56,162 nucleotides of DNA from Candidatus Nanopelagicales bacterium (GTDB taxonomy: Bacteria > Actinomycetota > Actinomycetes > S36-B12 > GCA-2699445), in NCBI GenBank assembly GCA_030700225.1, contig JAUYJT010000012.1:1-56162 (forward strand), read 5' to 3'. The notes under the pieces were generated by a model. That model did no database searches. It worked only from the letters and a program-made list of their open reading frames with translations, and was not told where the DNA came from. Of the stretch, positions 1 to 56,162 are shown one piece after another (positions within the stretch are counted from its first letter, which is position 1; each line of letters starts with the position of its first letter). A program made the translations under genes and the position numbers.

Positions 1-2
1 CC

Positions 3-230
3 GCGTGGTCCCTGGGAGGCGCGACCGACCTGGACTCGTTGGCCAGCGTCTGCTGGCCACATCACCGTCAACTCGACCTCGGCCGGTGGGAACTGACCCG
101 CGACACCGAGCCAGACCAACCCGGGGCGGGCCAACCCGGGGGCGGGGAACCCCCCGCGGGCGATCCATCCCAGCCGTGGTGGACCGTCACCCCAACACCG
201 CGACACCGATGGCGAAGACCCCCGCCCTAG
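3..230 (+). CDS. HNH endonuclease (DUF222/13E12-type), C-terminal end only
   Basis: The window opens inside this gene, so only its last 75 codons are visible. The frame reads WSLGGATDLDSL, then VCWPHHRQLDLGRWEL and later WWTVTPTPRHRW. The G-TDLDNL...C--HH pattern is the typical end of the HNH nuclease domain in the large actinobacterial DUF222/REP13E12 families, where the second half of the HNH zinc site is followed by a Trp/Pro-rich tail. These genes are often linked to mobile DNA, which fits the transposon debris that follows. Whether the gene is intact upstream cannot be seen. The family call rests on a short segment. Confidence 0.6.
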   Translation, partial: AWSLGGATDLDSLASVCWPHHRQLDLGRWELTRDTEPDQPGAGQPGGGEPPAGDPSQPWWTVTPTPRHRWRRPPP

Positions 231-323
231 CCACGGGCGGTACGGGACGGATTCCTGCGCGGGCCGAGACCAGTCCCCCACTTCGTTGGGGGAGGGACCC
301 CCAACGTGAGGCTTGAAGCCGCC

Positions 324-411
324 GGGCGCGGCCCCCGGAGGAACCGGGCGCGGCCCCCGGAGGAACCGGGCGCGACCCCCGCAGGAACCGAGCGCGACCC
401 CCGCAGGAACC
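324..411. repeat. 22-bp tandem repeat, four copies
   Basis: Four head-to-tail 22-bp units lie at 324-345, 346-367, 368-389 and 390-411. The first two are identical (core GGCCCCCGGAGGAACC). The last two carry GACCCCCGCAGGAACC instead. No spacers separate them, so this is a simple tandem array. A similar single unit lies in the loop region of the hairpin after fbiB (about 4882-4905). Confidence 0.85.
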
Positions 412-470
412 GAGCACAGGGCAGCCCAACAACCCCGAATACAGGCTCTCCTGCTTCTTTCGTGGCAGTT

Positions 471-728
471 TCATGATCGTTTAGACCGTCCTGGGAGTTG
501 CGGGTCGAGGCCGCCGAGGTTGAGCATGATCATGGCGATGAGGGCCTGGGCGCTGTGGAAGCCGTAGGCCATTCGGGCCAAGACGCGACTCTTGGTGTTC
601 GTGGATTCGACGATCGCGTTGGAGAGGTCGTGTTCGATGCTGGCCAGGATCCGGGCCCGATGTTTGGTGATGGCCTTGGCCAGTTTGATGAACGCCGGGA
701 TCTGGCAGCAGGCCCGCCGTGAGGCCGC
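471..728 (-). pseudogene. ISL3-family transposase, C-terminal remnant
   Basis: The translated segment contains IPAFIKLAKAITKHR, then HDLSNAIVESTNTKSRVLAR and MAYGFHSAQALIAMIMLNLG. This is the signature end of ISL3-type DDE transposases, including the E in the VES-NTK motif that supplies the last catalytic acid. Nothing upstream in any minus frame gives the N-terminal zinc finger or the first two catalytic Asp residues, so about 85 of some 400-500 residues remain. It is dead and overlaps no functional gene. The 5' boundary is approximate. Confidence 0.75.
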
Positions 729-894
729 ACTCGCGGGCGGCTTGAAACGCGGCGCGGTGACGGTCGGGGAATCCGCTGGCAGGCTCGAGCACCACCAGCT
801 GTTCTTCGACCGGATGAAGGGACGCCGGACCGAGAGCCCCGTGCACCGCCACGGCCAGCGCGGGCGCCCGCGCAGACCAGCCCCGGTGCCGGTC

Positions 895-2081
895 GTTCGC
901 CCTGGCCTCGGATGGACCCAGCCGAAGTTGTTCGAAGCCCGCCGGGACTTCACCTGTTTCGACGAAGACGAAGACACCGACCTGAGCAACCCGTGGCTGA
1001 CTTGGGCGATCTACCTGGCTCACCGCAGGGGCGAGGCCCGCGGCTGGAGACCGGGGACCCGCCGAGACGTTCGCCGGGGACTGATCATCGTCTTGTCCAG
1101 ACACACCGCCGGCACCGAGGTGCACTACTGCGAGATCTTCCCGGCCCTGCGGGCCCGCTCGATCAGCGTCGAGCGGGTCGGCGAGGTCCTCGAGGAGATG
1201 GGCGTTCTCGTCGACGACCGGCGGCCTTCCTTCGAAGTCTGGCTGGACCGCAAACTCGACGGCCTCGCCCCGGGCATCCGCGACGCCGTCGAGATCTGGC
1301 TGCGAACCATGCGCGATGGCGGCCCCCGCTCCAAGCCCGCCGACATCGCCTCCGTCTGGAATCGCATGAACAACCTGCGCCCTGCGCTGATGGACTGGTC
1401 AGGCCGCCACGACCATCTGCGCGAAGTCACCCGCGACGACGTCGTCGCTGTCCTCGACGAACTGCACGGATCACGCCGCGCCAACGTCCTGGGCTCGCTG
1501 CGGTCGCTGTTCGCCTTCGCCCTGAAAAAGCACATGGTCTTCCGCAACCCGACCCGAGGCATCAAGGTCGGCGCACACCCCTACGGCATCATCCTCAGCC
1601 AGCCTGGCGGTCAACACACGCCGCCCGCACCTCAGCCATGACCTCCCTGCTCCTGGACGACATCGATCTGGGCAACCGGCGGCTGACCATCAGCGGCCGG
1701 GTCCGACCGATCGACAAGCTCACCCACGAGATCCTGATCGAATGGCTCGACTACCGGCGCACCCGCTGGCCGCGAACAGCGAACCACCACCTGATCATCA
1801 ACCAGATGAGCGCAAACGGAACCGGTCCGGCCAGCACCATCTACTTCGCCAAGACAGCACTGCGCGGCCAGGCCGCGACCCTCGAACAGCTGCGCGTCGA
1901 CCGGCAGCTCCAAGAGGCCCTGGCCCATGGCCCGGACCCGCTCCACTTGGCCGCCGTGTTCGGACTCGACCCCAAAACCGCGATCCGCTACGCTGACAAC
2001 GCCAGGCAGCTCCTTCAGACCACCGCCGAGGAACAAGACCCCGCCAGTCCCCGCGAACCCAAGGGTCCGAACACCCCATAG
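895..2081 (+). pseudogene. Tyrosine recombinase/integrase-like gene, frameshifted
   Basis: Two halves of one protein lie in different frames. Frame 1 (about 895-1610) encodes an N-terminal SAM-like and core-binding region, with stretches such as QPKLFEARRDF, LREVTRDDVVAVLDEL and KKHMVFRNPTRGIKVG. Frame 3 (about 1617-2081) continues with LLLDDIDLGNRRLTISGRVR, LDYRRTRWP, HHLIINQ and HGPDPLHLAAVFGLDPKTAI. Proteins with this order of motifs occur in actinobacteria as integrase-like proteins. The join at about 1600-1620 lacks a stretch usually found there, so a deletion with frameshift is likely. The start is also missing. It is best read as a decayed mobile gene. Confidence 0.65.
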
Positions 2082-2376
2082 AAGCTACACGTTCACCAGT
2101 TCACCCCGAAGACCCTTCAGTTCGCGTGAACTCTGGGGAAACCCGGCCCGTGAGGAACATCGATGCAATAAGTCACGCTAAGCACCTTTAGTCGCGATGA
2201 ACAGCAGCCCCTCGAGGGCTAACGTGATACACCACCTGTTGTAACGGAATATAGGAGTTAGATGCCTGGGGCAATGAGTCGGGCCATCCCGAACAGGTCT
2301 GGGCACAGACTGCTCGCGGAGCAACCGTAGTTGCGTGTCAGGTGGCCAAAGATTTCCTCTTTGGCAGAGTCTGGAA
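2082..2376. other. Intergenic stretch without a recognisable gene
   Basis: These 295 bases are visibly richer in A and T than the flanks and contain no reading frame with protein-like content or a good ribosome binding site. It separates the decayed integrase from the lipoprotein stop codon. I see no tRNA or clear terminator in it. Confidence 0.5.
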
Positions 2377-3357
2377 TCAGGATGCCTTGAAGGTAAGTGA
2401 CGACACGCTGTTGCTCAAGGCGACGGGGGCGCTGCAATTGTTGTAGTTCTGGCCGGGGAAAGAGAGATGCTGGCCGTAGTAGGTGGAGATGCAACCACCG
2501 TAGTCGGCGTCTCTGTAGAGGTTGATCACGTTGGTGAAGATGCCCTTGCCGTATGAGTTGGTTGCGTCGTTAATATGGTCGCCCACGTATTGGACGCCAT
2601 AAAGCGTCCCCGGCGTGCCTCCGGCCCACGCACCATTCCCGCCATCACACCGGGTTCCTTTCCAAAGCACTACCGTATGGTCTCCCGTACTGCAATCACC
2701 CAGATTGGGCACGTCCTCTTGTACGGTAGGTGCAACCAGGGAGGGATGAGGAATGGGTGCGTTCGGTTCGCCTGACTCACTTGAATCAGCGGAAGAAGCC
2801 ACGTCTTCGATAGCCGCGCCAGATGAGGCGCTGCTCTTAGTGACAGCACCCGTCAGGGCCTCAGATGTCTTGGCCAATTCTGTCTCGCAGTCCTTGACCG
2901 CTTTCTCCGCTTCCGGAATCCCTTGCTTTGCATCGTTGAAGAAGGACGTGTCCATGCTGGTGAGAGCCTGCTCGCATTGATCAATGCTGGCTTCGTATGC
3001 CTTCAACTGTGCTGTGTTGGAACTGTCCTCGACCAAGTAGTCGTGCGCGTTTCTTGCGTTGGTTAGTTCCACTGCCGCGATGGAGTAGCCCTCACTGACG
3101 GTGGCGAAGACATCATCCGCGATCCCGGTCTCCATCTTCGTTACGCCGCTCCGAAACTCATTCAGACTCGACGTGACTTGGCTGTTCGCTTCTGCGGTCG
3201 TGGTGGGCACTTCGGGGCCGTAATTCACCACGGGGGTTGGGTCTGAATCGGAACCGGAAGATGCGGTGGGAGAGGCTGCGGTCTCACCTGAGCAGGCACC
3301 CAACATCAAGCTACCGACAACAACCGCTGCTCCGAACAGCATTTTCGTATTCGCCAT
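2377..3357 (-). CDS. Secreted lipoprotein with helical middle and crystallin/I36-like C-terminal domain
   Basis: The start at 3357 is chosen because AAGGAGGG lies 9 nt upstream and gives a compact signal peptide, MANTKMLFGAAVVVGSLMLG, followed at once by the lipobox cysteine (LMLGAC). After a Ser/Thr/Pro-rich linker, about residues 50-190 look alpha-helical. The last 90 residues are Gly/Tyr/Asn-rich with Cys pairs (LYRDADYGGC, SVSSLTFKAS) and resemble the beta/gamma-crystallin-like fold of secreted peptidase-inhibitor-I36-type domains. The protein should be lipid-anchored outside the membrane. Ligand and role are unknown. It sits alone between mobile elements and uses more A/T-ending codons than its neighbours, so it may have been acquired. 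The C-terminal domain assignment is tentative. Confidence 0.7.
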   Translation of the reverse strand: MANTKMLFGAAVVVGSLMLGACSGETAASPTASSGSDSDPTPVVNYGPEVPTTTAEANSQVTSSLNEFRSGVTKMETGIADDVFATVSEGYSIAAVELTNARNAHDYLVEDSSNTAQLKAYEASIDQCEQALTSMDTSFFNDAKQGIPEAEKAVKDCETELAKTSEALTGAVTKSSASSGAAIEDVASSADSSESGEPNAPIPHPSLVAPTVQEDVPNLGDCSTGDHTVVLWKGTRCDGGNGAWAGGTPGTLYGVQYVGDHINDATNSYGKGIFTNVINLYRDADYGGCISTYYGQHLSFPGQNYNNCSAPVALSNSVSSLTFKAS

Positions 3358-3494
3358 GTTGGATTCCCTCCTTTCGCAAAGGGACACTACAGCGCATCAG
3401 CGATCTAGTCGCGGTGAGCGCGCCTGAAGCAGACACGTACGTCCGCCTCGGCCAGTGAGGAACAACCATGCGAAACATTACGATTAGGAAGCGC

Positions 3495-4812
3495 ATCGCT
3501 AAGGACCCGCGAAGAAATAAGGTAGGACCTTCACGGCATGTCGCTTGGCAGGATCGTGTAGTTCCACTCGCCGTGGAATTCGTGACGGATCAGAGGTAAC
3601 GCGTCGATGTCCTGCTGGGTGTAGCTGATCCCGGTGGGGTATTCGCCGGTGTCGAGGACGGCGTGTACGGTGAGGCCGGTTTCGGTGGTGGTGCTGGCGA
3701 CCAGATCGACGATGGCTTGGTGGCTGATCAGCGGTCGGCCTCGCCAGTTGAGGGTGATCTGGGAGAAGAGCCGGTGCTCGATCTTGTTCCATTTCGAGGT
3801 GCCCGGCGGCAGGTGAGTGACCGTGATGGTCAGGCCGGTGTCGGCGGCGAACCGGGCCAGTTCGATCTTCCAGGCCCGGACCCGCGAGCCGTTGGACCCG
3901 CCGCCGTCCGCGCAGATGAGGAGCCGGTCGGCGTGCGGGTACCTGTCGCGGCCGATGGTGTCCCACCAAGTGCGCAGGGTGGCCACGACGAACGCGGAGG
4001 TGTCGTGGTCGGTGCCGACGCTGACCCAGCCGGTGTTGGCGGACACGTCGTAGACGCCGTATGGGATCGCCTTGCCCAGTTCGGGGTCGGGGAAGTCGTG
4101 GACGTTGACCCGTTCCGGTCGCCCGGCGGGGGCGTATTCGCGGCCGCCGTTCTTGAACGCCCCGACGAGTTCCTTCTTCTTGGTGTCCACCGATACGACC
4201 GGCTGCCCGGCAGCCGCGTGGTCGGCGACTTGATCGGCGAGGTAGCGGAACTGGGCGTCCCGGTCGGCGTGCTGACGGCCCTCGGTGACCTTGGCGTTGC
4301 CCTGCAGGCTGAACCCCATCGACGCCAGCATCCGCGCCACTGTCCGATCCGAAACGGTGTGCCCCTCCCCGGTGAGCACCCCAGCCAGGTGCCGCGTCGA
4401 CTTGGTCGTCCACACCAGTGGCGACATCGGGTCTCCCCTGGTCTCTGGATCCACCAACTCCAGCAGCCGCGCCGCCAGCACCGGGTCGGTCTCGGCCAGC
4501 TTCTTACGCCCCCCGCCCGGTGCCCTGACCCGGGCCTGCGGCTCCGGTCGGCCCTCCATCTCCCGCACGCCACGGGCCACCGTGTCCGGATGCGCCCCGG
4601 TGGCCCGCGCGACCGCCTTAATCCCGCCACGGCCCAGCTCCCCGGCCTCCGTGCCCAGGAACAGTCGGCGTTGCCGCTCATCCAAGTGGCCCCTGAGGAC
4701 CTCGTACCTACGGCCAACAGACTCCGCAAGATCCACGTTGCTGCTCATAGCGCAAACGATAGTGGCCCCGCATCGGGAAACCTACGTTATTATGACGCGC
4801 GCCCTAACGATC
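3495..4812. mobile_element. ISAzo13-family insertion sequence
   Basis: About 1.3 kb with one transposase gene. Imperfect terminal inverted repeats are visible: 3495-3526 (ATCGCTAAGG...AATAAGGTAGG) against the complement of 4781-4812 (ATCGTTAGGG...AATAACGTAGG), aligning with one gap and several mismatches. A target-site duplication could not be fixed, so the ends may be off by a few bases. Confidence 0.65.
3531..4748 (-). CDS. ISAzo13-family transposase
   Basis: This 405-residue protein has the usual length for the family and no frameshift. It starts with a helical DNA-binding part (GGIKAVARATGAHPDTVARG) and carries the GGGRKK linker. The catalytic domain follows, with D in VSVDTKKKE, D in LLICADGGGSNG and E in WNKIEHRLFS. 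The GTSKWNKIEHRLFS stretch is characteristic of the ISAzo13/Rhodopirellula-type DDE transposases. It fills nearly the whole element and is intact, so the IS may still be mobile. Confidence 0.9.
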   Translation of the reverse strand: MSSNVDLAESVGRRYEVLRGHLDERQRRLFLGTEAGELGRGGIKAVARATGAHPDTVARGVREMEGRPEPQARVRAPGGGRKKLAETDPVLAARLLELVDPETRGDPMSPLVWTTKSTRHLAGVLTGEGHTVSDRTVARMLASMGFSLQGNAKVTEGRQHADRDAQFRYLADQVADHAAAGQPVVSVDTKKKELVGAFKNGGREYAPAGRPERVNVHDFPDPELGKAIPYGVYDVSANTGWVSVGTDHDTSAFVVATLRTWWDTIGRDRYPHADRLLICADGGGSNGSRVRAWKIELARFAADTGLTITVTHLPPGTSKWNKIEHRLFSQITLNWRGRPLISHQAIVDLVASTTTETGLTVHAVLDTGEYPTGISYTQQDIDALPLIRHEFHGEWNYTILPSDMP

Positions 4813-4871
4813 GTTCGCGGACACCCTCGCAAGTGGGCGATGGCTACGAGGCGGGCACTGTAACGCATCAC

Positions 4872-4919
4872 CACGATCTGAACCGGGCACGGCCCCGGAG
4901 GAACCCGGATCAGATCGTG
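4872..4919 (-). terminator. Hairpin at the end of fbiA-fbiB
   Basis: Arms 4872-4887 and 4904-4919 pair over 16 bp with one mismatch (CACGATCTGAACCGGG against CCCGGATCAGATCGTG) around a 16-nt loop. The stem includes the fbiB stop codon. No T-tract follows, which is usual for actinobacterial hairpin terminators. Confidence 0.6.
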
Positions 4920-6292
4920 ATCAGGAACCCGTCCGTGTCGCGGGCGGGACGAGGTGTGGGCGGCTGGGCCGGGAAGCCAAGAGCGATCATGCCGAGGGGC
5001 TGCCAGTCATCAGCGACGCCGAGAACAGAACGCACGACGTCAGGACAGAACACGGTGGAGGAAACCCATGCTGACCCGAGGCCCTCAGCGGACAGCGCGA
5101 TCATCAGGTTCTGGACGGCGGCTCCTCCGGCCATCAGGAACATGTCTCGTTCGTAGCCAGCCCTCGCCGCGTCGGGATAGTCGTGAGCGGCGCCGCCGAG
5201 ATCCAGGAATGGAAGCACCAGCTCGGGGGAACATCGCAGCAGAGCACCTCGCTTCAGACGGCGTTCGATGGCGGCATTGTCGAATCCGTCGAGCTGTGCC
5301 AGGTCATTGCGCCAGCGCTCGGCCATGGCATCGAGAAGCTCGTCACGACGCTGCTTCGTGCGCAGGTGCAGGAAGCGCCATGGGGATGAGTGATGTGGCG
5401 CGGGCGCGGCGATGGCGGCTGCGACGGCGCTTCGGACAAGCGCACTGGGAACGGGCAGGGCAGCGAATTCCCGCACGGTCCGGCGGCTCAGTGGCGCGTG
5501 GCGCATGCCGTCGGCGAAGGATTCGCCTGCTCCGCGCCGGAACAGGTCCTCTTGCGCCGGTCGGATCAGGTCAGCCGCGCCTGGACCGTCATCGGCGATG
5601 ACGGTTGAGGAAATGCCACGGGCTACCGCTACGGGGAGACCAGACGACTTGCCGCGCACGAGGTCGGCCGCCCCGGCGATCTCATCAGCTACCGCGGGTG
5701 CGGTGACAGCCAGCGTGTTGCCGTAGCTATCGAAGGCGCCGCTCAGATCGAGAATGGGCCTCATGCCAGCCACTCCGATGGCCGTGTCTGTTTGTCCGAG
5801 CCTCCAGGCCCTGCCCAGTGTGTCGGTGACTACGACCGCGAGCGGCGCGACCCCTGTGGCGGACTGAAGCTGGGCTCGCAGTCGCCGGGCCGAACCGTCC
5901 GGGTCTTTCGGCAAGAGCACAACGGATCCGGGGGCTGTGTTGCTCGCGTCTACGCCTGCGGCCGCCAGCACGAGCCCGATCTTCGTGCGGACGATGCGAG
6001 TGTCCCCGGTCCTGGCCACTACATCGGCGGTTTCGTCGCTTACGGCCTTATCCCGGGCTACGCCGGTGAGCAGGCGACCCTCAGCCTTGGCCACGACCTT
6101 GCTGCTGATCAGGATCACGTCGCCGGGTCGCACGCCGAAGGTTCCGTCCGGCCAACACAACGCGGTGAGCGCGTCTCGCAGCTCCGCCACCAGGTCGGTG
6201 CTTGGCGTTACCTCGCCGATCCCTGGCACGGCGACGACACTCAGTCCGGACGGGGCGACTGGTAGCCCTGGGCTCGCCTTAGGTCCAGTCAC
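4910..6292 (-). CDS. fbiB: F420 gamma-glutamyl ligase/reductase FbiB
   Basis: This is the 460-residue actinobacterial two-domain FbiB. The N-terminal CofE domain (about 1-245) adds L-glutamates to F420-0 with GTP (GDVILISSKVVAKAEGR, VVVTDTLGRAWR, GQTDTAIGVAG). The C-terminal nitroreductase-like FMN domain (about 265-460; SRRTVREF, APHHSSPWRFL, GLGSAWVSSTVFCPD) reduces dehydro-F420-0. Archaeal CofE lacks the second domain. The start is GTG at 6292 and overlaps the fbiA stop as GTGA, which implies translational coupling. It ends in a strong hairpin. It acts in the cytoplasm as the last steps of F420 synthesis, after FbiC and FbiA. Confidence 0.95.
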   Translation of the reverse strand: MTGPKASPGLPVAPSGLSVVAVPGIGEVTPSTDLVAELRDALTALCWPDGTFGVRPGDVILISSKVVAKAEGRLLTGVARDKAVSDETADVVARTGDTRIVRTKIGLVLAAAGVDASNTAPGSVVLLPKDPDGSARRLRAQLQSATGVAPLAVVVTDTLGRAWRLGQTDTAIGVAGMRPILDLSGAFDSYGNTLAVTAPAVADEIAGAADLVRGKSSGLPVAVARGISSTVIADDGPGAADLIRPAQEDLFRRGAGESFADGMRHAPLSRRTVREFAALPVPSALVRSAVAAAIAAPAPHHSSPWRFLHLRTKQRRDELLDAMAERWRNDLAQLDGFDNAAIERRLKRGALLRCSPELVLPFLDLGGAAHDYPDAARAGYERDMFLMAGGAAVQNLMIALSAEGLGSAWVSSTVFCPDVVRSVLGVADDWQPLGMIALGFPAQPPTPRPARDTDGFLITI

Positions 6293-7266
6293 GATCGAAC
6301 CCGGTCACCCAGATCGATCGCAGCCGCTGCGATCTTCGCCGATTCCACTACGTCGTACATCAGCAGCGGCCGCTCCGCGACCAGCCACCCCTCTTCGCGG
6401 AGGGCACTGGAGTGCTCCTCGTCAACGGTGTCGACCAGCCAGGCATCCAGCACGCCGCCATCGCGACGTCTCCCGTAGTGCCGCGCGACATCGCCAGCGG
6501 TAGCCGGTACCCCGATAGCCTCCAGACAGCGATCTGCCATCCCGCGGACTGGAGCTCCGCTGATGATGGGCGAGACCCCAACTACCGGAGCAGCGGTCTG
6601 CTCCAGGGCCTCCGGAACGCCCGGAACGGACAGGATGGCGCCGATGCTCACTACGGGATTGCTCGGTGCCACGATTACCAGATCCGCTGACACGATCGAC
6701 TCCACTACCCCTGGGCCCGCTGTGGCGGAGTCGGCGCCGACGTAGGCGAATCCTTCCGCGGGTATGTCAGCGGAGTGTCGGACCCACCATTCTTGGAAGT
6801 GCATCGCCCTTGCCTGCGGGTCACGCACGCGAACGTGTGTTTCGACGCGGTCGTTGGTCATGGGCAGAAGGAGCACGCCCGGGTTCCAGCGGGCACACAG
6901 CGCCGCGGTCACCTCGTTCAACGGATATCCGGCCGCGAGCATCCCAGTTCGCACGAGATGCGTCGCGAGGTCACGGTCGCCCAGTCCGAACCACGTGTTC
7001 GGCAAGCCGTAGGCGCGAAGTTCCTCGTTCACCCGGAAGGCTTCGTCGGATCTTCCCCAGCCCCGCTCCTCGTCCAGCCCCGACCCGAGCGTGTACATGA
7101 TCGTGTCAAGATCCGGTGAGATGCGCAGTCCGTGCAGCTGAATGTCATCGGCCGTATTGCCGATGACTGTGATCTCGTGCGGTGTGCCGTCATCGGCTGC
7201 GACATCTCGAAGCCCGCGCGTGAACCGGGCTCCTCCATGGCCCCCGGCCAACACAGATACGCGCAT
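6289..7266 (-). CDS. fbiA: 2-phospho-L-lactate/phosphoenolpyruvate transferase FbiA (CofD)
   Basis: FbiA joins Fo to a phospholactyl or phosphoenolpyruvyl group from its GDP-activated donor, giving (dehydro)F420-0. The 325-residue length is normal for CofD. The N-terminus MRVSVLAGGHGGARFTRGL is the diagnostic CofD nucleotide-binding loop, followed by GNTADDIQLHGLRISPDLDT and WFGLGDRDLATH. VIVAPSNPVVSIGAIL and SPIISGAPVRG are also typical. The ATG start at 7266 lies 82 bp from the divergent fbiC, so the shared gap carries both promoters. The enzyme sits first in a two-gene operon with fbiB. Confidence 0.95.
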   Translation of the reverse strand: MRVSVLAGGHGGARFTRGLRDVAADDGTPHEITVIGNTADDIQLHGLRISPDLDTIMYTLGSGLDEERGWGRSDEAFRVNEELRAYGLPNTWFGLGDRDLATHLVRTGMLAAGYPLNEVTAALCARWNPGVLLLPMTNDRVETHVRVRDPQARAMHFQEWWVRHSADIPAEGFAYVGADSATAGPGVVESIVSADLVIVAPSNPVVSIGAILSVPGVPEALEQTAAPVVGVSPIISGAPVRGMADRCLEAIGVPATAGDVARHYGRRRDGGVLDAWLVDTVDEEHSSALREEGWLVAERPLLMYDVVESAKIAAAAIDLGDRVRS

Positions 7267-7336
7267 CGCCCGATCGTGGCAGGCGGCCAGCCCGATCCGA
7301 TCCTGAGGGTCAAGTATGCGGATTCCTGGCCGCTTC

Positions 7337-7342
7337 TAGGCT
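7337..7342 (+). promoter_or_regulatory. -10 hexamer for leaderless fbiC
   Basis: TAGGCT ends 6 nt before the GTG at 7349 and no ribosome binding site precedes that codon. The spacing matches a transcript that begins at the start codon. The same arrangement recurs at manB, DUF3499, lysA and glyA in this window. Confidence 0.55.
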
Positions 7343-7348
7343 CAGTCT

Positions 7349-9886
7349 GTGCGAGAACCAAACGATCGGGAGATCCTGCGCGCGCTAAGGCGAGCGGAGA
7401 AGGGGATGTCAATAGACCCGCGGGAGGCCGAGTGTCTCTTGGCAGCGCGCGGCGAAAACCTTGAGCGTCTTGTCGCTGTCGGTGGCCGTGTGCGCGATGC
7501 GGGGCTCGTCGAGGCGGGGATTCCCGGGCTAATCACTTACTCGCCGAAGGTGTTCATTCCCCTCACCCGCTTGTGCCGGGACCGTTGCCATTACTGCGCA
7601 TTCGCAACCGACCCGGCGAGCCTCAGGTCTGCTGGCCAGAGCCCCTATCTGAACATGGCTGAGGTCGTCCAGACCGCCAGGTCCGGCGCTCAGGCTGGCT
7701 GCACGGAGGCGTTGTTCACGCTCGGCGACGCCCCAGAACTCCGCTGGCCAGCCGCGGCGGAGTGGCTGGACTCGCGTGGCTACGAGGACACGTTCGCGTA
7801 TCTGCGAGCCGCTGCGATCGCGGTCCTGGAGGAAACGGGGCTGCTTCCGCACTTGAATCCTGGAGTCATGTCTTGGCAGCAGATCCAACGGTTGCGGCCC
7901 GTGGCCCCGAGCATGGGCTTGATGCTTGAGTCGTCCAGCCGCCGACTGTTCACCGAGGCGGGCGGTGTCCACTACGGGTCGCCGGACAAGGATCCGGAAG
8001 TCAGGCTGCGCTCGATCGCTGATGCTGGGCGCCAGGACGTCCCCTTCACAACGGGCGTTCTCGTCGGGATCGGCGAGAGCGCCGGGGAGCTAATCGACTC
8101 GATACTGGCGATTCGCTCACTGGCCCGCGAATACGGTCACATCCAGGAAGTGATCATCCAGAGTTTCCGCGCGAAGCCCGGCACGGTCGCGGGTTCCAGG
8201 CCCAGCATGTCCACAGATGCCTACGTAGCGTGCGTTGCTACTGCTCGGATACTGCTTGGTCCACTCATGCGAGTGCAAGTCCCTCCCAACCTCAGTGAGG
8301 CGCAGGACCTGGCCAGACTCATAGCCGCGGGTGCCGATGACTTCGGAGGCGTCAGCCCGATAACGCCCGACCACGTGAATCCTGAGCGGCCTTGGCCCGG
8401 TGTGGAGGAGCTGCGGTCCTTGACGGTCCGGGCGGGTTTCGAGCTTGTCCCAAGGTTGGCGGTGCATCCTCGGTACGTCAGGGAAATCGAGACGTGGGTT
8501 GACCCCAGGCTCCACGAGCACGTATTGGCCTTAGCGAACGCCGAAGGGCTGGCGCAGCGCGAAGCTGCCCCACGCGGCATCCCATGGCAGGAGCCCGACC
8601 TGGCACTTTCGGAACTCGCGCTGCTACGTCGTGCCGCGAGATCAGCGGCGAATGGGGGCGGAGTCGCGAACTTCGGGTCCGGGTCAGGCTTGGGCATCGG
8701 CGATTCGGTCGCCGCGCAGATGGCCGACCGCGCCCGGCGTATCCGACAGCCCGAGTTCCTACCGCATGATCTGCGAATGGCGATGAACCTCGCTGGACGG
8801 GATCCGGCCGCTCTGGCTGCCCCGCGCAACCGGGATTTGGCCGTGGCGTTGATGGCCTGTGACGGCCCGGCTCTCGAAACCGTGTGCCGGATGGCCGATG
8901 ACGTGCGAGCTGATGCTGTGGGCGAGACGATCACCTACGTCGTCAACAGGAACATCAACTTCACGAACGTCTGCTACTCCGGGTGCCGCTTCTGCGCCTA
9001 CGCCCAGCGCGAAGATGATCCCGATGCCTTCACGATGAGCCTGGACGAAGTGGGCAAGCGCGTTGTGGAAGCCGCCGACTGTGGCGCGTCTGAGATATGC
9101 ATGCAGGGCGGCATCCACCCGAGGCTTCCGGGGTCTGCGTACTTTGACCTTGCCCGCGAGGTCAAGCGGCGTGGCCCCGAGTTGCACCTGCACGCATTCA
9201 GCCCCATGGAAGTCGTCAATGGCGCGGCACGCAGCGGACTGAGCGTTCGTGAATGGCTGCTGGCCGCGAAGGAGGCGGGCGTCGATTCGATACCCGGAAC
9301 CGCCGCCGAGATCCTCGATGACGACGTGCGGTGGATCCTGACGAAGGGCAAGCTGCCGTCGCGAGCTTGGATAGACGTCATCTCGCTCGCACACGAGGTT
9401 GGGTTGCCGTCGAGCGCGACGATGATGTACGGGCACGTCGACGGGCCGGAGCAGTGGGTCGATCACATCGTCACGATCCGTCGGGTCCAAGAAGCGACGG
9501 GCGGATTCACCGAATTCGTGCCGCTGCCGTTCGTTCACCAGCAGGCGCCCATCTACCTATCCGGAGTGGCCCGACCCGGTCCAACGCGCCGCGACAATCG
9601 AGCTGTGCACGCGCTAGCTCGTTTGATGTTGTTCGGCGCCATTGATCACGTTCAGGCTTCTTGGGTCAAGCTGGGGGAGGACGGCTGCGCTGAAGTGCTC
9701 AACGGCGGCGCGGATGACATGGGCGGCACGCTCATGGAGGAGTCGATCTCCCGAATGGCCGGATCCCAGCACGGAACCAGCCGAACACCCAGCCAGATGG
9801 CGGCCTTGGCGACTCTGGCCGGCCGTTCCTGCGCCCCCAGGACCACGGTCTACGGGGCTGCCCACGGAGCTGTCGCAGCTACTTGA
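7349..9886 (+). CDS. fbiC: 7,8-didemethyl-8-hydroxy-5-deazariboflavin (Fo) synthase FbiC
   Basis: FbiC makes the Fo chromophore from tyrosine and a flavin precursor using two radical-SAM reactions. The 845-residue protein is the fused actinobacterial form. The CofG half has its [4Fe-4S] motif CRDRCHYCAF (C-x3-C-x2-C) near residue 75. The CofH half has CYSGCRFCAYAQ near residue 545. Other matches include QVPPNLSE, GGVSPITPDHVNPERPWP, CMQGGIHP and GTAAEILDD. The GTG start is leaderless in appearance and the gene is transcribed away from fbiA-fbiB, so all F420 genes but the FbiD guanylyltransferase lie here. Confidence 0.96.
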   Translation: MREPNDREILRALRRAEKGMSIDPREAECLLAARGENLERLVAVGGRVRDAGLVEAGIPGLITYSPKVFIPLTRLCRDRCHYCAFATDPASLRSAGQSPYLNMAEVVQTARSGAQAGCTEALFTLGDAPELRWPAAAEWLDSRGYEDTFAYLRAAAIAVLEETGLLPHLNPGVMSWQQIQRLRPVAPSMGLMLESSSRRLFTEAGGVHYGSPDKDPEVRLRSIADAGRQDVPFTTGVLVGIGESAGELIDSILAIRSLAREYGHIQEVIIQSFRAKPGTVAGSRPSMSTDAYVACVATARILLGPLMRVQVPPNLSEAQDLARLIAAGADDFGGVSPITPDHVNPERPWPGVEELRSLTVRAGFELVPRLAVHPRYVREIETWVDPRLHEHVLALANAEGLAQREAAPRGIPWQEPDLALSELALLRRAARSAANGGGVANFGSGSGLGIGDSVAAQMADRARRIRQPEFLPHDLRMAMNLAGRDPAALAAPRNRDLAVALMACDGPALETVCRMADDVRADAVGETITYVVNRNINFTNVCYSGCRFCAYAQREDDPDAFTMSLDEVGKRVVEAADCGASEICMQGGIHPRLPGSAYFDLAREVKRRGPELHLHAFSPMEVVNGAARSGLSVREWLLAAKEAGVDSIPGTAAEILDDDVRWILTKGKLPSRAWIDVISLAHEVGLPSSATMMYGHVDGPEQWVDHIVTIRRVQEATGGFTEFVPLPFVHQQAPIYLSGVARPGPTRRDNRAVHALARLMLFGAIDHVQASWVKLGEDGCAEVLNGGADDMGGTLMEESISRMAGSQHGTSRTPSQMAALATLAGRSCAPRTTVYGAAHGAVAAT

Positions 9887-10072
9887 TTCAGGCCGCGTGG
9901 GGAAGTTGTCAACAGGCTTGGAACCCAAGATGTGCCACATTGTCGGGTTTCTATCCACAGATCTTGGAATTTCGCTTGACCAAGGCGAAGAACACCCATG
10001 TAATTACAACCGCGTCGTCAGGGGCAGGGAGAGCTGGCGGTGCGTCCGTGGAGGGGAAGAGGGAGGACCACG

Positions 10073-10330
10073 GTGAGTGAGACATTTTCATTGCCAATGA
10101 CCGAGGATGAAGAACTGCCTTGGCAGGAGCGGGCTCTGTGCGCGCAGACTGACCCAGAGGCGTTCTTCCCCGAAAAGGGCGGCAGCACGCGGGAGGCCAA
10201 GAGGGTCTGCCTGTCGTGTGAGGTTCGCGGGGAATGCCTGGACTATGCGCTCGCCAACGATGAGCGCTTCGGTATCTGGGGTGGCCTCAGCGAGCGGGAA
10301 CGCCGCCGCTTGAAGCGCGCTGCTGGCTAA
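10073..10330 (+). CDS. whiB2: WhiB-family iron-sulfur regulator (WhiB2/WhmD type)
   Basis: This 85-residue protein has the WhiB layout: a first Cys in LCAQTDPEAFFPEKGGS, then VCLSCEVRGEC (C-x2-C-x5-C) and the GIWGGLSERERRR turn plus basic tail. The four Cys bind a [4Fe-4S] cluster and the tail contacts DNA beside the sigma factor. I chose GTG at 10073 because GGGAGG lies 6 nt upstream; ATG at 10097 is also possible. In mycobacteria whiB2 lies close to fbiA/fbiB, DUF3499 and manB, as here, and controls cell division. The subtype is inferred from that neighbourhood. Confidence 0.85.
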   Translation: MSETFSLPMTEDEELPWQERALCAQTDPEAFFPEKGGSTREAKRVCLSCEVRGECLDYALANDERFGIWGGLSERERRRLKRAAG

Positions 10331-10502
10331 CGTCCGGGGGAGTTACTGGCGTAGCTCGACCGGTTCGGACGTTGCCTGGAGCGAGTCGCGAACGCCGTCA
10401 AGGCCGCAACTCGAAATCAGAGTCGCGAAACCGCCCCATTGTGTCGCGAATGTCGCCTAATGTGTCGCACGCGCCGCGAGTGTCGGCGCAGGTTGGGGCG
10501 GC

Positions 10503-13490
10503 ATGAGTACAGCGACGACGGCCAGCTGGTTGGCATCCCGCACGCGGCCCTCCGTTCACAGGAAGGGCGAGCATCGTGTGACGGCCATCCTCGTGGCCCA
10601 CGACGGTGAGGTTTGGCTCCCGAGGGCGCTAGATGGATTGGCGCGGCTGGCCCGCCATCCAGACCAGGTGATCGCCGTCGACTCAGGTTCGCGGGATCGC
10701 AGCGTTGAGTTGCTGCGTAGATCACCACACGTAAGCGAAGTCGTGGTCGCCGACAGGGATTTCGGTTTCGGCGAAGCCGTCGGGCTTGGGCTGGCCCGGG
10801 CAGGCAGAGTCGTGGATGTCACCGAAGTGGATGTCACCAGCGCCGCAACCGTTGACATCAGGACAGGAAACCCTGGGGGCGTTCGGACTCCCGAGCAGCA
10901 GCGGGGCGTAGAGCCTGGCGCGACTGTGGAGTGGCTGTGGCTTCTGCACGACGATGTCGAGGTCAGCCCGGACTGCCTTACGCGGATGCTGTCGGCCGCT
11001 GACGCACATAAGGACGCGTCAGTCATCGGACCCAAGGTCAAGGGCTGGAACGACCGTGGACTTGTCGTGGAGTGCGGAGTATCCATAGCGGGATCGGGCC
11101 GCCGTGACGTGGGAGTGACCCGGGGGGAACGCGATCAGGGCCAGCTCGATGGCCGCCTCGACGTCCTCGGCGTCGGCAGTGCCGGGATGCTCGTTCGCCG
11201 GGAACTGTGGGAGCGGCTAGGCGGCTTCGACGCCGAACTTCCCATGTTCCGCGATGATTTGGAGTTCTGCTGGCGTGCCCGCAGGTCTGGTGAGCGCGTC
11301 ATCGTGGTGCCGGGGGCGGAGATCCACCACGCCGAAGCCGCCTTCCGGGGCCACCGCTCAATAGAGGCGGCACCTGATGAGGCCCTCAGCGCCGATCGGC
11401 GGGCCGCTGCCATGGTCATGCTGGCGCACGCACCGAAGCGGCGCGTGGTGCTGAAGGGACTGCGGCTGCTGCTGGGTTCGCTGATTCGCGGGATCTTCCT
11501 GACTTTGGTCAAGGTGTCCGACGGGGCGTGGGACGACCTACGGGCTGTGATCGGTGCTTTGTCCTCGCGTCGCGCGGTTGCCAGCATGAGGGCGCGCGTT
11601 CGTCAGGCCGGTGACGTAGGCGACGGCGCGGCCAGGCAGCTCCGGCCTTCACGCGGAGCCACAGCCACGCATTGGCGGGACGATCTGGCCCAGATTCTCG
11701 GCGCGAAGTCCCGGGGAAACTCCTCGGGGGCAGCATCACGGGAAGATGCCAGGCAAGCCTTGCGCTCCCGCATCCGGAACGCGCGTATCTTCGCCCTGGC
11801 CGTCGTCATGCCTGTACTGATCGTCTGCCTGGTAGCTACGGCTGGACTGTGGTTCGGGCCCGGGCGGCTGCTCGGCGGGGCGCTCCTGCCGGCGCCCGAC
11901 AGTGTCGCTGACCTGTGGTCATCGTTCTCGTCTGCCTGGCATGACGTCGGCCTGGGTTCGGCAGTCCCGTCGGCTCCGTATCTGCTACTTCTGGCCGCCG
12001 GGGCGATTCCGCTGGCGGGCAGCGCGACCATGGCCGTGCAGGTGATGCTCCTACTTGGCCCTGTCTTCGCGGCTGTCACGTCGTACCTGTCGCTCCGGGG
12101 GCTCGTGCGCGGAATTCCTAGACTCGTCGCCGCACTGGCCTACGCACTCTTGCCCGCGACGATCGCCGCGGTGGGAACCGGGCAGCTCGGAACCATAGCC
12201 GTCGCGATCCTGCTGCCCCCGGCCGTGCGCATGATCGCAAGGGTGTCCACGCTGAGCGGCTCGACGCTCCGGTCCGCCAACTGGTCCACTGCCGGGGGAG
12301 CGGCACTGCTGATGGTGTTCATGTTCGCGTTCGCGCCGCCGGTGAGCCTGCTGATCGCGGGCTTTGGGCTCGGCGTCGCGCTGGTTAGGCGCACCCGGAC
12401 CGGTGTCGCCCGGATGCTCGTGGTTCTCCTGGCACCGCTGGCGGTTCTTTGGCCCTGGTCCGCCTACGTAGTGACCAATCCGACGTTGCTGCTCTTCGAG
12501 GTTGGAGCGGTGTCCCCGGCGCTCACAGATCCCGGTCCCAGTCCGCTGGAGCTTCTCGCGCTGAATCCGGGGGGCCCGGCGGCTCCCCCTGCGCTCCTGG
12601 GGGCTGTCCTGGCCGTATTGGCCGTGCTCGCGCTCCGCAGACGCAGGACCCGCGCGCGTGTGGCGACCGCATGGCTGTTCTTCGTTGGGGCACTGGCTCT
12701 GGCTACAGCGCAGAGCGTCCTACTCGTCCCTGTTCCGTGGAGCCAGCTTCACCAGTCCGCTTGGCCCGGCGCGACCACTGTGGTGATGGGCGCGGCTCTG
12801 ATCTTCGCTGCGGCTGTCGGCGCTCCGCTGTCCTGGATGAGGAGCCGCAGGCGGATCACGGTCCTCGCTGTCGGGCTGCTGACGCCAGCCTTGCTCGCGG
12901 CGTGGTGGGGGATGTCCGGGGGCCAGATCATGGAGAGGGGAGATCCCTCGGGTGTGTCACCGTTCATCGCCGCCGAGATGGTTGGCCCGAATGCCCCCCG
13001 GACGATGGTCATCTCCGGTGCCGCGAACGGCGCTGTGACCTACCGGCTGATCTCGGGTGAGGGCTCAAGGATCGGGGACGCGGACGTCGCTCCGCCGTCT
13101 GGGACCATGGCCGAGCTCGATACCGGCGTTGCCCGCATGCTCGCCGGGCAGGGGGACGCGACCTTCCTGGCTGATGAGGCGATCAAGTACGTGCAGGTGC
13201 GGCAGCGTGATGCCCCCCGGATCGCCCGGCAGATGGATGCCGTCCCCGGGTTGAGTCGCCTGTCCACTGTCAGCGGCACCGCGCTGTGGACGGTTTCTGG
13301 GGTTCGTGCCCGCGCGGATGCGACCGCGTCAGACGTGGCATCCGCGCCGTCGCCGATCCTGGGGGAACTTCCTGGGCGGGTGCTGGCGCTGTTCGCGCTG
13401 CTGGCCCTCGTCGTGCTCGCCTCACCCAGACTGCGTCGCCGACAGGACTCACCCAGGTTGGCCACTGACGCTGGAGGTGAGTGCCCGTGA
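10503..13490 (+). CDS. GT2-family glycosyltransferase with large polytopic membrane domain
   Basis: The N-terminal 300 residues form a GT-A glycosyltransferase 2 domain: VTAILVAHDGEVWLPRALDG, IAVDSGSRDRS, WLWLLHDDVEVSPDCL (the metal-binding D-D) and FDAELPMFRDDLEFCWRAR. From about 430 to 850 there are some ten hydrophobic segments, and the last 120 residues include an extracellular stretch and a final membrane helix. It should transfer a sugar to a lipid-linked or cell-wall acceptor at the membrane; donor and acceptor are unknown. A GTG at 10578 with AGGAAGG 11 nt upstream is an alternative start and would trim 25 residues. It overlaps the next gene by 4 nt. Confidence 0.85.
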   Translation: MSTATTASWLASRTRPSVHRKGEHRVTAILVAHDGEVWLPRALDGLARLARHPDQVIAVDSGSRDRSVELLRRSPHVSEVVVADRDFGFGEAVGLGLARAGRVVDVTEVDVTSAATVDIRTGNPGGVRTPEQQRGVEPGATVEWLWLLHDDVEVSPDCLTRMLSAADAHKDASVIGPKVKGWNDRGLVVECGVSIAGSGRRDVGVTRGERDQGQLDGRLDVLGVGSAGMLVRRELWERLGGFDAELPMFRDDLEFCWRARRSGERVIVVPGAEIHHAEAAFRGHRSIEAAPDEALSADRRAAAMVMLAHAPKRRVVLKGLRLLLGSLIRGIFLTLVKVSDGAWDDLRAVIGALSSRRAVASMRARVRQAGDVGDGAARQLRPSRGATATHWRDDLAQILGAKSRGNSSGAASREDARQALRSRIRNARIFALAVVMPVLIVCLVATAGLWFGPGRLLGGALLPAPDSVADLWSSFSSAWHDVGLGSAVPSAPYLLLLAAGAIPLAGSATMAVQVMLLLGPVFAAVTSYLSLRGLVRGIPRLVAALAYALLPATIAAVGTGQLGTIAVAILLPPAVRMIARVSTLSGSTLRSANWSTAGGAALLMVFMFAFAPPVSLLIAGFGLGVALVRRTRTGVARMLVVLLAPLAVLWPWSAYVVTNPTLLLFEVGAVSPALTDPGPSPLELLALNPGGPAAPPALLGAVLAVLAVLALRRRRTRARVATAWLFFVGALALATAQSVLLVPVPWSQLHQSAWPGATTVVMGAALIFAAAVGAPLSWMRSRRRITVLAVGLLTPALLAAWWGMSGGQIMERGDPSGVSPFIAAEMVGPNAPRTMVISGAANGAVTYRLISGEGSRIGDADVAPPSGTMAELDTGVARMLAGQGDATFLADEAIKYVQVRQRDAPRIARQMDAVPGLSRLSTVSGTALWTVSGVRARADATASDVASAPSPILGELPGRVLALFALLALVVLASPRLRRRQDSPRLATDAGGECP

Positions 13491-14932
13491 GCCGCAGGAG
13501 CGGACTGGCGGCGGTCTTGGTGCTCGCCCTGGGCGTTGGTGTGGTAGCCGTCGGGACCTTCGCCGGAGAAGACCTAGTGGTGGCGTCTGGCGACTCGGTG
13601 GCGCCAGTGCGCGAGCATGTCCGTTCGTCTCGCTTGGGCTGTCCGGACGTCGGCGACATGGAGGGCAGGTCCACCTGGGTGAGTGCGGCGAGTGTCCCTG
13701 GATTGCCAGGCCAGTCTCAGGATGGTTCGCTCAACGTGATCGGGGGGGCCAAGCTGTTCACGATCGGCACCCCCGGTGGGTCGGGGACGGTGGATCAGTT
13801 CAGCTCCGATTCCGCACAGGTTCGCGCGACTGGCGGCATGGCGCCCGGGGTCGTGTCCGCCCGCGTGTCAAGCGATCGCCGCGAGGAGGGACGTGGAATC
13901 GCGAGCACGCCGTGTTCGCATCCGTCTTCGGACCTCTGGCTGCTCGGTGGCGGCGCCAGCAAGGGTCAGCGCGATGTACTCGTGCTGACCAACCCAACCG
14001 ATACCGACGCGGTCGCCGATGTCCGCGTATATGGCCCTGACGGCCTGGTAGACACAACGGGGACGCGGGGATTGGCTGTGGGCCCGGGGCAGGCATCTGA
14101 GCTGCAGCTCGACGCGGTCGCCCCCGATGTTCCTGTACTCGCGCTGCATGTGACGACCAAGGTTGGGCTTGTCACCGCCGCAGTGCTTGACAACCGCATG
14201 GATGGGCTGGTTCCCCGGGGGGTTGAGATCATCCCGGCGATCGCGGGCCCGCGCAAGCGGTTCGTCATACCAGGTGTGCCCAGCGGGACAGGGGTCCGGG
14301 AGCTTCTATTGTTCGCGCCTGACAAGCCTGGCACCGTCAAGGTGCGGGCCTTCACTTCCGGCGGCGTTGTCGGGATGCCTGCCATGCCCGGAACTCGGGT
14401 TGGTTTGGACAGCGTCGTGCGTGTCGGACTGACCGGGATACTGGCGGGTCGCGCGGCGGCGGTTGAGGTCACAAGCAACGTGCCCGTGCTGGCGGCCGTG
14501 TCTGCTTCATCTGATTTGAGTTCGCGCGGATCAGATCTGGTGTGGGGGGTCCCAGGCTCCGCGCTGTCAGGTGCTTCGGCGATCGCCGGGCTTCGGTCGG
14601 GTTGGAGCACCAAGCTCCTGCTGACCGCCACAGACGGTGACGCGCGGGCCTCGATAAGCGTCCTTCCCGCGGCCCTGTCCGGGGCCAAGCTGGTTCCGGT
14701 CGGTGATCCGGGTGGCGAGATCGTGGTTCCATCCGGCCGGACTGTGGAAGTTGATGTGAAGGCGCCGAAGACCTCCGTCTACTCGGTTGTGGTCCGGCGG
14801 CTCGACGGGCGCGGCCTCCATGTCGCTCACGTGCAGGCGGACCGCGACGGAATGATGACAGGCTACGCGGCGGTGGATGTTTCACCGTGGGTCAAACTGC
14901 CGCCTGTAGGTCCGGAATACGGGCGCGGTTGA
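13487..14932 (+). CDS. DUF5719-family secreted/anchored protein
   Basis: This 481-residue protein starts with a membrane anchor or signal (about 6-28), then a long extracytoplasmic beta-rich region with repeated short motifs (LVLTNPTDTDAVADVRVYGP, VPVLAALHV-like stretches). It matches the DUF5719 partner that often follows the GT2 membrane transferase next to whiB2 in actinobacteria. The start is GTG 13487, overlapping the upstream stop as GTGA, with GGAGGTGA starting 14 nt before it. Coupled translation suggests it acts with the glycosyltransferase outside the membrane. No catalytic motif is visible. Confidence 0.75.
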   Translation: MSRRSGLAAVLVLALGVGVVAVGTFAGEDLVVASGDSVAPVREHVRSSRLGCPDVGDMEGRSTWVSAASVPGLPGQSQDGSLNVIGGAKLFTIGTPGGSGTVDQFSSDSAQVRATGGMAPGVVSARVSSDRREEGRGIASTPCSHPSSDLWLLGGGASKGQRDVLVLTNPTDTDAVADVRVYGPDGLVDTTGTRGLAVGPGQASELQLDAVAPDVPVLALHVTTKVGLVTAAVLDNRMDGLVPRGVEIIPAIAGPRKRFVIPGVPSGTGVRELLLFAPDKPGTVKVRAFTSGGVVGMPAMPGTRVGLDSVVRVGLTGILAGRAAAVEVTSNVPVLAAVSASSDLSSRGSDLVWGVPGSALSGASAIAGLRSGWSTKLLLTATDGDARASISVLPAALSGAKLVPVGDPGGEIVVPSGRTVEVDVKAPKTSVYSVVVRRLDGRGLHVAHVQADRDGMMTGYAAVDVSPWVKLPPVGPEYGRG

Positions 14933-14979
14933 GCAGCGGCGACACGGGCCCAATTACCTGGGCGACGGGGGCAAGAGAG

Positions 14980-14985
14980 TAGTTT
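14980..14985 (+). promoter_or_regulatory. -10 hexamer for leaderless DUF3499 gene
   Basis: TAGTTT lies 6 nt before the GTG at 14992, with no ribosome binding site between them. Confidence 0.45.
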
Positions 14986-14991
14986 TCGCAT

Positions 14992-15366
14992 GTGAGCCGT
15001 GCCCGTCGCTGTAGCAAGCCGTCGTGCAATCGATCCGCGATCGCGACACTCACGTACGTCTACGCCGACTACACCGCTGTACTCGGGCCACTGGCCACGT
15101 ACGCCGAACCGCATTGCTATGACCTGTGTCAGGTACACAGCGAGCGGCTGACCGCACCCAGGGGGTGGGAAGTCGTAAGGCTCCAACCCGATCCAGACGC
15201 GTTGAAACCCAGTAGTGATGACCTGGAGGCTCTGGCGAACGCGGTGCGGGAAGCCGGGCGTCCGCGTCCCTCGGAACCGCTGGCCGCCGACGAGCCCACC
15301 CCCCCAGGGACGATGGAAGTCAACCGGCGGGGTCACTTGAGGGTTCTTCGCAGCGTCGACGGCTGA
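14992..15366 (+). CDS. DUF3499-family protein
   Basis: This 124-residue protein begins MSRARRCSKPSCNRSAIATL and has HCYDLCQVHSERLTAPRGWEV. The conserved Cys/His set (CxxxxC near the start, HCxxLCxxH about 30 residues later) suggests a small zinc-binding fold. It matches the DUF3499 family, found in most Actinomycetes between whiB2 and the phosphomannomutase gene (Rv3258c-like in M. tuberculosis). The C-terminal third is polar and probably disordered. The function is not known. GTG 14992 looks leaderless. Confidence 0.85.
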   Translation: MSRARRCSKPSCNRSAIATLTYVYADYTAVLGPLATYAEPHCYDLCQVHSERLTAPRGWEVVRLQPDPDALKPSSDDLEALANAVREAGRPRPSEPLAADEPTPPGTMEVNRRGHLRVLRSVDG

Positions 15367-15383
15367 CGCACAATCGAGCCCGC

Positions 15384-15389
15384 TAGGCT
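15384..15389 (+). promoter_or_regulatory. -10 hexamer for leaderless manB
   Basis: TAGGCT sits 6 nt before the GTG at 15396, the same hexamer and nearly the same spacing as at fbiC. Confidence 0.55.
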
Positions 15390-15395
15390 GCGAGC

Positions 15396-16793
15396 GTGCG
15401 AGATCTAGATGCTGTGATCAAGGCTTATGACGTCCGTGGCACCGTGCCCGATCAACTGGACGCCGAGCTGGTCCGAGATGTCGGGGCGGCGTTCGTGCAT
15501 GCGGTCGGGGCCCGCAACGCGGATGGCGGGCCGGGAGCCGTAGTCGTAGGCAATGACATGCGAGAGAGCGGCCCGGAACTGGTGGCCGCCTTCAGCGATG
15601 GAGTATGCGGCCAGGGGTGCGACGTCGTGAGGATCGGACTTTGCTCCACCGACGGGTTGTACTTCGCCTCGGGAAGGCTCGGACTGCCGGGCGCCATGTT
15701 CACCGCCAGCCACAATCCGGCCCAGTACAACGGAATCAAGATGTGTCGGCCGGGGGCGGCTCCCGTCGGTCAGGACACCGGTCTTGGCGAGATCAAGCAC
15801 ATGATCGCCGAGGGGGCTATCCCTGAACCAGAGGGGCAGCGCGGATCAGTGCGGGACCGTGACCTGCTGGGGGAGTACGCGGGCTTCCTGCGTTCACTGG
15901 TTGACGTCAGCGGGATCCGGCCCCTGCGAGTAGTCGTCGACGCCGGTAACGGGATGGCCGGGCTCACGGTGCCGGCGGTTCTGGGTACGCAGGCGGGCCT
16001 GGCGCCCTTGCCGGTGACTGTGTCGCCGATGTACTTCGAGCTTGACGGGTCATTCCCGAACCATCCGGCGAATCCGATCGAACCTGCCAATCTCGTCGCT
16101 TTGTGCGAGAGGGTCCGGCAAGTGGGCGCTGACCTGGGGTTGGCCTTTGACGGTGACGCTGACCGCTGTTTCGTCGTGGACGAACAGGGCAACCCCGTCA
16201 ATCCGTCAGCGCTCGGCTGCATGATCGCCGATCGGATCCTGACGGACGAGCCGGGGGCGACCATCATCCATAACGTCATCACGAGCCGGGCTCTGCCGGA
16301 GCTCGTGGAGCGGCGCGGCGGGAAGCCAGTGCGCACGCGCGTCGGCCACTCGTTCATCAAGGGCACGATGGCCGAAACGGGTGCGGTGTTCGGCGGTGAG
16401 CATTCCGGTCACTACTACTTCAGGGACTTCTGGCGGGCGGATTCGGGGATGCTGGCGGCCCTTCATGTCCTCTTCGCGCTGGGCCACACCGAACCTGGCA
16501 CGACTTTGTCATCGCTGGTGGATACGTACCAGGTCTACCGCAACAGTGGTGAGATCAACTCCGAGGTCGCGGACCAGGCTGCCGCGACGGAGGCCATCCG
16601 CACCCGGTACGCGGGGCAAGAGATGGACGAGCTGGACGGGCTTACCGTGTGCGGGGACGGCTACTGGTTCAACGTCCGGCCTTCCAACACCGAGCCTCTA
16701 CTGCGCCTGAATGTCGAGGCCGACGATGACGAGACGCTTGATCGCGTCACGAATGAGGTGTTGGCCATCATCCGTGGAGGGCGAGATGCCTGA
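15396..16793 (+). CDS. manB: Phosphomannomutase/phosphoglucomutase ManB
   Basis: ManB interconverts mannose-6-P and mannose-1-P, feeding GDP-mannose for cell-envelope glycans. The 465-residue protein has the alpha-D-phosphohexomutase signature: phosphoserine loop TASHNPAQYNGIK (Ser105), metal loop DGDADR (252-257), sugar loop GGEHSGHYYF and the C-terminal phosphate loop RPSNTEPLLRL. It opens a tight run with the Trm112-like gene, manA, a cation exporter and ahcY. The next gene starts 8 nt before its stop. Confidence 0.95.
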   Translation: MRDLDAVIKAYDVRGTVPDQLDAELVRDVGAAFVHAVGARNADGGPGAVVVGNDMRESGPELVAAFSDGVCGQGCDVVRIGLCSTDGLYFASGRLGLPGAMFTASHNPAQYNGIKMCRPGAAPVGQDTGLGEIKHMIAEGAIPEPEGQRGSVRDRDLLGEYAGFLRSLVDVSGIRPLRVVVDAGNGMAGLTVPAVLGTQAGLAPLPVTVSPMYFELDGSFPNHPANPIEPANLVALCERVRQVGADLGLAFDGDADRCFVVDEQGNPVNPSALGCMIADRILTDEPGATIIHNVITSRALPELVERRGGKPVRTRVGHSFIKGTMAETGAVFGGEHSGHYYFRDFWRADSGMLAALHVLFALGHTEPGTTLSSLVDTYQVYRNSGEINSEVADQAAATEAIRTRYAGQEMDELDGLTVCGDGYWFNVRPSNTEPLLRLNVEADDDETLDRVTNEVLAIIRGGRDA

Positions 16794-16998
16794 GGATTCG
16801 CTGGGGATCGACCCTTTGCTGCGGGAGCTGCTCAGGTGTCCGTGCCCGGAGCATGTCGAGCTGGACGATGATCTGGCGGACAGCGAGTTGGTCTGCCGCC
16901 GTTGCGCCACACGGTTCCCTGTACGCGACGGGCTTCCCGTCATGTTGCTCGACGAGGCCACCGCGGGTCCGGCTGGCGTTGGCGAGGTTGCTGGGTGA
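16786..16998 (+). CDS. Trm112-family zinc-ribbon-like small protein
   Basis: Seventy residues: LRCPCPEHVELD, then LVCRRCATRFPVRDGLPVMLLDEA. The two Cys pairs with RFPVRDGLPVML at the end define Trm112-like proteins, small cytoplasmic zinc-ribbon partners of methyltransferases in other systems. The bacterial role is not settled. ATG 16786 has GGAGG 5 nt upstream and overlaps manB by 8 nt; the stop overlaps manA (TGATG). It is very likely co-translated with both. Confidence 0.85.
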   Translation: MPEDSLGIDPLLRELLRCPCPEHVELDDDLADSELVCRRCATRFPVRDGLPVMLLDEATAGPAGVGEVAG

Positions 16999-18092
16999 TG
17001 GAGCTCCGCCCGGACCGTCCGATCCTGATCGGCGGTGTGCTCAAGGACTACGACTGGGGTGTGGTTGACGGCCTGGCCGCGTGGACCGGGCAGCGAGATG
17101 GCCGTCGGCAGGCTGAGCTGTGGTTTGGGGCTCACGCCAGCTCTCCTTCGCCTCTGGCCGGTGACCATTCGGGACTCATCACCGATGTCCTGGCTCCGGA
17201 GGATGTGCCGCTGCTCGTGAAACTCCTCGCCGCGGAGACTCCCTTGTCGCTGCAGGTACACCCGGACAGGGCGACCGCGATCGCGATGGCGTCCGAGCCG
17301 GGCAGTCGCGGCCTGCTCGCGGACGAGAACGAGAAGACAGAGATGCTCGTGGCGCTCGCGCCGAGCACCGTGCTGGTGGGTTGGCGGCCGCCCGTGCAGG
17401 CGGCGCGGCTCCTGGGCTGCGCTGGCGTCAGCCCTGAGGTGTTGGCCGCGCTGGACTCCGGCGACAGCGCCTTGGCGGCGGCGCTGTTGCTCGGTTCTGA
17501 GGCGATGTCCCGCACCCTGGAACAGTGGCACTCCGCGCTGACCGAGTGCGGGCTGGACGAGGTCACGGTCATCGCGATGAGCGCTGTGGCCCGACGGTTC
17601 GGCGAGGATCCGGGAGTGGCTGTCGCGACGTTGCTGGACGCTAGGCGCCTGAGTCCAGGTGAGGCCGTTTACCTACCGGCGGGAGTGCCCCATGCCTACG
17701 TGCACGGGATGGGCGCGGAAGTGATGACATCGTCGGACAATGTGCTACGGCTTGGCCTGACCCACAAGACCGTGTCCGTGGAACACGCGTTGGAAGCGAT
17801 GCGCCGCGACCGCACGGGGACGCTGTTGAGCGTCCCGGGCGACGGGCGGTACTCGGTCCCGGGGGCTCCCTTCGAGATTGTCTCGGTGGGTCACGAGCCC
17901 GTCGAGTTTGAGGGCGGAAGGTACAGGTTGGTCCTGCCCGTGAGCGGATCGGCCGCAGCCGACACGGGCACTGACGTGGCAACCGCACCGCAGGGTCTCG
18001 CGCTGGCCCTGACCTCGCGCACGCCGACGGTGAGGATCACCGCATCGGGTCACACTCTGGTGGCCGTGGCTCTCGCACAGGACCAGGTTTGA
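16998..18092 (+). CDS. manA: Mannose-6-phosphate isomerase, class I
   Basis: ManA converts fructose-6-P to mannose-6-P, the step before ManB. From ATG 16998 the protein has 364 residues. Type I signatures are present: GVLKDYDWG at the N-terminus, LSLQVHPDRATA (zinc His), NEKTEM (zinc Glu) and YLPAGVPHAYVHGMGAEVMTSSDNVLRLGLTHK, the long active-site signature. The start overlaps the upstream stop by one base, and the stop overlaps the TTG start of the next gene. Supply of mannose precursors is the evident purpose of this operon segment. Confidence 0.93.
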   Translation: MELRPDRPILIGGVLKDYDWGVVDGLAAWTGQRDGRRQAELWFGAHASSPSPLAGDHSGLITDVLAPEDVPLLVKLLAAETPLSLQVHPDRATAIAMASEPGSRGLLADENEKTEMLVALAPSTVLVGWRPPVQAARLLGCAGVSPEVLAALDSGDSALAAALLLGSEAMSRTLEQWHSALTECGLDEVTVIAMSAVARRFGEDPGVAVATLLDARRLSPGEAVYLPAGVPHAYVHGMGAEVMTSSDNVLRLGLTHKTVSVEHALEAMRRDRTGTLLSVPGDGRYSVPGAPFEIVSVGHEPVEFEGGRYRLVLPVSGSAAADTGTDVATAPQGLALALTSRTPTVRITASGHTLVAVALAQDQV

Positions 18093-19021
18093 GCTCCGAG
18101 GGGGGACTGAGAGCCGTCGTGGCGGCCCTGCTGGCGAATGTCGGGATCGCGATCGCGAAGTTCATCGCCTTCGCGCTGACCGGCTCGTCGTCGATGCTCT
18201 CCGAGGCTGTTCACTCGCTGGCTGATTCCGGTAACCAGATCCTGCTGCTCGTCGGTAACAAGCGAAGCCGCCGACGCTCAACCTCGACACATCAATTCGG
18301 ATACGGGCGGGTTCGCTACCTCTACGGGTTCATAGTCGCCATCGTCTTGTTCCTCGTCGGTGGCCTGTTCTCGCTGTTCGAGGGTTGGCACAAGATCCAG
18401 CACCCCGAGGCGCTCAGCGACCCCGGGGTGGCCTTCATAGTTCTTGGCGTGGCCATCCTGCTGGAAGGCCTGTCTCTGCGAATCGCGGTTCGGGAGGCCA
18501 AGAAGATGCGCGGTCGCCACGGGCTTCCCTCGTTCTTGCGGCGGACGCGCAACCCTGAGATTTCGGTGATCCTGCTGGAGGACACAGGTGCCCTCGTCGG
18601 GCTGGTGTTCGCTCTGGCTGGCGTGACTGTCGCCACGCTCACCGGTGACGGGCGATGGGACGGTCTCGGCGCTGCCGCTGTCGGCACCCTGCTCGTCGTG
18701 ATCGCCGTGTTCCTGGGCGTTGAGATGGCATCACTGCTGACAGGGGAGAGCGCGCTGCCGGAGGAGGAGCGCGCGATTCGGCAGGCAATCGAGTCCACCG
18801 ACGGCGTGGGCAGGGTCATCCATCTGCGCACTTTGCACCTTGGTCCGGACGAGCTCCTCGTCGCCGCCAAGATTGGGGTCGATCCTTCGCGGACGGCGCT
18901 GCAGGTGTCCTCGATCATCGACGCCGCCGAGAGGCGACTGCGCGAAACGGTGACCAAGGAATGCGTCGTGTACCTAGAACCGGACATCTACGAGCTGGGC
19001 GAGGCTGGGGGCACTTCCTAG
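18089..19021 (+). CDS. Cation diffusion facilitator (CDF) family exporter
   Basis: This 310-residue protein has the CDF N-terminus: NVGIAIAKFIAFALTGSSSMLSEAVHSLADSGNQILLLVGNK. The S-x3-E-x3-H-S-x2-D pattern carries the metal-site Asp/His of TM2. FGYGRVRYLYGF and a cytoplasmic C-terminal domain follow. Six membrane segments can be traced. It should export divalent cations (Zn, Co, Fe or Mn) by proton exchange; the metal cannot be told from sequence. The start is TTG 18089 in a TTGA overlap with manA. Confidence 0.9.
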   Translation: MSSEGGLRAVVAALLANVGIAIAKFIAFALTGSSSMLSEAVHSLADSGNQILLLVGNKRSRRRSTSTHQFGYGRVRYLYGFIVAIVLFLVGGLFSLFEGWHKIQHPEALSDPGVAFIVLGVAILLEGLSLRIAVREAKKMRGRHGLPSFLRRTRNPEISVILLEDTGALVGLVFALAGVTVATLTGDGRWDGLGAAAVGTLLVVIAVFLGVEMASLLTGESALPEEERAIRQAIESTDGVGRVIHLRTLHLGPDELLVAAKIGVDPSRTALQVSSIIDAAERRLRETVTKECVVYLEPDIYELGEAGGTS

Positions 19022-19168
19022 ACCGAGGGGCGGGCAACGTCCGCTGCTAGAAGTGTGTGGCAAACTGGCGGTCGCGGACCATCGAAGCCTCGTGCCGTTC
19101 GCTCCCCCGCGAGACTCATGCGGAACGCTGACGTCGTGGCGCTGGGGTGGACGATTCGACCTGATGGG

Positions 19169-20620
19169 ATGGTGATGGCCGTGTTGAGTAGTAACCCTGA
19201 GGACTTCAAGGTCGCTGATCTGGACCTGGCGGATTTTGGCCGCCGGGAGATCTCGCTCGCCGAGCATGAGATGCCCGGTCTGATGGCCATGCGCGAGCAG
19301 TACGCGGCCGATCAGCCTCTGCGCGGAGCGCGGATCACTGGCTCCCTGCACATGACAGTCCAGACCGCGGTTCTGATCGAGACGCTGATTGCGCTCGGTG
19401 CCGAAGTTCGGTGGGCGTCATGCAACATCTACTCCACGCAGGACCACGCCGCCGCCGCTGTCGTTGTTGGCCCCGACGGAAGTCCGGATGACCTTCGCGG
19501 AGTCCCAGTGTTCGCTTGGAAGGGCGAGACGCTCACCGAGTACTGGTGGTGCACACGCCAGGCGCTCACATGGCCGGGCGAGGGTCCGAACATGCTCCTG
19601 GACGACGGCGGTGACGCCACCATGCTCGTGCACAAGGGTGTCGAATTCGAGAAGGCGGGGGAGGTGCCACAGGCCAGCGCCGAAGACAGCGCTGAGTACT
19701 CGGTCGTGCTGGATCTGCTGCGGCACAGCCTTGTTGAATCGCCACGGCGCTGGACCGAAGTGTCAACCGGGATCATCGGGGTCACGGAGGAGACCACGAC
19801 TGGAGTGCATCGCCTGTACGAAATGGCACGCGAGGGCTCATTGATGTTCCCGGCGATCAACGTCAACGATGCTGTGACCAAGAGCAAGTTCGACAACAAG
19901 TACGGCTGCCGCCACTCCCTGATCGACGGGATCAACCGCGCGACCGACGTTCTGATCGGCGGCAAGGTGGCCGTCGTATGCGGGTATGGGGACGTCGGCA
20001 AGGGGTGCGCGGACTCGCTGCGGGGCCAGGGCGCCCGAGTGATGATCACTGAGATCGACCCAATCTGTGCCCTACAGGCCGCCATGGACGGCTTCCAGGT
20101 GAGTCGCCTGGAGGACGTACTGGGTAGCGCCGACATCTTCGTTACCGCGACCGGTTGCGTGAATGTCATCACCGCTAGCCAGATGGCCCGAATGAAGCAT
20201 CAGGCGATCGTCGGGAATATCGGTCACTTCGACAATGAGATCGATGTAGCGGGGCTCGCGTCGCTCGCCGTGAAGCATCTAGTCAAGCCTCAGGTGGACA
20301 GGTGGGAGTTCGCTGATGGGCATTCGATCATCGTGCTGAGCGAAGGGCGTCTGCTGAACCTGGGCAACGCGACCGGGCACCCCTCGTTCGTAATGTCCAA
20401 CTCGTTCACCAACCAGGTCCTGGCGCAGATCGAGCTGTTCACGAAGCCTCAGGAGTACCCGGTTGCCGTCCACGTGCTACCGAAGCACCTTGATGAGATG
20501 GTCGCGCGGCTGCACCTTGACGCGCTGGGGGTAGATCTGACGCAGCTCACCGAAGCGCAAGCGTCGTACCTGGGAATCAGCGCGGACGGACCGTACAAGC
20601 CGCATCACTACCGGTACTGA
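19169..20620 (+). CDS. ahcY: Adenosylhomocysteinase (SAH hydrolase)
   Basis: AhcY splits S-adenosylhomocysteine to homocysteine and adenosine, closing the methyl cycle. Motifs: [72 protein letters not shown], the NAD loop [13 protein letters not shown] and the C-terminal [11 protein letters not shown]. The frame is open further upstream, but family alignment places the start near ATG 19169 or ATG 19175; no strong ribosome binding site decides. Length is about 483 residues, normal for actinobacteria. It is the last conserved gene before the IS and the gas-vesicle island; in mycobacteria the mtrAB operon follows shortly after. Confidence 0.94.
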
Positions 20621-20623
20621 TCC

Positions 20624-20710
20624 GTGCGCCCGGTCCGCCCAGCCGTCTACGAAGGGTGCCCGGCGGCGGCCCTGGTCGCGGCGCAGGTTCCAGGACGCGT
20701 CGTGCCGACA
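20624..20710 (+). pseudogene. Possible 5' fragment of the CPBP-protease gene, cut off by the IS
   Basis: From GTG 20624, directly after ahcY, 29 codons stay open up to the IS border (VRPVRPAVYEGCPAAALVAA then QVPGRVVPT). After the IS, the frame of the downstream CPBP gene is open before its GTG (VRDAVIALVGAFLL). Joined, they would form a plausible N-terminus for that membrane protein. This is inference: no ribosome binding site is seen and no target duplication confirms the join. Confidence 0.3.
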
Positions 20711-23167
20711 TCGTGGGGAGTCCAGAACTCCTGACATAGCGACTGGATGTTGAGCCAGATTCCCTTGTAGGAGAGCACTCTTGGGCGTGTTTGGCCGGTG
20801 TTTGGGCGCCAATGTGTGAGATCATTCACTTATGGATTCAGGGCAGGACAGAGTAGGTCGGGTGAGCCAGCCCGTGTTGTCGCTGTTGCCGCCGCAGGCT
20901 CGGGCGGTCGGCCCGTCCGCTGGTCTACTGGAAGGCCCGCACGGCGGTGTGGTTTTCGTGTTCGGGCTGGCTACGTTCAGCTACGCGGCCACCGATGAGA
21001 TCGGCCGTCGGCTTGCGGCAGTGCAACTGGTGACATCCAGGATCGCGACATCGGTGGAGGTGGCCTCGGCGTTCGCGGTCTCCACGGTGACGCTGTGGCG
21101 CTGGGGAGCCGACTTCGCCTCCGGCGGGGTGGCCGGGCTCCAGCGCGCGCGCACTGGGCCGAAGGGGCCGATCAAGCTCACCCCGGCGCTAAGCGCCCAG
21201 ATCGGCGAGCTCGACGCCTCTGGTCTGTCGTTGCGCCGGATCGCAACCCGGGTGGGGGTGTCGACCGCGACGGTGCGGGTCGCGCTCGGGCGCGTTGCCC
21301 CACCGATCCAGGCGGCACCCGAGGCGGCGAACACCGATGATGCTGTCGTCGACACGGCCGCGAGGCAAGACGACGTTCACGACCACGACGTTGACGCTGC
21401 TGGCGTCGGAGATCTTGTCATCCTGGCGGCACCGGAGCCGCGCACCGCCGAACGCGCCGCGGCGCGTTTCGGGTATCTGGCCGAGGCCCCGGTGGTGATC
21501 ACCGAGGGTGCCCAGCTGCCCCTGGCCGGTCTGCTGCTGGCCTTGCCAGCGTTACAGGCGACCGGACTGCTCGAAGTCGCGGCCGAGGTCTATGGGCACC
21601 TGCGCAAAGGTTTCTACGGGCTGCGCGCCACCTTGCTGATGGGGGTGTTCATGGCGTTGCTGCGCGAACCGCGCGCCGAAGGCGCCACCCGGCTGCGCCC
21701 CGCCGATCTGGGCCGACTGCTGGGCTTGGACCGGGCCCCGGAAGTCAAGACGCTGCGCCGCAAGCTCACCGAGCTCGCCGGTCACGGCAGGGGAGCCGGA
21801 CTACAGGCCGGCCTGGGCGCCCATCACGTCACAACCCGCCCAGAGGCGGTCGGGTTCCTCTACCTCGACGGGCATGTCCGGGTCTACACCGGTACCCGGG
21901 AACTACCAAAGACCCACATCGCCAGGATGCGCATCGCCGGGCCTGCAACCGAGGAAACCTGGGTATGCGATAGCGAGGGTGACCCGGTGATGGTCATCAC
22001 CGCTGCCCCATCCCAGTCGCTGGCCGCCGAGCTGCGCCGGTCGCTGCCTGGACTGCGGGCACTGATCGGACCGGATCGGCGGTGCACCGTCGTGTTCGAC
22101 CGCGGCGGCTACTCCCCGACGGTCTTCACCGAAATCATCACCGCCGGCTTCGATGTCCTGACCTACTTCAAAGGCACCTGGGCCCGCTGCGATGGTGCGG
22201 CGTTCAACACCATGGGCCACACCGCCGCGGACGGCACCGTCCACAGCTATGAGCTCGCCGAACGCCCCATCGTGCTGCCCGTGCCAGGCCAGCGCGCCGC
22301 CGACGGTCGCGACCTGACACCGGCGAGCACGCTGACGTTGCGCCTGATCGTGCGCCGCGGCCCCGACGGGCACCAAACCCCGATCCTGACCAACCGCACC
22401 GATTTGAACGCCCCCGAGATCGCCTACCGGATGAGCGCCCGGTGGCGGCAGGAGAACTACTTCAAATACGCCCGCGAACACTTCGCCCTAGACGCCCTCG
22501 ACAGCTACGCCGACCAACCCGACGATCCTGAGCGACTGGTGCCGAACCCGGCGAAGGCCCGTGCCAAAGACCAGGTCGGCGCTGCCCGCAAGGCACTCAC
22601 CACAGCCCAAGCCGACCTCGCCGACACAATCGACAAAACGCTCACCCGAGCCCGCCGCCCCGCCAACAGCGGCACCATCACCCTGGACCCGACCGTCTGC
22701 GAAGCCCTAACTGCCGCGCGAGCCGATCTCGCCGCCGCCAAGCAGGCCTCGCGAGACACCGCCAGCCACCTGCCGCTGTCAGCCGTGCGGCCCGGCAGCC
22801 GACTACTGGAAACCGAACGCAAACTGCTGACCCACGCGATCAGGATGAGCGCCTACAACAGCGAAAGCGCCCTGGCCCGACTGCTGCGTCCGCACTACAG
22901 TCGCGGTCAGGACGAAACCCGTGCGCTCCTGCGCGAAGCGTTCACACTGCCCGGGGACATCCAGATCATCGGCAGCACCCTGCACGTGCGCCTCGACCCC
23001 GCCTCAGCACCCAGACGCAGCAACGCCCTCGCGGCCCTATGCACCGAACTGACCCAAACCCAAACGCGCTACCCCGACACCAACCTGACCCTGGCATACA
23101 GCGTCAAAGGCCACCCCGGCCCTACATAAACCAACTCACCCTGTCAGGAGTTCTGGAGTCCGCGATG
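20709..23167. mobile_element. 2.4-kb insertion sequence with large DDE transposase
   Basis: Terminal inverted repeats match at 19 of 20 positions: 20717-20736 (GGAGTCCAGAACTCCTGACA) and the complement of 23142-23161. A further CATCG(T/C)GG extends outward on both sides with a short indel, giving limits near 20709 and 23167. The element carries one 765-residue transposase. It lies between ahcY and the CPBP gene, at the edge of the gas-vesicle island. Confidence 0.8.
20832..23129 (+). CDS. Large DDE transposase (unclassified IS family)
   Basis: The 765-residue protein begins with a helix-turn-helix region typical of transposases (SRIATSVEVASAFAVSTVTL, then LSLRRIATRVGVSTATVRVA). The catalytic half has candidate acids in GFLYLDGHVRVYTGT, CTVVFDRGGYSP and RWRQENYFKYAREHFALDAL, consistent with an RNase-H DDE fold. 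A charged helical insert (about 570-650) and a C-terminal domain follow. Similar long proteins are annotated as transposases in actinobacteria and Chloroflexi, but I cannot name the IS family with certainty. The frame is intact and lies inside clear inverted repeats. Confidence 0.8.
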   Translation: MDSGQDRVGRVSQPVLSLLPPQARAVGPSAGLLEGPHGGVVFVFGLATFSYAATDEIGRRLAAVQLVTSRIATSVEVASAFAVSTVTLWRWGADFASGGVAGLQRARTGPKGPIKLTPALSAQIGELDASGLSLRRIATRVGVSTATVRVALGRVAPPIQAAPEAANTDDAVVDTAARQDDVHDHDVDAAGVGDLVILAAPEPRTAERAAARFGYLAEAPVVITEGAQLPLAGLLLALPALQATGLLEVAAEVYGHLRKGFYGLRATLLMGVFMALLREPRAEGATRLRPADLGRLLGLDRAPEVKTLRRKLTELAGHGRGAGLQAGLGAHHVTTRPEAVGFLYLDGHVRVYTGTRELPKTHIARMRIAGPATEETWVCDSEGDPVMVITAAPSQSLAAELRRSLPGLRALIGPDRRCTVVFDRGGYSPTVFTEIITAGFDVLTYFKGTWARCDGAAFNTMGHTAADGTVHSYELAERPIVLPVPGQRAADGRDLTPASTLTLRLIVRRGPDGHQTPILTNRTDLNAPEIAYRMSARWRQENYFKYAREHFALDALDSYADQPDDPERLVPNPAKARAKDQVGAARKALTTAQADLADTIDKTLTRARRPANSGTITLDPTVCEALTAARADLAAAKQASRDTASHLPLSAVRPGSRLLETERKLLTHAIRMSAYNSESALARLLRPHYSRGQDETRALLREAFTLPGDIQIIGSTLHVRLDPASAPRRSNALAALCTELTQTQTRYPDTNLTLAYSVKGHPGPT

Positions 23168-23169
23168 CG

Positions 23170-23820
23170 GTGATCGCACTCGTTGGAGCGTTCTTGCTGG
23201 CTCTCGCGGGCGCGATCGTTGCCTTGGAGATGGGCGTTCTCGGTTCGGGGGCAGATCTTGTCCTGGGGACGCTGGTGCCGTGGATCGTCATGGCTGGCTG
23301 GCCACTGTGGATCGTGCACCGGCGCGGCAACGGACCGCGGATTGATCTTGGGCTCCGGCTGAGTTGGAGCGATCTTGGCTGGGGTCTGCTTGGCGGCGTC
23401 GCAGCGCTGGTCCTTGGGTCCCTGGCCGCGGCCTTGACGACGCTGTGGGTAGGAGATTTCGATTCCGCTGCTGGTGATGTGGCGCGCGAGATCGCCGAGT
23501 CGGGCGCTGCTTGGCTGCTCGTACTGTTCGCCGTCCTTGTCGTGGTCGGCGCTCCCTTCGTGGAGGAGCTGGTTTTCCGCGGGCTGCTGTGGGCGGGTCT
23601 GCGCAGGCGCGGGTGGAGTGCCTGGGTGACAGGTGTCGTCACGACGCTGGCTTTCGCGCTGTTCCACCTGGAGATCAAGCGAATACTCGTTCTGGCTGCA
23701 GTCGCTGCCGTTCTGGCGGTGCTTCGCCAGCGCACGGCCGCCCTCGGGGCGCCAATGGTCGCTCACGCGGTGAACAACCTGCCAGGGGCGATCGCGATGG
23801 TGGCGCTCGCTTCGGGCTAG
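23170..23820 (+). CDS. CPBP-family intramembrane metalloprotease
   Basis: The 216-residue membrane protein has the Abi/CAAX-protease motifs: EELVFRGLLWAGLRRRG (EExxxR), FALFH (second His motif) and HAVNN near the C-terminus. Six or so hydrophobic segments surround them. These enzymes cleave prenylated or other membrane substrates in some systems; the role here is unknown. The visible start GTG 23170 is 3 bp from the IS end and has no ribosome binding site of its own, so the native 5' end is probably on the other side of the IS. Expression may depend on the IS. Confidence 0.8.
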   Translation: MIALVGAFLLALAGAIVALEMGVLGSGADLVLGTLVPWIVMAGWPLWIVHRRGNGPRIDLGLRLSWSDLGWGLLGGVAALVLGSLAAALTTLWVGDFDSAAGDVAREIAESGAAWLLVLFAVLVVVGAPFVEELVFRGLLWAGLRRRGWSAWVTGVVTTLAFALFHLEIKRILVLAAVAAVLAVLRQRTAALGAPMVAHAVNNLPGAIAMVALASG

Positions 23821-23883
23821 TGGTTCCGCGCAGGCGCTACTGCTACCCAGGTGCTACTTCCGGGGGTCGTTCCCAAGCTCGGG

Positions 23884-24228
23884 TCAGACGGCGGCCCCGG
23901 CCGCGAGTCCCACACCGTGGCACTTGACGCAGTACAGAAGCGGACTGGCTGGTTCGCGGCCGGTGGCCGAACAGCGATCGCACTCGATGACGGGTTCTCT
24001 GACGGTCTGAGCTCCCTTGCCACCGCAGGCTCCGCACGTCAGCCGCTTCCCGGGCTGGACCCCGGAGCCAGAACAGAACGCGCACCCGGCCCTGGGCGGG
24101 CGCACGCGGACGTTTCCGCTTCCGCCGCACACCTCGCAGACGGAGCTGGCCGACATGATATCGAACGGGTCGAGTCCCTGTCCCTTGCAGAAGGCACAGA
24201 TCAAGTAGTTGTCGGGGTTGTCCATCAT
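23884..24228 (-). CDS. Stand-alone CXXCXGXG zinc-binding protein (DnaJ zinc-domain-like)
   Basis: This 114-residue protein is almost wholly made of DnaJ-type cysteine motifs: CAFCKGQG, CEVCGGSG, CAFCSGSG, CGACGGKG, CDRCSATG and CVKCHGVG. Four perfect and two weaker copies could bind two or three zinc ions. There is no J-domain or substrate-binding barrel. The start at 24228 overlaps the stop of the 66-residue gene (ATGA). It ends the minus-strand arm of the gas-vesicle island. In DnaJ this domain helps present clients to Hsp70; here the J-domain sits on a GvpF protein and a DnaK ends the cluster, so a shared chaperone role is a reasonable inference. Confidence 0.8.
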   Translation of the reverse strand: MMDNPDNYLICAFCKGQGLDPFDIMSASSVCEVCGGSGNVRVRPPRAGCAFCSGSGVQPGKRLTCGACGGKGAQTVREPVIECDRCSATGREPASPLLYCVKCHGVGLAAGAAV

Positions 24229-24425
24229 GCTCCCCGACCTGGCCGCGCCGCCCGTGAGAGGGAAATGGCTCCACGGCGTGCTGACAGCATCCGGTTGGAG
24301 ACGGCGATGTCCAGCGTCTGGTTGGCGCGCGCCTTCCGCGTATTCAGGCTTGGAGCCGATTGCGCTTTCCGGACCTGGGAGAGCCCAGGGATTTCGTTGG
24401 ACGTCAGGACTGTTCTTCTCCGCAT
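24225..24425 (-). CDS. Small basic protein, 66 residues, function unknown
   Basis: ATG 24425 has a very good ribosome binding site (AGGAGG, 4 nt upstream, preceded by an A-rich stretch). The product (MRRRTVLTSNEIPGLSQVRK..., ending SRAARPGRGA) is rich in Arg, Ser and Ala, with no Cys and no membrane segment. Its stop overlaps the start of the zinc-protein gene, so the two are likely co-translated. I recognise no family. It could be a short nucleic-acid or vesicle-binding peptide, or partly a leader that drives translation of the next gene. Confidence 0.5.
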   Translation of the reverse strand: MRRRTVLTSNEIPGLSQVRKAQSAPSLNTRKARANQTLDIAVSNRMLSARRGAISLSRAARPGRGA

Positions 24426-24508
24426 GTTGCCTCCTGTTTTCAGATCGTTCCTTTTTCGAATGTTGCCAGCCGGTCCGAGCTGCTGACTCGTGCGCGGGAC
24501 CGCTGGGC

Positions 24509-24835
24509 TCAGCCTCTTGGCCCGAACGCGTCGCGCCACTCACGGGTTGAGTTCCGGCGCTCCTCGGCGTGTCTGGCCATTTCGTCGGCGACATTGCTGC
24601 GCAGATGCTCGACCTCTTCCCTGCGCTGCTCTGCGCGTTCGGCGCTTGCTGCTCGCCGCTCCGAGCCGAGGTCATCCAGCTTGGATCTGGTCTCGTCGCA
24701 CAAGCTCGCAGTTCCCTCGCGGAGCTCCTCGCCGCGAACTCTGCCGTCTTGCTTGCGCGCCTCCTCATCGGCGAGGCGGGCCTCCTTGTCCGAGACCAGC
24801 CGCGGGATCAGATCGGAAAGGTTTGAATCTGCCAC
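24509..24835 (-). CDS. Charged coiled-coil protein, gas-vesicle-linked
   Basis: A 108-residue, highly charged helical protein (LIPRLVSDKEARLADEEARK, ERRAASAERAEQRREEVEHL). Heptad-like spacing through most of its length suggests one long coiled coil. It resembles in composition the N-terminal half and repeats of the GvpC-like protein across the divergent promoter (27160-28119), which also has DLVDGLVGSAR followed by charged helices. GTG 24835 has GAAGG a few bases upstream. It lies between the response regulator and the small basic gene in the same direction. A vesicle-surface or scaffold role is inferred from context only. Confidence 0.6.
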   Translation of the reverse strand: MADSNLSDLIPRLVSDKEARLADEEARKQDGRVRGEELREGTASLCDETRSKLDDLGSERRAASAERAEQRREEVEHLRSNVADEMARHAEERRNSTREWRDAFGPRG

Positions 24836-24987
24836 GTTGCCTTCTTCCGGTCACTTGAGACCCACCACGCTGAAAGATCCCCGCGCACTCCATTGTGTCC
24901 TCGCGGCCGACCAGCCACGCAACTCGCGGTTGGCCACATCCTGCGGCCCCTCGGCTCAGGGTCGGTGGCCATCTGGCCACATCTGTG
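24836..24987. other. Gap with a short hairpin between regulator and coiled-coil gene
   Basis: These 152 bp contain the perfect inverted repeat GTGGCCATCTGGCCAC at 24965-24980, just after the response-regulator stop on the minus strand. It could reduce read-through into the coiled-coil gene. No promoter motif stands out. Confidence 0.4.
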
Positions 24988-25650
24988 CTATCCGGTGGAC
25001 GCGTTGAAGAACCCGGCGGCAGCCATCTTGGCTACGGCTTCGGTGCGGTTACTGGCGCCTGCCTTCTTGAGGATGGACTGGACGTGTTTCTTGACCGTCG
25101 ACTCGGACACGATCAGCCGGTCGGCGATGTCCTTGTTCACTTCGCCAGCGGCCAGGTGGATCAGCACTTCCCGTTCGGCCGGGGTCAGCTGAGCAACCAT
25201 GTGCCGGGAGCGAGCGTCCCCCATCTTCGTCATCTTCATTGCCTTGTCCAGAAGGTCTCTCCGGAACAGTGTCATTCCGCCGACGACCGCGTGGACCGTG
25301 TGTGTCAGCAGAGGGCCTGAACAGTCCTTCAACAGATACCCTGACGCCCCGCTCGCGATCGCCTCCACTACGAAGGCGTCCTCGTCGTAGTTCGACAGGA
25401 AGACGATGTGAACTCTGGGCAGCTTGGACCTGAGCCACTTCGCGAGGGCGAGACCGTTCTCCGGTGGCCCGAGCTCGATGTCCATCAGGACGACGTCCGG
25501 CTCCTTGGCTGCTACGAGTTCGGTGAGGGTGTCGCGGTCGTGAGCGCAGCCGATGACCTGAATGTGCTTGTCGCGATCCAGCATGGATCGGGCGCCTTCG
25601 CAGGCCAGGTCGTGATCGTCGACAATGGCCACCCTGATCGCGGTCACCAT
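24988..25650 (-). CDS. NarL/FixJ-family response regulator
   Basis: A 220-residue regulator. The receiver domain has VAIVDDHDL (acid pocket), the phospho-acceptor Asp57 in DVVLMDIEL and GYLLKDCSG with the conserved Lys. The LuxR-type helix-turn-helix (about 152-215; LTPAEREVLIHLAAGEVNKD, then VSESTVKKHVQSILKKAGAS) binds DNA. Its start overlaps the kinase gene by 7 nt, so the two form a coupled pair. It is transcribed away from gvpA across a 498-bp gap and is the natural candidate regulator of the vesicle genes. Confidence 0.92.
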   Translation of the reverse strand: MVTAIRVAIVDDHDLACEGARSMLDRDKHIQVIGCAHDRDTLTELVAAKEPDVVLMDIELGPPENGLALAKWLRSKLPRVHIVFLSNYDEDAFVVEAIASGASGYLLKDCSGPLLTHTVHAVVGGMTLFRRDLLDKAMKMTKMGDARSRHMVAQLTPAEREVLIHLAAGEVNKDIADRLIVSESTVKKHVQSILKKAGASNRTEAVAKMAAAGFFNASTG

Positions 25651-26324
25651 GAGGACTCCGCGATGGGGATCGTGACGCTGACCTTCGTGCCAAGTCCTGG
25701 GGTGCTGCTGATTTCGCAGGAACCGCCGAGCACCACGGCCCTGACTCGCATTGATGCCAGGCCCAGGTTCCCGCGTTCAGTCGGTTCGCGCTCGGCGATG
25801 AGCGCCGGATCGAAACCGACGCCGTCATCCTTGACCGAGCCTGAGATGGAGGTCTTGGTGGAGTGCAGTTCAACCCACACGGACGCTGCGTGGGAGTGCT
25901 TCGCGACGTTGTGAAGCGCCTCGGACATGATGCGGTATAGGGAAATGTCGGCCTTCTGCGGAAGGTAGTCCGCGTCGGCGTCGAAGTGGGCTTCGACGCC
26001 TGTTTCCTCAAGATCGCGGACCTGTGACATCAGCGTCTTGACCAGCCCAAGGGTTTCCAGTGACGCGGGCCGCAGGCGGTAGGCGATGATTCTCGTCTCG
26101 GAAAGAACTTGCCTGAGCAGCTTGGCGCTCCTCAGTATCCGCTTGCGCGTGTCGCCCGACGAGGCGCTTGCGAGCAGGTCCAGTTCGCGAATGGCCGAGG
26201 AGATTGGCTGTGCTAGACCGTCGTGGATCTCCAGGCCGATCAGCTCCAGTTCACGGTCCTGGGCCTCGATGGTGCGCTTCCAGTCGGCGGGTTCGCGGTC
26301 TGCGTTTCGGTTGCGTAACGTCAC
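25644..26324 (-). CDS. Soluble histidine kinase, HisKA_3 type
   Basis: The 226-residue kinase lacks a membrane segment and any clear sensor domain. A short helical N-terminus leads to the HisKA_3 box LELIGLEIHDGLAQPISSAI (phospho-His in EIHDG). The ATPase domain follows with the N box YRIMSEALHNVAKHSHA, the G1 box DDGVGFDP and the G2 box GNLGLASMRVRA. It should phosphorylate the NarL-type regulator it overlaps. With no sensor of its own, input may come from a cytoplasmic signal or a partner protein. The start is GTG 26324. It opens the minus-strand arm of the island. Confidence 0.9.
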   Translation of the reverse strand: MTLRNRNADREPADWKRTIEAQDRELELIGLEIHDGLAQPISSAIRELDLLASASSGDTRKRILRSAKLLRQVLSETRIIAYRLRPASLETLGLVKTLMSQVRDLEETGVEAHFDADADYLPQKADISLYRIMSEALHNVAKHSHAASVWVELHSTKTSISGSVKDDGVGFDPALIAEREPTERGNLGLASMRVRAVVLGGSCEISSTPGLGTKVSVTIPIAESSW

Positions 26325-26822
26325 TAGTCACCGCCGCTCATTCTGCAGGGCACTGCCTGGGACGCGTTCCCCTCACCCGTGGCTGGCCGTGCGTCTTCAC
26401 CCGTGCCTGCGCTCGCGTTACCGACGTCGCGGGGGGGCGGGGGGGGGTATCGCGGATGAACTCTTCACGCCCATCCCCCTCTCCCGCCAAAGTGACCCGT
26501 TCCCATCATGGCAGCTCATGGCTCAAGCACGCCCAAAACCAATGTAGGTGGTCTGATGGCCACGTCGCGCGTTGTCCAGTAGGTTGCTGTCGCCTGAGTG
26601 TGGACCCGTGTGGGTCGCCCCCGCGCCGACTGGTGCCGCGAGCTGACCTGACTGCCACAACTGGGCGCCCCATCAGCCCAGTTGCGCAGCGCGTGAATAT
26701 GGTCACTCAGCGCCTCAAGATGGCTAGCTGCGGGTGGCGACCTCATATGAGGGTGGCGAGGCTTGGAAGTGCAAGAGAAAGTTGATGTGGCACCGACCGG
26801 TGGCACTGAAAGGATGGATGGC
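26325..26822. promoter_or_regulatory. Divergent control region between the two-component genes and gvpA
   Basis: This 498-bp gap has no convincing coding frame. It holds a G-tract (seven G, one C, nine G; 26431-26447) and, 70 bp before gvpA, the palindrome CCTCATATGAGG (26741-26752) bracketed by two direct copies of GGGTGGCGA (26732-26740 and 26751-26759). The repeats are 19 bp apart start to start. This looks like an operator for a dimeric regulator, possibly the NarL-type protein encoded next door. Promoter hexamers could not be assigned with confidence. Confidence 0.5.
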
Positions 26823-27038
26823 ATGGCTATCGAAACTGCAAACTCGTCCTCGAGCCTGGTTGAGGTCGTAGACCGCATTCTCGACAAGGGCGTAGTGGTC
26901 GATGCTTGGATTCGCGTCTCCCTGGTGGGGATCGAGCTCCTTGCGATCGAGGCCCGCGTTGTGATCGCGTCGGTTGACACTTGGCTGAAGTACGCCGAGG
27001 CCGTTGGCCTGACGAAGGCAGAAGAGGTCGCCGCATAG
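26823..27038 (+). CDS. gvpA: Gas vesicle structural protein GvpA
   Basis: GvpA is the small amphipathic protein that builds the ribbed gas-vesicle wall. The 71-residue product has the full core: [55 protein letters not shown]. The alpha-beta-beta-alpha pattern with the DKG turn is diagnostic. ATG 26823 fits the usual MA(I/V)E start and has AAAGGA 9 nt upstream; an in-frame ATG 9 bases earlier is less likely. It is the first gene of the plus-strand arm and is followed by a long hairpin. Confidence 0.95.
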
Positions 27039-27055
27039 GCACTCGCTTCATCAAC

Positions 27056-27118
27056 GGCACACGGGATCGGGTGCGCCCTCCCGTGAATGAATCGGGTGGG
27101 CCCCCGATCCCGCGTGCC
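27056..27118 (+). terminator. Long hairpin after gvpA (partial terminator or mRNA stabiliser)
   Basis: Outer arms 27056-27071 and 27103-27118 pair at 15 of 16 positions (GGCACACGGGATCGGG with CCCGATCCCGCGTGCC). Inside, GCCCTCCCG and CGGGTGGGC pair at 8 of 9 around the 9-nt loop TGAATGAAT. The total stem is about 25 bp. No T-run follows. It lies between gvpA and the next gene of the same strand, where it could cut down read-through or protect a short, abundant gvpA message. Confidence 0.7.
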
Positions 27119-27159
27119 GCGCATTGACGGTCAGTCACTACGCAGGAGAAACGATTTGT

Positions 27160-28119
27160 ATGGCATCACGAACAGATGAGATGCGTGACCTCGTGGATGG
27201 TCTCGTTGGAAGTGCCAGGACACGAGTGGAGGGGGAAGCCGCCCGCTTGATGGAAGCCGGGGAGGACGCGCGGGAACGTGCTGTTCAGTTCACGGCGAAC
27301 AGGGCGAGTGTCGATGACTTCATTGAAGACCTGAAGGAGCGTCGCTTAACCAACACGGCCGAGGACGACAGTGCCCGCCGCAGCGCCGACGACGATCGCA
27401 AAGCGAGCGCCGCGGACTTCATGAGCAACGTACAAGTTAGCGTCGCGGGCATCCGAGCGGACGTTTCCAACATGCTGGGTTCGCTGCTTGGCGAGCGCAA
27501 GGCAACATCTGACGCCGACCATCAGGCACGCGACGAGGCGGAGAAGGCGCGTCTGGATGACGCTGCCAACGCGGCTCGGGAGCGGGTGGAGGAAGTGGCC
27601 CAGCGGGTCGCTGACGTTGCCGCCGACCTGACGGACAAGGCTACGACGCGCAAGGCTGAGGCTGAGGCCGACCATCAGGCACGCGACGAGGCGGAGAAGG
27701 CGCGTCTGGATGACGCTGCCAACGCGGCTCGGGCGCGGGTGGAGGAAGTGGCCCAACGGGTCGCTGACGTTGCCGCCGACCTGACGGAACTGGCCGACGA
27801 TCGCGCTGGCGCTGCCGACCTGTGGCGCGAGGGCGTCAAGGCGAGGAGCGACATCCGGTCCGGTGGGGCTCCGGCCGCGAAGCCCAAGGCCGCGAAGCCC
27901 AAGGCTGCGAAGCCCAAGGCTGCGCCAGCAACCAAACGTCGGCCAACGTCAGGTGAGATCTTCTCGTACCTGGCGGACAGCCCCGATGGCAAGACTCTGG
28001 TTGAGCTCGGGGAGCATTTCGATGTTGCCAGGATTGTTCTGACACGCTCTCTGAAGGAGCTGCGTGATCAGAACCTGGTCAGCCAGGACGAAGCGACAAA
28101 GACATACCTCGCGATCTGA
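27160..28119 (+). CDS. GvpC-like repeat protein with C-terminal winged-helix domain
   Basis: A 319-residue charged helical protein. After an N-terminal part (LVDGLVGSARTRVEGEAARL) come two nearly identical helical repeats of about 40 residues starting at ADHQARDEAEKARLDDAANA (DNA repeats 27514-27635 and 27667-27788). A Lys/Pro/Ala linker with three AAKPK units follows, then a compact domain (about 250-319; TSGEIFSYLADSPDGKTLVE, VLTRSLKELRDQNLV) that looks like a winged helix. Tandem charged repeats on the second gene after gvpA recall GvpC, which clamps and stiffens the vesicle wall. The winged helix is not a standard GvpC part. ATG 27160 has AGGAG 11 nt upstream. Confidence 0.7.
   Translation: MASRTDEMRDLVDGLVGSARTRVEGEAARLMEAGEDARERAVQFTANRASVDDFIEDLKERRLTNTAEDDSARRSADDDRKASAADFMSNVQVSVAGIRADVSNMLGSLLGERKATSDADHQARDEAEKARLDDAANAARERVEEVAQRVADVAADLTDKATTRKAEAEADHQARDEAEKARLDDAANAARARVEEVAQRVADVAADLTELADDRAGAADLWREGVKARSDIRSGGAPAAKPKAAKPKAAKPKAAPATKRRPTSGEIFSYLADSPDGKTLVELGEHFDVARIVLTRSLKELRDQNLVSQDEATKTYLAI
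27514..27788 (+). repeat. 122-bp near-identical direct repeat inside the GvpC-like gene
   Basis: Copies at 27514-27635 and 27667-27788 (period 153 bp) differ at only about two positions in 122 bp. The match at the DNA level, including third codon positions, shows a recent duplication or ongoing gene conversion. Confidence 0.85.
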
Positions 28120-28172
28120 GCCGTGGGCAGCACTGGGTGCCCGGGCTGTGAGGGATGGGTAACTGATAGTAC

Positions 28173-28216
28173 GGTGCCCCTAGAAGGGTGTGCATGAGGC
28201 GCCCTCTAGGAGCACC
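28173..28216 (+). promoter_or_regulatory. Long hairpin upstream of gvpN
   Basis: Arm 28173-28191 (GGTGCCCCTAGAAGGGTGT) pairs with 28199-28216 (GCGCCCTCTAGGAGCACC), with one mismatch, one bulged A and two G-U pairs around a 7-nt loop. It lies 53 bp after the GvpC-like stop and 20 bp before the gvpN start. It may end most GvpC-like transcripts or sit in the gvpN leader. Confidence 0.55.
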
Positions 28217-28236
28217 GGAACGAGAGGACAAGGTTG

Positions 28237-29214
28237 ATGACGTCAGTTGTTAGAGCCGTGCCGCGCAAGAACTTCGTGGCTACTCCATACATCGAGCAGT
28301 TGACCGCGCGGGGACTTGACTACTTGGCTGCCGATTTCCCGCTTCACCTATGTGGACCGTCAGGTGTGGGCAAGACGACCCTCGCGATGCACATAGCCCA
28401 CAAGCTGGGCCGACCGGTAATGCTAATGAGCGGTGACGACGAGTTTGGCAGCTCCGACCTAGTCGGCGGCGCCACCGGCTACAACCGGCGCCGGACAGTC
28501 GACCGCTTCATTCGGTCTGTGACCAAAGTCGAGGAGTCGATGCGCGAGCAATGGGTCGACAACCGCTTGACGGTGGCCTGCCGTGAGGGACTGACCCTAG
28601 TATACGACGAGTTCACTCGGTCGCGGCCGGAAGCGAACAACGCGCTGCTGTCGGTTCTGGAGGAAGGGATACTGATCCTTCCGACGCGGAACAGGGGTTC
28701 GAGCTACCTGAAGGTGCATCCGGAATTCAAGACGATCTTCACGAGCAATCCGGATGAATACGCGGGCGTGCACAAGGCTCAGGACGCTCTCCTCGAACGC
28801 ATGGTGACCATCGACTTGGCATGCTTCGACCACGAGACGGAGACGGCGATCACGCAGGCTCGCTCTGGTGTCGATCAGGCGGATGCGCTCGTCGTCGTGT
28901 CGGTTGTCCGGAAGGTCCGCGAGCTGATCGGCGGCGACCACAGTCCGTCGCTGCGCAGCGCGGTAGTGATCGCGAGGGTGCTTTTCCAGAAGGGCAAGAC
29001 CACCGCTGACGTTGAGATATTCGAGCAGGCCTGTTTGGACGTACTGCTCAGCGCACTCGTGCGGGGCGGATACACGCGTGAGCGGGGAGTGGATGCGGTC
29101 TCCGTCGAGCTTCTCGGTATCGTTCGTGGGTTCGCCGCGCAGCGTCCGAGCCTGCGAGCAAGCGGCGAGGACATCGAGAAGGAGTTCGACGAGCAGCGGG
29201 TACCTATTGCCTAG
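28237..29214 (+). CDS. gvpN: Gas vesicle AAA+ ATPase GvpN
   Basis: GvpN is a MoxR-like ATPase needed for full vesicle growth. The 325-residue protein has Walker A GPSGVGKTT (40-48), the GDDEFGSSDLVGGATGY insert, Walker B LTLVYDEFTRSRPEANN and sensor-1 FKTIFTSNPDEYAGVHKAQDAL. These fit GvpN rather than MoxR. I use ATG 28237 with GAGAGG 9 nt upstream; TTG 28234 is in frame just before it. A strong hairpin precedes the gene. Confidence 0.95.
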   Translation: MTSVVRAVPRKNFVATPYIEQLTARGLDYLAADFPLHLCGPSGVGKTTLAMHIAHKLGRPVMLMSGDDEFGSSDLVGGATGYNRRRTVDRFIRSVTKVEESMREQWVDNRLTVACREGLTLVYDEFTRSRPEANNALLSVLEEGILILPTRNRGSSYLKVHPEFKTIFTSNPDEYAGVHKAQDALLERMVTIDLACFDHETETAITQARSGVDQADALVVVSVVRKVRELIGGDHSPSLRSAVVIARVLFQKGKTTADVEIFEQACLDVLLSALVRGGYTRERGVDAVSVELLGIVRGFAAQRPSLRASGEDIEKEFDEQRVPIA

Positions 29215-29253
29215 GACTCGTTCGCGCACGTATGGACAGGTGGGTAGCCGAAT

Positions 29254-29577
29254 ATGAGCGGCAAACGTAGGGCGCTGCCGGATCTGCCAACGATGCAGGA
29301 CTCCCTCCTGAAGAGGGCGGTTCCTGCCGCGAAGACAGCGGAAGACAATCGGACGGTCTACTTCCAGTTGAGTCTGTTCAGCGCCGAGAAGGACCGACTG
29401 GAGCAACGGCTCCGTGATCTTCGCTCGAAGCAGGAGAACATTCTCGGCCGCCTGAAGACGGTCGACGGCCAGATCAAGAAGCTGCAGGCTAGCCTGTCGA
29501 GCGCCCCGGGAAGCGCCGGGCGCGAGGGCCTGGCGGGCACGTGGCGCGCGTGGAACGAAGTGGACATCGAGTACTGA
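29254..29577 (+). CDS. Coiled-coil gas-vesicle-cluster protein, unassigned
   Basis: A 107-residue protein with a polar N-terminus (MSGKRRALPDLPTMQDSLLK) and a central coiled coil (SAEKDRLEQRLRDLRSKQEN, LKTVDGQIKKLQASLSS). The end is WRAWNEVDIEY. No membrane segment and no Cys. Its size and place after gvpN recall small accessory proteins found in other gvp clusters, but I cannot match it to a named Gvp with confidence. It may help GvpN or bind the vesicle surface. Confidence 0.65.
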   Translation: MSGKRRALPDLPTMQDSLLKRAVPAAKTAEDNRTVYFQLSLFSAEKDRLEQRLRDLRSKQENILGRLKTVDGQIKKLQASLSSAPGSAGREGLAGTWRAWNEVDIEY

Positions 29578-29602
29578 ACTCCCCGGCGAAAGTGAGGACT
29601 GC

Positions 29603-30130
29603 ATGGCATCGGAACGCGACAGACGACCAGGAGGCGGTTCAGGGATATTTGGCGATCTCTCCGAGTTCATCCGGAAGCTGGGCGATCTGGCTCAGGGAGA
29701 ATCGACGAGCGGGCAGAAGGAGTTCACCCTGCCGGGCGGCGCTCAGGGTGTGTACGGATTCTCCGTTCGCATGGGGCTGGGCCGGGAGACGCCCGTTGTG
29801 AGCGAGTTCGGCAACGTGAAGGTGACGAACGAAGGGGCGGTCGTCAGCGAGACGCGAGAGCCACTCATCGACATCTTCGATGAAGGAGATGAGATATTGC
29901 TCGTCGCTGAGCTACCCGGAGTCAAGGACGCCGACGTCGAGCTCGATGTTCGGGGAGACGTCGTCGCGCTAACCGCCAAGGGCACGAAGCAGAAGTACGC
30001 GTGCGAGGCCCTCCTGTCGGCCGAAGTGGACCCGGAGCCAGTGGCCAGGGACTGCGAGAATGGCTACTTGCAGCTTCGGTTCACGAAGAAGTCCGGTTCG
30101 AGTGCCAGTGGCGGATCTGGTAGCGAGTGA
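29603..30130 (+). CDS. gvpH: GvpH-type small heat-shock-like protein (copy 1)
   Basis: A 175-residue protein. A Gly-rich N-terminus (IFGDLSEFIRKLGDLAQGES) precedes an Hsp20/alpha-crystallin-like domain: EPLIDIFDEGDEILLVAELP, GVKDADVELDVRGDVVALTA and a final NGYLQLRFTKK strand. This is the GvpH pattern, proposed in haloarchaea to bind nascent GvpA as a chaperone. ATG 29603 has GAGG 5 nt upstream. A second GvpH lies at 34437. The C-terminal tail is Gly/Ser-rich. Confidence 0.85.
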   Translation: MASERDRRPGGGSGIFGDLSEFIRKLGDLAQGESTSGQKEFTLPGGAQGVYGFSVRMGLGRETPVVSEFGNVKVTNEGAVVSETREPLIDIFDEGDEILLVAELPGVKDADVELDVRGDVVALTAKGTKQKYACEALLSAEVDPEPVARDCENGYLQLRFTKKSGSSASGGSGSE

Positions 30131-30131
30131 C

Positions 30132-32297
30132 GTGAGTGGAGCACTACCCGAATCGAGCGGGCCGCCGTCGCTGAGCCTGCGCGTTGGTGAAGCGCGGCCG
30201 AAGGATTCCGGCCGCGGCATCGCCCGCCTTGATCCCCAAGACATGAAGCGGCTGGGGGTCAAGATCGGTGACGTCGTCGCTGTCACGGGGAAACGAACCG
30301 TCCCTTTGAAGGTCGTGCCCGTCTACCCGGAAGACCGCGGCAATGAGCTGATGCAGATCGACGGCATCGCCCGTGAGAACGCCGGTGTGGGTATCGACGA
30401 ACGGGTGACGGTCAAGTCGGCCAGTGTCGAGAGCGCCCGGGTCGTCGCGCTGGAACCTCTGGGACCGTCGCGGCTGAGCAAGCAGGCCCGTGACGCGTCC
30501 TACATCGGGCGTCTTGTCGACGGTCTGGTGGTTCAAGCTGGTGACCGCGTCCGCGTCAACCTGTTCGGTTCGCGTCCGCAGGACTTCAAAGTCACCAACA
30601 CATCACCTGGCGGTTTCGTGCTCGTCCAGGAAGGCACCCGGGTCAAGGTGGACACGGGGGCTGACGGGGCGGCGGCTGCCCGCAACGGCGTCTCGGTGTC
30701 CTACGAGGACGTGGGCGGACTTGGTAGGACCCTTGCCCGGCTCAGGGAGATGATCGAGCTCCCGTTGCGCTTCCCCGAGGTCTTCGATCGCCTAGGCATC
30801 GATCCGCCCAAAGGTGTCCTGTTGTACGGACCGCCAGGCTGCGGCAAGACGCTGATCGCCCGCGCTGTCGCGCATGAAACCTCGGCACACTTCATCCACG
30901 TGAACGGGCCGGAGATCATGGCCAAGTTCTACGGGGAGAGCGAGGCGAACCTGCGCAAGATATTCCAGGAGGCGGAGAAGAACGCCCCGAGCATCGTGTT
31001 CCTGGACGAGCTGGACGCCATCGCGCCGAAGCGCTCAGAAGTGCAAGGCGAGGTCGAGAAGCGTGTCGTCGCGCAGATGCTCTCGCTGCTGGATGGTGTG
31101 ACGTCACGCGGCCAGGTCATCGTCATGGGCGCGACCAACATCCCGGACAACATCGATCCAGCACTGCGTCGTCCCGGCAGGCTTGACCGCGAAATCGAGA
31201 TCCCGATCCCGGACCGCCACGGACGCCGTCAGATCCTCGAGATTCACACGCGCGGGATGCCCCTGGACAACAGCGTAGACATCGAGTACCTGGCCTCGGT
31301 AACTCATGGGTACGTCGGGGCGGACCTCGCGGCTCTCGGACGGGAGGCCGCGATGATCGCCCTGCGCCGGATCATCCCCAGCATCGACCTGGCAGCGGCC
31401 GAGATTCCATACGAGGAACTCCTCGCGCTCACGGTCGGCGCTCCGGACTTCGAGACGGCGCTGCGCGAAGTGGAGCCGTCGATGATCAGGGAGTTCTTCA
31501 TCGAGGTTCCGGACACTCGCTGGAGTGACATCGGGGGGCTCGAAAGCGTCAAGCAGCACTTGCGGGAAACGATCGAGTGGCCGCAGATCCATGAGGGCTT
31601 GTTCGCCCACGCCGGCGCGGCGCCGCCGAAGGGGATACTGCTGATCGGACCCCCTGGCTGTGGCAAGACGCTGATGGCGAAAGCCGTAGCTCACGAGTCA
31701 AACGCGAACTTCATTTCCGTGAAGGGTCCCGAGCTAGTCTCCAAGTGGGTGGGGGAATCCGAGAAGGGCGTGCGCGAGGTCTTCAAGAAGGCACGTCAGG
31801 CCGCGCCTTGCATCGTCTTCCTGGACGAGATAGACGTCATGGCCGCGCGCCGCGGCTCCAGCAGCGGTGAGCGCGTGACCGAGCGCATGCTCGGGCAGAT
31901 CCTTACCGAACTGGACGGTATCGAGGAGTTGCGTGGCGTGACTGTGCTCGGCGCCACCAACCGCCTCGACGTCGTAGACCCCGCCCTGACGCGCCCTGGA
32001 CGCTTCGATCTGATCGTCGAGATAGCGCCACCGGACACCGCCGACAGGAGGGCCATCCTCGATGTGCACACGCGCAAGGGCGTGCTCGACCGCAAGATCA
32101 ACCTGGACTCGCTGGCGGAGCGGACCGAGGGCTTCGTGGGCGCTGATCTGGCCGAGCTGTGCCGCGAGGCAACCATGGGCGCGATCCGCGAGTTCGTGGC
32201 TGCGGACACAAAGCCGGCTTTGTCGGCTTTCAAGGTGACCCCGGCGCACTTCGAGAAGGCTCTGACCTCTTTGAACCAGAAGCCTCAAAATGCCTGA
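30132..32297 (+). CDS. CDC48/VAT-type double AAA+ ATPase
   Basis: About 721 residues with the full CDC48 plan: N-terminal double-psi barrel ([20 protein letters not shown] to about 190), then D1 with Walker A GPPGCGKT (233-240) and [14 protein letters not shown], then D2 with GPPGCGKT (506-513), [15 protein letters not shown] and GRFD arginine-finger region. Such unfoldases pull proteins out of complexes and are typical of archaea and eukaryotes; bacterial copies are scattered and several lie in gas-vesicle clusters. GTG 30132 directly follows the GvpH stop; GTG 30108 in frame is an alternative. The next gene overlaps its end by 8 nt. Confidence 0.92.
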
Positions 32298-33315
32298 GCA
32301 GGGCATCTACCTGTTCGCGGTCGCCGCGTCGGATCGTTTCGCGCGGCGGCTGCCGATCCCGGCGCTGCCCGACCAGTTCGGAGATGTCGAGGCGATCACT
32401 GTTGACGGCATCGTGGCGCTCGGAAGCACTTACAGCGGTTCCGCCGCGGAAGACATCCCGCAGTCGGAAGTCGTCAGGAACCTGGTTCTGCACCAGAAGG
32501 TCATCGAGCTCGCGAGGGAGCGCGACAGTGTGCTGCCGGTGCGCCTCGGGACGATCGTTCCCGACGAAGAGGCGGTGTGTCGGCTCCTGCGCGCCAGCGC
32601 GGATCTGATCCGCGACGTGTGGCAGCGGTTCCGGGATGTCGCCGAGATCGATGTCGCGGTCACCTGGGACCTTGACGAGGTCCTGAAGGAAGTTGCCGCC
32701 GATCCTGAGGTGCGCGCGGCAAGAGACGCAGCGCAGAACGCACCCGCGGAATTGCGGTCGTCGCTCGCGATCGATGTGGGCAAGCTCGTCAGCGCCAAGC
32801 TGGACGAACGCCGCGGTGACGTCCAGGGCCTGATGACCCAGACCCTGCTTCCCCATGTCCGGGATACGCAGCACAATGCGCTGGCCTCCGATGTCCTGGT
32901 TTGCAACTCGGCGTTCCTGGTGTCGGCTGGCGAGATGGCGGCGTTCGACGACGCGCTGCGCGTGGTCGACACGAAGCTGGAGGGGCGGTACAACTTCCGC
33001 CGTGTTGGGCCGCTGCCTGCATTCAGCTTCGCGACCATGCATCTGCGGGAGATAGGGGTCGACCAGCTGGAAGCTGCCCGCAAGCTGCTCGACCTGCCGG
33101 ACGACTACGACGAGGAGACGGTCGAGGCGAAGTACCGTGCGCTGGCCGTGCGTCTGCATCCAGACACGAACCCCGGTGACGAGACCGCGCCCGATCGTTT
33201 CGAGGATCTTTCAAGGGCGCGCGCTGACCTGATCACGGCGTGCGGGAACGGTGGCGCGGGGACCGGAGCCCCGGTGTTGTACTTCTCCGTCGAGCGCAGT
33301 CTCGGGAGGGGCTGA
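32290..33315 (+). CDS. GvpF/GvpL protein fused to a C-terminal J-domain
   Basis: Residues 1-250 form a GvpF/L protein: GIYLFAVAASD, VLPVRLGTIVPDEEAVC, VCNSAFLVSAGEMAAFDDAL and GRYNFRRVGPLPAFSF, the family's ferredoxin-like ending. Residues about 260-320 are a DnaJ J-domain: EAARKLLDLPDDYDEETVEA, then KYRALAVRLHPDTNPGDE with the HPD tripeptide at 290-292 that triggers Hsp70 ATPase activity, and helix IV ALSRARADL-like end. GvpF binds GvpA early in assembly, so this fusion would bring DnaK to GvpA. The cluster has its own DnaK at 37897. It overlaps the CDC48 gene by 8 nt. Confidence 0.87.
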   Translation: MPEQGIYLFAVAASDRFARRLPIPALPDQFGDVEAITVDGIVALGSTYSGSAAEDIPQSEVVRNLVLHQKVIELARERDSVLPVRLGTIVPDEEAVCRLLRASADLIRDVWQRFRDVAEIDVAVTWDLDEVLKEVAADPEVRAARDAAQNAPAELRSSLAIDVGKLVSAKLDERRGDVQGLMTQTLLPHVRDTQHNALASDVLVCNSAFLVSAGEMAAFDDALRVVDTKLEGRYNFRRVGPLPAFSFATMHLREIGVDQLEAARKLLDLPDDYDEETVEAKYRALAVRLHPDTNPGDETAPDRFEDLSRARADLITACGNGGAGTGAPVLYFSVERSLGRG

Positions 33316-33316
33316 G

Positions 33317-34084
33317 ATGACAGCCGCGACCGAGGCGAAGCCCGTCTACTTCTACGGACTGGTCAAGGGCGACATCTGTGACGCTCTGGCGGCGATCCCG
33401 ACGATCGACGGTGAGCAGGGACTGTTCGGCATTAAGCATGGGGACCTCACGGCCGTAGTCAGCGAGGCGCGGCGTGAGCGCTATCAGGTCTCACGCAAGT
33501 TCATGCTCGGCCACGAGGCTGTCGTGGAGGCGGCGATGAGCGTTCAGGGAATCCTTCCGGCGCGATTCGGCATGGTTCAGGATGGCGCCTCGATCGTTGA
33601 TGACCTGCTTGCCCCGCACCATGATCGGCTCGTCAACGAGCTCAGCAGCACGGCCGGATGCATTGAAGTCGGCGTGAAGATCTCCTGGAAGGACCTCCAG
33701 GAGATCATCGCCGGTATCGTCGCTGGCGACCCCATCCTGCAGGCGGCCCGCAAACGCCTTGGGCCGCGCACGCCGCAGCGGACGCGCCTCGACATCGGCA
33801 AGCGCGTCGAGCGGGCCATCGAGAAGGCGAAGGCCGCGGAGTCAGGCCGACTGCTAGAAGAACTGAAGGAGTCTGGCGGCCCGGTCGAGGTCTCGGTGGG
33901 CAAGTGTATCGCCGAGAAGATGGTCGTCAACGCCTCCTTCCTGGTTCGCAAGGTCGCGGAGGATCTGTTCACGTCGGCGATCGAGGCATTCGACAAGGCG
34001 ACCAACGACAGGTACTTGGTCCAAGTCGTTGGGCCATTGCCGCCGTACAGCTTCGTGATGTTCGGACGGGCGGAGGATCGATGA
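33317..34084 (+). CDS. gvpF: Gas vesicle protein GvpF/GvpL (second copy)
   Basis: A 255-residue GvpF/L protein with no added domain: YFYGLVKGDICDALA, GDLTAVVSEARRERY, ILPARFGMVQDGASIVDDLL, VVNASFLVRKVAEDLFTSAI and RYLVQVVGPLPPYSFVMF. The ILPARFG and GPLPPYSF motifs are the family hallmarks. ATG 33317 follows the previous stop by one base with GGGAGGGG upstream. The stop overlaps gvpG (ATGA), the usual gvpF-gvpG order. Whether it is functionally F or L cannot be told. Confidence 0.92.
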   Translation: MTAATEAKPVYFYGLVKGDICDALAAIPTIDGEQGLFGIKHGDLTAVVSEARRERYQVSRKFMLGHEAVVEAAMSVQGILPARFGMVQDGASIVDDLLAPHHDRLVNELSSTAGCIEVGVKISWKDLQEIIAGIVAGDPILQAARKRLGPRTPQRTRLDIGKRVERAIEKAKAAESGRLLEELKESGGPVEVSVGKCIAEKMVVNASFLVRKVAEDLFTSAIEAFDKATNDRYLVQVVGPLPPYSFVMFGRAEDR

Positions 34085-34437
34085 ACCCGCTCCTCGGCCT
34101 GCTGACGCTTCCAATTACCCTCCCGCCCAAGGGGCTGCTCTGGGTGTTCGAGAAGGTTCAGGAAGAAGCAGAACGAGAGCTCAACGATCCGGTGAAGCTC
34201 CGGGGCGACCTCATGGAACTCCAGCGCCGGGCCGCTGCTGGAGAGATGTCCGACGAGGCCTACGAGAAGGCGGAGGCCGTCATCCTCGATAGGTTGGACA
34301 ACATCGAGGCCCGCCAGCAGGCCGAGCGGGCAGCTTCAGTGGCTGAGGCTCCGGCGGCGGCGCCCCGGCATCGCAAGGCGGTGCGCAAGCGGCCCCCGCG
34401 GCGCCGTCGAGTGAACACCCGTGGGACGAGCGTCTGA
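34081..34437 (+). CDS. gvpG: Gas vesicle protein GvpG
   Basis: GvpG is a small helical assembly protein. The 118-residue product shows the family start MNPLLGLLTLPITLPPKGLL, then WVFEKVQEEAERELNDP and the helix VKLRGDLMELQRRAAAGEMS. The C-terminal 40 residues are Ala/Arg-rich and very basic, longer than in short GvpG forms. It overlaps gvpF (ATGA) before it and the second gvpH (TGATG) after it, which implies tight co-translation of the three. Confidence 0.93.
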   Translation: MNPLLGLLTLPITLPPKGLLWVFEKVQEEAERELNDPVKLRGDLMELQRRAAAGEMSDEAYEKAEAVILDRLDNIEARQQAERAASVAEAPAAAPRHRKAVRKRPPRRRRVNTRGTSV

Positions 34438-34931
34438 TGGGCGGCCCCCGGTCGCGTCCGCCCGGTGGGGGAATCCCACGGCGGCGAAACGGCGGTGAAT
34501 CGCAGGGCCCGGAGAATCCGCTCGCGGGTCTCGGCGGAATCCTCGAAGCGGCAGGAAACATCGAGCCAATTCGCGAACGTCTCGCAGAGGTCCGCGTCGA
34601 GATAACCGAGCGGCTGACGGCAGCCGGTCTGATAGAAGATGTTCGGAGCGTCGCGATAGAGGTATTCGACGAGGGCGACGAGATTGTCGCTGTGGTCGAG
34701 CTTCCCGGCCTAACTGAAGCTGACATCTACGTTAGGGTCGAAGGCCGTGACCTGACAATCGATGGCTGCCATCCGAACCGCCGCGTCTCGGGGCACGCGC
34801 GTTTGTCCGCGGACGTAGCGGATGAGTACTCGAAGACACTGCGAAACGGACTTGTCGAAGTCCGGCTGCGAAAGAGAAAGGAAGGTACTGGAAATGTCAT
34901 CGATGATGGACATAGTGAAGAAGGCTCGTGA
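34437..34931 (+). CDS. GvpH-type small heat-shock-like protein (copy 2)
   Basis: A 164-residue protein with a proline/arginine-rich N-terminus, a helical segment (IRERLAEVRVEITERL) and a compact Hsp20-like domain (VAIEVFDEGDEIVAVVELPG, LTEADIYVRVEGRDLTIDG, NGLVEVRLRKR). The FDEGDEI-V-VELPG core is shared with the first GvpH, so the two are paralogs. The 3' end overlaps gvpO by 38 nt. Two or three Hsp20-like proteins in one cluster is unusual. Confidence 0.83.
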   Translation: MGGPRSRPPGGGIPRRRNGGESQGPENPLAGLGGILEAAGNIEPIRERLAEVRVEITERLTAAGLIEDVRSVAIEVFDEGDEIVAVVELPGLTEADIYVRVEGRDLTIDGCHPNRRVSGHARLSADVADEYSKTLRNGLVEVRLRKRKEGTGNVIDDGHSEEGS

Positions 34932-35157
34932 GGAGCTTGGGGTGATCACGGGAAGTGTGGTCGAGAAGGTCTCCGGTCTTGAGCCGACCGACGACGGCTG
35001 GAGCATGCGCATCGAGCTGATCGAGGTGCAGAGAGTTCCGGATACGCAGGACCTCCTTGGCATGTATGAGGTCCAGCTAGACGCCAAGGGCGGCTTGAAG
35101 TCGTTCGAGCGCGTGGCGCTGAGAGTCCGGGGCGGAATGGCCGGAGAAGAGCAGTAG
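34894..35157 (+). CDS. gvpO: Gas vesicle protein GvpO
   Basis: An 87-residue protein matching GvpO: LGVITGSVVEKVSGLEPTDD, GWSMRIELIEVQRVPDTQDL, LGMYEVQLDAKGGLKSFERV. The W-(x)-E-(x)-RIPD-x-DLLGMYEV core is diagnostic for the family, which is common in actinobacterial and haloarchaeal clusters and needed for vesicle formation in the latter. ATG 34894 has AAGGAAGG 8 nt upstream. In Streptomyces gvpO precedes gvpA; here it sits far downstream. Confidence 0.9.
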   Translation: MSSMMDIVKKAREELGVITGSVVEKVSGLEPTDDGWSMRIELIEVQRVPDTQDLLGMYEVQLDAKGGLKSFERVALRVRGGMAGEEQ

Positions 35158-35165
35158 GAGGCTCG

Positions 35166-35540
35166 ATGGCGCTCGAGCCAGTCACAGCTACCGGCGACTC
35201 GTTGGCCGACGTCATCGACGTCGTGCTCGACAAGGGTCTGGTGATCAATGCCGACATCATGGTGTCGCTGGCTGGCGTCGAGCTGCTGGGTATCAAGATC
35301 AGAGCGGCGCTCGCGTCGTTCGAGACCGCTGCTCACTATGGCCTGGAGTTCCCATCAGGAACGGACGTGACGACCAAGGCTTGGAAGGAAGCCGAGACCC
35401 GGAAGGCGGCCTGCCCGGAGTGCGGAGAACGCTTCGTTGACTCCGCGGAGTTGCTCGAAGTTGGCTGCCCGGCCTGCGGCTGGCAGAGCGCGCGCGCACG
35501 TGGCCTGATCGCGGCACCGGCGCCCCCGGTCGCAACGTGA
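35166..35540 (+). CDS. gvpJ: GvpJ-like GvpA paralog with C-terminal zinc ribbon
   Basis: Residues 1-65 are a GvpA-type domain (LADVIDVVLDKGLVINADIM, VSLAGVELLGIKIRAALASF), as in the minor wall proteins GvpJ/M/S. After a short link, residues about 80-108 hold CPECGERF and CPACGWQS, two CPxCG knuckles that look like a zinc ribbon. Minor wall proteins help start the vesicle tips; a metal-binding tail on one is not part of the standard description. AGGAGG ends 4 nt before ATG 35166. The J assignment over M or S is tentative. Confidence 0.83.
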   Translation: MALEPVTATGDSLADVIDVVLDKGLVINADIMVSLAGVELLGIKIRAALASFETAAHYGLEFPSGTDVTTKAWKEAETRKAACPECGERFVDSAELLEVGCPACGWQSARARGLIAAPAPPVAT

Positions 35541-35561
35541 CCGTGGGATAGGCGCAGCGCG

Positions 35562-36188
35562 ATGGAACCAGTCAGCAGCTACAACGCCGGCGTCACCGAC
35601 TTGTTGGAACGGATACTCCAGCGCGGTGTCATGCTCAGGCTGGACGTGATCATCAGCGTCGCGGACATACCGCTCATCGGGTTGAGTGCGCAGCTCGCGG
35701 TCGCTTCGATCGAGACAATGAACGCCTACGGGATGTTGGGTACATGGGATGCCGACTCCCGGAAGGAAGCCTTGCGCGGAGGGGCTGACGCCCGGCCCGG
35801 CAGCGGAAGAATCGTGTTCCAGCCCGGCGAGCACGTTGTCCTTGACGAGTTCGCGTCGTGCCGCGTGGAACTTGGCTGGACCAGGTGGCGGCCCGGGCGA
35901 CTTCACGTTACGAATCGTCGCGTTGTGCTAACTCGGGTGGCTCCCGACGAGATCCTGTTCGAGACGGATCTGGCGGACATCACCGGGATCGGAACCGCGA
36001 CATACTCCGCGGGCAGCGTGGTTGCCGATATCGTTTGCCTGGGTCTTGCGGACGGTCGGAGTGTCGTCTTGCGGTCGTCGCGCTCCGGGCTCGTTGAGGC
36101 GGGACTGCGTGACGTGCTCCGCAGGTCGGGTCGTCAGGTCGATGAACTGGTCGTCGACGATGTCTTCGACGATGCGGGCGACCGCTAG
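35562..36188 (+). CDS. GvpA-like minor wall protein fused to a PH/GRAM-like domain
   Basis: The N-terminus is a GvpA-type domain (VTDLLERILQRGVMLRLDVI, ISVADIPLIGLSAQLAVASI), closest in style to GvpM/GvpS. From about residue 85 comes a beta-rich domain: IVFQPGEHVVLDEFASCRVE, GRLHVTNRRVVLTRVAPDEI, FETDLADITGIGTATYSAGS and a final helix LVEAGLRDVLRRSG. The G-LHVTNRRVVL strand and following pattern fit PH/GRAM-type domains, which bind lipids or proteins. Fusion of these two is unusual and could anchor vesicle tips to a membrane or partner. The total is 208 residues. The second domain is recognised by pattern only. Confidence 0.75.
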   Translation: MEPVSSYNAGVTDLLERILQRGVMLRLDVIISVADIPLIGLSAQLAVASIETMNAYGMLGTWDADSRKEALRGGADARPGSGRIVFQPGEHVVLDEFASCRVELGWTRWRPGRLHVTNRRVVLTRVAPDEILFETDLADITGIGTATYSAGSVVADIVCLGLADGRSVVLRSSRSGLVEAGLRDVLRRSGRQVDELVVDDVFDDAGDR

Positions 36189-36202
36189 GAGGTGCTCCGG
36201 CA

Positions 36203-36532
36203 GTGGTGGAAGTTCATCAGGAAGACCTCAAGCGGGGACTGCTTGGTCTTGTTATGGCACTCGTTGAGGTTATCCAAGAAGTGTTGGCCAACGCCGCGCT
36301 GCAGCGAGTCGAGGCCGGGAGTCTGAACGACGACGAGGTCGAGCGTCTCGGCAACGCCATGGCCGCCATCGAGGAGGCCATCGCCGAGATCAAGGCTGAG
36401 CTGGGCGTGGAGGAAGTCACGCAAGACATCAGGGACCAACTCGACGCCGTAGTCAACGACCTCGTGACGTCGCTCGCCGACTCGAGCATGGACGCAAGCG
36501 GGTTGCTCGGACGCCAAGTGCGGATTGTGTGA
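36203..36532 (+). CDS. gvpK: Gas vesicle protein GvpK
   Basis: A 109-residue GvpK: DLKRGLLGLVMALVEVIQEV, LANAALQRVEAGSLNDDEVE, RLGNAMAAIEEAIAEIKAEL. The LKRGL-LVMALVE and ALQRVE-GSL motifs define the family, a small helical protein needed for vesicle assembly. GTG 36203 has AGGAGG 10 nt upstream; GTG 36206 is also possible. The stop overlaps the start of the next gene. Confidence 0.93.
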   Translation: MVEVHQEDLKRGLLGLVMALVEVIQEVLANAALQRVEAGSLNDDEVERLGNAMAAIEEAIAEIKAELGVEEVTQDIRDQLDAVVNDLVTSLADSSMDASGLLGRQVRIV

Positions 36533-37119
36533 TGGCGCCGCTTCTGAGGGCGCAGGGCGCGTGCGCGACACACGGCAGGTCGGGGTGGAAGCTCGGCTGG
36601 TGGGAGATGGACGGGCGCACTCTGCGGTTCGGGCCGCCGAACCGCAAGCCCACTGTGAACGCCCGTCTGGCCGGGATACTCGGCATCGCCGTCAGTCAGC
36701 GCAAGTTCCTGGTCACATCCAAGAGGGTGCTGATCATCACATATCTTCCGGGTCGTTCGTCCGACTCACGCCGGTGCTGGTTTCTGACCGCTGACGTGGG
36801 GCTGTGGCAGACCGAGCTAGCGGCCCGCGTGCCCAGGCAGCGATTCGTGATCGATGTTCCTGTGGAGGTGCATGTGGAGTCCGACGAAGTCGTGGTCCTG
36901 GCTGATCTGCCGACGGAGAGCCGTGACGACCCTCCTGAGGTGCGCATTGCTCCCGACCGCTACGGGCTGCTTCTGGCGACCGGCACAGGCACTGAACGCC
37001 TCGTGGGCCTTCCGGTTCCCGTGAGTGACTCCCCTGTGGTCGAGGTCGGCCCCACAGGAACTATGGTCGTGCGGCTGCGGCGGATCACCTCGCTGGCCGG
37101 GGCGGTGGGTGATGAGTGA
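36529..37119 (+). CDS. PH/GRAM-like plus Hsp20-like fusion protein, gas-vesicle-linked
   Basis: This 196-residue protein seems to join two folds. The first 95 residues have SQRKFLVTSKRVLIITYLPG, a PH/GRAM-like strand pattern similar to the GvpA-GRAM protein two genes upstream. Residues about 105-190 run VPVEVHVESDEVVVLADLPT, EVRIAPDRYGLLLATGTGTE and GTMVVRLRRI, an alpha-crystallin/Hsp20-like beta sandwich as in the two GvpH proteins. I know of no named Gvp with this pair. The role may be to deliver or hold clients at the same partner as the GvpA-GRAM protein. GTG 36529 or ATG 36532 starts it. Both domain calls are by eye. Confidence 0.6.
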   Translation: MMAPLLRAQGACATHGRSGWKLGWWEMDGRTLRFGPPNRKPTVNARLAGILGIAVSQRKFLVTSKRVLIITYLPGRSSDSRRCWFLTADVGLWQTELAARVPRQRFVIDVPVEVHVESDEVVVLADLPTESRDDPPEVRIAPDRYGLLLATGTGTERLVGLPVPVSDSPVVEVGPTGTMVVRLRRITSLAGAVGDE

Positions 37120-37900
37120 GTCAGCCGCAATGGGCCTGTACCTGTACTGCATTTCAGTCCAGGACCCCAAGGCCGGTCCGCTGATCGTTGCGGCTCCAGC
37201 TCTGGACGGTGGTGCTGTTCGCGTGATCACGTGCGACGGCCTGGCAGTGGCCGTTCACGCATGCCCGGTTGAGCCATACCACGGATCAGAGGACCAGGTG
37301 CGGTCGTGGATTCAGGCGCACAACGATGTCGTCACTGAGGTCTGGAAAGCCGTCGGCACGGTGCTGCCGATGAGTTTCGATTCCATCATCGCCGGGGACT
37401 CCGGCCGCGACGCCGAAACCGTTCTGGCCGATTGGATAGACCACAACCGCGAGGCGTTGGCAGAACAGCTCAAGGAGCTGAGCGGCAAGGTGGAGCTGGG
37501 GGTCAGGGTCTACAGCGAGGTTGCCGCCGAACGTGGCGGGACGGAGGAGAGTGCCCGCGGGCGAGAGTACTTCCGCAAGCAAGTCCAGAAGCGGCAAGAG
37601 ACACAGGACCGTCAGGCGCGGCGCAACGCTGAGGCCAACCGGATATTTGACGCCTTGTCAGCCCAGGCGTGTGCCGTGAGGGTGAACCCGCCAAACCCGA
37701 TAACCCCTCCGGCGATCGGCGAGGGGCGTCAGGAGATGCTCAACGTTTCGGTACTGGTCGACGGGGAGGATGTGAGCGAGGTGGGGGAGTCCCTGGATGA
37801 GGTGTGCGCGAAAGGGTACGCAGTGCACTTCACCGGGCCGTGGCCGCCATACAGCTTCGCCGGCACCGTACGGGTGTCCGAGGATGGTTCGCGCCAGTGA
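37112..37900 (+). CDS. gvpL: Gas vesicle protein GvpL/GvpF (third copy)
   Basis: A 262-residue GvpF/L protein: MGLYLYCISVQDPKAGP, VEPYHGSEDQVRSWIQAHND, VLPMSFDSIIAG, then a charged central helix (EYFRKQVQKRQETQDRQARR) and MLNVSVLVDGEDVSEVGESL...FTGPWPPYSFAGTV at the end. The YLYCI start and GPWPPYSF ending fit GvpL/F. The long helical middle sets it apart from the two earlier copies. It overlaps the previous gene by 8 nt and the dnaK gene by 4 nt (GTGA). Confidence 0.9.
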   Translation: MSESAAMGLYLYCISVQDPKAGPLIVAAPALDGGAVRVITCDGLAVAVHACPVEPYHGSEDQVRSWIQAHNDVVTEVWKAVGTVLPMSFDSIIAGDSGRDAETVLADWIDHNREALAEQLKELSGKVELGVRVYSEVAAERGGTEESARGREYFRKQVQKRQETQDRQARRNAEANRIFDALSAQACAVRVNPPNPITPPAIGEGRQEMLNVSVLVDGEDVSEVGESLDEVCAKGYAVHFTGPWPPYSFAGTVRVSEDGSRQ

Positions 37901-39609
37901 GCGCCCAGAGCGGGTCGGGGCATGCGACTGCGGTTGGCATCGATCTCGGTACCACGAACTCCCTCGTCGCCGTCATACAAGACGGCAAGGCGATCGTCGT
38001 CCGCAACCGGGAGGGTTCGCTGCTCACACCGTCGGTGGTCGCGTTCCCGCCCTCGGGCGGCGTGGTCGTCGGCGAGTTGGCGCGGAAGATGGCGCTGACC
38101 CACCCAGAGCGGACGGTGGCTTCCGTCAAGAGGCACATGGGCACTGAGTGGGAATTCCGGCTGGGGGAGCGCAGCTACAGCCCGCAGGAGATCTCGGCGC
38201 GGATCCTGCAGAAGCTCAAACGCGACGTCGAGTCGTTCCTCGGCACCGGTATCTGCGGCGCCGTGATCACCGTTCCGGCGTACTTCGACGACAAGCGGCG
38301 GCAAGCCACGTATGAGGCGGGGCGGATCGCTGGTCTTGAAGTGCTGCGAATAGTCAACGAACCGACTGCGGCTGCCCTCGCCTATGCCCTCGACACCCTC
38401 GGGCACCTGACAGTCCTGGTCTTCGACCTGGGGGGCGGCACCCTCGACGTATCCATCCTGGACATCGCCGACGGCGTCTTCGAAGTTCGCGCCACGTGTG
38501 GAGACGTCGCGTTAGGCGGCGACGACTGGGATGCTCGCATCGTCGAATGGCTCCTCGAAGAGACCCAAGATGCTGGCGCAGTCGGTCAGCCCGAGCCAGT
38601 GCGCCTTCTTGAAGCGGCTAGGCGCGCGAAGCTGGAGCTCTCCACCAGGGATGCCGCACATGTAACGGTTCCCGGAACAGACCGGGAAGTTGTCCTGACT
38701 CGGGAGGAGTTCGAGGAGCGCACGGCCGATCTCCTCGAATCGTGCCGGGGGCCGTTCGAGCGCGCGGTAGCCGACGCTGGTCTGACTGTCGCCGAGATTG
38801 ACAGGGTCGTGCTCGTTGGAGGCGCGACACGCATGCCGGCTGTGCGGCGCTTGGTCGCGTCGCTCGCTGGGCGTGAGCCCGACACCGGAATCGACCCCGA
38901 GCGTGTCGTCGCTGTGGGCGCGGCGAACCAGGCGGGAGTGCTGCTGGGACAGCGCAGCGGGGTTCTCCTGGTTGACGTCACGCCTCTCAGCCTCGGGATC
39001 CAGACCCAAGGCGGCCTGATGACCCGCCTGATAGAGCGGAACACGACGGTCCCGATCAAGGCCACTCAGATCTTCACGACGGCGGCGGACGACCAGACAT
39101 CAGTTGAGATCAAGGTCCTTCAGGGCGAGCGCGAGATGGCGGCGGACAACATGCTGCTGGGCACGTTCGAACTTGAGGGCATCCCGGCACGGCCACGTGG
39201 CCGCGCGGAGGTCGCTGTCACGTTCGCGCTAGACGCAAACGGAATCGTCTCGGTGAGTGCTCGGGATGAGTTCACCGGCGCCGCGCGCGACATCACGGTT
39301 TCCGGCCCGACAACCGTGAGCGCCGAGGAGATCGAGTGGATGGTGCGCGACGCTCAGGACCATGCGGAGGAGGACCGTCGGCTGAAGAAGGAGACCGGTG
39401 CCCGCAATGAGGCCGAGCTCGCCCTGTACCACGCAGAGCAGCTACTGCTCGACCATGCGGGGGAACTGGGCGAGCTGGCACAGGAGCTGACTGACGCCAT
39501 AGTTGAGCTGGACGTCGCTCTAGAGTCGGACACGCCGGACGCCATACGATCCGCCCACAATGCCCTACTAGACGTTCTTCAGCGCGGCGCGGAGAGCAGT
39601 GCCACGTAG
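37897..39609 (+). CDS. dnaK: DnaK-type Hsp70 chaperone dedicated to the gas-vesicle cluster
   Basis: A 570-residue Hsp70. ATPase domain: AVGIDLGTTNSLVAVIQDGK, TVPAYFDDKRRQATYEAGRI, IVNEPTAAALAYALD, VFDLGGGTLDVSILDIADG and VVLVGGATRMPAVRRLV. The linker VLLVDVTPLSLGIQT leads to the substrate-binding domain (RNTTVPIKATQIFTTAADDQ) and a short lid. It is somewhat shorter than the housekeeping DnaK (600-640 residues) and lacks the acidic tail. It is translationally coupled to gvpL, so it belongs to the vesicle operon. The likely J-partner is the GvpF-J fusion; no grpE is present here. Confidence 0.93.
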   Translation: MSAQSGSGHATAVGIDLGTTNSLVAVIQDGKAIVVRNREGSLLTPSVVAFPPSGGVVVGELARKMALTHPERTVASVKRHMGTEWEFRLGERSYSPQEISARILQKLKRDVESFLGTGICGAVITVPAYFDDKRRQATYEAGRIAGLEVLRIVNEPTAAALAYALDTLGHLTVLVFDLGGGTLDVSILDIADGVFEVRATCGDVALGGDDWDARIVEWLLEETQDAGAVGQPEPVRLLEAARRAKLELSTRDAAHVTVPGTDREVVLTREEFEERTADLLESCRGPFERAVADAGLTVAEIDRVVLVGGATRMPAVRRLVASLAGREPDTGIDPERVVAVGAANQAGVLLGQRSGVLLVDVTPLSLGIQTQGGLMTRLIERNTTVPIKATQIFTTAADDQTSVEIKVLQGEREMAADNMLLGTFELEGIPARPRGRAEVAVTFALDANGIVSVSARDEFTGAARDITVSGPTTVSAEEIEWMVRDAQDHAEEDRRLKKETGARNEAELALYHAEQLLLDHAGELGELAQELTDAIVELDVALESDTPDAIRSAHNALLDVLQRGAESSAT

Positions 39610-39672
39610 CCAGTGGCCCCTAGCTTCTAGTACCTACACGCAGGTTGTTGACTACATGCGCGGGTAAGACAC

Positions 39673-41196
39673 CTAGCGCTTGGCCCCAAGGGCGAACTCG
39701 GTTCCTGAACGGGTGCCGAAGTAGATCCGACCCTTCCAGACCGCTGGCGTTGACTCGATGCAACCGCCGACTGTCTTCGTCCAGAGCTCCGGAGGGTCGA
39801 CCTTAGTGTCGGACATGTCGTAGGCGTGCATCGTGCCCTTGCAATCTCCGATGAGAAGGACGTCGTCCACGACGACCGGTGACTGCCAGGTCGGACCCGC
39901 AAGCGACTTGGTCCAGCGCACTTCGCCGGTCTTCCGGTCCGCCGCGAGAACCTTGCCGCCATCGGTGTCGAAGATCACGACGTCCTTGTACAGGGCTGGA
40001 GTTCCCCAAACTCCGGATGGCAGACCGCCCTGGTCGTTGATCTTCCAGACTTGCGGGTTCTTCTTCTTGCGCGGGTCCAGCTTCATCATCTGGCCAACCG
40101 CGCGGGACCTGGCGTTGCCCTTCTCGTACTCCGATCCGATGTACAAGAATCCGTCCTCGTCGATCACGACTGAGGCGTCGGTGTCGTCACCTGTCCAGTA
40201 CCGGAACACGCGCTTTGGATCCTTGCCCTGCTTCAGCCCGCTGATGTCCCATCCCTGAACCAGACCGGCGGAGTTGCCGAAGTAGACGGTGTCCTTGTAA
40301 ATGGCCACCGAGTTCTCCACGGAAGTCGCCGTGCCACCGAAGTCGGAGATCAGCTGGGAGTCGAAGCTTGGAGCGTTGAAGACGACCTTCGGGTTCACCT
40401 TGACTTTGCCGCCCTTGCCGTAGCCGCGGTTGAGCTTCACGATCACGAACTGGCTGTTCTCGCCTCCCACGAACAAGTAGTCGTCGATCACGAGTCCGGA
40501 GCTGTCCCAGTCGTCGTTCCACTGTTGCGGGAAGTCATACGCGCTCATTCGCCACAGCTGCTTGGGCTGCTTGCCCTGGAACGAGATGACCCTGTAGTAG
40601 TTGTCCCTCGATCCGGTGTAGACGAGCGGATATCCATCCGGGTCGACGGTCACGCTGCCCTTGATGATGTCTCCGGTCTTGAACGTCGGGAGCAGCTCGT
40701 CGCCGGTGTCGGCGTTCAGGAAGTGGACGCCATAGTCGTACGCCCCGAAGATCATCCAGGTCTTGCCGTCGCGCTCGAACACGGCCGGCTGTCCGGTCCA
40801 ACCGGTCCCGCACCAAGTACTCGTGCCATGTTCGTCCGTCGAGCTTCCGCACAGTCCACCGCTTCGCGGGTAGCGCCACGCGATTCCTGGTTCCGATTTC
40901 GGTACCGGACCCTCGCCATAGTAAGTGCGAGTCGGGTTGCCACGGAAGGTGAGCAGCCCGGAAACAGTCCCAGGTGGGTATGGCTTGCCAACGTCAGCCG
41001 GGTCTGACCAGTACGGAGACTCAGGCCGCTGGGTCGGCTCCGCCGTCGGTTCTGGTTTTGGTGAGTTGACGGGATTCGCCGAGGTTGCTTCCTGAACCTC
41101 GGGCGAGCGCATCGTGACGAACAGCACTGCCGCTGCGATCGCGAGGATGACTACTAGAGCTAGCCAGATACGAGCTGGCGATGATTTCACGTGCAC
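39673..41196 (-). CDS. Membrane-anchored PQQ-type beta-propeller protein
   Basis: A 507-residue protein with an N-terminal membrane anchor (ARIWLALVVILAIAAAVLFV), a Pro/Glu-rich linker and a large extracytoplasmic beta-propeller. Blade-like repeats recur: GAYDYGVHFLNADTGDELLP, SVVIDEDGFLYIGSEYEKGN, PALYKDVVIFDTDGGKVLAADRKTG, PAVWKGRIYFGTRSG. These follow the outer-membrane-assembly BamB/PQQ-binding-like pattern; no cofactor site is evident and there is a Cys pair near residue 115. The function is unknown. GTG 41196 starts it; it diverges from mtrA by 59 bp and converges with dnaK. Confidence 0.8.
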   Translation of the reverse strand: MHVKSSPARIWLALVVILAIAAAVLFVTMRSPEVQEATSANPVNSPKPEPTAEPTQRPESPYWSDPADVGKPYPPGTVSGLLTFRGNPTRTYYGEGPVPKSEPGIAWRYPRSGGLCGSSTDEHGTSTWCGTGWTGQPAVFERDGKTWMIFGAYDYGVHFLNADTGDELLPTFKTGDIIKGSVTVDPDGYPLVYTGSRDNYYRVISFQGKQPKQLWRMSAYDFPQQWNDDWDSSGLVIDDYLFVGGENSQFVIVKLNRGYGKGGKVKVNPKVVFNAPSFDSQLISDFGGTATSVENSVAIYKDTVYFGNSAGLVQGWDISGLKQGKDPKRVFRYWTGDDTDASVVIDEDGFLYIGSEYEKGNARSRAVGQMMKLDPRKKKNPQVWKINDQGGLPSGVWGTPALYKDVVIFDTDGGKVLAADRKTGEVRWTKSLAGPTWQSPVVVDDVLLIGDCKGTMHAYDMSDTKVDPPELWTKTVGGCIESTPAVWKGRIYFGTRSGTEFALGAKR

Positions 41197-41255
41197 ATGC
41201 TATGTGAGCGCCGGATTGCACCGGCATTGCCCACGCCAGGTGTAATGATTACCTC

Positions 41256-41933
41256 GTGATGGGGCGAATACTCGTTGTCGACGACGACCCGGCTCTTTCG
41301 GAGATGCTGGGCATCGTCTTGCGTGGGGAGGGCCTGGCTGTCGACGTCTGTTCCGACGGGCTGATGGCTCTGGATGTCTTCAGGAGAACCAAGCCGGACG
41401 TTGTCCTGCTGGATCTGATGCTGCCTGGGCGTGATGGCATGCAGATATGTCGTGACATTCGGGCCGAGTCGGATACGCCGGTGATCATGCTCACCGCGCG
41501 AAGCGAGACCGGAGATGTGGTTCGCGGGCTCGAGTCTGGCGCCGATGACTACGTCGTGAAGCCATTCAAGCCCCGGGAGCTGCTGGCCAGGGTTGGCGCG
41601 CAGATGCGGCGGTCTACGGGCGGCGAACCAGAGATCCTGCAGGTCGGCGACCTGCGGATTGACTACGCCGGCCACACGGTCACGCGGGACGGTCAGACGA
41701 TTCGTTTGACGCCTCTTGAGTTCGAGCTTCTGGTTTGTTTGGGCCGCAAGCCGTGGCAGGTGTTCACGCGCGAGATGCTCCTGCGCGAGGTGTGGGGGTA
41801 CCAGCACGCGGGGGACACCAGGCTGGTCAACGTCCACATTCAGCGCCTGCGCCGCAAGATCGAGACGAACATCGACGACCCCAAGATCGTGCTCACTATT
41901 CGGGGAGTGGGGTACCGGGTCGGCAGCGTGTGA
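41256..41933 (+). CDS. mtrA: Response regulator MtrA
   Basis: MtrA is an OmpR-type regulator of cell-wall and division genes in Actinomycetes. The 225-residue product is close to the family throughout: MGRILVVDDDPALSEMLGIV, phospho-acceptor Asp53 in LLDLMLPGRDG, GADDYVVKPFKPRELLARV (Lys102) and a winged helix with TREMLLREVWGYQHAGDTRL, then VNVHIQRLRRKIE. GTG 41256 or ATG 41259 starts it. The stop overlaps mtrB (TGATG). Confidence 0.95.
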   Translation: MMGRILVVDDDPALSEMLGIVLRGEGLAVDVCSDGLMALDVFRRTKPDVVLLDLMLPGRDGMQICRDIRAESDTPVIMLTARSETGDVVRGLESGADDYVVKPFKPRELLARVGAQMRRSTGGEPEILQVGDLRIDYAGHTVTRDGQTIRLTPLEFELLVCLGRKPWQVFTREMLLREVWGYQHAGDTRLVNVHIQRLRRKIETNIDDPKIVLTIRGVGYRVGSV

Positions 41934-43453
41934 TGCGTCCGATCGCGGCCGTGACCAGCGCTTGGCGCCGTTCGCTCCAATTCCGGACTGTTGCCAGCAC
42001 AGTTCTTGTCACGGTTCTCGTCGTCGGCGTCGCGGAGTTCGTACTGGTGCAGCGCATCTCGACCGGCCTGATGGAGAGCGAGCAACGCAGTGCGCTGACT
42101 GAAGTGGCGTCCGGAAGATCGATCGCCCGCGCCAGCGGTGGACCAGATCTTCCCGAGCTAGTGCGTGAGGCCGTGCTGGGCGATCTCATCAGTGAGCTGG
42201 AGGAACGAGCGGGGAGGCCCGCCGCATATGTGGTCGCTCTGCGGGTGCGTTCTGACCCGGATGCCGTCAGCCCTCCCGACGAACCAACGAGCGTCGTGAT
42301 CGATGCCTCGGTGCCACCTGAGCTTGAGCGGGCGGGGCGCGGAGCCAACGGGGTCACCTGGGCCTTCGGCCCCATCGAGTATCGCGACGGCAGGGTGGAG
42401 CCGGGCCTGATCGTGGCGGCCCCAGTAACGATCCAGGGTTTCGGCGAGTACGAACTGCTGTACCTGTTCCCGCTCACGGACGTAACCAAGGCCATCGGGC
42501 TCGTGCGATCCGCGGCCATCGTGACTGGAGTAGTTCTAGTCCTGGCGCTGGGCGCTCTGGCCTGGTGGTACAGCCGACGCCTCGTTCGACCAGTGCGGAT
42601 GGCTTCCAGGGCGGCCTCGACGCTTGCTGAGGGCGACCTGAGCAGCCGACTCGAAGTCACCGGCGAGGACGACATGGCCAGGTTGGCCGCGTCGTTCAAC
42701 ATCATGGCGGACAGCCTCGTCGATCAGATCGGGCGACTGGAGGGGCTTTCGGCCATGCAGCAGCGGTTCGTCGCAGACGTGTCGCATGAGTTGCGGACAC
42801 CTCTGACGACGATCCGCATGGCGGCCGATCTGCTATCTGACCAACTGTCGGATGTCGGATCGTCCCCCGCGACTCTCAGGGCTGCCGAGCTGCTGGTCTC
42901 GGAAGTGGACCGCTTCGAGCGGCTGCTAGGCGATCTACTGGAAGTGTCCGTTTTCGACGCGGGCGCGGCCGTGCTCGAGCTGGAGGAAGTTGACCTGGTC
43001 ACGCTGGTCACTGAAGTCGCCGAGAGCGCGCAGCGTCTGGCTCCGGACGTCAGGATCAGCGTCGCGGTGCGGGGAGGCGGTCCGTGTCTGGCGGTGTGCG
43101 ACCCGCGCCGCGTCACCCGCATAGTCCGAAACTTGGTAGTGAACGCGATCGAGTACGGTGACGCGCTGCCGGTTGCCATTGATGTCGTAGAGGACCAGGG
43201 CGGTGCCCGGGTAGTTGTCTCGGATCAGGGGTCGGGGATCAGGCCCGAGGACCTTCCCCACGTCTTCGACAGGTTCTGGAGAGCGGACCCATCGCGTGCC
43301 AGGACACTGGGCGGGACCGGGCTGGGGCTTGCCATCTCAAGGGAAGACGCCAGACTGCACGGCGGGGACCTGACGGTGTCGAGCGAACCCGGTGCGGGCA
43401 CGCGTTTCACCTTGCGTCTACCCATCGCACCGGATGACGCTGCGGAGTTATGA
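41933..43453 (+). CDS. mtrB: Sensor histidine kinase MtrB
   Basis: A 506-residue membrane kinase partner of MtrA. Layout: TM1 about 19-40, extracellular sensor to about 190, TM2 193-212, HAMP to about 265, HisKA with FVADVSHELRTPLTTIRMAA (His285), and HATPase with VVNAIEYGDALP (N box), VSDQGSGIRPEDLPHVFDRF and GGTGLGLAISRE. FVADVSHELRTPLTT is the usual MtrB phospho-box. In mycobacteria lpqB follows mtrB; here a toxin-antitoxin pair follows instead. ATG 41933 overlaps the mtrA stop by one base. Confidence 0.95.
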   Translation: MRPIAAVTSAWRRSLQFRTVASTVLVTVLVVGVAEFVLVQRISTGLMESEQRSALTEVASGRSIARASGGPDLPELVREAVLGDLISELEERAGRPAAYVVALRVRSDPDAVSPPDEPTSVVIDASVPPELERAGRGANGVTWAFGPIEYRDGRVEPGLIVAAPVTIQGFGEYELLYLFPLTDVTKAIGLVRSAAIVTGVVLVLALGALAWWYSRRLVRPVRMASRAASTLAEGDLSSRLEVTGEDDMARLAASFNIMADSLVDQIGRLEGLSAMQQRFVADVSHELRTPLTTIRMAADLLSDQLSDVGSSPATLRAAELLVSEVDRFERLLGDLLEVSVFDAGAAVLELEEVDLVTLVTEVAESAQRLAPDVRISVAVRGGGPCLAVCDPRRVTRIVRNLVVNAIEYGDALPVAIDVVEDQGGARVVVSDQGSGIRPEDLPHVFDRFWRADPSRARTLGGTGLGLAISREDARLHGGDLTVSSEPGAGTRFTLRLPIAPDDAAEL

Positions 43454-43483
43454 CAAGCGGCCAGACTAGAGTATGGTCGGAAT

Positions 43484-43744
43484 ATGGCGATGCGGAAGAT
43501 GACGTTCACGGTACCCGAGGCTCTCGCGCAGTCCCTGATGGAAGCCGCTCGAAGGGAAGGGGATCCTGCCTCCCAGCTCGTGACCAGCGCTGTTGAACGC
43601 GAACTCAGACTCCTCTTGGCCCGCAGGTTGGTTGAGGACTGGGAGGCCGAGAACGGCGCCTTCAGCGAAGCGGAGTTGGCCGACATCAGCGCGGAGATAG
43701 CCGCTGCGGACGCCGAGGCCATCCGGGCGTACGGGTCGGACTAG
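43484..43744 (+). CDS. Antitoxin-like ribbon-helix-helix protein (VapB type)
   Basis: An 86-residue protein. The first 45 residues (KMTFTVPEALAQSLMEAARR, then SQLVTSAVERELRLLLARR) have the beta-helix-helix pattern of CopG/RHH DNA-binding antitoxins. The acidic C-terminal helix (EAELADISAEIAAADAEAIR) would wrap the toxin. The PIN-domain gene starts 3 bp after its stop. Such pairs usually repress their own promoter. Confidence 0.82.
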   Translation: MAMRKMTFTVPEALAQSLMEAARREGDPASQLVTSAVERELRLLLARRLVEDWEAENGAFSEAELADISAEIAAADAEAIRAYGSD

Positions 43745-43747
43745 AGG

Positions 43748-44137
43748 GTGCTGCTGCTTCCCCACGTCTACGACGCAGGCGCGCTGATCGCCCTGGAAGC
43801 CAGCGATCGACGGATGTGGAGCGCCTACCGCAAGGAAACTGCGGAGGGTAGGCGCGTCGTGGTTCCGACCGCCGTCATCGCGCAGGTTTGGCGCCGGGGC
43901 GCGCGCCAGCCGCTGCTGGCAAGGGTCGCCGCCACGGTTGAAACTCCTGCCCTCGGGCTCGCCACGGCCAAGGCTGCCGGGGAGCTGCTGGCTGCTTCCG
44001 GGACATCTGATGTGGTCGACGCGGTGGTTGTCGTCACTGCGATGGCTGTCGGAGCGATCGTGTGGACATCCGACCCCGATGACCTGCACGCTCTCGCCAG
44101 CGCAGTGAACCGCCCCTTGGTCTGCCGCCCGGTCTAA
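43748..44137 (+). CDS. PIN-domain toxin (VapC type)
   Basis: A 129-residue PIN-domain protein. Acidic residues are placed as in VapC: D in HVYDAGALIALE, a central E-poor stretch (VVPTAVIAQVWRRGARQPLL), then D residues in GTSDVVDAVVVVTAMAVGA and WTSDPDDLHALA. These toxins are metal-dependent RNases acting on tRNA or rRNA. The usual Glu after the first helix is not clear (IAQVWR in place of the common E), which may weaken activity. GTG 43748 starts it directly after the antitoxin. Confidence 0.82.
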   Translation: MLLLPHVYDAGALIALEASDRRMWSAYRKETAEGRRVVVPTAVIAQVWRRGARQPLLARVAATVETPALGLATAKAAGELLAASGTSDVVDAVVVVTAMAVGAIVWTSDPDDLHALASAVNRPLVCRPV

Positions 44138-44194
44138 GGGAAGCCCATGGAGCCCCTTGACTACCCTTGGGCTCATGATCACCGAGCGCGTGCG

Positions 44195-45853
44195 ATGACG
44201 CCAGAACGCCTGGCCGCGACCATCAAGGCCGTTGTCCAGTCGCTGGTGGACTCCGGCGAGCTGGCGCTCGATGAGGTGCCCGACGTCGTGATCGAACGTC
44301 CGAAGAACCGCGAGCACGGAGATTACGCGACTAATGCCGCACTGAGCCTGGCCAAGCGTGCCGGAATGTCGAGCCGTGACCTCGCGTTGATGATCGCGCG
44401 GGAACTGGCCGGTGCGCCGGGAGTCAAGTCAGCGGAAGTCGCCGGGCCGGGGTTCATCAACTTCCGGATTGAGGCGGCTGCGGCCGGGGAACTGGCGAAA
44501 AGCATCGTCACCGCGGGCGCGGACTACGGGCGCGGCGCTTCGCTTGCGGGCCAGAAGGTCAACGTCGAGTTCATCTCGGCCAACCCGACGGGACCTCTGC
44601 ACCTGGGCCACACACGCTGGGCTGCCGTCGGCGACGCGATCGCGCGAGTCCTGGACGCAGCTGGGGCGGACGTCGCCCGCGAGTTCTACATCAACGATCG
44701 TGGCGTTCAGATCGACCTGTTCGGAGAATCCATCTCCGCCGCGGCGGCGGGTGAGCCAGCCCCCCGGGACGGGTATCTCGGTGGCTATGTCACCGATCTG
44801 GCGGCGCAGATCCTCGCCGACCATCCCGAGTTCGCTTCCCTGCCTGGCGAGGAGCGGCGTATCGCGTTCCGCGAAGAGGGCTACTCCCGGCAACTGCGGC
44901 AGCACAAGGACGTGCTGCACCTGTTCCGCACGGACTTCGACGTGTGGTACTCGGAACGATCGCTCCACGAGTCGGGCGCCGTGGAGCGCGCGATGGCGAA
45001 GCTGAAGGACGAAGGCTACGTCTACGAGGCTGACGGCGCCGTGTGGCTGCGAACCACGGCGTTCGATGATGACAAGGACCGCGTGCTCATCAAAGCCGAC
45101 GGGGAGCTGACGTACTTCGCCTCGGATGCCGCCTACTACGTGGACAAGAGGGACCGGGGATTCGACGTCTCCATCTACCTGCTCGGAGCCGATCATCACG
45201 GCTATGTGAACAGGCTGCGGGCCGTGGCGGCTTGCGCGGGGGATGATCCGGACAAGAACATCGAGGTCCTGATCGGTCAGCTGGTTCGGATGGTCCGCGG
45301 CGGCGAAGAGGTCATCATGTCCAAGCGCGCCGGCCGGATGCTGACATTGGAGGATCTGGTCGATGAGGTCGGGGTGGACGCCGCCCGGTACTCGTTGATC
45401 AGGTACCCGTGCGATAGTCCGCTGACATTGGACCTGGAACTCATGGTCCAGAGGACGAACGACAATCCTGTCTTCTATGTCCAGTACGCCCACGCGCGCA
45501 TCTCATCGGTGCTTCGCAACGCTGCGCAGCTGGGAATCGACTGGCGTTCTGTCGGCTTCGATCCGTCGTTGCTGACCGACGAGCGTGAGTCAGTTCTGCT
45601 CGGCGTCCTCGCGGAGCTGCCTCGGGTAGTGGCCAGCGCCGCGGAGTTGCGCGAACCGCACAGGGTCGCCCGCTACCTGGAGAACGTCGCGAGCGCTTAC
45701 CACAAGTTCTACGACTCGTGCCGGGTGCTGCCCCTGGGACAGGCGCCTGTCGAGCCGATCAACATATCCAGGCTCTGGCTGTGCGCCGCGGCTCGCCAGG
45801 TTATCGCGAACGGCCTCGAGTTGTGTGGGGTCAACGCCCCAGAGCGGATGTAG
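44195..45853 (+). CDS. argS: Arginyl-tRNA synthetase
   Basis: ArgS charges tRNA-Arg. From ATG 44195 the protein has 552 residues, normal for actinobacteria. Motifs: PKNREHGDYATNAALSLAKR, VAGPGFINFRIEA, VEFISANPTGPLHLGHTRWA with the HLGH class I signature, GADHHGYVNRLRAVAACAGD, VIMSKRAGRMLTLEDLVDEV (KMSKS region, here MSKRAG as in many ArgS) and HARISSVLRNA. An in-frame ATG at 44147 would add 16 residues with no family match. A possible -10 (TACCCT, about 44162) precedes it. Confidence 0.95.
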   Translation: MTPERLAATIKAVVQSLVDSGELALDEVPDVVIERPKNREHGDYATNAALSLAKRAGMSSRDLALMIARELAGAPGVKSAEVAGPGFINFRIEAAAAGELAKSIVTAGADYGRGASLAGQKVNVEFISANPTGPLHLGHTRWAAVGDAIARVLDAAGADVAREFYINDRGVQIDLFGESISAAAAGEPAPRDGYLGGYVTDLAAQILADHPEFASLPGEERRIAFREEGYSRQLRQHKDVLHLFRTDFDVWYSERSLHESGAVERAMAKLKDEGYVYEADGAVWLRTTAFDDDKDRVLIKADGELTYFASDAAYYVDKRDRGFDVSIYLLGADHHGYVNRLRAVAACAGDDPDKNIEVLIGQLVRMVRGGEEVIMSKRAGRMLTLEDLVDEVGVDAARYSLIRYPCDSPLTLDLELMVQRTNDNPVFYVQYAHARISSVLRNAAQLGIDWRSVGFDPSLLTDERESVLLGVLAELPRVVASAAELREPHRVARYLENVASAYHKFYDSCRVLPLGQAPVEPINISRLWLCAAARQVIANGLELCGVNAPERM

Positions 45854-45891
45854 GTCCAGTCAGGCTCAGGGGGTGACGGCTCGCGGCCGGT

Positions 45892-45897
45892 TATCCT
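45892..45897 (+). promoter_or_regulatory. -10 hexamer for leaderless lysA
   Basis: TATCCT lies 7 nt before the ATG at 45905 and there is no ribosome binding site, so the transcript likely begins at the start codon. Confidence 0.5.
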
Positions 45898-45904
45898 CAT
45901 AGGC

Positions 45905-47332
45905 ATGCGCGCGCACCCAGCCGGTCCCCGCCACGGGGACCCGATCCAGTCTGGTGTTCCGCTGCGGCCGAATTCCGTCGAGCAGGCCCTGGCCCTGGAC
46001 CCAAGGATCTGGCCGGAGACGGCTTCGCGCCAAGCTGACGGGGCCATCGTCATCGGCGGTGTCGATGTGCGCGACGTCGCAGAGCGGTTCGGCACCCCGG
46101 TGTTCGTGCTCGACGAGGTCCATCTGCGTTCAGTGGCGGCCCGGTACCGCGACGCCTTCTGCCGGAACGGCTCCGGTTGTGACGTCTATTACGCGAGCAA
46201 GGCGTTCCTGACTTCCAAGGTTGCCCGGTGGCTGGTTGACGACGGCCTTCGCATTGATGTCTGCACGGGCGGCGAGCTGGAAGTGGCCCTGCGCGCGGGT
46301 GTGCCTGGGGAATCGATCCTGTTCCATGGCAATAACAAGAGCTCCGGCGAGTTGGCGGGGGCGCTCGAAGCCGGAGTTGGTCGGTTCGTTGTCGACTCGT
46401 TCCTTGAGATCGTCCGGCTGGCCGCGCTGGCCGAGGACAAGGGCGTGATGGCTGATGTCCTTGTCCGAGTGACTGTCGGCGTTGAGGCGCACACGCACGA
46501 GTACATCGCCACGGCTCACGAGGACCAGAAGTTTGGCCTGGCCCTAGCGGATGGGTCGGCGGCTGAGGCTTGCAGGAGGGTCGCGGATCTTCCGAGTCTG
46601 CGTCTGGCGGGCCTGCATTCGCACATCGGCTCGCAGATATTCGACCCCGCCGGGTTTGAGGTCGCCGCGCGGCGACTAGTCGGGCTGGCCGCTGATCTTG
46701 CGGGTGAAGGACTCGCTGTTGGCGAGTTGAACCTGGGCGGTGGCATGGGGATCGCGTACACAAGTGACGACGATCCCCTCGACGTGTCGCAGATGGCCGA
46801 GGCGATGATCACCATCGTCGCCGGGGAGTGCCACACTCACGGGCTGCCGGTTCCGCGCCTAGCCGTCGAGCCGGGCAGGGCGATCGTTGGCCCTGCCGCG
46901 ATCACTGTGTACACAGTCGGGACAACCAAGCGCGTTGTTCTGGACTCTGGTCACTCCCGGACCTACGTGTCGGTGGACGGGGGCATGAGCGACAACATTC
47001 GAACGGCGCTGTATGACGTCGAGTACACGGTCACTCTGGCGAACCGGAGCTCCGACGCTGAGCTGATCTTGTGCCGCGTTGTGGGCAAGCACTGCGAGAG
47101 CGGGGACATCGTCGTTCGCGACGCGTGGTTGCCTGAGGACGTTTGCCCAGGGGATCTGCTGGCAGTTGCGGCGACTGGCGCCTACTGCCGATCCATGGCT
47201 TCCAACTACAACTATCTGCCCAGGCCCGGCGTAGTGGGTGTTCGCGGCGGCAAGACAGAGGTCGTTCTGCGGAGAGAGACGCTGGACGATCTGCTGGCAC
47301 TCGATCCAGGTCTCGATCCGGGGGATGAGTGA
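45905..47332 (+). CDS. lysA: Diaminopimelate decarboxylase LysA
   Basis: LysA makes lysine from meso-diaminopimelate. The 475-residue PLP enzyme (fold type III) has CDVYYASKAFLT with the PLP lysine (Lys99), GGELEVALRAGVP, FHGNNKSSGEL, GLHSHIGSQIFD, LNLGGGMGIAY, VEPGRAIVGPA and VVGKHCESGDIVV near the second active-site Cys. The N-terminal 45 residues run RPNSVEQALALDPRIWPETA, usual for actinobacteria. It stands just before hom-thrC-thrB, all branches of aspartate-derived amino acids, but a 297-bp structured gap separates them. Confidence 0.95.
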   Translation: MRAHPAGPRHGDPIQSGVPLRPNSVEQALALDPRIWPETASRQADGAIVIGGVDVRDVAERFGTPVFVLDEVHLRSVAARYRDAFCRNGSGCDVYYASKAFLTSKVARWLVDDGLRIDVCTGGELEVALRAGVPGESILFHGNNKSSGELAGALEAGVGRFVVDSFLEIVRLAALAEDKGVMADVLVRVTVGVEAHTHEYIATAHEDQKFGLALADGSAAEACRRVADLPSLRLAGLHSHIGSQIFDPAGFEVAARRLVGLAADLAGEGLAVGELNLGGGMGIAYTSDDDPLDVSQMAEAMITIVAGECHTHGLPVPRLAVEPGRAIVGPAAITVYTVGTTKRVVLDSGHSRTYVSVDGGMSDNIRTALYDVEYTVTLANRSSDAELILCRVVGKHCESGDIVVRDAWLPEDVCPGDLLAVAATGAYCRSMASNYNYLPRPGVVGVRGGKTEVVLRRETLDDLLALDPGLDPGDE

Positions 47333-47629
47333 GGCGCCGGGGATGGCTGAGAGCCCCCGCACCCCTGCCACCTCACCCCCCGCTCGCGGAAACGGCCGTT
47401 CCCAACAAACGCGCCCTTTAGGGTACAGACGCGACCGTTGCAACGGTCGTTTCCTTGCGGAACGGACGCCTTTGTGGGGAACGGCCGTTTCCGCGCAGGG
47501 GGGTAACGGCGGCATCGGCTGCGCTCGCGCAGGATGCCTGGATAGCGGGTCTTCGGGACTCCGCTGACGTCCTCTGCGATCCTTAGTGCGGACGCGGTCT
47601 CAGAGCGGCCGGTACTCAAGGAGGTTCCC
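47333..47629. other. lysA-hom intergenic region
   Basis: This 297-bp gap has no coding content. It holds the inverted repeats described at 47385-47495, and close to the hom start the ribosome binding site AAGGAGG (47618-47624). I see no short leader peptide rich in Thr or Ile codons, so classical attenuation is not supported. Confidence 0.55.
47385..47495. repeat. Nested inverted repeats between lysA and hom
   Basis: Outer arms 47385-47403 (CGCGGAAACGGCCGTTCCC) and 47477-47495 are exact complements over 19 bp. Between them lies a perfect 18-bp palindrome at 47432-47449 (CGACCGTTGCAACGGTCG). Related pieces (GCGGAACGG, AACGGACGCC) also occur in the loop. The whole could fold as one large three-part structure or act as paired operators. 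Confidence 0.8.
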
Positions 47630-48925
47630 ATGGCGGCCCCGGGGCGGGATATCACGGTTGCTCTGCTGGGCGGCGGGACGGTTGGTGGCCAAGTCGCCCG
47701 GATCATCTGTGAGAACGCCGATGAGCTTGCCTCGCGAGTCGGAGCCAGGATGGTTCTGACCGGAGTCGCTGTGCGAGACCTGGCCCGTGAACGAGCCGGG
47801 ATCGATCCGACTCTGCTGACAACTGACGCGGCGTCGCTTGCCGCGTCCGGTGCGGATGTCGTAGTCGAGCTGATCGGCGGCATCGAGCCAGCGAATTCCT
47901 GGATCTTGTCCGCGATCGGAGCCGGATCCAGCGTGGTAACCGCGAACAAGGCCTTGGTGGCTGAGCGGGGTCAGTACTTGCATGACGCAGCCGAAGCGGC
48001 CGGTGTGGATCTGTACTACGAAGCTGCCGTGGCTGGGGCCATTCCGCTGCTTCGCCCACTGGCTGACTCACTCGCTGGCGACAGGGTGCGGCGCGTTCTG
48101 GGCATCGTGAACGGTACGACCAACTACATCCTGACCAGGATGGATGAAGAGGCCGCTGACTACGCCGAGGTTCTAGCGGAAGCCCAGCGCCTCGGTTTCG
48201 CCGAAGCCGACCCAACTGCGGATGTGGCCGGGTATGACGCCGCCGCGAAGGCCGCGATCTTGGCGAGCTTGGCGTTCCACACCAGGGTGACTCTCGACGA
48301 TGTCTACCGCGAGGGAATCACGGACGTCACGGCCGAAGACGTGGCAGCGGCCAAGGAGATGGGCTTCGTGGTCAAGCTGCTGTTCGTGGCCGAGCTGACA
48401 CAGGGGGGACTGTGTGTGCGCGTGCACCCCGCGATGGTGCCCAGGTCTCATCCGCTGGCTTCCGTGAGGCTGGCTTTCAACGCGGTCTTCGTTGAGGCGG
48501 ACGCAGCTGGGGAAGTGATGTTCTATGGGCAAGGCGCCGGTGGTCAGCCGACCGCCTCGGCGGTACTGGGGGACTTGGTCACGGCGGCTCGTCACCGGGT
48601 GACGGGATCTCTCGGAGCGGCTGCTTCCACGCACGGCGACTTCAATCTGTTGCCCGTCACCGACGCGACGACATGCTTCTACGTCAACTTGCACGTGATC
48701 GATCAGCCGGGTGTTCTGGCTCGGATCGCGCAGAAGTTCGCCGACCACGGGGTGAGCATCTCGACCGTGCGTCAGGACGGCGAGGGCGATGACGCCAGAC
48801 TGATCATCCGCACTCACGCGGCGCGGGACGGCTCGCTGTACGCGACTCTGGCGGATCTTCGAAGCCTGCCTGAGGTGCGGCAGGTCGTGGGGTCAATGCG
48901 GGTGATCAGGGGCCCCGGCGAATGA
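47630..48925 (+). CDS. hom: Homoserine dehydrogenase with ACT domain
   Basis: Hom reduces aspartate semialdehyde to homoserine, feeding threonine and methionine. The 431-residue protein has the Rossmann loop [52 protein letters not shown] (substrate motif) and [19 protein letters not shown]-terminal ACT domain (about 350-431; [20 protein letters not shown]) would give feedback control, usually by threonine. AAGGAGG ends 5 nt before ATG 47630. It overlaps thrC by 4 nt. Confidence 0.95.
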
Positions 48926-49989
48926 TGGCGAATGGGGCGCACCAGTGGCGTGGGGTCATGTCCGAATACCGCGATCGGCTTCCGGTCGGCGATGCGACTG
49001 TGACGCTTTGCGAGGGTGGGACCCCACTAGTCCGCGCCGACTGGCTCAGCGAGCGATTGTCAGCCGACGTGTGGCTGAAGTTGGAGGGCACTAACCCCAC
49101 TGGATCATTCAAGGACCGCGGTATGACCGTGGCCATCTCGCGGGCCGTCGATGAGGGAGCACGCGCGGTCATCTGCGCGTCAACGGGGAACACTAGCGCC
49201 AGTGCGGCCGCCTACGCCGGGAAGGCGGGGCTGGCCTGCGCGGTCCTGGTTCCCGCTGGGAAGATCGCGATGGGCAAGCTCGCTCAGGCGATCGTGCATG
49301 GTGCGCGCCTGTTGCAGGTGAGCGGGAGTTTCGACGACTGCCTCGAACTGGCGATGGCACTAGCGGACGAGTACCCGGTGTCATTGGTCAATAGCGTCAA
49401 TCCTGCTCGGATTCAGGGCCAGAAGACCGCCGCCTTCGAGGTCGTTGACGCACTGGGCAGGGCCCCGGATGTGCATTGTCTTCCCGTCGGCAATGCCGGG
49501 AATATCACCGCGTACTGGATGGGTTACAAGGAGATCCACGAGAACGGACAGGCCGATTCACCCCCGGCGATGTGGGGGTTCCAGGCGGCTGGTGCCGCGC
49601 CGATCGTGCTCGGACATCCGGTTTCGGACCCAGAAACCGTCGCGACCGCGATACGCATCGGGAATCCGGCCTCTTGGGGCGGCGCGGTTGCGGCCAGAGA
49701 CGAGTCCGGGGGGCTTATCGACTCGGTCACTGACGACCAGATCATGGACGCCTACCGAATGTTGGCTCGCAGAGAGGGCGCGTTCTGCGAACCCGCGAGC
49801 GCTGCGGCTGTCGCGGGATTGCTTCAGTGTCACGATGCCGGTCTGGTGCGGCCGGGCGTGACAATCGTGTGCACGCTCACGGGAAACGGTCTGAAGGATC
49901 CTCAGTGGGCGCTGGATCAGGCGAAGGAGCCCGAGACCGTCGAAGTGGACGCCGGAGCCGCCTCCAGGTTGCTCGGACTGGCGAAATGA
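48922..49989 (+). CDS. thrC: Threonine synthase
   Basis: ThrC converts O-phosphohomoserine to threonine with PLP. The 355-residue short-form enzyme shows [38 protein letters not shown] (PLP Lys64), [36 protein letters not shown] and [12 protein letters not shown]. It sits between hom and thrB with ATGA overlaps on both sides, a standard actinobacterial threonine operon. A second in-frame ATG at 48958 (MSEYRDRL) is a possible start nearer to the conserved region. Confidence 0.95.
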
Positions 49990-50900
49990 CGCCGCCGCTG
50001 GAGCTCGCGGCGGGTTCGACCGCGCGCGTCTCGGCGCCGGCGACGAGCGCGAATCTGGGGCCTGGATACGACAGCCTCGGCCTGGCTCTGGATGTGCGCG
50101 ATGAGTACTCAGCCGTGGTGTCAGACAGGCCAGGAGTGCGCGTGGCGGTTGAGGGCCTGGAAGCGGACTCTGTGCCCACCGGCAGCGATCATCTTGTTGC
50201 CCGAGCGATGTTGCGAGGCCTGGCGCATTGGGGCGTGAGCGCCAAGGGCATTGACCTGTACTGCCTGAACCGAATCCCCCACGGTCGCGGGCTTGGCTCA
50301 TCGGCCGCCGCGATCGTTGGGGGCCTGTCGCTGGCAGCGCGTCTTGCCGGTCCCGTCAATGGCCATTCCCCCAGTGACGACGATCTGCTGAACCTGGCCG
50401 CCGATGTGGAGGGGCATCCGGACAACGTGGCGGCCGCGATGCTGGGCGGATTCACGATCGCGTGGACCAGCGGAGACCGGGTATCGGCCGTCAGTCTGGC
50501 GCCGAATCCGGACATCATGGCTGTGGTGTACGTGCCGGAGGCCACGTGCCCGACGACCGCCGCCAGGGCCGCACTCCCTGGTCGCGTTCCCCATGCCGAC
50601 GCCGCCTTCAACGCCGGGCGGGCAGCGCTTGTCGTCGCGGCGATCACGTCCGATCCGTCCCTGCTGTTCCCGGCCACTGAGGACCGCCTTCATCAGACGT
50701 ACAGGTCGGCTTCATACCCGGAAGCGATCCAACTCGTGGGGCAGCTTCGGGCCCGGGGCGTGGCAGCGTTCGTCTCGGGAGCTGGACCCGCGGTGCTCGC
50801 GCTGACCACGGACGCTGGGCTTGAGGCGGCAGGGTCAGGGAAGGCGCCCGGCTACGCGGTGATGCCGACGCGGATCGGGGCCGGAGCTGCCGCGGACTGA
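49986..50900 (+). CDS. thrB: Homoserine kinase
   Basis: ThrB phosphorylates homoserine for ThrC. The 304-residue GHMP kinase has [21 protein letters not shown], the ATP loop [37 protein letters not shown] and the C-terminal [13 protein letters not shown]. It ends the hom-thrC-thrB operon; a small hairpin follows at 50912-50930. Confidence 0.95.
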
Positions 50901-50911
50901 CGCTCCTGACG

Positions 50912-50930
50912 CCGGGCCAGTGGCGCCCGG
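50912..50930 (+). terminator. Hairpin after thrB
   Basis: CCGGGC (50912-50917) pairs with GCCCGG (50925-50930) around a 7-nt loop, 12 nt after the thrB stop. It is a short GC-rich stem without a T-run. Confidence 0.4.
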
Positions 50931-50942
50931 AACTGTCCGTGC

Positions 50943-50948
50943 TACGCT
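50943..50948 (+). promoter_or_regulatory. Candidate -10 for rho
   Basis: TACGCT lies about 120 nt before the rho start and just after the thrB hairpin. It would give an untranslated leader of roughly 115 nt, which is common for rho genes that control their own expression. Confidence 0.4.
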
Positions 50949-51067
50949 GATGACAACCGTTCGGGCAATAAGCTGCACATCACGCGCAGTACTGAGCTCG
51001 CGGTTTCCAATAACCATTCCGGTGCCGGATCTCGGTATCTGGAACATGGCTCGGAAGGATCAACCGA

Positions 51068-52711
51068 GTGATTGAATCGATCACGGAGTCAGAGCAAGCT
51101 AGTCAAAGCCCTCGCGGAAACGGCACAGCCGGGATGTTGCTGCCGGAGCTGCGAAAGCTCGCTGACGAGCTCGGAATAGCGGGCGTCGGCGGCATGCGCA
51201 AGTCGGATCTGGTGCAGGCCATCACGGACCGGCAGGGCAGCCCCGCGAAGGATAGGGGAGATGCGGAGCCGAACAGCCCGCGTCAGAGCGACAGCCCGCG
51301 TCAGAGCGGGCAGGCTGGCGGCAGTGGATCAGAACCATCCGGACGATCCCAGACCGGTTCAGAAGCTGAAGGGGGCGGCACGGCAGGAAGTCAGACCGCC
51401 CGAGACAACGGGGAAGGTGCCCGTTCTCCCGCAAGAGGGGGGACATCCAACCAGCAGCGCGACGGTCGCAACGCGGCTGACGACGAGGCTCGGCGTCGGC
51501 GTCGGCGCGGGCGCGATCGCAGTCGCCGCGACCGTCCCAGAAACGAGAGTGACCCAATAGTTAGTGAAGATGACGTACTGATTCCCGTGGCTGGGATTCT
51601 GGATGTGCTGGAGAACTACGCGTTCGTGCGGACATCTGGATACCTGCCCGGTCCCAATGACGTGTATGTCTCGCTGTCCATGGTGAAGCGCAACGGAATG
51701 CGTAAGGGTGATGCCGTCACCGGCATGGTCCGCCAGCCGCAGGAAGGCGAACGCCGCGAGAAGTTCAACCCGCTCATCCGGGTCGATGCGATCAACGGCG
51801 CGACGATCGAGGAAGCGCGTGCCCGGCCTGAGTTTTCCAAGCTGGTACCGCTTTACCCGCAGCAGCGCCTGCGGCTTGAGACCGACGTCCCCAACCTCAC
51901 AAGCCGGGTCATTGACCTGGTGGCACCGATCGGGAAGGGGCAGCGAGGCCTAATCGTCTCCCCGCCCAAGGCCGGCAAGACCATGGTGCTTCAGGCGATA
52001 GCCAATGCCATCACCGCCAACAACCCTGAGTGCCATCTGATGGTCGTGTTGGTGGATGAGCGCCCAGAAGAAGTCACGGACATGCAGCGTTCCGTGAAGG
52101 GTGAGGTCATCGCTTCCACGTTCGACCGCCCGGCTGAAGACCACACGATCGTCGCCGAGCTGGCCATCGAGCGCGCCAAGCGTCTCGTTGAGCTCGGGCA
52201 CGATGTCGTGGTCCTGTTGGACTCGATGACCAGACTCGGCCGTGCCTATAACCTGGCGGCGCCAGCGTCCGGGCGAATCCTGTCCGGGGGTGTTGACTCA
52301 GCTGCGCTGTATCCACCGAAGAGGTTCTTCGGTGCGGCACGGAATATCGAAGACGGCGGCTCACTGACGATCCTGGCGACGGCGCTGGTGGAGACTGGCT
52401 CCCGGATGGACGAGGTGATCTTCGAGGAGTTCAAGGGAACCGGAAACATGGAGTTGAAGCTTGATCGCCGACTGGCGGACAAGCGGGTCTTCCCGGCCGT
52501 GGACGTGGATGCCTCCGGAACGCGCAAGGAAGAACTGCTCATGTCTCCGGAGGAGCTGAAGATCGTTTGGACACTCCGCCGGGTGCTGCATGCCTTGGAG
52601 ACGCAGCAGGCGTTGGAGCTGCTTCTTACCAAGCTGCGCGCGACGAGGACCAACTACGAGTTCTTGTCGCAGGTCCAGAAGACCACGCCAGGTGATTCGG
52701 ACAGCGACTGA
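51068..52711 (+). CDS. rho: Transcription termination factor Rho
   Basis: Rho is the hexameric RNA helicase that ends transcription. The 547-residue protein has the Rho N-domain ([29 protein letters not shown]), a long Ser/Gly/Arg-rich insert (about 57-165) typical of high-GC actinobacteria, the RNA-binding domain ([38 protein letters not shown]) and the ATPase with [33 protein letters not shown] and [16 protein letters not shown] 51068 has GGAAGGA 8 nt upstream. Confidence 0.96.
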
Positions 52712-52848
52712 CCGACGGGACACCGGTTTTGCCCGAGCCGGTCAGCGTGGGAGACTAAGACACCAATTCCGGTTCACGCTCCGACAGATCCGGTGAGATG
52801 GAACCGCGTCGGAGCGACCCGGATTTCGATGCTAAGGAGCCGACCCCG

Positions 52849-53067
52849 ATGAAGCCCGATATCCATCCGCGCTATGTGGAAACACAGGTCACCTGTACCT
52901 GCGGCAGCACATTCACGACGCGCAGTACTGCCGAGAACGGAATCATTCACGCGGACGTCTGCTCCAAGTGTCACCCGTTCTACACTGGCAAGCAGAAAAT
53001 TCTGGACAGCGGTGGCCGCGTGGCCAAGTTCGAGAAGCGCTTTGGCAAGGTATCCTCTAAGAAGTAG
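52849..53067 (+). CDS. rpmE: Ribosomal protein L31 (zinc-binding form)
   Basis: A 72-residue L31: [20 protein letters not shown], then [20 protein letters not shown] and [16 protein letters not shown]. The CxC and CxxC pairs mark the zinc-containing (C+) form, which many bacteria swap for a Cys-free copy when zinc is short. ATG 52849 has AAGGAG 9 nt upstream. A 137-bp gap separates it from rho, the usual order rho-rpmE-prfA. Confidence 0.95.
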
Positions 53068-53092
53068 CATCAGTGATCCCGGGCGGCGGTTC

Positions 53093-53132
53093 GGGACGTC
53101 TCGCGTGTCTCCCCCGTCGCGCGGGACGTCCC
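53093..53132 (+). terminator. Hairpin after rpmE
   Basis: Arms 53093-53105 (GGGACGTCTCGCG) and 53120-53132 (CGCGGGACGTCCC) pair at 12 of 13 positions around a 14-nt loop, 25 nt after the rpmE stop. A second stem, CCCCCGGCAACGGGGG, lies at 53180-53195 just before prfA. Confidence 0.6.
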
Positions 53133-53228
53133 AGATCGCCGTCCGTTGCTGTCTGGCCAGTTGCGCCGGTCCGGCGATTCCCCCGGCAACGGGGGGGACC
53201 CCCAGTCGGCCTCGTGGATCGGAGTGGC

Positions 53229-54302
53229 ATGTTCGAGGCCTGTGAGGAGCTGCTGGCGGAGTCGGCGCAGCTTGAGCGCGACTTGTCTGACCCGGCCGTC
53301 CACGCGGATCAGAATCGTGCGCGCCGGCTTGGTCGCAGGTTCGCCGAGCTGCGACAGGTGATCACCGCATATGAGAGCTGGCGCGCCCTGGCCAACGACG
53401 TGACGGCGGCACTCGAGCTTGCCGGGGAAGACCCATCCTTCGCTGAGGAAGCCGAGGATCTGGCTCGGCGGCGCGATGAGGCAGCTGATCATCTGCGCGA
53501 GTTGCTCGTCCCGCAGGATCCGCTCGACGGCAAAGACGTGATTCTGGAGATCAAGGCCGGCGAAGGGGGGCTTGAGTCGGCTTTGTTCGCGGCGGATCTC
53601 ATGCGGATGTACCTTCGGTACGCGGAGAGAAGAGGCTGGGCTACCGAGGTTCTTGACCTGCAGGAGTCCGATCTTGGCGGAGTCAAGGATGCCTCGATCG
53701 CGGTGAAGGCGCGGGGGTCGGCGGCGACCGATCAGGCCCCGTTCGCACGCCTTAAGTACGAAGGCGGAGTCCACCGGGTTCAGCGGGTTCCCGTTACTGA
53801 ATCGTCTGGTCGGATTCACACTTCGGCCGCCGGTGTCCTGGTAATGCCCGAGGCAGAAGATGTCGACGTTGAAGTCGACCCAGGCGATCTGCGGATTGAC
53901 GTATTCCGGTCCAGTGGTCCTGGCGGCCAGAGCGTAAACACCACGGACTCCGCGGTCAGGATCACTCATCTGCCGACAGGGCTGGTCGTGTCGTGTCAGA
54001 ACGAGAAGAGTCAGTTGCAGAACAGGGACGCTGCCCTGCGGATTCTGCGCGCGCGGATGCTCGCGCTTGCGCGTGAAGAGGCAGAGCGTGAGGCGTCAGA
54101 CGCGAGGCGGGCGCAAGTCAGAACCGTTGATCGCAGCGAACGCGTGCGCACGTACAACTTCCCCGAGAACCGCATATCCGACCATCGCGTGAACTACAAG
54201 TCCCACAACCTGGATCAGGTACTTCAGGGTGATCTGGACGCCGTCATCGACGCGCTCGCGGAGGACGATCTCGCCCACCGGCTGGCGACCGCAACACCGT
54301 GA
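53229..54302 (+). CDS. prfA: Peptide chain release factor 1
   Basis: RF1 reads UAA and UAG stop codons. The 357-residue protein has [18 protein letters not shown], the anticodon-like tripeptide PVT in [17 protein letters not shown] (the PxT form of RF1, not the SPF of RF2) and the catalytic GGQ (232-234) in [20 protein letters not shown] 53229 has GGAG close upstream; the frame is open earlier without family match. It overlaps prmC by 4 nt (GTGA), the enzyme that methylates its GGQ glutamine. Confidence 0.95.
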
Positions 54303-55225
54303 CGCAAGTTGACGGGCACTGGCCGCAAGAGGCGATTCGTGTGGCGGCTCGCGAGCTAGACCAGGCTGGCGTACCCAGCCCGGATCACGATGCTCGCGCC
54401 CTGGCGGCCTTCGTTCTCGGGGTGGCGCCGACGAAAGTGCCGCTGGTCCGCGAAGCAACCGAAGAGCAGCGGCGTTGTTTTGTCAGTCTCGTGCGGCGCC
54501 GCGCGGACAGGGAGCCGCTGCAGCACATCGTCGGGTACGCGCCATTTCTGGACCTCGAACTGGCGGTCGGCCCGGGCGTGTTCGTCCCGCGGCCCGAGAC
54601 AGAGGTGATGGCCGACCTGGTCCGCGAGCATGCGAACGAGATTGAGTCCCCGACGATCGTGGACCTGTGCACTGGCTCCGGTGCCATCGCCCTGGCTGTG
54701 GGAGTGCACTGTCGCGGCGCGCGCGCGCATGCCGTTGAAGCTGAAGCCGACGCATGCTCGTACGCGGCACGCAACATCGCCGCGCTGAGTGAGCGGATGA
54801 CGGGGCAAGGGTCAAGCGTCACTTTGCACTGCGGCGACGCGCGCGTCTGCGCGGAACCCGGGGGCGTGATCGAGGAGTTGCGCGGCCGGGCCGATGTCGT
54901 CGTGTCCAATCCGCCGTACATCCCCGATGGTTGCGTCCCCATCGATCCGGAAGTGCGGCTGCACGATCCAGATCGTGCTCTCTATGGAGGCTCTGACGGC
55001 TACGATGTGATCCGCCCACTCCTGGCTCAGGCCGTGCTCTTGCTGCGTCCGAACGGGCTTTTCGCGATCGAGCACGGGGATCTGCAGGGCGAGAACGCTG
55101 GCGACGGCGGCGTGCCCGCTCTAGTGCGCGACCACGTGACGGACGGGCGGCCATCTTTCGCCGAGGTCCGGGATAACATCGACCTCGCGGGACGACCAAG
55201 GTTCACCACGGCCATTCGCGCCTAG
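54299..55225 (+). CDS. prmC: Release factor glutamine methyltransferase PrmC
   Basis: PrmC methylates the Gln of the GGQ motif in release factors, using S-adenosylmethionine. The 308-residue protein has the N-terminal helical domain ([28 protein letters not shown]), the SAM loop [15 protein letters not shown] and the NPPY catalytic motif in [11 protein letters not shown]. Length and order fit. The GTG start overlaps the prfA stop, so enzyme and substrate are co-translated. Confidence 0.95.
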
Positions 55226-55295
55226 GCGCGGCTTCACTCGCACGAACGTCGGCCTCGCGGGATCGCGGCTAACGAGAATGCGCGGGACCCGTCGG

Positions 55296-55301
55296 TACAC
55301 T
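55296..55301 (+). promoter_or_regulatory. -10 hexamer for leaderless glyA
   Basis: TACACT lies 7 nt before the ATG at 55309 with no ribosome binding site between them. Confidence 0.5.
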
Positions 55302-55308
55302 CGCGAGC

Positions 55309-56162
55309 ATGACGCAAGATTCGCCTCCTTTCTGGGGTCCTGATTTCGGGGAACTGCTCGCGGATGATCCGGAGATCGCGGACGTCGTCCTTGGCGAGCT
55401 GGAGCGACTCCGCAGCGGGTTGCAGCTCATCGCGAGCGAGAACCTGACTTCACCGGCGGTGCTGGCCGCTTTGGGGTCAACGCTGTCCAACAAGTACGCC
55501 GAGGGGTACCCGGGTCGCCGCTACTACGGCGGCTGCTCCCAGGTGGATCGCGCCGAGATCATTGGGATCGAGCGTGCCAAGTCCTTGTTCAGTGCGGAGC
55601 ACGCCAACCTGCAGCCGCATTCTGGGGCCAGTGCGAACATCGCCGCCTACGCGGCCTTCGTGAAGCCAGGGGACAAGGTTCTGGCCATGAGCCTGCCTCA
55701 CGGGGGTCACCTGACTCACGGTTCGAAGGTCAACTTCAGTGGCAAGTGGTTCGATGTCGCGTCATACGGCGTCAGGCAGGACTCAGAGCTGATCGACTAC
55801 GACGAGGTGCGGGACGTCGCGGTGGCGCACCGGCCGAAGATGATCATTTGCGGGGCCACGGCCTATCCGCGACTCATCGATTTCGCGGCGTTCAGGGCGA
55901 TCGCTGACGAGGTTGGCGCGATACTCATGGTCGACGCCGCGCATTTCATTGGACTGGTGGCCGGACACGCCATCCCAAGCCCCGTTCCATACGCGGACGT
56001 CGTGACCTTCACGACGCACAAAGTCTTGCGCGGACCGCGGGGCGGCATGATCCTGTGCCGTGCCGAGCACGCGAAAGCGATCGACAAGGCGGTCTTCCCG
56101 ATGATGCAGGGCGGGCCTTTGATGCACGCTGTGGCCGCTAAGGCTGTGGCCTTGCGTGAGGC
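55309..56162 (+). CDS. glyA: Serine hydroxymethyltransferase, 3' end beyond the window
   Basis: GlyA interconverts serine and glycine with tetrahydrofolate. The frame is open from ATG 55309 to the end of the window (284 codons of about 420-430). It shows [69 protein letters not shown] and the PLP-lysine motif [14 protein letters not shown]. The usual sequence at the first of these is THKTLRGPRGG; here V replaces T. Leaderless start in appearance. Confidence 0.95.

Follow-up and report, generated by a model that had tools for sequence, protein, structure and literature searches.

A GvpC-like gas-vesicle protein with a recently duplicated repeat unit and a predicted C-terminal winged helix

GvpC is usually seen as a plain stiffening rod of the gas vesicle. 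The Anabaena protein binds GvpA and stiffens the wall (PMC9994262, PMC10185304), and mutation of the F, L, and R of its repeat abolishes stabilization (PMC9994262). Haloarchaeal GvpC is described as a series of repeats, an extended linker, and a compact C-terminal domain (PMC10903477), so a rod-linker-head layout is already known in haloarchaea. The C-terminal domain of Halobacterium GvpC binds GvpN, GvpO, GvpF, H, I, L, and itself, and the N-terminal rod fragment binds much less (PMC9372576). Beyond gas vesicles, deletion of eutK leaves ethanolamine microcompartments at the poles, and the authors of that study propose that the EutK tail binds nucleic acid (PMC12487888). Here, we compare a GvpC-like protein encoded in an actinomycete genome with these systems.

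Genomic setting of the GvpC-like gene

The window, the whole stretch of 56,162 nucleotides that was analyzed (contig JAUYJT010000012.1 of assembly GCA_030700225.1), is from a Candidatus Nanopelagicales bacterium with a 2.6 Mb draft genome in 85 contigs. The GvpC-like ORF at 27160–28119 (forward strand) has an ATG start with AGGAG immediately upstream and encodes 319 residues, and its boundaries are as an earlier note on this DNA had drawn them. It sits between gvpA (26814–27038, forward; the 74-residue main vesicle wall protein; NCBIfam GvpA 126 bits over cut-off; Pfam Gas_vesicle) and gvpN (28234–29214, forward; an AAA+ ATPase; TIGR02640, 340.9 bits against a cut-off of 266.8). The gas-vesicle cluster is complete. 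Beyond gvpN it continues with genes for a small coil protein, an Hsp20/GvpH-like protein, and a CDC48-like AAA ATPase, followed by gvpF/L genes, gvpG, a second Hsp20-like protein, gvpO, gvpJ-like and gvpM-like genes, gvpK, another gvpF/L gene, and DnaK.

Because the same contig carries housekeeping genes (S-adenosylhomocysteine hydrolase, arginyl-tRNA synthetase, the threonine pathway, rho, and prfA), the cluster is most likely chromosomal. GvpN was not found in 165 other genomes of the same order or in 394 sampled genomes of the same class. No close gvp cluster outside the genome itself was present in these or in 395 genomes of the phylum, four of which have a distant GvpN, and none was found on the viral contigs searched. 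Whole-protein matches in order-mates (L002–L004; E 3e-5 to 4e-4) resemble unrelated coils or other winged helices. A Transposase_29-type transposase adjoins the gvp region at 20832–23129. Its proximity and the absence of gvpN in the order hint that the cluster was acquired by transfer, with the reservation that G+C is even there.

Several neighboring features are of separate interest. The gap between gvpA and the GvpC-like gene holds a strong hairpin (27055–27119, forward; inverted repeat of 20 nt, 90%; folding z −4.5), and one is also present in the related locus L006 (folding z −3.1); it is possibly an attenuator that holds gvpA transcripts above those of gvpC. Divergent from gvpA are a NarL-type response regulator and a histidine kinase (24988–26324, minus); a similar response regulator adjoins gvpA in L010. 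A 108-residue helical protein (24509–24835, minus), possibly a second small coat protein, has a homologue of 46% identity in the same divergent position in L006. The small coil protein after gvpN (29254–29577) is kept in L006 and L007 (39–48% identity), and its kinship with small pre-gvpN ORFs at other loci was unsupported.

Other observations concern chaperones and appended domains. The stretches 32290–33315 and 37804–39609 take in a GvpL/GvpF-DnaJ J-domain fusion and, in the same cluster, a DnaK; the J-domain spans residues 266–313 of the fusion (35.7 bits; cut-off 27.8). A DnaJ-type CXXCXGXG zinc-finger protein is encoded at 23884–24201 (minus). Together these may form an Hsp70/Hsp40 set dedicated to building vesicles. 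In an anammox genome, a DnaJ-type zinc-finger ORF (L025, 5413–5754; CAFCDGKGKDPFN) lies between gvpA and gvpN and, compared by eye, is like that at 23884–24201. The pair at 35166–35540 and 35562–36188 consists of a GvpJ-like protein whose C-terminal part is zinc-ribbon-like and a GvpM/J-like protein that carries an additional domain, ∼140 residues long, with no Pfam match. C-terminal additions seem common on the Gvps of this cluster.

Repeat units and spaced motif of the rod

The GvpC-like protein comprises a helical repeat rod (residues 4–233), a linker, and a winged helix. AlphaFold2, run with 30 homologues, predicted long helices at residues 4–114 and 120–233, disorder at 242–255, and a compact domain at 264–318. 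The rod is composed of four 51-residue units encoded in succession on the forward strand: old units 1 (residues 11–61; 27190–27342) and 2 (62–112; 27343–27495), and recent copies 3 (113–163; 27496–27648) and 4 (164–214; 27649–27801). Aligned pairwise, the two recent units scored a z of 13.4, and every pair with an old unit scored 2.5 to 3.5. Within the recent pair, 27509–27635 and 27662–27788 are identical, base by base, at 124 of 127 positions with a longest perfect run of 67, and Tandem Repeats Finder reported a period of 153 bp (51 residues; 97% matches, score 539). The near-identical 122-bp units first noticed in this gene are thus real and correspond to 27514–27635 (120 of 122 identical). 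One of the three base differences is nonsynonymous (E to A at residue 141/192). Given these three differences, an assembly artefact is unlikely as the source of the copies; the draft assembly may have collapsed further ones.

Across species, repeats vary in number and kind. In the nearest relatives, L006 and L007, GvpN is about 79–80% identical to that of the window; L006 is without the window duplication, and L007 has a different one of three 33-residue units. Near-identical tandem units of 99 bp are present in L007 (2.9 copies), L010, L024, and L065, units of 54 bp in L014 and L039, and one of 318 bp in L010. The unstable repeat number that the earlier note expected between strains is thus supported at the level of species, where both unit and count differ (L006, L007, L010, L024, and L065), and may extend to strains. 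The strongest self-similarity lags among 16 nonredundant winged-helix homologues and 16 with a helix-hairpin-helix (HhH) end are 33, 40, 18, 51, and 7 residues. These lags approximate whole helical turns (residues/turns of 7/2, 18/5, 33/9, 40/11, and 51/14), so addition of a unit would leave the GvpA-binding face unturned.

A motif resembling F/L-x6-R, through which cyanobacterial GvpC touches GvpA, recurs near the unit ends, at residues 54 (FIEDLKERR), 105 (MLGSLLGER), 156, and 207, with gaps of 51, 51, and 51. Searched as hydrophobic/T/D-L/I/M-x6-R, a four-motif chain at exact 51-residue spacing was found in 0 of 20,000 shuffles and, with one recent copy removed, the three-motif chain was equaled in 12 of 20,000; these figures are somewhat optimistic because the motif was picked after the Anabaena consensus (PMC9994262) and then loosened, by admitting T and D at the first position, on seeing this sequence. 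The same motif recurs in Nostoc GvpC at a spacing of 33. The full six-position Anabaena pattern occurs 0 times in the window protein and 13 times in the winged-helix group, versus 0.5 expected.

The window protein has no match to PF01304, PF05465, or TIGR02641 (for PF01304 and TIGR02641, none at E 1), and a PDB search with the full protein returned apolipoprotein only, a generic match of amphipathic helices. The missing profile matches and this low-complexity likeness would suit an unrelated coiled-coil regulator that lies in the gvp cluster by chance and is no vesicle coat protein. That explanation is the least probable of those weighed here, given the gene position, the spacing of the motif, homologues with repeats of 33 residues, and one of 30 aligned members (L011) that matches PF01304 weakly (E 0.003). 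The earlier description of the protein as GvpC-like holds for gene position, rod-linker-head layout, and spaced contact-like motif and fails for the Pfam and NCBIfam GvpC models. Because neither Pfam GvpC model matches and the unit is not of 33 residues, we retain the term GvpC-like for a protein that resembles GvpC in layout, place, and motif yet falls outside the profile families. Position, predicted helicity, and the regularly spaced motif suggest that the rod probably binds GvpA. Stiffening of the vesicle, or tuning of wall stiffness, may follow by analogy with Anabaena GvpC only.

Fold and spread of the C-terminal heads

Between rod and head is a basic AKPKA array with a 15-bp period (∼residues 238–255; 27873–27924, forward), and the 35 residues preceding the head have a net charge of +11. 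The head, residues 262–319 (27943–28116, forward), was predicted with a pLDDT of about 96–98 and in the same fold when modeled alone. Its elements (helices 264–273, 280–287, and 291–303; strands 307–310 and 315–318) follow the helix-strand-helix-helix-two-strand wing layout. VIA-align gave Z of 8 to 10 against solved winged helices of FeoC, Z-DNA-binding domain, IclR, MarR, and ArsR types. Foldseek alone returned no match for the head below E 0.001, as is usual for a domain of 58 residues. By sequence, the domain is under Pfam cut-offs (MarR_2, 22.5 bits against 27; E 1.3e-4 for the domain alone), and that of its homologue L018 is over those of MarR_2 (33.4 bits), HTH_20, HTH_IclR, HTH_24, and HTH_5. 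In the PDB, a profile of 23 heads hit Z-DNA-binding domains (4hob at E 9e-5, and 4wcg) as well as the C-terminal part of EutK (3i71 at E 9e-4), and Pfam EutK_C matched three family members. Because AlphaFold2, VIA-align, the L018 Pfam matches, and the PDB profile matches agree, the predicted winged-helix fold is well supported. The winged helix in the earlier note is borne out, with a start near residue 262 rather than 250; residues 242–255 are disordered.

A MarR/ArsR-type fold on a vesicle protein could point to a transcription regulator that senses vesicles: free protein would bind the gvp promoter, vesicle-bound protein would not, and expression would be subject to feedback. We regard such a regulator as highly unlikely because a two-component system already lies divergent beside gvpA, near relatives with the same gene order have lost the head, and surface residues of helix 3 are highly variable among members.

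A winged helix on a vesicle protein had been taken for a surprise, but it is not peculiar to this genome: genes at this place often encode one, and they do so in several phyla. Among 80 loci with the nearest GvpN sequences, a nonrandom sample in which Chlorobiaceae are over-represented, ORFs between gvpA and gvpN were classed by their C-terminal end. A winged-helix end was found in the window and 29 of 75 other clusters and an HhH end in 18 of 75; the remaining 28 have neither, a mixed class that takes in clusters without a GvpC-like gene at that place. Winged-helix loci are in Chlorobiota (12), Chloroflexota (11), Actinomycetota (2, with the window), and Melainabacteria (1). Other records, an identical contig under both Synergistota and Atribacterota and a Bacteroidota bin whose GvpN is identical to one of Chlorobiaceae, are probably binning matters. 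The gvp proteins of L077 and L078 (Atribacterota and Synergistota records) are identical, which could reflect misbinning or very recent transfer. The winged-helix profile has no match in haloarchaeal or Nostoc GvpC. The literature searched, which most subscription papers lie outside, yielded no description of winged-helix or HhH heads on bacterial GvpC-like proteins and no link of gas vesicles and gvpC with a winged helix, a DNA-binding domain, or the nucleoid.

On a quick GvpN tree, the three C-terminal states need at least 14 changes. The window groups, with full support, with L006 and L007, both without a winged helix, and L008, with a head, pairs with L009, which has none. These changes and the sister loci with and without heads show that heads have been swapped or lost within short evolutionary times. 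No decayed winged helix above noise was found downstream of the gvpC stop in L006, L007, or L009. Repeated presence and absence would also be expected of a near-neutral appendage, or of a mere cap that ends the rod and prevents end-to-end aggregation. Either is improbable, as the fold and a C-terminal YFxI end are kept at low identity across several phyla and nucleic-acid-type folds have been recruited repeatedly.

Candidate roles of the head and comparison with known systems

We tentatively favor, at somewhat less than even confidence, a GvpC-type coat protein with a head that serves as an exchangeable module for docking, in all likelihood to assembly factors among the Gvps and/or to other heads. 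With its spaced F/L-x6-Arg-like motif, the amphipathic four-unit rod would follow the GvpA ribs on the outer face of the vesicle, and slippage would copy or drop units and so change the reach of the rod. The flexible basic linker would keep the winged-helix head away from the vesicle surface, where it could bind GvpN, GvpO, GvpF/L, and/or other GvpC heads while the vesicle grows. The earlier note had raised both a link of vesicle state to DNA and the binding of another protein as possible roles. The docking step is modeled on, and preferred because of, the haloarchaeal GvpC head, the best experimental precedent (PMC9372576); DNA tethering has the second-best, EutK (PMC12487888). Because the haloarchaeal head is a zinc finger and not a winged helix, docking is here an argument by analogy. 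Points against this model are the absence of a GvpC profile match, the absence of the full six-position pattern, and a unit of 51 rather than 33 residues. GvpN of the L006/L007 type, ∼80% identical to that of the window, does not need a head, since the head is missing there.

Nucleoid tethering is the main rival. The head and basic linker would bind DNA with little regard to its sequence, and vesicles would thereby ride on the nucleoid, spread through the cell, and be shared at division, in the way proposed for the winged-helix tail of EutK. This is possible, at a lower probability than docking. The Z-DNA-binding and EutK matches of the head profile and the EutK_C matches in three members are consistent with tethering, and EutK, a shell protein with a winged-helix tail, sets the location of its organelle in the cell (PMC12487888). 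The head of Halobacterium salinarum gvpC (L094, 3970–4164), termed a zinc finger in the binding study (PMC9372576), has a weak match to the Ros/MucR DNA-binding zinc finger (E 5e-4, 20.6 bits; cut-off 25.4). Winged helices, HhH domains, and Ros-type zinc fingers are all chiefly nucleic-acid binders. That three unrelated folds of this kind share one C-terminal slot favors DNA and counts against docking. Six domain-free GvpC-like ORFs have strongly basic tails, and helix 3 and the wing have a net charge of +2.7 versus −2.0 for helices 1–2, the former being more positive in 15 of 18 members. The +11 linker of the window also suits tethering, but a strongly basic linker (+11) is present only in the window and L008, and most members outside Actinomycetota have acidic ones. 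Also against tethering, the window head itself has a net charge of −4, and heads across the family are close to neutral. The HhH type most resembles tails on ribosomal proteins L21 and S2 and on NuoE rather than DNA enzymes, and the haloarchaeal head binds proteins. A broader claim, that vesicles of many bacteria wear DNA-binding GvpC heads (winged helix, HhH, or zinc finger) that tie them to the nucleoid, is more doubtful still. If true, such heads would be a common, repeatedly evolved route by which protein organelles spread and are inherited.

More than half of the 75 related clusters encode, at the GvpC place, a folded head of one of two unrelated folds, and a third fold is present in haloarchaeal GvpC. 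GvpC may thus be recast as a coat with exchangeable, outward-facing modules. The spread of heads on such proteins in several phyla suggests that the coat of a vesicle may attach to another cell component, and whether that partner is the assembly machinery, another coat, or DNA becomes a testable question. Natural units of 18, 33, 40, and 51 residues and natural surface heads are also useful parts for engineered vesicles.

The closest described systems each share part of this design. Haloarchaeal GvpC (PF05465) has a repeat rod, an extended linker, and a compact C-terminal head; however, its repeats are of 32–40 residues and its head is a zinc finger, whereas the window protein has no PF05465 match and no cysteine in the head. 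The gvpA-gvpC-gvpN order of the window is that of Halobacterium and of Nostoc. Cyanobacterial GvpC (PF01304, TIGR02641) likewise is encoded between gvpA and gvpN and is a long amphipathic tandem-repeat helix with an F/L-x6-R-like motif at constant spacing, but its units are of 33 residues, and the window protein has 51-residue units, an extra linker and winged helix, and no profile match. HhH-tailed GvpC-like proteins (L014, L017, L024, L035, L047, L065, L080, and others) occupy the same place in their clusters and have a helical rod with lags of 33, 40, and 51 residues, but their tail is a helix-hairpin-helix (HHH_5/DUF4332). EutK, an ethanolamine microcompartment shell protein, likewise sits at the surface of an organelle with a protein wall and ends in a winged helix. 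In contrast to the window protein, EutK has a BMC shell domain, of which Pfam finds none here, and its tail carries positive charge according to PMC12487888. The parallel suggests a shared solution for positioning protein organelles.
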